The notes beneath the pieces are model-generated. The model saw only the letters and a program-made list of their open reading frames with translations. It ran no database searches and had not been told where the DNA came from. Position numbers and translations under genes: made by a program. A stretch of DNA of 43,340 nt from Nitrospirales bacterium (GTDB lineage Bacteria; Nitrospirota; Nitrospiria; Nitrospirales; UBA8639). Where the stretch lies: contig BQIZ01000010.1 of NCBI GenBank assembly GCA_021604365.1, positions 1 through 43,340 on the forward strand, in the 5' to 3' direction. Shown here piece after piece: positions 1-43,340 of the stretch; the stretch's first letter is position 1; each line of letters begins with the position of its first letter.

Positions 1-135
1 GGCATTGGATTTTTCATGATGTCTGTCGTACCCATGAATGAAATGCGGTAGCAAAAAGCCGCGTTTAGGATGCCAGAGTCTAACGACTAGGTACGTCTCA
101 CCACATTTTTAAGGCCCGAGACTTTTAGAGTCCAG

Positions 136-171
136 AGCCCATGAGCTGCCCTACGCTCATGGGCTTTTTTT
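136..171 (+). terminator. Intrinsic terminator of an upstream + strand transcript
   Basis: A perfect 10-bp stem (AGCCCATGAG with CTCATGGGCT) closes a 10-base loop and runs straight into seven T. It points to a + strand transcript entering from the left edge. The first 51 bases are open in frame 1 and end in TAG, which could be the tail of that gene, but 16 codons are too few to identify it. Confidence 0.85.
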
Positions 172-392
172 GTGGCCAGGGGGGTGCATTGTCCTGATTC
201 TTAACTTATACCGAGGATGACTACTTGTGCATTCATCCTCAGGTGGGCGAGGGGCTTGGACTCCTCCTGTCCCCCTCGCCTTGATCCTCCTCAACACATG
301 ACGTGTGAGGATACGTTCACCATTCATCCATAAGAGAGAAATCAAAGAGGATTTCTCCGAAAAAGGATTCATTTTAAAGCGAGGTGCCCCCC

Positions 393-2231
393 ATGAACAT
401 CAGTAGAGTTCTTATTTTCTCTTGCGCACAGGTCTTTTGTATTTCCTTATTCACATCAACTCTATCCTTTCTCGTTAATGTACCTCCGGTGTTAGCTCAG
501 GAAGCTGAAGAAGCCGATCCACCGGAAGTCACCAACGGAGAACGGTTATTTCTGGAAACCCGATTTGCTCAAGCGTTTAAAGTCTTTTTAGATGACGGAG
601 GAGATGTCAATGATCCCTTGCCCCAAGGTGATCCCACCCTCGACAAAGTGACGAATTGGCAACTCCCACCCGATCAATTTGCCATTGGCCCGTTTGCCGG
701 TCAATCCAGGAATTGTCGAAGCTGCCATTTTGTGGATGAACAAGTCGATACTCCACAATACGGCATGAAAACTTATTCGGATTTTGCGCGTCGAAGCCCT
801 CTTCCAGCCCGTGAAGACGGAAAAAAGACCACTCTTCGAAACGCCCCCCCTATGGTTAATGCCGCTCTTCCCCGACCAATGTTTTTTCTTCATGCCGATG
901 CTGAATTCCCGACGATGCTGGAAAACGTCAAAGGCACCCTCACCGGGCGCGACTTTGGATGGCTTCCCGATGAACAGGAAATTGCCATCTCTCATATTGC
1001 CCGAATCATTCGAGAGGACTCTGGAACCGGAAGTCTGGCGCAAGAATTTGGTGGGCTATCCTATCAGGTCCTGTTCACCGGAACCGATCCATCAATTCCT
1101 CAAGAATTCCTGATCCCTGAAGATTTCCGCGTAGAGGTCTCTCAAGCCACGGATCTGCAACTCGTGCAGGCGGTCTCCCAGCTCATCTCCGCCTATGCAG
1201 ACCAACTTCTGTTTTCACAGGATGAGGAAGGGAACTACACACTCTCTCCCTATGATGTCTTTCTTGAGATCAACGATTTGCCACGCCGACCGGATAAATG
1301 GGAGTCTCCGCAATCATATACTCGTCGGTTGCTCCAACAGATTCAATTTCTCGAATCATACGATTCGCAAAATTATTCCCGATGGCCCTCAACCGCTTCT
1401 TCCGATAGCCCGACCCTGCAATTCGTTGAGAAAAATCCCCATACGGCAGATGGCAAGTTTCAGTTTCATAACCAACCATTCACCTTTGGGCCTGAGGAAC
1501 TAACAGGGTTGAAAATCTTTTTTGCCCAACAGAACCGACACAAGCATCGTCGTCATAAAGGTCACCAGATTCGCCCCAGTGACCGGGCCCAGGGAGGAAT
1601 TGGAAATTGTGTGGCATGTCATACCCCACCCAATTTCACCGATTTTCGATTTCACAATACTGGAATTGCCCAAACAGAGTATGAACGCATTCATGGCCCC
1701 GAATCGTTTTCCATGCTTCAAATTCCAGGATTGGATGAACGAAATGGAAATATCGAAGCCTACCTGCCTGCTACGGCAAAGCATCCGCACGCTCAAGAAC
1801 CATTCCGCGCTATCCCCTCACCGGACAACCCTCAACAGACCGACCTGGGCATTTGGAATATTTTCTGGAATCCCGACTTTCCCGGATCTCAGCTACCTAT
1901 TTGGTCCATCCTCTGCGAGGACACCCTCAATGAACACTTTGGAGTATTTCGTGGCTTCCAAGCCTGTCGACCAGATCGACTCCTCCCGAGAGCTATTGGC
2001 GCTTTCAAAACTCCCGGCCTCCGGGATTTGAGTCATTCGGCTCCCTATAGTCACGCCGGTATTGCCGATACCCTAAAAGATGTGATTCAAGGGTATATTA
2101 TAAATTCGGAATTAATGCGAAACGGAAAACTACGCAATGGCGCGTCCCAGCTCAAAAACATCGTCTTACTCCCAGAAGACATCCCGGCCTTAACGGCTTT
2201 TTTACGGTCCTTAAACGAAGACTACGAATAA
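393..2231 (+). CDS. Secreted di-haem cytochrome c peroxidase/MauG-like protein
   Basis: Predicted periplasmic di-haem c-type protein of 612 residues. The N-terminus has a hydrophobic signal peptide with likely cleavage after VLA (about residue 36). Two haem c attachment motifs are visible, CRSCH at residues 108-112 and CVACH at 406-410, and a late segment reading KTPGLRDLSHSAPYSHAG resembles the C-terminal part of the cytochrome c peroxidase/MauG family. These proteins reduce hydrogen peroxide or carry out haem-based oxidation with electrons from a cytochrome donor. The usual bacterial peroxidase is about 320-350 residues, so this is a long variant with a wide spacer between the haems. ATG 393 is preferred over GTG 384 because GAGGTG (381-386) sits six bases before it. 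It is flanked by terminators on both sides, so it is probably a single-gene unit. Substrate is unknown. Confidence 0.85.
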   Translation: MNISRVLIFSCAQVFCISLFTSTLSFLVNVPPVLAQEAEEADPPEVTNGERLFLETRFAQAFKVFLDDGGDVNDPLPQGDPTLDKVTNWQLPPDQFAIGPFAGQSRNCRSCHFVDEQVDTPQYGMKTYSDFARRSPLPAREDGKKTTLRNAPPMVNAALPRPMFFLHADAEFPTMLENVKGTLTGRDFGWLPDEQEIAISHIARIIREDSGTGSLAQEFGGLSYQVLFTGTDPSIPQEFLIPEDFRVEVSQATDLQLVQAVSQLISAYADQLLFSQDEEGNYTLSPYDVFLEINDLPRRPDKWESPQSYTRRLLQQIQFLESYDSQNYSRWPSTASSDSPTLQFVEKNPHTADGKFQFHNQPFTFGPEELTGLKIFFAQQNRHKHRRHKGHQIRPSDRAQGGIGNCVACHTPPNFTDFRFHNTGIAQTEYERIHGPESFSMLQIPGLDERNGNIEAYLPATAKHPHAQEPFRAIPSPDNPQQTDLGIWNIFWNPDFPGSQLPIWSILCEDTLNEHFGVFRGFQACRPDRLLPRAIGAFKTPGLRDLSHSAPYSHAGIADTLKDVIQGYIINSELMRNGKLRNGASQLKNIVLLPEDIPALTAFLRSLNEDYE

Positions 2232-2302
2232 AGGACTAAAATTTCGTCGAGACAAGACCTTACACATGCATCCCTAACAACTGGAGGAAACTGAACTTCC
2301 TT

Positions 2303-2339
2303 AAGCCCACGGTGAGTCATTCACCGTGGGCTTTTTTTT
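2303..2339 (+). terminator. Intrinsic terminator of the di-haem cytochrome gene
   Basis: A perfect 13-bp stem (2303-2315 with 2321-2333, core GCCCACGGTGA) with a 5-base loop leads into a run of T. It lies 72 bases after the cytochrome stop codon. Confidence 0.93.
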
Positions 2340-3229
2340 GAATGCTTCATCTTGCCGGATGGTTCTTTCGCTGCCACGACTCCGAAAGCAGCGAATTTGA
2401 GTAATCACCTGAAGCCATACAACGGGAGGAACTTTCTTCGAAGGATGGTCATCCCGGTTCGTTGCACTTCCCAATTCGATTCAGACCGATTCTCCTCATG
2501 AGGAGTGGCCTGTTTTTATATTGAGACAACATGCGGTACAACATGAGTCGTTCTCAGAAAGAGGGAACGACATGGAAGAGAAGATGATTCTGAGGGGCTT
2601 CACCCCTGACAGGAAGCTTAAGATGTTGCCGACTGAAAGTTGCTATCTGTTCTCCTCGGCTGTCTATGGGCCCCAAAATTAGCATGGCCAAGTCGAGCCC
2701 TAGGTTCGACGTGAGGCCTCCTGGAAGCAATCACGCTAAAAGATCAGACAAAGGAATTCCTTGTGGTACAACGATTAGGTGATGGTGCGCATCGGGCATG
2801 TGCGATGAAATTTGGCTACGGTCACTGATTGATCCTCCCGGTTTTTTTTATTCCCTTTTTTCTCTCGGGAACTTTCAAGGAAGTTGTTTTGGTCGAGGTG
2901 TTGCCTGTAACCACTACCAATCAATGCCCCTTGCCGATTCTCTCTTTCTAACAACGTCATCAGCCTTATAGCCTCCCCGTCCATCCAGTCGAACCGTTCA
3001 TCCAAATCATGGGCGCAACAGGAAGACCCGTCTCATGCTCGTTAATCACGACCACAGCACCTATTATTTCCAGGACCTGGCATCTCCAGGCCAATTGCTC
3101 AGGCTGACTGGGGATACCCTCGACAGAAATCCTCCTGGCTGAAAGGGAAATACTCAATTTAAGTTGTAGACAAAAAACATGGTTTTTCCGTTATTTGAAC
3201 ATGGGCAAAGCATTAATTTTTATCTACTA
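2340..3229. other. Long intergenic stretch with small hairpins and a possible gene remnant
   Basis: No convincing intact gene is seen. Visible items are a hairpin TTCGCTGC/GCAGCGAA (2367-2395), a perfect 14-bp palindrome CTCCTCATGAGGAG (2492-2505), and a 36-codon + strand reading frame at 2572-2682 with GAGGG six to seven bases before its ATG, which may or may not be expressed. On the - strand, 2775-3157 holds two overlapping protein-like frames that may be a frameshifted remnant, listed separately. The last part, from about 3160, is AT-rich and leads into the AraC-gene promoter. Confidence 0.4.
2775..3157 (-). pseudogene. Possible frameshifted gene remnant
   Basis: Two - strand frames overlap at 2966-3005. 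The first (from 3157) reads as an ordinary protein segment, including GIPSQPEQLAWRCQVLEIIG, and stops at 2966. The second continues in another frame with DLDERFDWMDGEAIRLMTLL. A single frameshift near 3000 would join them into one product of roughly 125 residues. No family was recognised and no good ribosome binding site is seen, so this may equally be chance. Confidence 0.22.
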
Positions 3230-3258
3230 TTGAAAACATAAATGATTTTCATTATCAT
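3230..3258 (+). promoter_or_regulatory. Promoter overlapped by a Fur-box-like operator
   Basis: TTGAAA (3230-3235) and TATCAT (3253-3258) are spaced by 17 bp, a good sigma-70 promoter match. Positions 3238-3256 match the 19-bp Fur consensus GATAATGATAATCATTATC at 14 of 19 bases, including the unbroken right end TCATTATC, and lie across the spacer and -10. Binding there would block RNA polymerase. The leader to the AraC-type gene would be about 235 bases. Confidence 0.55.
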
Positions 3259-3499
3259 TAACTATTAAATTACAAACACAATGGATATTTCCAATATAAA
3301 TTCTCTTAAAATTCTCCTCCAGACCAGTGACGTTTTAGGAAATAATGAAGAAGACAATATACAAACCAACTAACCCTCAACAATCTGATTGGAGCTGCCA
3401 CTGGGGGAAACCTATTGCCAAACTTAGACTCAATGGCACTGAAGTCCAATGCGCTCGATGCAAGCACATTCATTCATTTCCTGTCCAGGCGCCCGGACG

Positions 3500-4048
3500 A
3501 TGACACGCCAACGAGAGCAACAAAACTCACAAGATCACCTGGAAAAGCTAATAGAGGAATTACGCTGTTTGGCGCGAGAAGGGACCCACATGAAAATCGG
3601 GACAAATCCAGTCGAAGAACGATCTTCATTCATTTGCAAAATCCTTCAAGACCTCCTCTCCGGGTTAAAGGATACTCGTGCATTTTCACATTCAACAGCT
3701 CAACAAATTCACACCTTCATGATCTCACATCTGCATCAGGGGCTCACCCTCAAAGATATTTCTCTCTTCTTGGGGTATTCGGAAAAGTACTGTTCGCAAC
3801 TCTTTCACACGGTTATCGGTGAATCGTTCCGTTTCCATCTCAGAAGACTCCGAATAGAACGAGCTAAATTTCTGTTACAAGAAGGTCATGCCAACCTCAG
3901 GGAAATTGCGACAGCCCTTGGGTTTAGCGATCAGTTTGCCTTTAGTCATTTTTTCAAGAATGCGGTAGGTTGTTCTCCCTCAAGTTTCCGGACTCTGTTT
4001 GAGGATGTATCTGAAGTCCGGCCCACACAAAATGCCAATGAACACTAA
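3500..4048 (+). CDS. AraC-family transcriptional regulator
   Basis: DNA-binding regulator with a C-terminal AraC/XylS double helix-turn-helix. With ATG 3500 it has 182 residues. The first helix-turn-helix lies around LTLKDISLFLGYSEKYCSQL and the second around LREIATALGFSDQFAFSHFF, followed by the family signature ending CSPSSFR. The N-terminal part is short and does not look like the cupin sensor of AraC, so the effector is unknown. Start choice is uncertain: ATG 3449 and ATG 3500 have poor ribosome binding sites, whereas ATG 3590 has AAGGGA at good spacing and would still keep the whole DNA-binding domain. The Fur-box-like site upstream suggests iron-responsive expression, as in siderophore-type AraC regulators, but no siderophore gene is present. 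A terminator follows, then the redoxin-like gene. Confidence 0.8.
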   Translation: MTRQREQQNSQDHLEKLIEELRCLAREGTHMKIGTNPVEERSSFICKILQDLLSGLKDTRAFSHSTAQQIHTFMISHLHQGLTLKDISLFLGYSEKYCSQLFHTVIGESFRFHLRRLRIERAKFLLQEGHANLREIATALGFSDQFAFSHFFKNAVGCSPSSFRTLFEDVSEVRPTQNANEH

Positions 4049-4103
4049 AAGCCATAAATACAAACTATATTCCAGGGCGAGCTACCCAGTACCCGCTCGA
4101 AAA

Positions 4104-4147
4104 GGTTGGGCGTCTTTCCCTCCTCCCGGGCGCCCAACCCATTTTTT
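4104..4147 (+). terminator. Terminator between the AraC-type gene and the redoxin-like gene
   Basis: GGTTGGGCG (4104-4112) pairs perfectly with CGCCCAACC (4131-4139), followed by CATTTTTT. The next gene starts at 4188, which leaves only 40 bases after the U-run and no visible promoter. The hairpin may therefore act as a partial terminator or attenuator. Confidence 0.88.
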
Positions 4148-4187
4148 CGGTTGGAGGACACACACAAACACAATGGAGGCCATTCTC

Positions 4188-4709
4188 ATGACCATAGGAC
4201 ATTCCACCATTCCACGTATGCGAGTTCCTGCACTACTGAAGGGGAATATGATCGATGTGGACCTAGCCAGTCTGGAGGGACAATGGGGCATGCTATGTTG
4301 CCTGCCCCGCCTAGAATTTTGCGATGCCGTGTTTCTCAATCAGTTTCGCAGAGCCGTTCAAAAACAGGGCGCCGCCCTTTTGGGTATCCAACACCCAGTT
4401 CACCCGTTTCTCGCTCCTCACCTCCCCAAAGCCAAAATCCTTTCCATCCCTTTATTGACTGACTCCGCACAATGCCTAGGTCGAGTCTTGGGCTTATCGA
4501 GTGAAGCTCACTCAAACCAATGCCAGACCTTCATCTTCGATCCAGAGGGAGTAGTCAGAAACAAAATAATCCATTCGTTCAACTGGCATTGCATGACCCT
4601 CCTTTTGGGCATATTGAAGCAATGCCAAGTTTTTACCCTCAGGCCACTCAAGAAGAACATATCGATTTTCCTCCCACCGACAATTTCATGTTTGCTGAGC
4701 AAGGTCTGA
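4188..4709 (+). CDS. Divergent peroxiredoxin (AhpC/TSA)-like protein A
   Basis: Thioredoxin-fold protein of 173 residues resembling the AhpC/TSA peroxiredoxin family: a GQW...LCCLP strand, then GAALLGIQ, then IPLLTD, then TFIFDPEGVVRN, in the same order as in classical peroxiredoxins. The family's peroxidatic motif PxxxTxxC is not intact; a Cys in LEFCDAV falls near the expected position but two residues early. Peroxidase activity is therefore uncertain, and a chaperone-like or regulatory role is possible. The start is set by GGAGG (4175-4179) eight bases before ATG 4188. It is clearly related to the protein at 8342-8872 (shared LCCLP and PLLTD blocks). A small cysteine-containing protein follows 59 bases later. 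Confidence 0.7.
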   Translation: MTIGHSTIPRMRVPALLKGNMIDVDLASLEGQWGMLCCLPRLEFCDAVFLNQFRRAVQKQGAALLGIQHPVHPFLAPHLPKAKILSIPLLTDSAQCLGRVLGLSSEAHSNQCQTFIFDPEGVVRNKIIHSFNWHCMTLLLGILKQCQVFTLRPLKKNISIFLPPTISCLLSKV

Positions 4710-4768
4710 ATCCAAGCCTCTGCTGACACACACTAACAAATCAACCTCATACCACTCGGGAGACACCT

Positions 4769-4975
4769 ATGCCACCAAGTCAACACCTCAAACTGAATGT
4801 CTGCGACTGTAGTCGAATTCACCTCACCTATAAGTCAGTCACTCTTCATTTTGAGAAAGAAGAGTTCCTCGCCTATGCCATGCAAATGTCTAGAATGGCA
4901 GCTCAGGTATCAAACACGGCTGGGTTTCGAAGGGCACCCGGCCTTACTGACGCAGAAATCTCCAATTGCCATTGA
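4769..4975 (+). CDS. Small conserved-looking protein of unknown function
   Basis: A 68-residue protein with GGGAG about six bases before its ATG. It begins with a CDCSRIHLTYKSVTLHF segment, alternating polar and hydrophobic residues like a beta-hairpin, followed by an EFLAYAMQMSRMA helix. The CxC pair suggests metal binding or redox exchange. It has no signal peptide. It lies directly behind the redoxin-like gene on the same strand and is probably cotranscribed, so a joint role in redox or metal homeostasis is conceivable. I cannot name a family with certainty. Confidence 0.6.
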   Translation: MPPSQHLKLNVCDCSRIHLTYKSVTLHFEKEEFLAYAMQMSRMAAQVSNTAGFRRAPGLTDAEISNCH

Positions 4976-5647
4976 GAAAAATGTTCGTCATCAATCAAGT
5001 ATAATCATGGGAAACATCCGTCATGCCTCTTAACCGAGTTGACGAATCAAAGAAACATTTCAAACAATGGCCAAAGCATGTCGGATCCCCTTTCAAGCAG
5101 TGAAAGCCGGAACGATGCCACACGAATTGGTGATCCTCCGTACTGCTCTGAATCCGGCCAACCTTTCACGGATGGAGGAGACGGATGATAAAGGAACTGA
5201 CGCCGGTCACATCGGGAACGAATATGCTGCCGTGGAGTCAATTAAAGAAATAGAGGTATTTCCTCCTGGCAACAGCAGAAAAAAAGGTTCTCCTGGATCC
5301 AAAGCATTATGTCATTTTTTGTAACGTCCCGGAGCATTACGAAAAAAAATGTATCCTCGTTTCATGTGACATAATAACAGGAGTAGGCTCACACAAATCT
5401 TGACAGCGGATTTCTACGAAAAACGAAGAAAGAGAGAGAGAAGGCTCCCTCTTTGGAAGCAACGGGACATCACTCTCGAACTAAAATGACAGTTTACGTA
5501 TAGGACAAGCAAAAAGCCGGTTCATCACCCTTATGCGCGAGGCGCCTGTTGAATACAGGCACCTCGCCCTATGCAGATAAATTGGAAAGCTCAGGGACGG
5601 ACGAAAAAATACCCTCCTCTTTCGCCTGACGCCTAACAATTAACTTC
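4976..5647. other. Intergenic region between convergent genes
   Basis: No supported gene. An 85-codon + strand frame at 5067-5324 lacks a ribosome binding site and protein-like composition. A hairpin at 5537-5567 (GCGAGG and GCCTGT pairing with ACAGGC and CCTCGC, one C/A mismatch, 5-base loop) lies about 80 bases beyond the bacterioferritin stop. It has no adjacent T-run on either strand, so it is only a possible 3' end structure. Confidence 0.5.
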
Positions 5648-6124
5648 TTACCCCTCGTTCTTGATTTGCTCGCTCAAATATTTTTCCAGGCCAATCTGCT
5701 TAATCGTTTCCTGCTGAGTTTCAATCCAGTCGATATGTTCGTCTTCATCTGCCACCATATCTTCGAGTAGATGCCGCGTCGTGAAGTCTCCAACCTTTGT
5801 GCAATGTTGGATGGCCTCAGTCAGGAGGGTGACCATCTTTTTTTCTTTCGCCAAATCCGACTTCAGTTGTTCGGGCACGGACTCGCCGATTTTCACCGTT
5901 CCCAATCGCTGGACGTTAGGGACGCCTTCAAGATACAGAATATGTTCAATAAGTTTGTCGGCGTCTTTCATCTCGCTAAAACTCCGTTCTTTCACTTTAT
6001 GCTCCAACCGATTATATCCCCAGTTGTCACACATTTTGGCATGGAGAAAATATTGGTTAATAACCGTCAATTCCTCAGTTAAAATTTGATTCAAAAATTC
6101 CACAACCCCCTTTTTGGCTTTCAT
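5648..6124 (-). CDS. bfr: Bacterioferritin
   Basis: Iron-storage ferritin-like protein of 158 residues, the same length as E. coli Bfr. It forms a 24-subunit shell that oxidises and stores iron. Visible features in E. coli numbering are ferroxidase ligands E18, E51, E94, E127 and H130, the tyrosine Y25, and the haem-ligand methionine M52 (in SEMKDAD). The ligand usually found as H54 is Asp here. The start at 6124 is set by GGAGGT upstream of ATG; the frame remains open for 58 more codons but those are not protein-like. No bacterioferritin-associated ferredoxin gene is next to it. Two Fur-box-like sites lie in the same neighbourhood but not at a clear position in its own promoter. Confidence 0.95.
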   Translation of the reverse strand: MKAKKGVVEFLNQILTEELTVINQYFLHAKMCDNWGYNRLEHKVKERSFSEMKDADKLIEHILYLEGVPNVQRLGTVKIGESVPEQLKSDLAKEKKMVTLLTEAIQHCTKVGDFTTRHLLEDMVADEDEHIDWIETQQETIKQIGLEKYLSEQIKNEG

Positions 6125-6672
6125 TACACACCTCCCTTTGGTGATTAAATAGAAATGAATTAAAAAAGGCGGGGCCTCAAGGGGCTCACTGCCACTCCAT
6201 GTGATAGCCGCCAGAGTGAGACATTTTCCGTCAGTTCTTCCACATACGCCAATATAAATATCTAGGAAAAAATACTTATAATTGAAATTCAAAATCAACT
6301 TCGATGAAATAAAAACTCAAATTCAGTCCATGCCCTTTAACCCAGCCCGCCTTCATTGAATAAGACTCCTATTTCCTTTGACCAAATTTTCCCCTACGGC
6401 ACATCATAAATTGATGTTGGCTTGAACTCCATTTCCCTTAAGTAAATTTATCCGTCTCAGTACCTTTCATCGATAATTCTATTTTCATGAGGATGCCTGA
6501 GCACGCTGTTAAAGGAAATGCCTTTCCTAAACATGCATTTTCTAAACATTGATCATGGTAGGAGGAGCGGAAAGAGTGTTACATTAATGATATTGATATT
6601 GACTTTCATTTATTATAAAGAACACCTCCCTCTCATGCTGTGGCGAAAAGACCATTTGCAGGAGGATTTCAC
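6125..6672. other. Divergent intergenic region between bfr and a + strand gene pair
   Basis: AT-rich region holding the divergent promoters of bfr (-) and of the small gene at 6673 (+). A short inverted repeat TTGAAATTCAA (6282-6292) lies on the bfr side, and a Fur-box-like site (6589-6607) on the other. No gene is supported. Confidence 0.5.
6589..6607 (+). promoter_or_regulatory. Fur-box-like operator upstream of small membrane protein gene
   Basis: GATATTGATATTGACTTTC matches the 19-bp Fur consensus at 14 of 19 positions and lies inside a wider repeat AATGA...TCATT (6586-6610). A -10-like TATAAA (6614-6619) follows and TTGATA (6593-6598) overlaps the site, giving a promoter with a short 15-bp spacer. 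Confidence 0.42.
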
Positions 6673-6807
6673 ATGAACGGGCATTCTTTTATCGTGGAAG
6701 GCGAAAAACCCGTGTTCATCAGCTTGTTGATATCACTGGGATTCGTTTTTCTCAGTATCATTGGTCTGTGGGCATGGCCCGAATTCATGATGGCCATAGG
6801 CCATTAG
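6673..6807 (+). CDS. Small single-pass membrane protein
   Basis: A 44-residue protein with a strong GGAGGA ribosome binding site six bases before ATG. It is a short polar N-terminus (MNGHSFIVEGEKP) followed by one hydrophobic segment of about 20 residues rich in Leu, Ile and Phe, and a short tail ending IGH. Small proteins of this type often accompany transporters or respiratory complexes, but nothing here identifies a partner. The stop is seven bases before the start of the next frame, so the two genes are probably translationally coupled. A Fur-box-like site lies 66 bases upstream. Confidence 0.6.
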   Translation: MNGHSFIVEGEKPVFISLLISLGFVFLSIIGLWAWPEFMMAIGH

Positions 6808-6814
6808 GAAAGGA

Positions 6815-7300
6815 TTGAAGAATGAAAAACGTTGGATGCAGGTCTTTGTGAGTATTCTGATCTATTTGGGTGGTCAAGCCCAAATCGTTCACAGCGTTCA
6901 ATCCGGAACTCCGGATCATCACATAGCCTGGGATCCCCTCCCCAATGGCCTGATTTCCATGGCCTATGACCGCACGGGAGATGGCATCCCGGACCATTTC
7001 ACTTTACACCCCATTACGTGGTCAGGATGGTCGGCCCAAGGGATCGAAGAAATTGCACATCAAGCCTGTATGGATGAACAATGGGTCTTCATGGTGGAGT
7101 ATGCCCAGGATCGGTACGTCTACTTTGTCCAGCAGACTCCCGTATTGGTTGGGGATGTTCCCAAACAAACAGGTAGGTGGATGGCTCCAAATGTGAGACC
7201 CACTGACGTGAAAGCATCTCAACACCTTAACCCGACAGCCCACCAACCTGACAACGTAACATGCCCCATTGCCGTCCCCAGGCAACATCAAAAGCCATGA
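6815..7300 (+). CDS. Probable exported protein of unknown function
   Basis: A 161-residue protein. The frame begins at TTG 6815, with AGGA five bases upstream, giving MKNEKRW then a hydrophobic stretch (VFVSILIYLG) and QAQIVHS, which looks like a signal peptide. An internal ATG at 6836 has no good ribosome binding site. The mature part contains AYDRTGDGIPDHFTLHP, whose DxxGDGxxD loop resembles calcium-binding repeats, and is rich in Trp and His. It follows the small membrane protein by seven bases and is likely in the same Fur-box-preceded unit. No family recognised; a periplasmic metal-binding role is only a guess. Confidence 0.55.
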   Translation: MKNEKRWMQVFVSILIYLGGQAQIVHSVQSGTPDHHIAWDPLPNGLISMAYDRTGDGIPDHFTLHPITWSGWSAQGIEEIAHQACMDEQWVFMVEYAQDRYVYFVQQTPVLVGDVPKQTGRWMAPNVRPTDVKASQHLNPTAHQPDNVTCPIAVPRQHQKP

Positions 7301-7895
7301 CCCACTTTCTTTCCATGGATTGCCGTAGGTCCTCGGGATGTTGCAAAAAGTTCGCTCTTCTCTTTTTTCACATACATCAATGTCCCTCTTTACCGAACGA
7401 ACGAACTAAACAAAATGACTTCCGCACCAGCCAACGAGTAAACCATAGGGCAGGAAGCACCCTGCGGCGTTCCCCCCCCCTTCCTCAATACCTTACGCAA
7501 GATTCTTTCAGAAAACCATTTGTTGACCATTTTATAGATGCTCACTCTCAACTTCAGTTTCACACAATTTTCAAGATGGAGTGGATTTCCAGTGGACGCG
7601 CATGTGGATAGAGGAATGAGTGAATCAGCCATCCCAGGCACAGCGGTCATCCCATAACGGTGCATTAATTGTGGAGATTAAGTGGATGATCAGATACTTG
7701 CAAACCGCCGGGATAATAAAACCCATACGGCCACAGCACCGTATCCCATTTCAGGAAATGCAGGAAAAGCTCTCTGAAGGAAATCGGCTTTTTGAATCTC
7801 CAAATCATGGAATCGGAGGAATAAGCAGGGAAAAGACCGCCAAACCTTTCTAAATTGAGCAAAAAAAATGAGGTGAAAAACTCGAGGAGACCAGA

Positions 7896-8057
7896 ATGAC
7901 TGACGAGAAGCAGAACGCCAGCTACTACAACTTGTTAAAAAAACCTGACTGTCAGTGGAATATCCTATTTATAAATCAACCCAGGGAGCAGCATCCATCC
8001 AGTGGCACCATTCTCTATATTCATCCAATTATTTTTTCATTCAATTCAAACAAATAA
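7896..8057 (+). CDS. Possible small protein
   Basis: A 53-codon frame (MTDEKQNASYYNLLKKPDCQ...) preceded by GAGGAGA five bases before ATG, a strong ribosome binding site. The polar first half and the aromatic- and Ile-rich second half show no recognisable motif. The start signal is the main evidence; it could be an untranslated chance frame. Confidence 0.33.
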   Translation: MTDEKQNASYYNLLKKPDCQWNILFINQPREQHPSSGTILYIHPIIFSFNSNK

Positions 8058-8191
8058 GATATAACCTCCCGGCAGCCGTGTTTTTCCACTGATCATCTGT
8101 TTTCATCAGCATGGTTTTCCACATTAAATGATTCTTTTCCAAATGAGTATCCTTGAAATTGACAATCCTTGGTGGTTTTATGTACCATAAT

Positions 8192-8225
8192 TTGATATTG
8201 ATAATGGATCTCAAATTCATATAAA
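8192..8225 (+). promoter_or_regulatory. Promoter with overlapping Fur-box-like site, redoxin B
   Basis: TTGATA (8198-8203) and TATAAA (8220-8225) are separated by 16 bp. GATATTGATAATGGATCTC (8194-8212) matches the Fur consensus at 14 of 19 positions, best in the left half, and covers the -35. The redoxin-like gene starts 116 bases further on. Confidence 0.42.
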
Positions 8226-8341
8226 TAAAAGTAACCCTAGCCCGCCACCCAGGATGATCGCAAGTGCCCAGACACAACATATTCATGGATCATTTGCTCA
8301 GACCCGGAAGATTATTCACTGAATACCAAGGAGGAAATAGC

Positions 8342-8872
8342 ATGCAGATCGGAACACGTGCTCCAATGTGGAAAACCCCCTGCCTGTTAAATGGAGGATT
8401 GCAGTATCTTCCCCTGACAGCTTTTCAGGGAACCCAATTTGTGTTGTGCTGCTTGCCCGCCTTTACTGAAACCGATGCCTGGTTGTTAGATCAACAAGCC
8501 GACCGGTTTCATGCAAATGGGGCCGTGCTCGCGGCCTTAATACCTGACAAAGCCTTACTTGGGGATTCTTGGTGTCGTCCTCCTCAGGACTTTGGTCTTC
8601 CATTATTGACTGATCCTCTCAATCGCTTGGAACGTTCCCTGCATCTCACTGACTCTTTACCACCCCATCGATGCGAAACATTATTTTTTGACCATCGTTG
8701 CCGCCTACAATTTCGCCTATTCCATGATCTGAACCTCCGAGGGATTACCACAGTGCTTGAGATTGCAGGTAGTGATTTCTGCCAGAGATCTGCTCAACCT
8801 GTTCTCAAGTCCAGGCTCGCCTTCGAACAGTCCCTGGCTCATTGTTCACCACTTGAGGCTCCAACGGGATGA
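8342..8872 (+). CDS. Divergent peroxiredoxin-like protein B, peroxidatic Cys absent
   Basis: A 176-residue thioredoxin-fold protein related to protein A at 4188-4709: the blocks LCCLP, GAVLAALIP, LPLLTD and ETLFFD align in order. Where peroxiredoxins carry the peroxidatic motif PxxxTxxC, this protein reads LPAFTETDAW with no Cys, so classical peroxidase chemistry is unlikely. Other cysteines occur (CC in LCCLP, plus C in SWC and HRC). The start at 8342 is fixed by AAGGAGG (8328-8334) seven bases upstream. A Fur-box-like site precedes it, and the membrane PIN-TRAM gene follows 52 bases later with no terminator, so the two may share a transcript. Function unknown; a sensor or scaffold role is possible. 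Confidence 0.68.
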   Translation: MQIGTRAPMWKTPCLLNGGLQYLPLTAFQGTQFVLCCLPAFTETDAWLLDQQADRFHANGAVLAALIPDKALLGDSWCRPPQDFGLPLLTDPLNRLERSLHLTDSLPPHRCETLFFDHRCRLQFRLFHDLNLRGITTVLEIAGSDFCQRSAQPVLKSRLAFEQSLAHCSPLEAPTG

Positions 8873-8924
8873 ATCTCCTCCACCATCCATCAAATTCTGA
8901 AGTAACCTTTGAAGGAAATACTCT

Positions 8925-10097
8925 ATGATGATTGCACCAGCCTCCACAGTACCCGTTGCTTCGAAAACGCCATTTCTTTCCATTCACCAATGGCTGTATC
9001 TCATTTTGTGTCTCATGGTGGGGATCTATGCTGGTCTAGGACATGCTTCCTCTCAATGGACCGATGTCATTCCAGACATCGTTCTGTTGGGGGCCACCGG
9101 CTTGGCAATCGGCTGCATAGCCCTATGGATAGAACGGCAACTCATGGCATGCCGCCGCTCCACCTTGATTGGTGGTAGCGTAGGACTCATTGTCGCCCTG
9201 GCAGGAATCGGTTTTTTATCGATCATGGGAATGGGAACTGGACTCCTCCAGATGTCCTCCCTTACCCCGTGGATCGGACTCCCTGTGTTTCTTCTCTGTC
9301 CCTACATGGGGCTGATTGTCGGTGTTCACATCTCTAACACACTGTTGCCGGCTCCCATCGATGAACAAACCAAAAATTCCTCTCCTCACACTTCGCTTAG
9401 CCCATCACACACCGTTCAAAAATTGCTGGATTCTAGCGCCATTATCGATGGCCGAATACTTCCTCTCTGCACCACAGGGTTTTTGGAAGGTCCTTTCCTG
9501 GTTCCCAAAAGTATTCTTCATGAACTCCAAACATTAGCCGACTCCGCTCACCCATCTAAACGAATTAAGGGGAAGCGTGGCTTGGATATCTTATCCCAAC
9601 TCCAACAGCTGCCAAACATGGAGGTGATGATAATAGAAGATTGGGAACCCGACATATCCGCGGTTGACCATCAACTTATCGCCATAGCCAAAAATCGCGA
9701 AGCCAAGATCGTGACCAACGATTGGAATCTGGCAAAAGTCGCATTACTTCAAGGTGTATTCTCCCTCAATGTGAACGAATTAACCTACCAATTACGGCCT
9801 TTGGTATTGCCTGGGGAAACAATTCGGGTCTTCATTCACAAGGAGGGGCAAGGGCAAGGGCAGGGGATTGCACATCTGGATGATGGCACGATGGTCGTCG
9901 TTGACCACGGTGCCACTCTGGTCGGTCAAGCCATTGAGGTGGTGGTTACCCGATTCATGCAAACCAACACAGGAAGAATGATTTTCTCAACTCCCCAAAC
10001 CAACACCTCTCCATTGCTTTTCAATCTTCAACCCCTCCCCAATCGCTCAGAGGCAGCTCCGGAATACTCTCGTAGCCTCGTGGAAGACCACGGATGA
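8925..10097 (+). CDS. Membrane-anchored PIN-TRAM domain protein (YacL-like)
   Basis: A 390-residue protein with four predicted membrane segments (about residues 23-40, 50-70, 83-103, 115-136), a cytoplasmic PIN domain (about 166-285) and a C-terminal TRAM domain (about 293-353). PIN acidic residues are visible at D169 (in LLDSSAIIDGR), E200, D248 and D266 (in VTNDW). PIN domains are metal-dependent RNases and TRAM binds RNA, so this is a putative membrane-tethered ribonuclease of the Bacillus YacL type; the family's targets are not well defined. The TRAM start carries an unusual QGQGQG tract encoded by tandem GGGCAA units (9846-9864). GAAGGA lies eight bases before ATG 8925. It probably follows redoxin B in one transcript. 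Confidence 0.85.
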   Translation: MMIAPASTVPVASKTPFLSIHQWLYLILCLMVGIYAGLGHASSQWTDVIPDIVLLGATGLAIGCIALWIERQLMACRRSTLIGGSVGLIVALAGIGFLSIMGMGTGLLQMSSLTPWIGLPVFLLCPYMGLIVGVHISNTLLPAPIDEQTKNSSPHTSLSPSHTVQKLLDSSAIIDGRILPLCTTGFLEGPFLVPKSILHELQTLADSAHPSKRIKGKRGLDILSQLQQLPNMEVMIIEDWEPDISAVDHQLIAIAKNREAKIVTNDWNLAKVALLQGVFSLNVNELTYQLRPLVLPGETIRVFIHKEGQGQGQGIAHLDDGTMVVVDHGATLVGQAIEVVVTRFMQTNTGRMIFSTPQTNTSPLLFNLQPLPNRSEAAPEYSRSLVEDHG

Positions 10098-10197
10098 AGA
10101 CGGACAAATGACCAGATCACCCAAACATGGTGTCGTTAAACGGCATCAACATTCATTTATCCGGAGATCTCCCCAAATCGAACTGCCGGCCTACCCC

Positions 10198-10260
10198 GGA
10201 GAGGGCTCTTCCCCTCTCCAAGCTAGTGGGGGACCCAACCGCACTCCTGGGTCCCCTACT
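10198..10260 (+). terminator. Tandem hairpins after the PIN-TRAM gene
   Basis: Two adjacent hairpins: GGAGAGGG/CCCTCTCC (10198-10205 with 10212-10219) and a 13-bp one (10225-10237 with 10248-10260, core GGGGACCCA/TGGGTCCCC, one G-T pair). Only an imperfect T-rich tail (TACTTTG) follows, so termination is likely but not textbook. Confidence 0.5.
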
Positions 10261-10310
10261 TACTTTGATGCTGCCTTTTGACACAATTTGCCTTAAGAAA
10301 GGAACCAACC

Positions 10311-10484
10311 ATGCCATTTCAACGCTGTCCACAATGCCAGAATAGCACACTTGCACCAACCGGAGCCTTTTGGTGTTGTACGAATTGCGGCTCTGCAATC
10401 ACCTCCCAGGCACTAGCCGCCATGAAGGAATCCAAAAGAATCAAAAGCCATCGGCACGCCCACCTCGTTCACCAGGCACTTTAA
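10311..10484 (+). CDS. Small zinc-ribbon protein
   Basis: A 57-residue protein with two CxxC pairs at C6/C9 (CPQC) and C23/C26 (CTNC), the layout of a rubredoxin-like zinc ribbon, followed by a basic, His-rich tail (KRIKSHRHAHL). Such small ribbons bind zinc and often nucleic acid. AAAGGA lies about eight bases before ATG 10311. It is separated from the PIN-TRAM gene by two hairpins. Family not recognised; partner unknown. Confidence 0.6.
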   Translation: MPFQRCPQCQNSTLAPTGAFWCCTNCGSAITSQALAAMKESKRIKSHRHAHLVHQAL

Positions 10485-10773
10485 TGCTATCTAGGACGAA
10501 AATGCGTTATTCTATGCGGTAAGTTCACCACATCATTAAGTCACGGCAGAACCCTGGTAACCATAGAAGAGGACAACACCTAAACACGCCCACTCCCGTT
10601 ATTTGCCCATATCGCCCACTGCTATGATGGAGTAAAACCGGTTTGGACTAAAGCTACGTTCTCTGACGCCCGTGACCTCTTGAATGAGACGGCTTCTCTA
10701 TTCCCACATAGACCTGTTTGTTCCGCTAATCACCAAGAGTGGTTTCCTTAAACCCTTTTACCGGCATAAGGGA
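10485..10773. other. Intergenic region before the decayed lipoprotein gene
   Basis: No gene, hairpin with T-run or clear promoter was identified in this stretch. Confidence 0.4.
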
Positions 10774-10995
10774 ATGCTTTCCGGGTTCCTCGTCCTTAAC
10801 ATTGGATGAACCCCTCAACTATTTTAGGCTAAATCCGATGCCCGACCAGATAAATTTAAGGAGGATGTCAAACAGTGCCGCCAAGCATTAATACCCAACC
10901 CTGACAATCAGGGAATTCCCGAAACCCTCTCCCGTGAATTTAAATTTTCTGAAGATGCAGGGGGGCAATGCTTAATGGCCAAAACTGGTTTCTAG
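10774..10995 (+). pseudogene. Decayed small lipoprotein gene with two in-frame stops
   Basis: A single + strand frame reads MLSGFLVLNIG, stop (TGA 10807), TPQLF, stop (TAG 10825), then a protein-like segment containing FKEDVKQCRQALIPNP and ending CLMAKTGF before TAG 10993. The start looks like a lipoprotein signal (RHKG upstream, hydrophobic core), and the first stop falls exactly where the lipobox Cys would be: TGA is one base from the Cys codons TGC and TGT. The C-terminal half resembles small envelope proteins with a CxxxKG(Y/F) ending. No frameshift is needed. A sequencing error would have to hit twice, so decay is more likely. Product unknown. Confidence 0.5.
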
Positions 10996-11080
10996 CTGAA
11001 AAGACGTGGTCTATACCCATACCCTCTTCCATCACTCACCGGGCCGGTAGATGGCGCATGGTACGCAAGAACGACCTAAA

Positions 11081-13801
11081 TTATTCATCCAGAAATTGAT
11101 CAACAGCGGCATGAAGAGTAAGTTGAATTTGCTCACAGTTTTCACCGGAAAGAATTTTTTCTCCATGGGAATTAGTCACATAAAAGACATCAGCCACCTG
11201 ATCTAACCTGGTCCCGATTCTCGCCATATGAATTGAGAGATCCAATTGAACCAGCATTTTAGCGATCACAAAGAGTAACCCTTGTTTGTCATCGGCAAAG
11301 ATGTCAATTACCGTATAAGCATCGGATACCCCCTGATCAATATGGACTTCCGTGGGATGCCGGCCAGTTGGAAAGGGACGGCCAAAGGCCATGCGCCGTC
11401 GTCGTTCAACTATTTGGTGCACTGATTGCCTCCCCTCCACGACCTGTTGAATCTCCTGCACCACCTCCTCTAGGCGACCGGCAGATGGCGGCCCTTCATA
11501 ATCAGAATCGTAGACCGAAAATACATCCCACACCGTGCCATCTTTGAGTGTCATAATTTGCGCTTCCAATACCTGCAATCCCATGGTGGCTAATACTCCC
11601 GCCACTTGCATGAAAATTCCCGGCTTGGTCTGTTCCCGCGTGATCAGCACGTACTCCGACACGCCTAACGTTTCATTGAATCTGGCCTCTACTTGGATCG
11701 ACTTTACAGGCAGAGAATGAATGGCTAAAAGATACGCAGCCATCTGATCAACCGGTGTCGATTGAACATACCGACCGGGAAGTTGTTGAAGTGTGGTATT
11801 CACCCATTCCGACCAGTCGAATTCAGGGTAATGCCCTTCGCCTCGATAATTCCTTAAAATCCCGATAAGTTCATTTCGAGCTTTGGGCGAAATTTTCTTA
11901 CTCCCAGCACCGGAATTAGATGGGCCTGTGTCCCCGGCGAGCTCTGCGTAGGTCAGGGAATAAAGTTCGCCTAACAGGGACTCCTTCCATTTCGTCATCA
12001 CCTCAGGTCCCACCGCTGATATATCTGCAATGGTCAGAATGAAGAGCTTCTGAAGGATTCCGACGGTTTTAACATTTCGAGCGAATGTGACAATCGTTTT
12101 AGGATCGTTCAGGTCTCGACGAAAAGCCGTATGAGACATCTGCAAGTGGTGGCGAACCAGGAATGCCAGTGCCTGCCGTTCCTTCTCAGACAAATCCAAC
12201 CGATCAGCCGTTAAGTGGGCAATCCCCTGGCCGACTTCACTATGATCCCCAGGACGCCCTTTTCCTAAATCATGAAGCAACAGTGCCAAATGCAAGATGT
12301 CTTTATCAGGGATGTTCCGGTAGACCTCCCCTATTATTCCTTGATGATTCTGGAGCCGCTCCGCTTCCCTCACTGCGAGCAGACTGTGCTCATCAACCGT
12401 GTATTTATGATATTGATTGAACTGCATGAGTCCACGTACTCGGGAGAAAGCCGGCACGAGTTTTTCCAATAGACCGGCCTGATGCATGGCCTCAAGAGTT
12501 TGGGCTATCCGACCAGGGGTTGACAGAATGTGCCGAAAAAGCCCACTCACCGATTTAATATGAAACTGTTCATTGGGTAGGGTTCCCATGTGCTGGGACA
12601 ATTCATTGAGAATGCACGAATCGATGGGGACAGCCTGACGATAAGAAACCATAAATAACCTAAGAAGCAACATGGGGCTTTCCATCACCTCAAGCAATTT
12701 ATCGGTCTGAATGGTCAATCGATTTTCTAGAATACGGAAATGCCCCTCGATTAAGGGGGGAGGCCACCATCGCCGGACCCGGTCAAGCCAAGTTCCCTTT
12801 CTGGCTTGATCAAGAACCCGCCGACCACGGTCAAACAATCCGGTCGTATGACGGAAATACACTTGCATAAATTGCTCAACGGCCAGCAAATGAGGATGAT
12901 CCACAAATCCCCAAAGCGCAGAGAGTCGGACTTGATCGTCGAACGTGAGGATATCTTGAGCCCGTCCCGCTTCAAAATGTAAAAAACACCGGACTCGCCA
13001 CAGAAATTCCTGTGCCTCCTGCAGAACTTGATAATCCTGAATAGCGATTATTCCCCGATTCGAGAGTTCTTGAATCGTCCCCGCCCCATATCGAGCCTGG
13101 CCAACCCATTGCAGCAAATGCAGATCACGAAGCCCCCCCTTACTTTTCTTAATATTCGGTTCGAGCATAAATACCGTCTCACCAAATTTGGCATATTCTC
13201 TCTCGCGCTCTTGGATTTTATCGAAAACAAACCGTTGCGCTCGCTTCTTGATGATCCGACGTGCGAATTTTCGTTGAAATTCCTGAAACACTGAAGCACT
13301 GCCAATAAGAAATCGTGATTCCATCAATGCGGTACAGGCAGCGAGGTCGGCCTCTGCGATCGTCAGGCATTCTGCGAGGGACCGCACACTATGCCCCACT
13401 TGAAACCCAAGATCCCAAAGCCGATGAAAAACTCCGGTTGAAAGCGCCTCAGCGACTTCTCCTTGATTCCCCTGAGTGAGAATCATGACATCGATATCGG
13501 AATATGGTGCTAACTCCCGCCGCCCATATCCCCCCATAGCCACTAAACAACACTGCTGCCAGCCAGCGCGTACACCGGCATTGCCTTGCTGAATGACCTC
13601 ACGAAACCGCGCGATCAGTAAGGCGTCCATAAAATCTGAAAAAGCCTGGGTGATTTCACTGCCCATCGCCCCTTCGATTAATCGTTGCCGAAGAAACTCC
13701 CGCTGTTCCTGGAGAAGGTGAAGCCCCAGATAGGAGTCCTTGTGTTCCGTTAAACCGGTAGGGGTCAAAGGAAGGTCTTCACTCACAGAAGATAACTCCA
13801 C
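11081..13801 (-). CDS. glnD: [Protein-PII] uridylyltransferase/uridylyl-removing enzyme
   Basis: Bifunctional nitrogen sensor of 906 residues. It uridylylates PII proteins when glutamine is low and removes UMP when glutamine is high. The nucleotidyltransferase motif GGYGRRELAPYSDIDVMIL begins at residue 90 (catalytic pair in SDID, 101-104). An HD hydrolase motif (LLLHDLGKGRPGDHSEVG) lies in the middle, and two ACT glutamine-sensing domains are at the C-terminus (around VLITREQTKPGIFMQVAG and TVIDIFADDKQGLLFVIAKM). Length is typical for the family. It starts at GTG 13801 with only a weak ribosome binding site, 27 bases after the nadE stop, so it is probably cotranscribed with nadE and subject to the same leader control. 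Confidence 0.96.
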   Translation of the reverse strand: MELSSVSEDLPLTPTGLTEHKDSYLGLHLLQEQREFLRQRLIEGAMGSEITQAFSDFMDALLIARFREVIQQGNAGVRAGWQQCCLVAMGGYGRRELAPYSDIDVMILTQGNQGEVAEALSTGVFHRLWDLGFQVGHSVRSLAECLTIAEADLAACTALMESRFLIGSASVFQEFQRKFARRIIKKRAQRFVFDKIQEREREYAKFGETVFMLEPNIKKSKGGLRDLHLLQWVGQARYGAGTIQELSNRGIIAIQDYQVLQEAQEFLWRVRCFLHFEAGRAQDILTFDDQVRLSALWGFVDHPHLLAVEQFMQVYFRHTTGLFDRGRRVLDQARKGTWLDRVRRWWPPPLIEGHFRILENRLTIQTDKLLEVMESPMLLLRLFMVSYRQAVPIDSCILNELSQHMGTLPNEQFHIKSVSGLFRHILSTPGRIAQTLEAMHQAGLLEKLVPAFSRVRGLMQFNQYHKYTVDEHSLLAVREAERLQNHQGIIGEVYRNIPDKDILHLALLLHDLGKGRPGDHSEVGQGIAHLTADRLDLSEKERQALAFLVRHHLQMSHTAFRRDLNDPKTIVTFARNVKTVGILQKLFILTIADISAVGPEVMTKWKESLLGELYSLTYAELAGDTGPSNSGAGSKKISPKARNELIGILRNYRGEGHYPEFDWSEWVNTTLQQLPGRYVQSTPVDQMAAYLLAIHSLPVKSIQVEARFNETLGVSEYVLITREQTKPGIFMQVAGVLATMGLQVLEAQIMTLKDGTVWDVFSVYDSDYEGPPSAGRLEEVVQEIQQVVEGRQSVHQIVERRRRMAFGRPFPTGRHPTEVHIDQGVSDAYTVIDIFADDKQGLLFVIAKMLVQLDLSIHMARIGTRLDQVADVFYVTNSHGEKILSGENCEQIQLTLHAAVDQFLDE

Positions 13802-13828
13802 TTATGCTGATCATTCCAGACATTCAGG

Positions 13829-15619
13829 TTAAGCTCCCGAAACAAATCGATTCGTAATCGGCATCCGCCGATCTTTTCCTAACGCTCTCGAAGTAATTTT
13901 AATGCCCACTGGCGCTTGTCGACGCTTGTATTCGCTGCGATCCACCATCCCTATGACCGTTCGGACAACATGAGAATCATAGCCCATTCTCACAATCCTA
14001 TTCATTGACTCATTGTCCTCAACATAGGCTTGTAGAATGGCATCTAACACCGGATAGGGAGGGAGGGCATCCTGATCTGTCTGATCAGGCCTCAACTCAG
14101 CCGACGGGGCGCGCTCCTGAATTCTTTCTGGAATAATCACTCGATCAAAACAAGAGCCTTTATACTCACTTCGCCATCGAGAAAGCTGATACACCTTTGT
14201 TTTGGGAATGTCTTTGATAACGGCAAACCCACCAGCCATATCCCCATACAGCGTCGCATAGCCCACACTCATTTCGCTTTTATTTCCCGTAGTCAACACT
14301 AAGTATCCGAACTTATTGGAAAGAGCCATCAGCAGGGTTCCTCGGATGCGGGCTTGCAGATTTTCTTCTGTCGTATCAGCCTGACAGCCCTGAAAGGATT
14401 TGCCCAACACCCGAAGAAAAGTCTTGAACACGCCTGTTATCGAAAGATTCCGCATATCGATTCCTAATTTTTTCCCTAGCCGGCGAGCATCCTCACGACT
14501 TTCCCTAGAGGTATAGGGGGATGGCATCATGACACCCATGACATTGGACGCGCCTAAGGCATCTCGGGCAATCAATGCGGTCAAAGCCGAATCAATCCCT
14601 CCGCTGATCCCGACAAGAACCCTTGAAAAGGCATTTTTCCTCACATAATCTTGCACTCCTAGCACGAGTGCCCGGTAGATTTCCTCCATCTCCTCGATTA
14701 CCGGTGTGAGCCTTATGACACTTGGAGCTCCAGACTTCGGCCACGTTGGTGTCCACCCCATGCGGATCATCGGAATCCGAACCTCATTGGCATCCACTCC
14801 AGGCTCTTTTCCAAACCTCTTGAATTTTCCCTTTTGTTTTGACGGAATATTGAGATCGGTAAGCAAGAAATCTTCTTTAAAGGCTTTTGCTCGCGCAAGT
14901 ATCCGACCGGTGGAATCCATGACGAGACTATTCCCGTCAAAGACCAATTCATCCTGGCCTCCAACCATATTGGTATAACTGACCATTACATTGTTAGCTT
15001 TAGCCCGAACCGCCAACATGCGTTCACGACTTTGGGTTTTCCCAATGTGATAAGGAGAAGCATTGATGTTTAAGACAAGCTGAGCGCCGCCATACGCTGC
15101 CTGCTGGCTGGCCGGACCATTGGCAAACCATATATCCTCACAAATATTGATTCCAATACGTAACGGACCCAGGCAGTAGACCGGACTGGTTCGTCCCTGT
15201 TGAAAATACCGTTCTTCATCAAACACTCCATAATTGGGCAGCTTTGATTTGGCATACGATCTTTTCACCTGCCCATCGACCAAAACCCAGGCCGCATTGA
15301 AGGGCTTCCTTCGATCAAGCCCGGAGTCCAGGATGGAATGTTGAGCAGGACGATCAGATTCGATTACGCTTCCCACTACGGCCATAATCCCCTTCGTGAC
15401 TTTGGCAATACGGTCCCGCATCCGACTTATATTAAATAGAAACTGCGGCATGAGGAGAAGATCTTCTGGAGGATATCCACACACCGCCAATTCCGGAAAG
15501 ACCACCACATCCGCCTTGGCTTTTTTGGCCTCGCGAATCCATCCGCAAATAATGCGCGTATTCCCCTCTAGATCCCCAACGACCGCATTCATCTGCACCA
15601 TCGCTAGTCGAAGCATCAT
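13829..15619 (-). CDS. nadE: Glutamine-dependent NAD+ synthetase
   Basis: Makes NAD+ from deamido-NAD+ and ATP using glutamine as ammonia donor, the last step of NAD synthesis. The 596-residue protein has an N-terminal nitrilase-type glutaminase (Glu-Lys-Cys triad at E43, K126 and C160 in NICEDIW) and a C-terminal synthetase with the ATP pyrophosphatase loop GISGGIDSAL (about 338-347). The start at 15619 matches the family N-terminus (LRLAMVQMNAVVGDLEGN); a second ATG follows directly. There is no properly spaced ribosome binding site: the only GAGG is in the 3' arm of a terminator hairpin, 14 bases away. The leader carries a promoter and an ANTAR-type antiterminator. glnD follows at 27 bases. 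Confidence 0.96.
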   Translation of the reverse strand: MMLRLAMVQMNAVVGDLEGNTRIICGWIREAKKAKADVVVFPELAVCGYPPEDLLLMPQFLFNISRMRDRIAKVTKGIMAVVGSVIESDRPAQHSILDSGLDRRKPFNAAWVLVDGQVKRSYAKSKLPNYGVFDEERYFQQGRTSPVYCLGPLRIGINICEDIWFANGPASQQAAYGGAQLVLNINASPYHIGKTQSRERMLAVRAKANNVMVSYTNMVGGQDELVFDGNSLVMDSTGRILARAKAFKEDFLLTDLNIPSKQKGKFKRFGKEPGVDANEVRIPMIRMGWTPTWPKSGAPSVIRLTPVIEEMEEIYRALVLGVQDYVRKNAFSRVLVGISGGIDSALTALIARDALGASNVMGVMMPSPYTSRESREDARRLGKKLGIDMRNLSITGVFKTFLRVLGKSFQGCQADTTEENLQARIRGTLLMALSNKFGYLVLTTGNKSEMSVGYATLYGDMAGGFAVIKDIPKTKVYQLSRWRSEYKGSCFDRVIIPERIQERAPSAELRPDQTDQDALPPYPVLDAILQAYVEDNESMNRIVRMGYDSHVVRTVIGMVDRSEYKRRQAPVGIKITSRALGKDRRMPITNRFVSGA

Positions 15620-15622
15620 GAT

Positions 15623-15659
15623 AAAAAAAACGTCCTCTGTCCCATCGGAACCGAGGACG
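15623..15659 (-). terminator. Intrinsic terminator (attenuator) in the nadE leader
   Basis: Reading the - strand, CGTCCTC (15659-15653) pairs with GAGGACG (15637-15631), with an inner TTCC/GGGA stem, followed by eight T (15630-15623). The run ends four bases before the nadE ATG. The nadE promoter lies upstream of it, so the terminator sits inside the nadE transcript and can only make sense as a regulated attenuator. Confidence 0.9.
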
Positions 15660-15707
15660 CCATTGTCCCTTGAGCTAACATATACAGGAAGACGTCGTTG
15701 TCGCCCT
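15654..15707 (-). promoter_or_regulatory. Dual-hexaloop ANTAR target (antiterminator) in the nadE leader
   Basis: On the - strand, hairpin P1 (15707-15686) pairs AGGGCGAC with GTCTTCCT (one C/U mismatch, one G-U) around the hexaloop AACGAC. Hairpin P2 (15669-15654) pairs GGGAC with GTCCT (one G-U) around the hexaloop AATGGC. Both loops have A at position 1 and G at position 4, the identity known for ANTAR-bound RNAs. The 3' arm of P2 is the same sequence as the 5' arm of the terminator, so P2 and the terminator exclude each other. P1 begins about one base after the predicted transcription start. The linker is 16 bases. Confidence 0.8.
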
Positions 15708-15714
15708 TCAGCGT

Positions 15715-15743
15715 ATTATACAAGTGATGAAGAATCCGTTCAA
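15715..15743 (-). promoter_or_regulatory. Sigma-70 promoter of nadE
   Basis: On the - strand, TTGAAC (15743-15738), 17-bp spacer, TATAAT (15720-15715). The -10 is a perfect consensus and the -35 matches in five of six. The expected start is an A at about 15708, 89 bases before the nadE ATG and immediately before hairpin P1. Confidence 0.82.
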
Positions 15744-15793
15744 AAAACCTCTCCTCAAATTCCTATGTCCATGATGAATCATTCCAGGGATAC

Positions 15794-17047
15794 CTATTGA
15801 GTCGCCCGTTGAAGTTCCTCCGCAAGGATAATCGCATCCGCAATTTCCCTCATGGATTTTCGAAGATTCATGCTTTGTCGTTGCATAAGACGAAACGCTT
15901 CAGGCTCTGACAATCCCCTAGACGCCATTAAAAATCCCTTAGCACGCTCTACCAATTTTCGCACTTCCAGGGCCTCCTGCATCTCAAACGACTTTTCCAT
16001 AAGCCGAGTGTGCTCTATGGCGACGGCGGATTGATTCGCAATGGCTTGAAGCGTGATAACTTCTTCATCTGAAAACGCATGGTAACTGGAAGTGTATACA
16101 TTTATCACCCCAATCGGATTTTCTTTCATGAGCATGGGGATGGACAATAAAGAATGCAATCCTTCCTGTTTCGCCAAATCCCGATAAAAATATCCGTCTT
16201 CCGCCTTTACATCCGAGACATACACCGGATGGTGATCCTGCACAGCCCGACCACTCATGCTCTGCCCAACCTTCAATGGTGGCTTCCGCCGGTACGCATC
16301 ACTCAGACTTTGAGTGGCGGCAATCCGAAGTTCCCCCGAAGCCTGGTCGACAAGCATGATCGAGCAGATCTTTGAATTCATCAGCTGAGCCGTCATAGTC
16401 ACAATTAATTGCAGCACATCCTCTATCAGTCGATTAGACGCCACCGTTTCCGATACCTGGGAAAGGGTTTCAAGCCGACGCGCTTTTTGCCGCATATCAT
16501 CGTACAATCTGGCATTGGCAATGGCTCCGCCGACTTGATTAGCAATGGTCAGTAAGAGGGCTAACGTTTCTTCGGCATACCGTTTTGGCCGCTTATGCTG
16601 AACATTGATGACTCCGATCATTTTCCCCTTACTTGTGATGGGAACTGACACAAACGCCTGGAAACGATCTTCCGGCAGACGATGAAAAAACTTAAATCTG
16701 GCGTCATCACTTGCATTGCGGGAAATTACCACTGGAACTTTTTCTCGTGCCACCCATCCGGTAATCCCTTCGCCCAGACCAATAGATATCCGTCCGATGA
16801 GCCGGGGATGAGGATTTTTTGATGCACGCAGAATAAGTTCGTCTGTTGTTTCAGAGATCAAATACAACAGACAGGCATCCCCCTTCGTCACTTCAACAAC
16901 CACCTCCACTATTTGCTTTAATACTGTTTCCAGCTCCAAAGAACCACTAATGGATTCGCTGATTCGGTGAAGAATCTGCACTTCACGGCTCCGTTCCCGA
17001 ACGAGGTGCTTCAGGTCTTCTATGGTCGAAGGACGGGCCGGAGCCAT
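15794..17047 (-). CDS. GAF-GAF-ANTAR RNA-binding antitermination regulator
   Basis: A 417-residue protein with two GAF sensor domains (about 35-185 and 205-350) and a C-terminal ANTAR domain (about 358-412), whose core reads VERAKGFLMASRGLSEPEAF. ANTAR domains bind paired RNA hairpins with six-base loops and prevent formation of a terminator; GAF domains usually bind small ligands or respond to redox state. No receiver domain or histidine kinase is present, so the signal probably acts directly on the GAF domains. It starts one base after the aroB stop, with AGGAAA upstream, in the same transcription unit. A matching dual-hexaloop leader lies just downstream in front of nadE, which makes it the likely regulator of nadE-glnD. 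The ligand is unknown. Confidence 0.92.
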   Translation of the reverse strand: MAPARPSTIEDLKHLVRERSREVQILHRISESISGSLELETVLKQIVEVVVEVTKGDACLLYLISETTDELILRASKNPHPRLIGRISIGLGEGITGWVAREKVPVVISRNASDDARFKFFHRLPEDRFQAFVSVPITSKGKMIGVINVQHKRPKRYAEETLALLLTIANQVGGAIANARLYDDMRQKARRLETLSQVSETVASNRLIEDVLQLIVTMTAQLMNSKICSIMLVDQASGELRIAATQSLSDAYRRKPPLKVGQSMSGRAVQDHHPVYVSDVKAEDGYFYRDLAKQEGLHSLLSIPMLMKENPIGVINVYTSSYHAFSDEEVITLQAIANQSAVAIEHTRLMEKSFEMQEALEVRKLVERAKGFLMASRGLSEPEAFRLMQRQSMNLRKSMREIADAIILAEELQRATQ

Positions 17048-17048
17048 G

Positions 17049-18218
17049 TTATTTTTGTTTCCTGGATAGACGTGGACGGCTCAATGTCTCTGGAGGGGGC
17101 TTCAATCGTTTCACGCGGGAGGACTGACTCGCAGTGAACCATTGACGAATACGTTGCCGAACAAGGGGCATAACTTGAACATTCCCAATTGTGGTGGGTA
17201 CCACGCAATTGATTTGGCCCTTTACAACCTTTTTGTCGTGTTGCATGGCCCCCCAGAGATCCATAAATGTCATTGAGGGCAAAGCAATGGGCAACCCGAC
17301 ATCCTGAATCAAATCGCGTTGCCGCTCAACAAGCTCATTAGTACACATCCCTAAAAATTGCGCCATTGCGGCTTCCTGCACCATGCCGATTCCCACCGCC
17401 TCTCCATGAATCCATGTTTTATAGCGTCCCCAGGTTTCCAGTGCATGGCCGACGGTATGGCCATAATTCAGAATTCGGCGGCGCCCTGATTCCCGTTCAT
17501 CTCCACCCACGACTTCGGCTTTAATTTCACAACACCGCCGAATGACAGTAGGGATCACATCCTCTGCTTGTTCTCGTAAGCCATCAATGTTTTGCTCTAA
17601 ATATTCAAAAAATTTCGGATCGGCAATCATGCCATACTTAATCACTTCCGCTAACCCTGCGACCCATTCACGTTTCGGAAGAGATTGCAACGCCTGCGGA
17701 TCAACGACAACGACACGTGGCTGATAAAATGCGCCGACCAAATTTTTTCCTATTGGATGGTTAACCCCTGTTTTTCCCCCCACGCTCGAATCTACCTGAG
17801 CCACCAATGTCGTCGGGACTTGGACGAAGGGAACACCGCGCAGATAGACAGAGGCCGCAAATCCAGCCACATCTCCCACGACCCCCCCACCTAACGCCAA
17901 CACCACTTCCTGGCGCTCAAGTCGTTGCCTGACCAGTTCATCCAGTATTTTTGACAGCCAATACATTGATTTAGCTTTTTCTCCATCGGGAATCACAACA
18001 AAAAATGGAGAAAACCCGCACTGCTTCAAGGACCGGAAAACGACTCGACCGTAGAGCTCATTGACGATTGAATTGGTCACAATGGCAACTTGACCGGATA
18101 ATCCAACATCCTGAAGCACACGGCCAATCTGAGGCAAAATTTGCGGTTGGATAAGAACGTGGTAGCTCCGGTCTCCTAAAGAAACCGGAACGTGTTTCGA
18201 GAGTTCAGAGATATTCAT
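17049..18218 (-). CDS. aroB: 3-Dehydroquinate synthase
   Basis: Second step of the shikimate pathway: converts DAHP to 3-dehydroquinate, using NAD+ as a catalytic cofactor and a divalent metal. The 389-residue protein shows the nucleotide-binding segment ALGGGVVGDVAGFAASVYLRG, then VDSSVGGKTGVNHP and the metal-ligand region LNYGHTVGHALE followed by HGEAVGIGM. A C-terminal tail of about 25 residues rich in Arg, Lys and Pro extends past the usual end. aroC lies 79 bases upstream and the ANTAR regulator starts one base after its stop. Confidence 0.96.
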   Translation of the reverse strand: MNISELSKHVPVSLGDRSYHVLIQPQILPQIGRVLQDVGLSGQVAIVTNSIVNELYGRVVFRSLKQCGFSPFFVVIPDGEKAKSMYWLSKILDELVRQRLERQEVVLALGGGVVGDVAGFAASVYLRGVPFVQVPTTLVAQVDSSVGGKTGVNHPIGKNLVGAFYQPRVVVVDPQALQSLPKREWVAGLAEVIKYGMIADPKFFEYLEQNIDGLREQAEDVIPTVIRRCCEIKAEVVGGDERESGRRRILNYGHTVGHALETWGRYKTWIHGEAVGIGMVQEAAMAQFLGMCTNELVERQRDLIQDVGLPIALPSMTFMDLWGAMQHDKKVVKGQINCVVPTTIGNVQVMPLVRQRIRQWFTASQSSRVKRLKPPPETLSRPRLSRKQK

Positions 18219-18297
18219 CTACCGGAAATCACCAGAAAACGGTCTCATTACAAGCAACGAAAAAAATCTGCCACGATAGGAGCTCAGACCAAAGCAC

Positions 18298-19461
18298 TTA
18301 AAACGTGCGGACATACTCTTGATAAGCCTCAAAATTTTTTTTCATTTCATCCAACGTATCTCCGCCAAATTTTTCAATTAAGGCATTGGCCATTTCATAT
18401 GCAATCACCGCTTCTCCGACAACACCGGCAGCCGGTACAGTACAAATATCCGAACGCTCCACGGTAGCCTCAAACGGTTCTTTAGTTTCAATATCCACAC
18501 TATCTTTGGGAGTGTAAAGGGTCGCGATGGGTTTCATAGCCACTCGCAGGACAATCGGTTGCCCATTAGTAATGCCACCTTCCAACCCACCAGCATTGTT
18601 CGACTTTCTGATAAATTGTCCTGTGGCTGTATCAAAGTAGATATCGTCGTGCACTTCAGAGCCAAAACGGCGGGCCGACTCAAAACCCATTCCAATTTCG
18701 ACCCCCTTCATAGCTTGAATACTCATCGCAGCAAATGCCAAGCGAGCACTCAGTCGCCGATCCCATTGAGCATAAGTCCCTAGCCCAATCGGAACGTTCG
18801 TCACCACGACTTCAAAAATTCCGCCCAAGGAGTCCCCTTTATGTTTGGCTGCCCGAATTTGTTCAATCATTTTTTTTGCCGTCTCCTGATCATGGCATCG
18901 TACGTCAGATTGTTCTGCATGTTCATATGCCATCAACGGGTCATTCGGGCTGGTGGGGGCTGCAACGCCTCCAATATCCATCGTATAACTGATCACCCGC
19001 ATATCAAACTGGGCCAGCAACGCCTTCGCCACCCCACCAATAGCCACTCTGATGGCTGTTTCTCTGGCACTGGCTTTTTCCAGCACATTGCGGATATCCC
19101 GATGCCCATACTTGATGGCTCCAACCAAATCTGCGTGGCCCGGTCGTGGACGAGTCACCACGCGTTCGGTAGAGGGGGGACCAGGTTCTGACGCCATGAT
19201 GTCTTTCCAGTTTTCCCAGTCTTTATTCCAAATCAACAGCCCTAAGGGATTTCCCAAAGTTTTCCCTTTTCGAACTCCACAAATAAATTCAATCCGGTCT
19301 TTTTCAATGCGCATCCGACCGCCACGACCATATCCGCCTTGCCGACGTATCAAATCTGCATTAATTTCATCAGCCACGACCGGCAAACCGGACGGAACTC
19401 CTTCCACCACTGCCATGAGACCTCTCCCATGGGATTCCCCCGCATTTAAATATCTCAACAT
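18298..19461 (-). CDS. aroC: Chorismate synthase
   Basis: Last step of the shikimate pathway: forms chorismate from EPSP with reduced FMN. The 387-residue protein opens with the family signature LRYLNAGESHGRGL and carries GRPGHADLVGAIKYGHRDIRN and SARETAIRVA in the FMN site. ATG 19461 is chosen over GTG 19488 because AGGA lies five bases upstream and because family members start right before LRYL. A perfect 7-1-7 inverted repeat (19490-19504) lies just upstream. aroB follows. Confidence 0.97.
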   Translation of the reverse strand: MLRYLNAGESHGRGLMAVVEGVPSGLPVVADEINADLIRRQGGYGRGGRMRIEKDRIEFICGVRKGKTLGNPLGLLIWNKDWENWKDIMASEPGPPSTERVVTRPRPGHADLVGAIKYGHRDIRNVLEKASARETAIRVAIGGVAKALLAQFDMRVISYTMDIGGVAAPTSPNDPLMAYEHAEQSDVRCHDQETAKKMIEQIRAAKHKGDSLGGIFEVVVTNVPIGLGTYAQWDRRLSARLAFAAMSIQAMKGVEIGMGFESARRFGSEVHDDIYFDTATGQFIRKSNNAGGLEGGITNGQPIVLRVAMKPIATLYTPKDSVDIETKEPFEATVERSDICTVPAAGVVGEAVIAYEMANALIEKFGGDTLDEMKKNFEAYQEYVRTF

Positions 19462-19489
19462 TTCATTCCTTTTTGCCGGATTAAACACT

Positions 19490-19504
19490 CATGCCAGTGG
19501 CATG
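19490..19504. repeat. Perfect inverted repeat upstream of aroC
   Basis: CATGCCA, one base, TGGCATG. It lies 29 bases before the aroC start codon, a position suited to an operator or a short hairpin in the leader. No regulator is assigned. Confidence 0.5.
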
Positions 19505-19678
19505 TCTCCTCTTAGCCATTCCCAAACGTACAAAGCATGTAGCTGCGAATTTGGGCGACGGGTATTGTTGAACGCTTAATAACCCCTCTCGACGCGCGCA
19601 AACGAGTCGACGAATCCTCACCTAGACTTCAAGAGTATGGATTATGAAGGTTTTTTCAGGCTTTCTCAACAAAAATAT

Positions 19679-20227
19679 TCATGGTGATTTTTGAATGGTG
19701 GGGAAGGAAAGAATGAAGGTTCTTGTCGGGGAAGCTCCCCTAACCGAGGAAGCCGAAGAAAGGTGCTCCAGTAGCACCTCCTTCTCACTGATGGTCTTAA
19801 TCGTCCATCCTGATCGAGCAAGTTCAGTCCCCGGTTGTACCAAAACTCGCGCCGTTGGAGATATCTGAATGACCGCCTGGTGGCCATCTTGCCCATGCAT
19901 CACACCGAGAAGTCTCCAGACTGGATTATCTGCGAGGGGAACACCTTTCAGTCCTGGATCTGATTGGGTCGAAACCTTGGGCGTTGGCAGACGCTTCGGT
20001 ATGCGTTTGAAAGGGTCTCGACGATTCACGACAGCGTGCCTGCCATTATCCTGATCTACGCTGGTTCTTACTAACCTGCTTGGATGAGAAGACAATGAGG
20101 AGGCTCCTTTCCCGTCAGCCTCTCCCATTAACCCAACAAAAATCAACACACCCCAAACACAGACTGAGTAACTCGCGCACCATCTCAAGTTTACCGCCAT
20201 CCTTGAAACCGTATTCCACATGAACAT
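19679..20227 (-). CDS. pilP: Type IV pilus inner-membrane lipoprotein-like PilP
   Basis: Last gene of a pilM-N-O-P set. In known type IV pili PilP links the PilN/PilO inner-membrane complex to the PilQ secretin. With ATG 20227 it has 182 residues: a long hydrophobic N-terminal segment (CASYSVCVWGVLIFVGLMG), a linker, the family marker RRDPF, and a beta-rich C-terminal domain with WRLLGVMHGQDGHQAVIQ. No clean lipobox is seen. The start is uncertain; the frame is open back to 20302, overlapping pilO. No pilQ gene follows; the next genes are aroC and aroB. Confidence 0.8.
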   Translation of the reverse strand: MFMWNTVSRMAVNLRWCASYSVCVWGVLIFVGLMGEADGKGASSLSSHPSRLVRTSVDQDNGRHAVVNRRDPFKRIPKRLPTPKVSTQSDPGLKGVPLADNPVWRLLGVMHGQDGHQAVIQISPTARVLVQPGTELARSGWTIKTISEKEVLLEHLSSASSVRGASPTRTFILSFPTIQKSP

Positions 20228-20270
20228 GACACCGTGATCTCCCAATCCCGCCAGGAGTTGATTGGCTCGA

Positions 20271-20864
20271 TCATGTTTTAAGCAGTTGCTGGACATGTTC
20301 AATACCTAAGGGGGTTAACCCGTGCATCACCAGATTCGTGATAAGGGTAGATGAATCTTCGTTTTCTGACCTTCCGGCCATGACAATGGAAGAAATACTT
20401 TCAACCCATGCAAGCTGGCGCAAGTCATCCAAAAAATGAACGGTTCCCTCAAAATCCCCTTCCACTCTCACGGCAATCTGAATCGAACCTTCAGCACCCT
20501 GAATTCCCGTCAAAGGACCTTCGGGCTTCCAAACTCGAACCGTCACACTCCTTCGCTTCGCAATTCCCATGACATCCCTTCGAAAAACTTTTGATTCAAT
20601 ATATTCAGGAAGTTGTTGAATTCGAGCGGCCAAAATTTCACGTAAGACGTTGATGTCTCTTTCGATAGCTTTCAAAGAGTCTGTTTTCTGGAGGAGCCCG
20701 TGGCCCTCCTGATCTAGGTGAGCGACTTCTCGTTGCAACTCCTCAAGCGAGTGACTCATTTGCTGCCACTTAAAGAGGTGGATACCCAACAGACAGAGAA
20801 GCATCACTCCCACCAGAAAACCGAATCGATGCCAGATCGATAGCGCCTTCCACTGCGCCATCAT
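20271..20864 (-). CDS. pilO: Type IV pilus inner-membrane protein PilO
   Basis: A 197-residue PilO-type protein with one membrane segment (about residues 13-31, FLVGVMLLCLLGIHLF), a coiled-coil region (SLEELQREVAHLDQEGHGLL) and a ferredoxin-like periplasmic domain. It pairs with PilN in the alignment subcomplex. ATG 20864 overlaps the pilN stop in an ATGA, a typical translational coupling, and supports this start over the upstream in-frame codon. Confidence 0.85.
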   Translation of the reverse strand: MMAQWKALSIWHRFGFLVGVMLLCLLGIHLFKWQQMSHSLEELQREVAHLDQEGHGLLQKTDSLKAIERDINVLREILAARIQQLPEYIESKVFRRDVMGIAKRRSVTVRVWKPEGPLTGIQGAEGSIQIAVRVEGDFEGTVHFLDDLRQLAWVESISSIVMAGRSENEDSSTLITNLVMHGLTPLGIEHVQQLLKT

Positions 20865-21424
20865 GTAGTCACCTGATGATCCCATACAAAACGAATCAAA
20901 AAGGAAAAGGCCACTGATTCTCCTCCTGGGCGCTCGAGAATTTCCACTACAGGCAGGCTCATGATGATCCGATCATTCTCTAACGCCTCCATAAATTCCC
21001 CAATATCTTCCAGGGCCAACGATTGTCCGTGCAATTCCACCACCCTTGATTCCAGTTGTACCCGCTCCAACCAGATATCAAGATTTCCGACATTTCGACT
21101 GACCCCATCCAGCAAAGCAACCGGCCAAGCCTTTTCTTTCTCCTGATCACTGAACCGCTCAACGGAGGTCATAAGAAGCGCTTTTTGCTTATTATAACTT
21201 CCCACATTATGAAGTTTTTCCTTTATCCGAACGAGAGCCTGCATTTTAACTGTTTTTTCTTGAAGCAAGGCATCAATCTGTTCTTGCAAAGATTTCGTCC
21301 ACCACCAACTCGCCCATCCAAAACCCATGAATACCACCAGACCCACCAACACACAAATCAGCCAGGAAGACTCATGAGGACTCACTTGACGCTGAATTTG
21401 GCGTGCTAAATTAATTTCAATCAT
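20861..21424 (-). CDS. pilN: Type IV pilus assembly protein PilN
   Basis: A 187-residue protein starting MIEINLARQIQ, the short cytoplasmic peptide with INL that docks into PilM in known systems, followed by one membrane segment (about 19-41) and a periplasmic coiled coil and fold. ATG 21424 overlaps the end of pilM by eight bases. Confidence 0.87.
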   Translation of the reverse strand: MIEINLARQIQRQVSPHESSWLICVLVGLVVFMGFGWASWWWTKSLQEQIDALLQEKTVKMQALVRIKEKLHNVGSYNKQKALLMTSVERFSDQEKEKAWPVALLDGVSRNVGNLDIWLERVQLESRVVELHGQSLALEDIGEFMEALENDRIIMSLPVVEILERPGGESVAFSFLIRFVWDHQVTT

Positions 21425-22487
21425 GAGGGTCAAGCCCACGCAATGCCGCTCCAACGGCAACACCAAATAAAGGCAAGGCTTTCTGAAATCGACAATCCTG
21501 TTGGATGTCCTGAGGGACCGCGATCTTTTTGAAGGGATTGACGGGAGTTACGGACAAGGCCAATGAATCAGCGAGTCTTGATTGAAGTCCTTCTAGGGCC
21601 GAATACCCCCCTGACAGGAATACGCCCCGCACGACTCCCCTGTCAGTTATTTCCGAAACATCCTTGGCAGTTTCAATGATCTGCTCGATGGTCTCTTTAA
21701 AAAATTGATCGAGAAGTAAAGATTCCGAAGCTCCTATTTTATAGCCATTACCAGACGTTTCAGAAGCCGATTGCATCCCGTCAAGCAAGTCTCCATACCA
21801 ATCGGCCTCGTAGGATACTTGGTGAATATGTATAGGATGACCTTCTTCCATAACCACCGAAAGGATACCGGTTGGCCCAAGATGAACAATCAGCCACGTA
21901 CCTTCTTGCCCATAGTTATAGACAACCATATTCACGAGTGAGAAAGCATCCACATCGACAAAACCGACACTCATCCCTTGCTGTTGAAATTGTCGCATTC
22001 GTTCCTCAATGAATTCTTTTTTTGCCACAACCAGAAGAGCTTGATCCTTTTCATTCTCCAAGGCTCCTGAGACGTTTTGCCGATACACATCCCACACGGC
22101 ACCTTGAACATCAAGAGGAATATACCGGTCAAGCTCCAAAGCCAGGTGTTCTCGAAGATCATTTTCCGACATATTGGGAAACGTCAGTCTTTTTAACAAC
22201 ACGTGAGAACTCGAAACCGTAATCCCCACAGTACGAGGAGAAGGGGATAACTGTTTTCGGAGAATTTGGACGAGATGTCGGTCCTGCTCAAAACCCGATT
22301 GGGAATCGAGATTAGATCTAGAGGCAAGGGCTTCAATCACAACACCCTGTAAGATAGGACCGTCATATCTCGGCTTTAGTGTCACTGCTTTCAACAATCG
22401 AGACCCCACATCCACGCCTGTAACATTCTGGCTTTTCCACGAATATCCGCTGACCCTTTCTGCTATGGCTTTCCAAATTGCGTTCAT
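21417..22487 (-). CDS. pilM: Type IV pilus assembly ATPase-like protein PilM
   Basis: A 356-residue actin-like cytoplasmic protein. The phosphate-1 loop GVDVGSRLLKAVTL is near the N-terminus and a second nucleotide motif, VFLSGGYSALEGL, is near the C-terminus. PilM binds the N-terminal peptide of PilN and couples the cytoplasmic motor to the inner-membrane complex. It heads the pilMNOP transcription unit. A perfect palindrome lies 38 bases upstream. The ribosome binding site is weak. Confidence 0.9.
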   Translation of the reverse strand: MNAIWKAIAERVSGYSWKSQNVTGVDVGSRLLKAVTLKPRYDGPILQGVVIEALASRSNLDSQSGFEQDRHLVQILRKQLSPSPRTVGITVSSSHVLLKRLTFPNMSENDLREHLALELDRYIPLDVQGAVWDVYRQNVSGALENEKDQALLVVAKKEFIEERMRQFQQQGMSVGFVDVDAFSLVNMVVYNYGQEGTWLIVHLGPTGILSVVMEEGHPIHIHQVSYEADWYGDLLDGMQSASETSGNGYKIGASESLLLDQFFKETIEQIIETAKDVSEITDRGVVRGVFLSGGYSALEGLQSRLADSLALSVTPVNPFKKIAVPQDIQQDCRFQKALPLFGVAVGAALRGLDPHD

Positions 22488-22830
22488 CTTATTTAGTCCA
22501 ACGAAAATGGCCCAATGTCCCTTTACCTCAATTGAGGTTGTATCTGGATTTTCTCTGTAAATGCCATCCCCAAATATGATGTCGTGTTTTTACCTAGATT
22601 CGGTTAGTCATAACACTTTGAGACAATCCTCATCGTTTGCCAGATTTCCCAATCGCCCTCCTCTTCCCTTCGGAATGGCTCTATTATGCCATGCATGCTG
22701 AATGGGAGATCAAAACCGTCGTTTAAAGAAAAAACCGCGACAATGACAAAAAGAATGGGCTTTTAAAGCAGAAAATGCTGGAATGTGGGAACTAATTCCG
22801 AGGAAAAGGCTACTCAAGGACGAAGGGAAA
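22488..22830. other. Intergenic region upstream of pilM with a palindrome
   Basis: No gene is supported. A perfect 14-bp palindrome ACCTCAATTGAGGT (22525-22538) lies 38 bases before pilM and could be an operator. I looked for a sigma-54 -24/-12 element, common for pilus genes, and did not find one. Confidence 0.45.
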
Positions 22831-23748
22831 TTAGCCTGGATTCACCTCTTTTGATATTTCTCGATGGTGAATCGTGACATCATAGCCCAATATATTTAAA
22901 ATCTCTTTCATACGCAAGACCATCGCCACCGATCGATGTCGCCCACCCGTACACCCGAATGCAACGGTGACGTAACTTCGTTGTTCCCTTTCGAACAATG
23001 GCAACAAAAAAGCAAACAATTCTTTTAAATGCTCAAGAAAGACTTTCGCCTCCCTCGTGTCTAGGACAAAACGTTGAATATCGCCATGCTCCCCTGTTAA
23101 GGGCTGAAGGTCAGGCACGAAATGAGGATTGCGAAGAAATCGGACATCAAACACCATATCCACATCGAAGGGCACTCCAAACTTGTAGCCAAAACTCATG
23201 AGACTAAGTTTCAGGACTTGCCCTTCACCCCGCTCTCGATAATGTTTAATGATCCAGGCTTTGAGGTCGTGAACAGAAAACTCTGACGTATCCAGCACGC
23301 GATGGGCCCTAGCCCGAAGACTTTGTAAGCGTTCACGCTCTAATTGAATGCCCTCAATAATCGGTCGATGCGGGAGTAATGGATGCGGGCGCCGAGACTC
23401 AGAAAAACGCCTGACTAAAATATCATCATGTGCCTCTAAGAAAAGCAATTCAACGTGACAGCCATCACTTTGTAAAGCTTCGAGATTGCTCAATAAGTCT
23501 TCAAAAAAAGCCCGTTCACGAATATCAATCCCCAGGGCAACCTTCCTCACATCTTTGTCAGGTTGAATACACAATTCAGTGAATTTTTGAAATAAGGCCG
23601 GCGGAAGATTATCCACACAGAAAAAACCCAAATCCTCTAAGCACTTCAAGGCTTGGGTTTTCCCAGACCCCGACGTCCCCGTCACCATCATCAGCTGAAG
23701 CGGCAACGGATCGTTTTTCAGAGAAGCTTGAGGTGACTCACTCGGCAT
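22831..23748 (-). CDS. rapZ: RNase adapter/nucleotide-binding protein RapZ (YvcJ family)
   Basis: P-loop protein of the RapZ/YvcJ family, 305 residues from ATG 23748. The Walker A motif GTSGSGKT is followed by CLEDLGFFCVDNLPP, and the C-terminal domain carries GCTGGRHRSVAM. In E. coli RapZ guides RNase E to the GlmZ/GlmY small RNAs and senses glucosamine-6-phosphate; outside enterobacteria the role is less clear. The chosen start has GGAAG eight bases upstream and gives near-usual length; the frame stays open to TTG 23838. It follows rpoN, as in many bacteria, but without hpf or ptsN/hprK between them. Confidence 0.93.
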   Translation of the reverse strand: MPSESPQASLKNDPLPLQLMMVTGTSGSGKTQALKCLEDLGFFCVDNLPPALFQKFTELCIQPDKDVRKVALGIDIRERAFFEDLLSNLEALQSDGCHVELLFLEAHDDILVRRFSESRRPHPLLPHRPIIEGIQLERERLQSLRARAHRVLDTSEFSVHDLKAWIIKHYRERGEGQVLKLSLMSFGYKFGVPFDVDMVFDVRFLRNPHFVPDLQPLTGEHGDIQRFVLDTREAKVFLEHLKELFAFLLPLFEREQRSYVTVAFGCTGGRHRSVAMVLRMKEILNILGYDVTIHHREISKEVNPG

Positions 23749-23880
23749 GGTTACGCTTCCACAATCATCGTGCCTGGACCGACTCAATTCTACCAGAGTA
23801 ACAGAAACCTGAGACTCAATGAGATCAGCTTTCTGCAATACTCACTATTGTGTCTGGGGCCTGAAGTCCGCTGTTAAAAA

Positions 23881-25398
23881 TTATGTGGGAATTCGTTTTC
23901 GTTGGCTAGCAGAAGCAATATGTAATTCAGCCCGATATTTCGCTACAGTTCGACGAGCAATCAAGATATTTTTATGACGGAGCCTGGAGACAATCTCCTG
24001 ATCTTTCAACGGATTGGCTACATCTTCTTGTGCCACCATCTCCCGAATCATCTCACGAACAGTCACAGAGGACATATCCTCTCCACGGTTGTCAGCCCGC
24101 TGAATCCCTGCATTAAAAAAGAATTTCAGTTCAAGAATTCCCTGAGGGCAATGCAAATATTTATTGGTCGTCACCCGGCTAATTGTTGACTCATGCATAC
24201 CCACATCTTCCGCCACCTGCTTTAAGACTAATGGGCGGAGATACTGAATTCCTTTTTCCAAAAAAGCTTCCTGAAACTTCACAAGGCTTTTGACGACTTT
24301 CACAATCGTTTTGTTCCGTTGATCAATACTCCGAATAATCCATTGTGCGCCTTTCAATTTCTCCTCAAGATAGTTTTTCGTGCTCCCAGCATCTTCTCCT
24401 GAGTGGGAAAGGAGTCGCCGATAATACGGACTGATTCTCAATCGAGGGAGACCATCATCATTTAACAGCACGACCCACTCCCCTTCATACTTCACGACGT
24501 AGACATCTGGAATAATAATTGAGTTACTATCCGAAAAATAGGGGCGACCTGGCTTCGGTTCCAAACTCTCTATCACCCGAACAGCTTCATAGACTTCATC
24601 CAGAGTCACGCTCAATGTTTTAGCCACAGACTGATACCGTTTTTTCTGAAGATCGACTAAATGATCTTTCAAGATAGCAGCCACCACCTGCATGGGCACC
24701 GCTGCTTGCAGATGAGAGGTTAGTTCAGTCTCATCATGTTGTAGGTGATCCAGCTGGATCAATAAACATTCTGCTAAATCCCTAGCCGCCACACCTGGAG
24801 GATCAAACTGCTGAATCTGACGGAGCACTCCCTCAACATGTTCAGCAGAGCATTTAGCGTCTTCAGCTAATTCGAGAATAGGCACACGCATATACCCGTC
24901 TTCATCCAAATTTCCAATTATCATTCTGCCAATATCTCGGTCATCCCCTACAAGAGATGAGAGACGAAGTTGCCAATCCAGATGCTCCTCAAGAGAAGTC
25001 GGTTTGGTGAGAGTTTGTTCATATGAATGGAATTCTTCATCTCCCGAGTAGGCCTCATCCCGCTGAGCAGGCCTCCAATCGTTCCCCAAAATATTGTCCC
25101 ATTCTTCGGAGGACAACGGCTCGCCTTCTTTGATGGTTGGTTGAACCTCCGCGACCTCACCTGAAGCCTCACTTTCGGCATCAGGCTCTTTCACTTCCCC
25201 TGCGGGCTCTTCCCCCACTGAAGGTTCTTCATCTTGGGCTTCCAGGGCCAAATCTTCTAAGAGGGGATTTTCTACTAAGTGTTGAGCCAGCGTTTGCTGA
25301 AGTTCTAAACGAGAGAGTTGCAACAACTTAATTGCTTGTTGCAGTTGGGGGGTCATCACCAACTTTTGAGATAACCGAAGGTCTAACCGAAGATCCAT
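23881..25398 (-). CDS. rpoN: RNA polymerase sigma-54 factor
   Basis: A 505-residue sigma-54. Region I is the Gln/Leu-rich N-terminus (LRLSQKLVMTPQLQQAIKLL) that contacts enhancer-binding activators, region II is a long acidic linker, and region III holds the core-binding part, the helix-turn-helix (DVGMHESTISRVTTNKYL) and the RpoN box ARRTVAKYRAEL that reads the -24 element. Promoters need an AAA+ activator. It lies 20 bases after the lptB stop, so it is probably cotranscribed with the LPS export genes. No nearby activator gene is present. Confidence 0.97.
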   Translation of the reverse strand: MDLRLDLRLSQKLVMTPQLQQAIKLLQLSRLELQQTLAQHLVENPLLEDLALEAQDEEPSVGEEPAGEVKEPDAESEASGEVAEVQPTIKEGEPLSSEEWDNILGNDWRPAQRDEAYSGDEEFHSYEQTLTKPTSLEEHLDWQLRLSSLVGDDRDIGRMIIGNLDEDGYMRVPILELAEDAKCSAEHVEGVLRQIQQFDPPGVAARDLAECLLIQLDHLQHDETELTSHLQAAVPMQVVAAILKDHLVDLQKKRYQSVAKTLSVTLDEVYEAVRVIESLEPKPGRPYFSDSNSIIIPDVYVVKYEGEWVVLLNDDGLPRLRISPYYRRLLSHSGEDAGSTKNYLEEKLKGAQWIIRSIDQRNKTIVKVVKSLVKFQEAFLEKGIQYLRPLVLKQVAEDVGMHESTISRVTTNKYLHCPQGILELKFFFNAGIQRADNRGEDMSSVTVREMIREMVAQEDVANPLKDQEIVSRLRHKNILIARRTVAKYRAELHIASASQRKRIPT

Positions 25399-25418
25399 TG
25401 CAGAAACCCACTTCCTCT

Positions 25419-26171
25419 TTATTGCATCATTTTGAAGCGTTCGCCCAGGTAGACAGCCCTGGCTTTTGGACTATTCACAATGACATCAGGTGGACCACTT
25501 TCTAAAATCGTCCCTTCGCTTATTATATAGGCTCGATCGGTAATGGAAAGCGTATCTTGGACATTGTGGTCTGTAATCAGGATGCCGATATTTTTCCTTT
25601 TTAAACTGGTTAATATATCTTGAATATCCCCCACCGCAATGGGATCAATTCCCGCAAAAGGCTCATCCAGGAGTAAGAATTTTGGGTTTGTGGCTAATGC
25701 GCGCGTAATCTCCAAACGTCGACGCTCTCCACCTGAGAGAGTATAGGAACCATGCCTACGAAGCCGAGTCAGATCCAACTCCTCTAACAATTCATCTAAT
25801 CTTGCCTTTCGGCCAGACGCAGGGAGATCCAACGTCTCCAAGACCGCCAATACATTATCTTCAACCGAGAGCCTGCGAAAAATTGAAGCTTCTTGTGGCA
25901 AATATCCAATTCCCCGCCTTGCCCGCTTGTACATGGGCAGGAAAGTAATCTCATCGTTGTTGAGAAATATTTTTCCTTGGTCAGGTTGACAAAGACCCAC
26001 CACCATATCAAAAATCGTCGTCTTACCAGCACCATTAGGACCGAGAAGCCCAACAACTTCTCCTCCCAACAATTCCAAACTGACGCCCCTAACGACTTGT
26101 CGACCTTTATAGCTCTTCTTTAAATCCTTGGCAGAAATTCTATGAAGAGATTTCCCACGTGCTTCAGGCAT
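25419..26171 (-). CDS. lptB: LPS export ABC transporter ATP-binding protein
   Basis: ATPase of the LptB2FG transporter that extracts lipopolysaccharide from the inner membrane. With ATG 26171 it has 250 residues. Walker A GPNGAGKTT, signature LSGGERRR and Walker B LLLDEPFAGIDP are intact, followed by a switch His (ITDHN). The start is set by AAGGA six bases upstream; the frame is open to TTG 26189. lptA ends about 200 bases upstream and rpoN follows. Confidence 0.96.
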   Translation of the reverse strand: MPEARGKSLHRISAKDLKKSYKGRQVVRGVSLELLGGEVVGLLGPNGAGKTTIFDMVVGLCQPDQGKIFLNNDEITFLPMYKRARRGIGYLPQEASIFRRLSVEDNVLAVLETLDLPASGRKARLDELLEELDLTRLRRHGSYTLSGGERRRLEITRALATNPKFLLLDEPFAGIDPIAVGDIQDILTSLKRKNIGILITDHNVQDTLSITDRAYIISEGTILESGPPDVIVNSPKARAVYLGERFKMMQ

Positions 26172-26376
26172 TTGCATTCCTTGATTCAATCATGCGGATC
26201 TCGATTTCAAAGAAAACGTTGACCTGACCGGATTACTCAACCTCAAGTCACAGAATCTACGATCGAACCATGATTGGGTTGGTCGGCCCTTGTCAATCGC
26301 AATCAAAAATTCAGTTTTATGGGAGCACGAGGAATACACCAAGAATCATGGCAGTCGGATTACAAGCTTGTAAATT

Positions 26377-26892
26377 CTAATTTTGCTCGGATCCATCAAT
26401 AATTACCCGGGTTCCACCTTCTACCATACTCCGGTTTTCTTTTAAAAACATGGTCATCTTTGGACCGCTAATCCTAGTTCCGGTCTGCCAGGCTACGGGA
26501 GAACCCGTCAAGATAACCTTTTCTTCCGCTTTGTAATACAAGGCATGTTGACTAGTAGCTCGACTCTCCCCTTTTTTAATTCTCACATTCCCTTTCGCCT
26601 CAATATAATTAATTTCATTTCCAGATTCTGATTTGGCTCCTGAATTTGTGGCGGCAGAGGGATTTGAAGGTGCTTTTTCTTTGAAATACACGATCATCAC
26701 ATCGGAATGCACCACCAGTTCGCCTTGAACCATTTTGACTGATCCTTGAAAGATGGCCACGTTTTTTTCGCTACTGGCCGTCATCGTATTAGAAGTAATG
26801 ACCGTAGAGGCTTTTGGCTCTTCTCCCATTGCCACAATGGGAACGTGAACCAGTATAATCGCAAATATCAACCAACCGAATGAGATCGGCAA
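26377..26892 (-). CDS. lptA: LPS transport periplasmic protein LptA
   Basis: A 171-residue periplasmic beta-jellyroll protein that forms the LPS bridge to the outer membrane. A hydrophobic signal peptide (SFGWLIFAIILVHVP) ends near VAMGE; the OstA-like domain follows (STVITSNTMTASSEKNVAIF, then NYIEAKGNVRIKKGESRATS). The only in-frame start is TTG 26892, with no clear ribosome binding site, eight bases after the lptC stop, which suggests translational coupling. Confidence 0.88.
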   Translation of the reverse strand: MPISFGWLIFAIILVHVPIVAMGEEPKASTVITSNTMTASSEKNVAIFQGSVKMVQGELVVHSDVMIVYFKEKAPSNPSAATNSGAKSESGNEINYIEAKGNVRIKKGESRATSQHALYYKAEEKVILTGSPVAWQTGTRISGPKMTMFLKENRSMVEGGTRVIIDGSEQN

Positions 26893-26900
26893 TAAAAATC

Positions 26901-27479
26901 TTATGGCGACACCAACTCAGCACGAACATTTTTGAGCAAATGAAACTGATGCTTATCCACGTCTCCCTCTAGCCCTGTTCCGGTGATGATTAATCCATCC
27001 CCTTTGATAAGCACTTTATCTGGAGTGTGTATCTGCCGTGCTTCTTCGTTCCAGGTCAATTTATCTGAAAACACTTGATAACCAGACTCAAATGTCATAA
27101 CAGTTTTTTCATTTTCGCTTATTAACTCAAAATCATTGCTTGATGTATTCATTACGCCTTTTTCAGAGGTAATTTTTAATTGTTCCTTCTGGAACTCTCC
27201 ATCGAAAAGGTGGACTTGGACCGATTCCAACTTGGCTACATGCTCTTTATCAAAGACTTTGGCTTGATCAGCATTTACAACCCATTTTGTGGAGCCAGAT
27301 CGAGTTTGGCGGTAATTAAATCCCTGAATCCAAGCGTCAGCTCCTTGCTGTTCATCTAATGTTACCAAAGTTGTGTCTTGGCTCCGTGTTTGCATATGAT
27401 TCACTACACGACTTGCGATAAATATTGTCATACCTAAAACTAGCAGAGTTAAAACGGCCCTCGTACCATAAAATTGCAT
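26901..27479 (-). CDS. lptC: LPS export protein LptC
   Basis: A 192-residue bitopic protein with one N-terminal membrane segment (VLTLLVLGMTIFIASRVV) and a periplasmic jellyroll domain that receives LPS from LptB2FG and passes it to LptA. Visible strands include SEKGVMNTSSNDFELIS and GDGLIITGTGLEGD. AAGGGA lies four bases before the ATG. It begins the lptC-lptA-lptB-rpoN-rapZ run, behind the terminator of the ribosomal operon. Confidence 0.9.
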   Translation of the reverse strand: MQFYGTRAVLTLLVLGMTIFIASRVVNHMQTRSQDTTLVTLDEQQGADAWIQGFNYRQTRSGSTKWVVNADQAKVFDKEHVAKLESVQVHLFDGEFQKEQLKITSEKGVMNTSSNDFELISENEKTVMTFESGYQVFSDKLTWNEEARQIHTPDKVLIKGDGLIITGTGLEGDVDKHQFHLLKNVRAELVSP

Positions 27480-27524
27480 TTATCCCTTCTCGGTCAAAAA
27501 ATCACCCTTAGGGTAAAAAACCCA

Positions 27525-27579
27525 TAAAAAAGAATAGCACAGGGTCCAGGTCAAGTAAATAAAAGACCTTAACCCTGTG
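27525..27579 (-). terminator. Terminator at the end of the ribosomal superoperon
   Basis: On the - strand CACAGGGT (27579-27572) pairs with ACCCTGTG (27545-27538), with an inner GGTC/GACC stem, then CTATTCTTTTTT. A second small hairpin ACCC-TAA-GGGT (27514-27504) with its own T-run lies just before lptC. Confidence 0.75.
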
Positions 27580-27666
27580 ACATATCAAAGGAGGGGAGAA
27601 GAAACTATGCTGGAGGAACAGGAGCAGTGAGAATTATAAATTTAAAAGACTACGCTCTATGCTTTT

Positions 27667-28065
27667 CTAACTGGCGGTGGAGGAAACTACCTCTTTTTCG
27701 GATTCATTTGTTTTTTCAACCAATTCAATAGCTACCAGTTTTGCTGCGTCCCCTGGGCGTTGACGAGTTTTAATAATCCTTGTATAGCCACCGTTCCTCT
27801 CAGGAAAACGCTTGGCAACGTCATCAAAAAGCTTTTGAACCGTTTGTTTGGTTCGTAACATACGCAAGGCCCCTCTTCTGGCTTGAAGAGTTCCTTGCTT
27901 TCCAAGGGTAATTAGTCTATCGGTGATCCCACGAAGTTCTTTCGCTTTGGCCTCCGTGGTTTCAATTCGCTCATGTTCCATGAGAGATGTCACCAAATTT
28001 CTGAATAAAGCCAACCGATGCTTACTGTTTCGTCCTAATTGTCTACCGCGTTTTCGATGACGCAC
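27667..28065 (-). CDS. rplQ: 50S ribosomal protein L17
   Basis: A 132-residue L17 (bL17), last gene of the alpha operon. It opens [19 protein letters not shown], the rRNA-binding start typical of the family, and carries [20 protein letters not shown]. It starts at GTG 28065 with AAAGGA upstream. A terminator follows. Confidence 0.98.
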
Positions 28066-28088
28066 AATACACGTCCTTTGAAAAAAGT

Positions 28089-29075
28089 TCAGGTTTGGGA
28101 TTCTGTTACTTCACTCACTTTGGTTCCTAAGGTCAACCCCATTTCTGCTAAGACCTCTTTAATTTCATTCAATGATTTTTTCCCAAAGTTTTTTGTCTTC
28201 AACATTTCATTTTCGCTTTTATGAACCAAATCACCTATTGATTTAATGTTAGCATTTTTAAGACAATTTGCAGCACGGACCGACAGTTCTAATTCATTCA
28301 CACTTCGAAATAGATGTTGGTTAATCAACATCTTGCTCTCATCTCCACCCTCTTCTTGAGCTGGCTCCCCCCTCTCTTCAGATGGCAGGCAAATATCAAG
28401 GTGATTGCGAAGAATTCCTGCCGCTGAGGTGACAGCTTCCTGCGGAGTTATGCTTCCGTCCGTCCACACTTCCAGAATGAGTTTATCATAATCCGTGATC
28501 CGACCAACCCGAGCACTTTCCACACTGAAATTAACCCGTTTAATGGGAGAAAAAACAGAGTCTACCGGAATGACCCCTATTGGCAACCCTTCTTCTTTAT
28601 TCCGTTCAGCAGGAACATACCCACGTCCCGGCTTCACAATGAGTTCAATATCTAACATCCCATCTTTATCCAAAGTAGCAATATGAAAATCTGGGTTCAA
28701 AACTACCACGTCAGGGTCTACAGATAAATCTGCGGCTAACACTTCGCCAGGCCCCTTCTTTTTCAGGCGTATCGCCTTAGCCTTATCGGAATGCAAACGC
28801 AACCGTAACGCCTTAATATTCAAAATGATAATCGTAACATCCTCGGTCACACCGGGAATGGTCGAAAACTCATGATATACTCCCTCAATTTTTACGGAGG
28901 TGACAGCTGCCCCTGGAAGCGAAGAGAGCAAAACCCGCCTAAGGGAATTCCCCATGGTGGTTCCAAAACCTCGCTCAAATGGTTCGGCCGTAAACTTGCC
29001 ATAAGTAGGTGAAGCAGTGTCCTTTTCCAATTCCAACTTTGTGGGTATTTGGAAATCCTTCATGCTATTTATCAT
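28089..29075 (-). CDS. rpoA: RNA polymerase alpha subunit
   Basis: Alpha subunit of 328 residues. The N-terminal domain drives dimerisation and assembly of the core enzyme ([20 protein letters not shown] near the start). The C-terminal domain ([20 protein letters not shown] through LAEMGLTLG) binds UP elements and activators. ATG 29075 fits the family N-terminus ([14 protein letters not shown]) with GGGAG eleven bases upstream; the frame is open to ATG 29111, which has no ribosome binding site. Confidence 0.98.
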
Positions 29076-29157
29076 AAGGATCGCGTCTCCCTTTCTTGGT
29101 CCCAAGGCCATATATGTGATCCATTCGCAACATCCGCTCTATCTCCGGCAGGAAAAT

Positions 29158-29787
29158 TTACCGCGAATACAGCTCCACTACAATCTGTTCATTGACCAGA
29201 ACATCAATGTCCTGTTTAGTGGGAATGGCTTGGACGGTACCTTTTAATAAATTCCGCTCCATCTCTAACCAATTCGGCACTCCTCGACCACTAGTAATTT
29301 CCAGGGCGGCTTGGACCGGGACAAGCTGACGACTTTTCTCTTTGATTTCGATAATGTCCCCGACATTCACCGTCACGGAAGCAATAGTGACTTTTCGGCC
29401 ATTCAAAATCACATGACCGTGATTCACCAACTGCCGAGCTTGGCCACGTGATGAGGCAAATCCCAGTCGATACACCACATTATCAAGTCTTCGTTCTAGC
29501 AGGCTCAACAAATGCTCGCCGGTGATCCCCTTACGTCTAACGGCTCGGTGGTAGGTATTCAGGAATTGTCGTTCTTGCATACCATATACACGCCGAAGCT
29601 TTTGTTTTTCCCTAAGCTGAGTGCCATATTCCGTCGCACGGCCTCGCCGTGACTGCCCATGCTGTCCAGGAGGATAACTTCGACGCTCAATTGCGCATTT
29701 TTCAGTCATACACCTAGTGCCTTTTAAAAACAACTTCACTCCCTCACGCCGACATAACCGACATACAGGACCAGTATATTTGGCCAT
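29158..29787 (-). CDS. rpsD: 30S ribosomal protein S4
   Basis: A 209-residue S4 (uS4) with the S4 RNA-binding domain (SLLERRLDNVVYRLGFASSR). The N-terminus keeps four cysteines (CRLC and CMTEKC), the zinc-binding form. S4 initiates 30S assembly and in many bacteria represses its own operon. Confidence 0.98.
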   Translation of the reverse strand: MAKYTGPVCRLCRREGVKLFLKGTRCMTEKCAIERRSYPPGQHGQSRRGRATEYGTQLREKQKLRRVYGMQERQFLNTYHRAVRRKGITGEHLLSLLERRLDNVVYRLGFASSRGQARQLVNHGHVILNGRKVTIASVTVNVGDIIEIKEKSRQLVPVQAALEITSGRGVPNWLEMERNLLKGTVQAIPTKQDIDVLVNEQIVVELYSR

Positions 29788-29851
29788 GGACTTTCTCCCC
29801 CTATCTCCAGTTCACGAAAAACCGATAATCTACAAAAACCTCTCTCAGAAA

Positions 29852-30235
29852 TTACACTCGCCTTCGCTTAGGAGGCCGACACCCATTATGGGGAATCGGC
29901 GTTACATCACGAATAAGATTGACTCGCAAACCAGCGGATTGAAGGGCTCTCACTGCGGCTTCTCGTCCAGATCCAGGGCCATTTACATAGACATCCACTT
30001 GTCGAAGGCCAAACTCCATTGCTTTTTTTGCTGCCACTTCACCTGCACGCGTAGCTGCAAATGGAGTGCTCTTTCTCGACCCCTTAAATCCTTGACTACC
30101 GGCACTGGCCCAGGTTACAGCCCCACCGGTCATATCCGTTATTGTCACGATGGTATTATTAAATGAGGCCATGATATGCACGATCCCGACTTGTAAAACT
30201 TTTCTATCCTTCTTTTTTCCCTTTTTAACACTCAT
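29852..30235 (-). CDS. rpsK: 30S ribosomal protein S11
   Basis: A 127-residue S11 (uS11) of the platform near the mRNA exit. The segments [17 protein letters not shown] and [13 protein letters not shown] and the basic tail ending [10 protein letters not shown] are typical. It lies between rpsM and rpsD. Confidence 0.98.
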
Positions 30236-30255
30236 GAAAGATCCCTTTCAGCAGC

Positions 30256-30627
30256 TCATTTCCTAACTTTTCCCCCAATAGCCCCACGTCGCCCTTTTCT
30301 CGTTCGTGAATTTGTTTTTGTCCTTTGGCCTCTCACCGGCAGACCTTTCCGATGTCGTAACCCACGATAAGTTCCGATATCCATCAAACGCTTGATACTC
30401 ATCGTGATTTCTTTCCTAAGATCACCCTCTACGTCGTAATCCTTGTCAATTGTCTCACGCAAACGGACCACTTCATCTTCTTCTAGGTCCTTCACCCTCG
30501 TTTCAGGAGAAACACCCGTTTTTTGCAATATATCCCGTGAACTGGCCGGACCAATTCCAAAAATATAGGTTAATCCAACATCGATGCGTTTTCCTACTGG
30601 CAACTCTACGCCTGCGATACGAGCCAT
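30256..30627 (-). CDS. rpsM: 30S ribosomal protein S13
   Basis: A 123-residue S13 (uS13) of the 30S head, contacting the P-site tRNA and the large subunit. Helix-hairpin-helix [11 protein letters not shown] and the basic tail with [18 protein letters not shown] are visible. Confidence 0.98.
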
Positions 30628-30687
30628 TTCTTACTTTCCTCTCTCTAGGGATTGGCTTAATCTATCCACCTAAAACATTGACGAACC

Positions 30688-30801
30688 TTAGCCCTGTCGC
30701 TGCTTGTGCTTGGGGTTTGTACATAGGACCCTTACAACCCCTTTGCGGCGAATGACCTTACATTTAACACAGATTGGTTTTACTGATGATTTAACTTTCA
30801 C
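30688..30801 (-). CDS. rpmJ: 50S ribosomal protein L36
   Basis: A 37-residue L36 (bL36), starting at GTG 30801 with GAGGTTG seven bases upstream. The zinc ribbon is intact: C11, C14, C27 and H32 (CVKC...CTNPKH). It lies between infA and rpsM, its conserved place. This is the zinc-containing form. Confidence 0.95.
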
Positions 30802-30812
30802 GATAACAACCT

Positions 30813-31031
30813 CTATTTAAACCGATAGGTAATCCGTCCACGAGTCAGGTCATATGGAGATAATTCCACTGTCACCTTATCTCCTGGCAAAATTCTAATA
30901 AAATGCATCCGCATCTTTCCAGAAATATGAGCTAATATCCTATGTCCATTCTCTAACTGAACCCGAAACATCGCATTCGGCAAAGTTTCTGTTACTGCCC
31001 CTTGAACCTCGATAATATCTTCTTTTCCCAT
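30813..31031 (-). CDS. infA: Translation initiation factor IF-1
   Basis: A 72-residue S1-like OB-fold protein that binds the ribosomal A site during initiation. It shows [20 protein letters not shown] at the start and [16 protein letters not shown] at the end. It sits in the usual secY-adk-map-infA-rpmJ order. Confidence 0.98.
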
Positions 31032-31061
31032 GAGGAAATTTACCTGACCTCCAACCTAGGA

Positions 31062-31808
31062 CTAACCTGTTAAAATGCGAGGCGCACCATTCGCTTCAAT
31101 TGTAATTGTGTGTTCAAAGTGGGCAGAAAGTGATTTATCGCAAGTGACTGCCGTCCATCCATCCTTCAAGACTTTGACCGCCGATCCTCCTAGGTTAACC
31201 ATTGGCTCTATGGCAAGAGCCATCCCAGGCTTTAAACGTGGTCCTTGTCCTGGTCTTCCATAATTTGGGACCTGAGGCTCTTCGTGCAACTGTCGTCCAA
31301 TACCATGGCCCACAAAATCACGTACAACCGAATACCCATGTTTTTCTACATGTGTTTGAATGGCAAATGAAATATCAGAAAGACGATTACCCACCACAGC
31401 CTTTTCAAGTCCTTTAAGTAGAGCTTCGCGAGTGACTCCAATCAATAATTGAATTTTTTCAGGAACGGCCCCAACCGAAACCGTCACGGCTCCATCTCCA
31501 TAAAACCCCTCAACAATGGCCCCAACATCCAATCCGATGATGTCTCCCTCTTTCAATTCACGCCTTGAGGGTATTCCATGTACGACTTCTTCGTTAATAG
31601 ATGCACAAAGGCTATTGGGGAAATTTCTATACCCTTTAAAAGCAGGAATTCCACCCATTTCAAGAATACATTCCTCTGTAAGCCTATCTAATTCCAAGGT
31701 AGTTATACCTGGTCTCACTGCATTTACCAGCAATTGATGACAATGAGTTACAATTTTCCCGGCCCGAGCAATGAGTTCAATTTCCTCAGCCGTTTTTATG
31801 ATGATCAT
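31062..31808 (-). CDS. map: Type I methionine aminopeptidase
   Basis: Removes the N-terminal Met of nascent proteins. The 248-residue protein keeps the five metal ligands in order: two Asp (GLDVGAIVEGFYGDG), His (GHGIGRQLHEEP), and two Glu (LAIEPMV and FEHTITI). No N-terminal zinc-finger extension, so it is the short bacterial type. Its start lies one base after the adk stop. Confidence 0.97.
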   Translation of the reverse strand: MIIIKTAEEIELIARAGKIVTHCHQLLVNAVRPGITTLELDRLTEECILEMGGIPAFKGYRNFPNSLCASINEEVVHGIPSRRELKEGDIIGLDVGAIVEGFYGDGAVTVSVGAVPEKIQLLIGVTREALLKGLEKAVVGNRLSDISFAIQTHVEKHGYSVVRDFVGHGIGRQLHEEPQVPNYGRPGQGPRLKPGMALAIEPMVNLGGSAVKVLKDGWTAVTCDKSLSAHFEHTITIEANGAPRILTG

Positions 31809-31809
31809 T

Positions 31810-32460
31810 CTATCTTGACTGGGTTAGGAGAGCTACTAATCTACCCTGAACCGCAGAAACTACCCCTGACCCATCCAATTCCGAAAGAATTCCCCGGTCC
31901 TTATAATATTGGATTAATGGCTCTGTTTGATTTTGATAAACAACCAATCTGGATTGAATTGTTTCCGGTTTATCATCATTTCGCTGGATAAGTGGCACTT
32001 CACATTCATTGCATAATCCATTTTTTTTTGGTGGTACGGACTTGAGGTGATATACTGCCTTACACTTTGGGCAACTCCTTCTTCCACTTATTCGTTCGAT
32101 TATGTCAGATTGTGGAAGAGAGAAATATACAACACGATCAACGGCCTCTCCATTCCCTTCCAAAAACGATGATAATTTATCTGCTTGGGCTACCGTTCGA
32201 GGAAATCCATCTAACAGAAAACCATTACGGCATTCTGAAGAAACCAATTTTTCTTCAACTAAACCAATCACTACATTATCTGGAACTAACTCCCCACGTT
32301 CCATGAAAAACTTAGCTTCTTTTCCAAGCGTTGTACCCCTATCAACGCTTTCCCTAAGCAAATCACCTGTCGAAAGCTTTTGAATACCAAATTTTTTTGC
32401 AATAAATTCGGCTTGGGTGCCTTTTCCAACTCCTGGAGGGCCAAGGAAAATAACCCTCAT
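31810..32460 (-). CDS. adk: Adenylate kinase
   Basis: Interconverts ATP + AMP and 2 ADP. It is a 216-residue long-form enzyme with the P-loop GPPGVGKGTQ and a zinc-type LID: CPKC and CNEC pairs. ATG 32460 gives the family N-terminus MRVIFLG and lies five bases after the secY stop; a GTG at 32472, overlapping secY, has a better ribosome binding site (AAGGGA) and is an alternative start. Confidence 0.97.
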   Translation of the reverse strand: MRVIFLGPPGVGKGTQAEFIAKKFGIQKLSTGDLLRESVDRGTTLGKEAKFFMERGELVPDNVVIGLVEEKLVSSECRNGFLLDGFPRTVAQADKLSSFLEGNGEAVDRVVYFSLPQSDIIERISGRRSCPKCKAVYHLKSVPPKKNGLCNECEVPLIQRNDDKPETIQSRLVVYQNQTEPLIQYYKDRGILSELDGSGVVSAVQGRLVALLTQSR

Positions 32461-32464
32461 TCCG

Positions 32465-33784
32465 TTAACCACTTCTTCCCTTCAAGGAACCTTTTCCAAG
32501 AAATCCCTCATAATTCCTCATGAGCATATGATTTTCAATTTGTTGCGCAGTATCCAAACCCACTCCAATGACAATCAAAAGTGAGGTACCTCCAAAGTAG
32601 AATGGCATATTTAGTCTGTAAATCAAAAGTTCCGGAATAACGCACACAATAGCTAAATAAATAGCTCCAGCAAATGTTATCCTTGTCAGTACCTTATAAA
32701 TAAAGTCCGCAGTTTTTTGTCCAGGTCTTACCCCGGGGATAAATCCTCCATATTTTTTCATGTTGTCTGCCATATCAACAGGGTTGAGAACCACAGCTGT
32801 ATAGAAGAAACAGAAAAAAATAATCATTCCAACGTATAGCATCGTATACAATAAAGAACCCGGCGCTAATTGCGCACCGATGCTTTGAACCCACGGCACC
32901 TGGATGAAACTTGCTATCGTGGCTGGAAATGCAATAATTGATGAGGCAAAAATTGGCGGGATAACACCAGCCGTATTTATTTTCAGAGGTATATGAGTGT
33001 TTTGCCCACCATAAACCCGTCGCCCGACTATTCTTTTGGCATATTGAACCGCAATTTTTCTTCGTCCACTTTCCAGAAACACTATAGCCCCCATCACTGC
33101 TAACATCACAACCCCAAGGACTAGCAGTAAGAGGAGGCTGATTTGACCAACCTGATATAAATCAAATGTTTGAACCACTGCACTTGGAAGACTCGCAACT
33201 ATCCCGGAAAAAATTATAAGAGAAATTCCGTTTCCCACCCCGCGTTCGGTAATCTGTTCTCCTAACCACATGAGAAAGGCCGTTCCGGCTACCAACGTAA
33301 TCACCGTCATCAATCGAAAAGGCCAACCAGGGTCAAGAACAAATGCACCATCATTCATTCCTTCAAGGCCAAGAGCAATACCAAATCCCTGAATTAGGGC
33401 AATAAGGATCGTGCCATACCTGGTGTACTGGATGATTGTCTTTCTTCCTCGCTCTCCTTCTTTTGCTAATTTAGAAAGATGCGGAACAACGACCGTGAGG
33501 AGCTGCAAAATAATTGAGGCGCTAATATAGGGCATTATGCCCAAGGCGAAAATCGTCAATCTCGATAATGCGCCTCCAGAAAAAATATCAAGGAAACCCA
33601 TGAGGGCTCCGCCTCGTTCAGTAAGAAACTTAAATAGCTCTTCATTATTGATTCCTGGTGTGGGGACATGAGCCCCGATTCGATATACTGCAAGCATAGA
33701 CAAGGTGAAAATTACCCGGCTACGCAACTCAGGAATTTTGAAAATATTTTGAATGCTCGTGACAAGCCGCTCAAGCACGGCCAA
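32465..33784 (-). CDS. secY: Preprotein translocase subunit SecY
   Basis: Channel subunit of the Sec translocase, 439 residues with about ten membrane segments. It shows [16 protein letters not shown] in the early part, a [14 protein letters not shown] loop and the cytoplasmic [15 protein letters not shown] segment that contacts SecA and the ribosome. The start overlaps the end of rplO by 14 bases. Confidence 0.98.
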
Positions 33785-34220
33785 TCACCTTTGCTTGCCC
33801 CCCGGCATTCTCAATTTTTTGTTTGGCAGAATCACTAAATTTATGTGCTTCAACAACTATTGGACGGTTGATTTCACCAGATCCAAGTATTTTAATTTGT
33901 AGGTTTCGCCCTTTAGTTAACCCAATTTCATTAAATACGGTTGGGTTAAAGTTCATGGTTTTTTCCTGAGCAACCAGATCTTTAAGATTTATTACGGAAT
34001 ATTGAATCCGGAAAATGTTTGTAAACCCACGCTTGGGTAATCTACGGGCAAGGGGCATTTGCCCTCCCTCAAAGCCAGCTTGATTAGCCCGACCTGAACG
34101 GGCCAATAACCCCTTATGACCTTTTCCAGATGTCTTGCCTAAACCTGAACCAGGCCCACGGCCAAGGCGCTTTCTCTTGGTTCTCGATCCTGGAGACGGA
34201 TGTAAATCGTGTAGCTTCAT
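33771..34220 (-). CDS. rplO: 50S ribosomal protein L15
   Basis: A 149-residue L15 (uL15). The N-terminal extension [20 protein letters not shown] and the Gly-rich [10 protein letters not shown] that run into 23S rRNA are typical. ATGA overlap with rpmD. Confidence 0.98.
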
Positions 34221-34405
34221 GAAACTGCAACCTCAATAAGATGCCTGACTTTATAAATTAAACCCCGTACTTGGGCCGTATCCGGACGACTGACCGTCTG
34301 TCCAATTTTCCTAAGTCCAAGCCCCAATAAAACCACACGCATCTTATCTGGATGGCCTATTGTGCTTCGTTTTAATGTAATTGAAAGATTGGTTGGTGTC
34401 ACCAT
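34217..34405 (-). CDS. rpmD: 50S ribosomal protein L30
   Basis: A 62-residue L30 (uL30), bacterial short form, with TLKRSTIGHPDKMRVVLLGL and GLRKIGQTV. It lies between rpsE and rplO; the stop overlaps the rplO start by four bases. Confidence 0.97.
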   Translation of the reverse strand: MVTPTNLSITLKRSTIGHPDKMRVVLLGLGLRKIGQTVSRPDTAQVRGLIYKVRHLIEVAVS

Positions 34406-34442
34406 GATTTCCTGGTTTCCTGACTGGTCATTAAGATATCAA

Positions 34443-34937
34443 TTAATCTTCCATCCCGACAGCGGTTCGACGCAACTCTCTTACTTCATGGGGATCACGG
34501 AGTTGGCTCAATCCTTGGATGGTTGCCCTCACTGCATTAAAAGGATTCCCACGACCTAGGGTTTTCGCAACGATATTCTGAGCCCCAGCTACCTCCAACA
34601 ATGAGCGAACTGCTCCTCCTGCGATGATCCCAGTCCCCTGCTTTGCAGGCTTTAAGACAATGTGCTCCCCACCAAAATATCCATGCACCTCATGGGGGAT
34701 TGTATTCGATTTGAGAGGTATTCTGATAAGATTTTTTTTTGCATGAGCCACGGCCTTAGCTATAGCAGATGGAACTTCAGTCGCTTTACCTTTTCCCACA
34801 CCTACCCATCCATCGCCATCACCCACAACCACCAAAGCAGAAAATGAAAAACGTTTTCCACCTTTCACTACCTTGGCCACTCGGTTAATTACAACCGGCT
34901 TATCTTTTAAATTGAGCTCTTCAACATTAACCCTCAC
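34443..34937 (-). CDS. rpsE: 30S ribosomal protein S5
   Basis: A 164-residue S5 (uS5) needed for decoding fidelity and mRNA helicase activity. The double-stranded RNA-binding-like segment [20 protein letters not shown] and [17 protein letters not shown] are visible. It starts 44 bases after rplR. Confidence 0.98.
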
Positions 34938-34981
34938 AGAAGTGAATCCTTCCCTTTAGCAAAATTTAAGGCTGGTTCTGA

Positions 34982-35347
34982 TTAGAATTTCAGTCCTCCG
35001 GAACGCGCGGCATCTGCCAAAGCCTTTACCCGACCATGGTACAATCTTCCACCTCGATCAAAGACGACTAGTTCAATAGGTATGGCTTTTGCGCGTTCAG
35101 CGATTGCTTGTCCCACCAGTTTCGCCGCTTCAATATTCCCACCAGATTTTATCTTAACTTTTAAACCAGGGTCACAGGATGACGCCGAAACTAACGTGCG
35201 CCCAGCCGAATCATCAATGATCTGAGCATAGATATGAGAATTACTTCTAAATACACTTAATCGTGGACGAGAAGACAATCCCACAATGCGCAAACGGACG
35301 CGCCTACTTCGTTTACTCAATCTTTTTTGCTTCTCAAGTATATTCAC
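34982..35347 (-). CDS. rplR: 50S ribosomal protein L18
   Basis: A 121-residue L18 (uL18) that binds 5S r[23 protein letters not shown] and [19 protein letters not shown] are family marks. Confidence 0.98.
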
Positions 35348-35356
35348 AAGTTCAAC

Positions 35357-35896
35357 CTACTTTTTACCGGCTTTGCCAGCTTTTTTACGAAGTATTTCGC
35401 CAACATACTTTATACCTTTTTGTTTATACACATCAGGAACCTTCATACCTCTAATTTGAGCTGCAACCAAGCTAACCATTCGTTTATCAATACCCTTAAG
35501 GGAAATAGAAGTTTGTTTGTCAACAGACGCCTCAACCCCTTTTGGCAACCCCATCGATACGGGATGAGCATATCCTACAGAAAAGCTCAATTCATTTCCT
35601 TGAATTTGAGCACGGTATCCAACCCCCATCACTTCTAGGTTTTCCTGGAAGCCCTCTTTCACTCCCTTTACCTGATTGGCAAGTTCAGCCCTTGTTAGTC
35701 CATGCAAAGCCTTGAGTTTTGCCGAATCGCTGTTTCGGGTTAATGAAACCTCTTCATTTTCGATACTGATTTGTATGCCTGGGCTTAGATCCCATTGCAG
35801 CTGACCCAGCGGGCCCTTCACCAAAACATTCCCATCAAGGACGCGAACTTCCACACCCTTTGGAATTGATATCGGCTTTCTTCCAATCCTTGACAT
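35357..35896 (-). CDS. rplF: 50S ribosomal protein L6
   Basis: A 179-residue L6 (uL6) near the GTPase-associated centre. It starts SRIGRKPISIPKGVEV and has the C-terminal signature PDVYKQKGIKYVGEILRKK. Confidence 0.98.
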   Translation of the reverse strand: MSRIGRKPISIPKGVEVRVLDGNVLVKGPLGQLQWDLSPGIQISIENEEVSLTRNSDSAKLKALHGLTRAELANQVKGVKEGFQENLEVMGVGYRAQIQGNELSFSVGYAHPVSMGLPKGVEASVDKQTSISLKGIDKRMVSLVAAQIRGMKVPDVYKQKGIKYVGEILRKKAGKAGKK

Positions 35897-35941
35897 GATT
35901 AACCTATTAATTAAAAATCCAAGTAAAAAGAGTATCCAAAA

Positions 35942-36349
35942 TTACCATACGTGACAGAGAATTTCACCGCCAACCTGGGAACTACGGCATTGCTCATCTG
36001 TTAATAACCCACGGTCAGTGGTCAAAATAGCCAATCCCAATCCTCGCATTACCCGGGGAAGGTCTTCTTTCCCTGCATAGACTCTACATCCAGGCTTACT
36101 GATTCTTTTTATCCCAGTTATAAATGATTTCTTCTGTCGACCAGGAGCATATCGAAGTGAAACTTCAATAACCGGATGCCCATTGGTATCCGTAGCTGAC
36201 TTGTAGTCACGAATAAACCCTTCTTCTTTGAAAATTCGCAGAATATCTTTTTTTACACGAGAAGATGGGATTTTAACCAGTTCGTGTCCACGGCGTCCCG
36301 CATTTTGAATTCGCACGAATAAGTCCGCGAGAGGATCAGTCATCGACAT
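35942..36349 (-). CDS. rpsH: 30S ribosomal protein S8
   Basis: A 135-residue S8 (uS8), central-domain assembly protein and, in E. coli, the repressor of the spc operon. DPLADLFVRIQNA at the start and the C-terminal GGEILCHVW are typical. The second Met (36343) is an equally good start. Confidence 0.97.
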   Translation of the reverse strand: MSMTDPLADLFVRIQNAGRRGHELVKIPSSRVKKDILRIFKEEGFIRDYKSATDTNGHPVIEVSLRYAPGRQKKSFITGIKRISKPGCRVYAGKEDLPRVMRGLGLAILTTDRGLLTDEQCRSSQVGGEILCHVW

Positions 36350-36411
36350 GCTAGAAAACCTCGTATTGAATTATTTGCCAATTACTAAAAAACCCTTTGA
36401 CCATAGAAAGC

Positions 36412-36597
36412 CTACCAACTGGATTTTGTGACACCAGGGATATCACCACGCAAACTTAGGAAACGGAAACAAATTCGACACATAAGGAAACGTCGCAAAA
36501 AACCTCTCACTCGTCCACAAAGGGCACAGCGATTATAGTGGCGACATGTGAATTTTGGCTTTCGCTTAGCCTTATTCTTTAATGCTAACCTTGACAC
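36412..36597 (-). CDS. rpsN: 30S ribosomal protein S14, zinc-binding type
   Basis: A 61-residue S14 (uS14), the short zinc-binding form (type Z): CALC and CRIC pairs are intact. AAGGAG lies five bases before the ATG. It sits between rplE and rpsH, the usual position. Confidence 0.97.
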
Positions 36598-36615
36598 ATA
36601 CGCTCCTTTCCCTCT

Positions 36616-37242
36616 CTAGGGTTTTCTAAAAGGCATCCCCAAGTGGGTCAATAAAGATTTGGCTTCATCATTCCGTTGAGCGGTGGTAACAAACGTAATA
36701 TCCATGCCATGTATTGATGCCACATCGTCATATTTAATTTCAGGAAATGCCAGCTGTTCTTTTAAACCCAGCGTGTAGTTCCCTCGTCCGTCGAAAGCTT
36801 TTGGTGAGATCCCACGAAAATCCCGAATTCTTGGCAAAGCCACGGAAACCAATCGGTCCAAGAACTCATGCATTCTTGCGCCCCTCAAAGTAACTTTCGT
36901 CCCGATCGGAATTCCTTCACGCAATTTAAAACCAGCTATGGCCTTCTTGGAACGAGTCAGGACAGGCTTTTGTCCTGAAATTTGCTCAAGTTCCGCAGCG
37001 GCACTTTCTAACAACTTTACATTTTGAACCGCTTCCCCCATTCCAATATTTAAGACAATCCGCTCAACTCGAGGGACCTGCATGGGATTTTGATAGCCAA
37101 ATTCCTTCATCATAGCCGGAATAACTGTTTCTTGGTACATCGCCTTAATCCGAGGAACATAATCCGCCGGTTTAATAGCAGTTGACCCCACAGCCTTTTC
37201 TTTTGTTTTAGCTGTTTCTTTCGTAACCGATTTTGATTTCAT
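36616..37242 (-). CDS. rplE: 50S ribosomal protein L5 with N-terminal extension
   Basis: A 208-residue L5 (uL5) that contacts 5S rRNA and the P-site tRNA. The core from [10 protein letters not shown] shows [17 protein letters not shown] and [17 protein letters not shown]. About 28 Lys-, Thr- and Ala-rich residues precede the core; the usual length is near 180. The ATG overlaps the rplX stop by one base (TGATG), which supports the longer start. Confidence 0.97.
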
Positions 37243-37574
37243 CAGCTTTTTTCCAAAATTTCGGTTGGATCCTTTTGGTAAACACGCACTTTCCGTCCAT
37301 CATCAAAAGTTTTCATTTTAATCCTTGAAGGTTTCTTGGCGGATTCACAGAAAGCCATGACGTTTGAAATGGCCATAAAGCCTTCCCTTTCAAGGATTCC
37401 ACCCTGTTTGTTTTTTGCGTTGGGCTTTGTATGACGTTTTAATATGTTGAGCTTTTCAACTGTGACTCTGGCATCTTTTGTTTGAACCTGGAGGACTTTA
37501 CCCGTCTTCCCACGCTCCTTGCCAGCGATAACCATCACCATATCGCCTTTTTTAATTCGAAATTTTTCAGACAT
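37242..37574 (-). CDS. rplX: 50S ribosomal protein L24
   Basis: A 110-residue L24 (uL24), an early 23S assembly factor, with the KOW motif in [20 protein letters not shown]. Stop overlaps the rplE start. Confidence 0.97.
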
Positions 37575-37584
37575 AATAACCTAC

Positions 37585-37953
37585 CTAAATGACTTCTGGA
37601 GCCAGAGATATGATTTTCATATATTTCTTCTTTCTTAATTCTCTTGCAACAGGTCCAAAAATACGAGTTCCAACCGGGTCTCCCTGAGCATTAACTAAGA
37701 CACAGGCATTCCGATCAAATTTAATGTGAGACCCATCTTCTCGGCGTCGGCCCTTTTTTGTACGCACAATCACAGCCTTCATAACATCACCCTTTTTAAC
37801 CGATGCCTTTGGAATTGCCTCTTTCACCGCCACTACAATAATGTCACCCAAAGATCCATACCGACGCTTTGTTCCACCCAATACATGAAAGCACATGACA
37901 TTTTTCGCGCCTGAATTATCAGCAACATCAAGATAGGTATAATTTTGTATCAT
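37585..37953 (-). CDS. rplN: 50S ribosomal protein L14
   Basis: A 122-residue L14 (uL14) at the subunit interface. It starts [20 protein letters not shown] and carries [13 protein letters not shown] near the end. Confidence 0.98.
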
Positions 37954-38012
37954 TTAATAACTCTATTTCTTACATACTCAAGGAAATGTATAAGACACTT
38001 GCTTCTGGAATC

Positions 38013-38279
38013 TTAGGTGGTCACTCGCTTAGTTAAAACCTCTGAAACACGCCAGTGCTTGCTCTTGCTTAAAGGGCGCGCATAAACAATATTAACCTGA
38101 TCACCTAATAGGCATTGGTTTATTTCGTCATGAGCCTTTACCTTTGTTTTTTTTCTCATAACTTTCCCATATAAAGAATGCCGCTCAATGCGAACAACCT
38201 CAACCACTACCGTCTTTTGCATTTTATTACTGACAACTTTTCCCGTAAGCGATCGAGGCATAGCCCTGGTCTGTGTCAT
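38013..38279 (-). CDS. rpsQ: 30S ribosomal protein S17
   Basis: An 88-residue S17 (uS17), OB-fold protein of the 30S body. RSLTGKVVSNKMQKTVVVEV and ERHSLYGKVMRKKTK are typical. ATG 38279 gives the usual length; a TTG at 38300 and an ATG at 38261 are alternatives. Confidence 0.96.
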   Translation of the reverse strand: MTQTRAMPRSLTGKVVSNKMQKTVVVEVVRIERHSLYGKVMRKKTKVKAHDEINQCLLGDQVNIVYARPLSKSKHWRVSEVLTKRVTT

Positions 38280-38312
38280 AGTGGAGCAACTTCCCTTCAA
38301 AATCGTGGTTGA

Positions 38313-38507
38313 CTAGGTAGCTTTTTGGCGAAGAACCGTTTGAACTCTGGCGATATTTTTTCTTGTCTCACGTATTCGCATAGGATTTTCCATTCGCCCC
38401 AATGCCAATTGACTCCTAAAATGAAACAATTCTTGTTTCAATTTATTTACTTTTTCCAACAATTCAATCTTTTCTAAATTTTTCAATTCGTCCATTTCCA
38501 TATCCAA
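38313..38507 (-). CDS. rpmC: 50S ribosomal protein L29
   Basis: A 64-residue two-helix L29 (uL29) near the exit tunnel, a docking site for trigger factor and SRP with L23. [19 protein letters not shown] is the family signature. Stop of rplP lies three bases upstream. Confidence 0.97.
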
Positions 38508-38510
38508 TAC

Positions 38511-38933
38511 CTACAAAACTGGTATTTCGCCACGAATAACAAACCTTGTTGCCACAGGTAATTTATGCCCTGCTAAACGCAAAGCTTCTTCTGCAACGAT
38601 TTGCGAAACATCATCCATTTCAAACAAAATTCTTCCAGACTTTATTGGTGCAACCCAATACTCGGGGTTGCCCTTTCCTTTTCCCATTCGAACTTCCGCA
38701 GGTTTCTTCGTAATAGGTTTATCAGGGAATATTCTGGTCCAAATCCTTCCACCCCTTTTTACATGTCTGGTCATCGCAATACGAGCTGCTTCGATTTGTC
38801 TGGCAGTAATTCTTCCAGGCTCCATGGCTTTAAGGCCAAACACCCCGTAGGCGATTTCCCCTCCACGGTAGGCCTTCCCACGCATCCGGCCCTTTTGAAC
38901 CTTTCTGAATTTTACCCTTTTCGGAGCTAGCAT
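38511..38933 (-). CDS. rplP: 50S ribosomal protein L16
   Basis: A 140-residue L16 (uL16) at the tRNA corridor of the large subunit. [20 protein letters not shown] and [20 protein letters not shown] are typical. Confidence 0.98.
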
Positions 38934-38970
38934 CTTTCAATTACTCCAATCACTTAAATCTTTTAATCTT

Positions 38971-39636
38971 TTATAAAAAACCTAATGAAGGCTCCGACTT
39001 TTCCAAAGAAGGAATTTGAGCATCCCCTTTAAAAATCCAAGCCTTAACTCCTATTTGACCCATTGCGGTTTTTGCTTCGGCAAATCCATATTCCACGTCG
39101 GCCCTAAGAGTATGAAGGGGCACTCGACCCTCACGATACCATTCCGTTCTGGCAATTTCATGTCCACCCAGACGCCCAGCACAATACACCTTAATACCCA
39201 ACGCTCCAAGTCGAAGTGAAGATGCAACACTACGTTTCAATGCACGCCGAAAAGAGACCCGCTTTTCCAATTGGGTAGCAATATTTTCTGCAACCAATTG
39301 CGCATCCAACTCCGGCTTTTTAATTTCCTTTACATTTACAAAAACTTCATTCCCATATTCTTTTTCTAGCGTGGCCTTCAATTTATCAACTTCAGCGCCC
39401 TTCCTCCCTATGATAATGCCAGGACGGGCGGTATGAATAATTAATTTCAGCTGGTTTCCTGACCGTTCAATCTCTACACTTGAAATGCCGGCATGATACA
39501 ATCGCTTTTTAACCACGTCCCTTATAGACAAATCTTGATGAAGAAGCTTCGCATAGTCCTTTTTTGCATACCATCGCGAATGCCATGTACGGGTATAACC
39601 TAATCTGAATCCATACGGGTGCGTCTTTTGACCCAT
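38971..39636 (-). CDS. rpsC: 30S ribosomal protein S3
   Basis: A 221-residue S3 (uS3) at the mRNA entry channel. It starts [20 protein letters not shown]; the KH-type motif [17 protein letters not shown] and the C-terminal [20 protein letters not shown] are present. Confidence 0.98.
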
Positions 39637-39684
39637 GTATTCCGTCTCCCCCTAACTTCCAAGTTTTGAAAATATAATCCTATA

Positions 39685-40023
39685 TCAAACAGCTGGACTT
39701 ACAACGATCGTTATATGACTCGTTCGCTTATGGATAGGGTTAGCCCTTCCCATTGATCGCGGGCGAAACCGTTTATAAATTGGACCACCATCAACATAAG
39801 CCCTGGCAATTTTAAGATTTTCTGGGTCACCCAAATCTTTTTGTCCGGCGTTAGAAACTGCAGAAAAGAGCAATTGTTCAACCACCCTTGCAGCTGACCT
39901 TGGCGTATATTTCAATATGGCCATTGCTTCCGCCGCATTCCTCCCCCTCACCAAATCAACCATTAACCTTGCTTTACGTGGGGCCAGCCTTACATGTCGA
40001 AGAATTGCTTTAACTTCAGCCAT
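39685..40023 (-). CDS. rplV: 50S ribosomal protein L22
   Basis: A 112-residue L22 (uL22) lining the exit tunnel. RLAPRKARLMVDLVRGRNA and the loop GPIYKRFRPRSMGRANPI, the site of macrolide-resistance changes in other bacteria, are intact. Confidence 0.98.
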   Translation of the reverse strand: MAEVKAILRHVRLAPRKARLMVDLVRGRNAAEAMAILKYTPRSAARVVEQLLFSAVSNAGQKDLGDPENLKIARAYVDGGPIYKRFRPRSMGRANPIHKRTSHITIVVSPAV

Positions 40024-40076
40024 AACTTTTTTCTACCTTCTCAAGTATTTCACGACTTAGCATGCGATTAATTTCC

Positions 40077-40364
40077 CTATTTTAGTGCAACTGCCTTCTC
40101 ACTCCTGGCATGCCCATGTCCCTTAAAAAATCTTGTTGGAGCGAATTCACCCAATTTATGGCCTACCATATTGTCGGTAATAAAAACCGGAATAAATTTC
40201 TTCCCGTTATGGACCGCAAAAGTCAGACCGATCATATCCGGAATAATTGTCGACCGGCGGGACCAGGTCTTTATCACCTTGGACTCCCTTCCCTCTCTGG
40301 CTTTTTCCACTTTTTTGGCAATATGGTCATCGACAAATGGACCTTTATGAACTGACCTTGGCAT
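40077..40364 (-). CDS. rpsS: 30S ribosomal protein S19
   Basis: A 95-residue S19 (uS19) of the 30S head. [14 protein letters not shown] at the start and [20 protein letters not shown] are typical; C-terminus has [16 protein letters not shown]. Confidence 0.98.
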
Positions 40365-40379
40365 CGATTCCCCCTTATA

Positions 40380-41219
40380 TTAACGGGACTTTTTCTTTCT
40401 ACCTGAAATAATAAAACGCGAGCTTTGATTTCGCGGCTTCCGAGTCTTAAAACCCTTGGTGGGTTGACCCCACGGTGAAACGGGATGAGGATTACCTTGA
40501 CCAGACTTACCCTCCCCCCCGCCATGAGGATGGTCGACAGGATTCATCACCACCCCACGCTGATGTGGCTTGCGTCCCAACCATCGTGACCTACCGGCTT
40601 TGCCAATTTTTATGTTGTTATGGTCAGTATTCCCAACCTGGCCAATAGTTGCCATACATGTTCCGAGTATCTTTCTCATTTCACCAGACGTTAATCGAAT
40701 TTGGACATAACCCTCATCACGGCCCATTACCTGAGCAGAAGCCCCAGCACTTCTGGCCAACTGGGCACCCTTACCTGGCTTCAATTCAACATTGTGAACC
40801 ACTATGCCAAGCGGCATTTCACTGAGTGGCATAGCATTCCCTACCCTCACGTCAACCCCACTACCTGCCTGGACTGAATCACCCACCTTCAAACCAAAAG
40901 GAGCCAGAATATAGCGCTTCTCCCCATCTGCATAATGCAGCAGTGCAATTCGGGCTGAACGATTTGGGTCATACTCCAAACAGGCAACTTTACCCACAAC
41001 CTTAAATTTGTCACGCTTGAAATCAATTTTCCGATAAAGGCGCTTATGACCACCACCCTTAAATCTGGATGTAATCCTCCCAGCATTATTTCTTCCACCA
41101 GACTTAGAATTAAAGCTGGTCAAGGCTTTAAGAGGCTTTTTACGCGATAACCCCTCACCCGTAACAGCCGACATTCCTCTTCGCCCAGGTGACGTTGGAT
41201 TATATTCTTTTATTGGCAT
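40380..41219 (-). CDS. rplB: 50S ribosomal protein L2
   Basis: A 279-residue L2 (uL2), needed for subunit joining and peptidyl transfer. [20 protein letters not shown] near the C-terminus includes the conserved His of E. coli L2 H229. [20 protein letters not shown] is the N-terminal RNA-binding part. Confidence 0.98.
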
Positions 41220-41263
41220 AACCTAATTCTCTCTATTTCATTAAATGATATAAAGAAGCCATA

Positions 41264-41551
41264 CTAGGCGCTTTCATACAGTTCTATTTTTTCGCCTTCT
41301 TTTAATGTGATGAAGGCCTTTCTCCAATCTGACCTTTTACCGGTAAAACGACCCTGTCGTTTCTTTTTGCCCTTAACATTCATCACATTCACCAAAGAGA
41401 CCTTAACGCCAAAAACTTTCTCCACGGCTCTACGAACATCAATTCGTGTTGCCTGACGATGTACGGAGAATGCAATAGCGTTTTTCATTTCCCGTATTGC
41501 GGTGATTTTTTCTGTCAACAAAGGACGTATCAATACATCATGTGGATTCAC
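41264..41551 (-). CDS. rplW: 50S ribosomal protein L23
   Basis: A 95-residue L23 (uL23) at the tunnel exit. DVLIRPLLTEKITAIREMKN and the loop KGKKKRQGRFTGKRSDWRKA are typical. It ends 44 bases before rplB and starts one base after the rplD stop. Confidence 0.98.
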   Translation of the reverse strand: MNPHDVLIRPLLTEKITAIREMKNAIAFSVHRQATRIDVRRAVEKVFGVKVSLVNVMNVKGKKKRQGRFTGKRSDWRKAFITLKEGEKIELYESA

Positions 41552-41552
41552 G

Positions 41553-42182
41553 TTACACCCAAATTTCCTGGATTCGTTCTAGCTCTACTCTGGTTACTAC
41601 CAATTTTTCACACCAAAGCACGTCATACACATTAAGGTCTTTGCCATGAAGGACTTTTAAATTTTTTACATTTTTCCCAAGACGGAAAAAATCAGCCAAC
41701 CCATCATGTATAACTAAAAGGACTTTTCCACTTGCCCCAACATTTAATAAAAATTTAACCAATTCACGTGTTTTCATTTCGGGTAGAGCCAGATCATCCA
41801 AAACTACCAATCCATCCCCAGCCTTGGATGCAAGAGCCCCCCTCAGGGCCGCCCTATACATTTTTTTTGGCAGCGTGGAACCATATGATCGCGGTTGCGG
41901 CCCAAAAACGGTCCCACCACCCCTCCAAATCGGAGAACGACTTGATCCAGACCTTGCTCGCCCGGTATGTTTCTGCTTCCAAGGTTTTTTACCACCACCC
42001 CTTACTTCGCCACGCCCGATAGTAGAAGCCGTACCCTGCCTTTTACTTGATCGCTGCATTACCACTGCGCGATGAACCAGTGAAGGATTGACAGTGGAAC
42101 TGAAAACCCCATTGGTTAAATCAACTTTATCTACAGGCCGAGCGTCCTGGCCTATTACGGGAAAAGCATCAATAGACTGCAT
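41553..42182 (-). CDS. rplD: 50S ribosomal protein L4
   Basis: A 209-residue L4 (uL4) with the tunnel loop KRQGTASTIGRGEVRGGGKK through GSSRSPIWRGGGTVFGP. In E. coli L4 represses the S10 operon. Start overlaps the rplC stop. Confidence 0.97.
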   Translation of the reverse strand: MQSIDAFPVIGQDARPVDKVDLTNGVFSSTVNPSLVHRAVVMQRSSKRQGTASTIGRGEVRGGGKKPWKQKHTGRARSGSSRSPIWRGGGTVFGPQPRSYGSTLPKKMYRAALRGALASKAGDGLVVLDDLALPEMKTRELVKFLLNVGASGKVLLVIHDGLADFFRLGKNVKNLKVLHGKDLNVYDVLWCEKLVVTRVELERIQEIWV

Positions 42183-42799
42183 TAGCCAACCTTCCTTACA
42201 ATGACTACCCCTCCAACCGGACCAGGAACAGACCCGGTAATTAACAGGATGTTTTCTTCTAACTTTATTCCGAAAACCTTCAGACCTCTAACCGTTATCT
42301 GCTTATTCCCCATATGACCAGGTAGCTTTTTATTTTTCAACACCCTTGAAGGAAAGGAGCTTGACCCGATAGACCCAGGAGCTCGATGGAACATTGAACC
42401 ATGGGACGCGGGACCACCAGCATAATTATGCCTTTTAATAACTCCTTGAAAACCCTTTCCCTTAGAAATCCCTTGGACATTAATTGGTTCACCTTCGGTA
42501 AATAAATTTACGTCCAACATGGAGCCAACCTCTGCATCCCCGGAAAAGTCAAACTCCCTTAAATGACGCCAAACCTTATTTCCTGCTTTTTTCAGGTGCC
42601 CCAACTGTGCCTTGGATTGCTTACGTTCCGGGACCTCATTGAATCCAATTTGAACGGCTTCATAGCCATCCGTACTCTTTTTTTTGAGCTGAACAATTCC
42701 GCATGGACCCGCCTCAATAACCGTCACAGGGATAAGACGCCTTTCCCCATCGAACACTTGAATCATTCCTAATTTTTTTCCTATCAACCCTTTAACCAT
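42182..42799 (-). CDS. rplC: 50S ribosomal protein L3
   Basis: A 205-residue L3 (uL3) reaching the peptidyl-transferase centre. GISKGKGFQGVIKRHNYAGG and GSMFHRAPGSIGSSS are seen. Where E. coli L3 has the methylated Gln after GSIG, this protein has Ser, so the PrmB target appears absent. Stop overlaps the rplD start. Confidence 0.98.
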   Translation of the reverse strand: MVKGLIGKKLGMIQVFDGERRLIPVTVIEAGPCGIVQLKKKSTDGYEAVQIGFNEVPERKQSKAQLGHLKKAGNKVWRHLREFDFSGDAEVGSMLDVNLFTEGEPINVQGISKGKGFQGVIKRHNYAGGPASHGSMFHRAPGSIGSSSFPSRVLKNKKLPGHMGNKQITVRGLKVFGIKLEENILLITGSVPGPVGGVVIVRKVG

Positions 42800-42859
42800 A
42801 ATTCAATAATTACCTAGATTAAGTTTACCGTAATTTAAGGAAAGCCTTGACCACAAAAC

Positions 42860-43171
42860 CTACAGCTTAATTTCCACATCTACTCCCGCCGCCAGATTCA
42901 ACTTCATCAAAGCGTCCATAGTCTCAGGCGTTGGCTCCATAATGTCCAGCAATCGCTTATGAGTTCGAATTTCAAACTGCTCACGTGATTTTTTATCAAC
43001 GTGAGTCGATCTCTGAACCGTCCACTTCTCAATCCTCGTAGGCAGAGGCACCGGTCCGGCAATGCGGGCTCCGCTCCGACGAACAGTATCAACAATCTCA
43101 CGAAGAGATTGATCCAACACTCTATAGTCAAAACCCTTTAAGCGTATTCGTATTCTGCGGTCTCGATCCAC
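42860..43171 (-). CDS. rpsJ: 30S ribosomal protein S10
   Basis: A 103-residue S10 (uS10), first gene of the S10 operon; also the NusB partner in rRNA antitermination. [20 protein letters not shown] and [20 protein letters not shown] are typical. GTG 43171 start. tuf lies directly upstream. Confidence 0.97.
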
Positions 43172-43206
43172 AAAAACCTACCCTTTCCACTAACACCAGT
43201 ATGTTC

Positions 43207-43340
43207 TTACGCGACGATTTCCGTGACCACCCCGGCCCCTACCGTTCGGCCCCCTTCTCGCACTGCAAAGCGCACCCCTTGCTCCATGGCAATCGGGGAG
43301 ATCAATTCCCCCTCAAACGACACATTATCCCCCGGCATCA
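43207..43340 (-). CDS. tuf: Elongation factor Tu, C-terminal fragment (cut by window edge)
   Basis: The last 43 codons of EF-Tu: [20 protein letters not shown], then [16 protein letters not shown] and TEIVA before TAA. The 5' part is outside the window. Its codons look clearly richer in G and C at third positions than the neighbouring ribosomal protein genes, as expected for very high expression or gene conversion with a second tuf copy. It lies 35 bases before rpsJ in the str-S10 arrangement. Confidence 0.95.

Follow-up and report, generated by a model that had tools for sequence, protein, structure and literature searches.

Putative ANTAR-Controlled Transcription Attenuation of nadE-glnD and a Candidate Nitrogen Regulon in the Nitrospira Order

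Introduction

The control of nitrogen genes through ANTAR proteins and dual-hexaloop leaders is already known (PMC3369931). Among the closest described systems are the eut leaders of Enterococcus faecalis, which contain two small hairpins, loops with A at position 1 and G at position 4 (A1 and G4) and an overlap between the second hairpin (P2) and a terminator; their regulator, EutV, is a phosphorylated response regulator for ethanolamine (PMC3369931, PMC8934654). In the Klebsiella nasF leader, the ANTAR protein NasR carries its own sensor domain, a NIT-type nitrate/nitrite sensor, and serves nitrogen assimilation through the nas operon (PMC3369931, PMC7496416). Ramesh et al. (2012) predicted ANTAR dual-hexaloop nitrogen regulons with several attenuators per genome, located ahead of genes for PII, ammonium, urea and nitrite, including at least 13 sites in six units in Desulfotomaculum acetoxidans (PMC3369931). 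At the protein level, glutamine-dependent NadE is tied to PII and GlnD by protein-protein control of its activity (PMC7196632).

The locus described here lies in a 43,340-nucleotide stretch of Nitrospirota DNA, referred to as the window. It resembles the eut leaders in its two hairpins, loop identity and P2-terminator overlap, however the adjacent ANTAR protein has two GAF stretches with no receiver domain matched in a Pfam scan, its targets appear to be nitrogen genes, and loop position 1 is A or G. Compared to the regulons of Ramesh et al., the differences lie in the phylum, the nadE-glnD target and the occurrence of single-hexaloop, seven-base-loop and two-terminator forms. Whereas NasR has a NIT-type sensor and one operon, the GAF-GAF protein would serve a regulon, and whereas PII acts on NadE activity, the control proposed here is of transcription read-through.

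A literature search by titles and abstract starts returned no relevant paper on Nitrospira with ANTAR or antitermination, and none on nadE, glnD or NAD synthetase with an ANTAR domain among the matches listed; a Nitrospira-order ANTAR regulon, or nadE-glnD as an ANTAR target, was not found at this level. The main text of PMC3369931, searched apart from its supplementary tables, contains neither 'nad' nor 'Nitrospira' as word starts. The Nitrospira-order targets and phylum, a GAF domain resembling glutamine sensors, and the single-hexaloop, seven-base-loop and double-terminator variants therefore appear to be new.

Materials and Methods

An ANTAR protein query of a genome collection gave 41 loci, 40 of them with a Nitrospira-type label and one (L049) labelled Nitrospinota. 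Further loci were drawn from 245 sampled genomes of the phylum, 98 of which have an ANTAR match. In 38 loci, the window included, the ANTAR gene is followed by nadE, and the leaders of these were picked by gene position. The window was scanned on both strands with a strict descriptor requiring A1 and G4 in both loops, a P2 stem of at least 4 pairs and an overlapping terminator. A covariance model built from leaders, R1, was run over the 245 genomes with a site threshold of E<=0.01, and 120 matches were used to build a second model, R2, run on 20 chosen genomes. Loops were counted in 102 distinct rows of the 120 R1 matches, with a few evidently spurious ones left in (L151 twice, L157:8569 and L137:2630). 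A loose pattern, GGACRANGNCGTCC, matched 167 of the 245 genomes, often repeatedly, with its backward-read control about equally frequent, and was replaced by the covariance model. Regulon targets were named by profile scanning of one representative per type, several falling below the strictest NCBIfam cut-offs, and by eye for the others.

Architecture of the nadE Leader

An earlier sequence-only reading of this DNA had described, ahead of nadE, a near-perfect sigma-70 promoter, two hairpins with A1/G4 hexaloops and a terminator, downstream of a gene for a GAF-GAF-ANTAR protein. The promoter, both loops and the domain content of the upstream gene were borne out by direct reading and Pfam scanning (Table 1). 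The terminator does end in eight T, however the distance from this run to the nadE ATG, given as four bases, is three (ATC).

Table 1. Features of the nadE-glnD locus, in window positions.
Feature	Position	Strand	Details	Basis
GAF-GAF-ANTAR protein, presumed cognate antiterminator	15794..17047	-		Pfam ANTAR 1e-20, two GAF stretches
Sigma-70-type promoter, nadE leader	15715..15743	-	TTGAAC-17-TATAAT; -35 box 15743-15738, -10 box 15720-15715	Read from sequence
P1 antiterminator hairpin	15687..15706	-	Hexaloop AACGAC (15699-15694)	Sequence and covariation
P2 antiterminator hairpin	15654..15669	-	Hexaloop AATGGC (15664-15659)	GGAC/GTCC in 36/38 ANTAR-nadE intergenic regions
Intrinsic terminator	15623..15659	-	5' arm common to P2 3' arm; stem 15659-15631, T8 15630-15623	Sequence, covariation, folding
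nadE, glutamine-dependent NAD synthetase (CN hydrolase and NAD synthase)	13829..15619	-	ATG at 15619	Pfam; NF010588, 3.6e-218
glnD, PII uridylyltransferase	11081..13801	-	Start codon uncertain	Pfam; TIGR01693, 5.7e-210

The promoter is separated from the stop codon of the ANTAR gene by 50 nt on the minus strand, and the form TTGAA[C/G]-17-TATAAT is present in 11 of the 36 scanned nadE leaders (window included), all close relatives. P1, GGGCGAC[AACGAC]GTCTTCC, has a stem with one C x U mismatch and is joined by a 17-nt linker to P2, GGGAC[AATGGC]GTCCT; each hairpin has at least three pairs and a six-base loop. The strict scan of the 43 kb window returned a single match, the nadE leader, and matches were obtained in 2 of 200 dinucleotide-shuffled windows. 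The gene glnD, 27 nt beyond nadE, is presumed to be cotranscribed with it.

As the sequence-only reading had proposed, and as comparison with related genomes supports, the nadE leader is very probably a transcription attenuator controlled by the neighbouring GAF-GAF-ANTAR protein. Comparison bears out the structure, its conservation, the mutual exclusion, the co-occurrence with the protein and the content of the regulon. Transcription would start at the promoter immediately downstream of the ANTAR gene, and by default the nascent RNA would adopt the terminator and stop ahead of nadE. We infer that the active protein binds the hexaloops of P1 and P2 as soon as they are transcribed and stabilizes P2, withholding the terminator 5' arm so that polymerase would continue into nadE and glnD.

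Conservation of the Leader

P2 and the terminator are retained in 36 of the 38 ANTAR-nadE intergenic regions, the motif being absent in L025 and L030. An upstream hexaloop with A or G at position 1, G4 and at least three pairs accompanies them in 30 of these 36 and is absent in L041, L047, L050, L052, L068 and L071. In the 23 aligned dual leaders, two-sided change is found at 3 of 7 pairs in P1, where the two loop-adjacent pairs are invariant and 85.1% of cells are paired, and at 3 of 12 pairs in the terminator, where 98.2% of cells are paired. The P2 stem is nearly invariant among these leaders, which is understandable since its 3' arm has two partners. On balance, the check proposed with the sequence-only reading, by covariance model, A1/G4 conservation and compensatory change, came out in its favour, the compensatory change lying in P1 and the terminator. 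The 6 two-sided pairs of P1 and the terminator compare with a shuffle average of 3.2 (1 of 500 shuffles as high), and their covariation score of 0.195 compares with 0.148 +/- 0.010 in shuffles (0 of 500), a score that related sequences can yield without structure. Extra pair types in P1 and the terminator were not above shuffles (110 of 500 as high), nor were the two-sided pairs of P1 and P2 alone (3 against a shuffle average of 2.4, with 230 of 500 as high).

The terminator 3' arm (15643-15631, minus strand) holds AGAGGA, which may have a second role as the nadE ribosome-binding site. It is very unlikely, however, that the ANTAR protein binds the leader and controls mainly translation through this site. 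The three bases between the T run and the ATG leave no room for another Shine-Dalgarno sequence, and translational control has been suggested for matches without terminators (PMC3369931). Against this, each of the 23 aligned dual leaders has a run of T7 to T9 after its stem (the run is shorter or broken in L060-L066), and other leaders have their ATG tens to about 190 bases further downstream.

Folding and Mutual Exclusion

Under forced folding, the terminator state is predicted at -27.8 kcal/mol and the P1 plus P2 state at -20.2 kcal/mol, a difference of 7.6 in favour of the terminator. In predicted folds of nascent prefixes, P2 is present at 56, 60, 64, 68 and 72 nt and lost at 76 nt; P2 is thus predicted to fold before the terminator 3' arm exists, in the interval in which antiterminator proteins usually act. 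A near-isoenergetic competitor of P1 was found in the window sequence (-27.5 with P1 forced, -27.8 free), and P1 may therefore itself need the protein. The 146-nt region has no unusual stability (z -1.13, with an equally good fold in 27 of 200 shuffles), so that folding energy is not the evidence for the element.

The claim that the P2 3' arm is also the terminator 5' arm, making the two mutually exclusive, agrees with the sequence overlap, the nascent folds and a three-way covariation across the 87 of 102 rows that contain GGAC and GTCC. At one position of the shared arm, 57 of these 87 sites keep both pairings, 28 keep the terminator pairing only and none keeps the P2 pairing only. Where the shared base is G (10 sites), the P2 partner is C in 10/10 and the terminator partner is C or T in 10/10; where it is T (76 sites), an A or G stands opposite it in the terminator in 75/76 and in P2 in 47/76. 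On this wider site set, the P2 and terminator partners of the shared arm change together.

The GAF-GAF-ANTAR Protein

The protein encoded upstream of nadE is the sole ANTAR match in the window genome, which is approximately 93% complete, and its ANTAR domain (PF03861) scores 73.7 bits against a curated cut-off of 27.3. The RNA-contact residues of EutV are largely shared: R142, K143 and M172 are identical, and K147 and Y164 are conservatively replaced by R and F (residue list from PMC8934654, with a numbering offset of two deduced from the alignment). The N-terminal GAF domain (GAF1) is closest to the GAF domains of PtsP (5.8e-40) and NifA (8.5e-26), both below the whole-protein family cut-offs. 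The PtsP GAF domain is reported to bind glutamine (PMC4848567). From this similarity and the nature of the targets, we infer that the signal is nitrogen status, probably glutamine or 2-oxoglutarate sensed by GAF1, with glutamine the suggested ligand and scarcity turning the operons on.

A Candidate Nitrogen Regulon

Strong and mostly multiple R1 sites were found in two families of the order, that of the window (f1) and another (f2) that its named loci suggest is the Nitrospira family. The regulon is larger than first observed at the nadE leader. In the window genome, the second of two R1 sites (G000:C7:16809-16903) precedes genes encoding a BBP2 porin, an ammonium transporter and a PII protein (porin-amtB-glnK), and the ORF beyond them reads by eye as glutamine synthetase. 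In other genomes, sites are found ahead of NirC- and NirA-like genes (in some cases led by a NifA/NtrC-like sigma-54 activator), a porin with UrtA, PII with Amt, an NMT1-like substrate-binding protein of an apparent nitrate ABC transporter, and cyanase (cynS). Judged by these gene assignments, the R1 sites form a nitrogen regulon of nadE-glnD, porin-amtB-glnK, urtA, nirC-nirA, a nitrate-type ABC transporter and cynS, which the same ANTAR protein would serve, in the window genome at least at porin-amtB-glnK as well as nadE. A regulon-type NirA was not found in the window genome (approximately 93% complete), only stretches 28-35% identical within a longer frame, and the regulon seen there thus consists of two operons. 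Some R1 sites precede ORFs without a name (for instance L153:6194-6287, with no Pfam match, L166, L158:8105 and L169). In L056 (Nitrospira moscoviensis), positions 6593-9285 hold the ANTAR gene followed by ORFs that by eye resemble a urea ABC substrate-binding protein and urease.

Nitrospira and their relatives are important in nitrification. The proposed regulon offers a concrete, testable regulator for them, one that would couple both NAD synthesis and the modification of PII to the nitrogen supply through transcription.

Co-Occurrence of Protein and RNA

Within f1 and f2, R1 sites are present in 51 of 53 genomes with an ANTAR match and in 1 of 24 without (Fisher 2.9e-16), a comparison that counts genomes rather than events because the genomes are related. 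The two ANTAR-bearing genomes of the order with no R1 site at E<=0.01 are G197 and G216. Outside these families, sites were found in 2 of 45 genomes with ANTAR (G139, G159) and 1 of 123 without (G109, E 0.007), so that R1 says nothing on the rest of the phylum. A 40-row NadE tree, from 55 loci with a NadE match, requires two changes of the ANTAR label. G167, the lone f2 genome that has a site but no ANTAR, splits off before the other members of its ANTAR-less clade of 20 in this tree, and no listed forward frame of 80 codons occurs until 1.3 kb downstream of the site; given this position and frame-poor surroundings, the site is probably a relic. A similar stretch, which looks like a repeated element, stands between attenuator and nadE in L173 and L175 and beside the G167 relic, on its downstream side (L148/L232).

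At E<=1, R2 found nothing in the four ANTAR-less genomes searched other than G167, and nothing in ANTAR-bearing G197. A T6 run within 240 nt of nadE leaders was found in 0 of 24 ANTAR-less f2 genomes. Among 34 ANTAR-bearing genomes searched for NadE, 3 gave no full match; the nadE start region of the remaining 31 has a hexaloop attenuator in 20, none in 10 and was not assessable in 1. The gene nadE is a common, not universal, target, and in G009 and G244 it lies so near the ANTAR gene that a separate leader would hardly fit.

Two readings without a role for the protein bear on these results. That the leader is a protein-free riboswitch responding to NAD, glutamine or some metabolite of that kind, and the ANTAR gene merely adjacent to it, is highly improbable: nadE and nitrogen genes would be plausible subjects of riboswitch control and the P1/P2/terminator design is switch-like, however no Rfam family exceeded its threshold in the window, the conserved parts are the small hairpins with hexaloops and the terminator, joined by a linker that varies, and absence of the element goes with absence of ANTAR. 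Hardly any credence can be given to the hairpins being the ordinary terminator of the ANTAR transcript with loops that are chance look-alikes; the terminator does stand directly behind the ANTAR gene, however a promoter kept in close relatives intervenes between the ANTAR stop and the hairpins, the motif also precedes amtB, urtA, nirC and others away from an ANTAR gene, conservation is seen at loop positions 1, 2 and 4 and variation at 3 and 5 (a partly circular statistic, see below), and the motif is nearly absent from genomes of the order without ANTAR.

Loop Recognition and Natural Variants

P1 loops of six bases (n=99) carry A1 in 89, G1 in 10 and G4 in 95, and P2 rows (n=102) carry A1 in 87, G1 in 14, T1 in 1 and G4 in 94; these statistics, like the conservation of positions 1, 2 and 4, are partly circular because the R1 model contains loop positions. 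Of the A1/G4 identity expected from the sequence-only reading, G4 largely holds across relatives and strict A1 gives way to A or G. Seven f1 leaders (L133, L135, L137, L139, L143, L144 and L147) have a seven-base P2 loop, GGAC[AATGNNC]GTCC, which keeps A1 and G4 and places them out of register in the loop count. The L133 leader precedes nirC, and the other six precede a sigma-54 activator, with a nirC-like gene next in 4 of the 6.

Wider searches found single-hexaloop sites, with weaker E-values, in further families of the class ahead of nadE, sigma-54 activators and glnA (that of L151 profile-scanned, those of L238 and L242 named by eye). A single hexaloop over the terminator, with no upstream ANTAR-type P1 of at least three pairs seen, occurs in L225, L242, L050, L068 and L071, which are candidates for natural single-hexaloop control and so relevant to what the minimal ANTAR site is, a question raised in PMC8934654. 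A broader reading, tentative and somewhat short of an even chance, makes a single glutamine-sensing GAF-GAF-ANTAR protein the master regulator of nitrogen in the Nitrospira order, with RNA and not DNA as its point of action; it would co-control GlnK, its modifying enzyme GlnD, the PII partners AmtB and NadE, and glutamine synthetase, together with the routes for urea, nitrite and cyanate, via one, two or three hexaloops, a single hexaloop over the terminator being sufficient.

The L224/L249 leader resembles the single-hexaloop ones, and its upstream hairpin has a loop readable as seven bases with A1 and G4. The nadE leaders of L060-L066 have three hairpins whose hexaloops carry A or G at position 1 and G4, and by eye contain two serial terminators, each with its own overlapping hexaloop. 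Across the 89 loci covered, dual-hexaloop attenuators stand in tandem before one gene at L155:17798-17980, L157:8521-8729, L159:3156-3386 and L169:4850-5032, so that two terminators must be passed.
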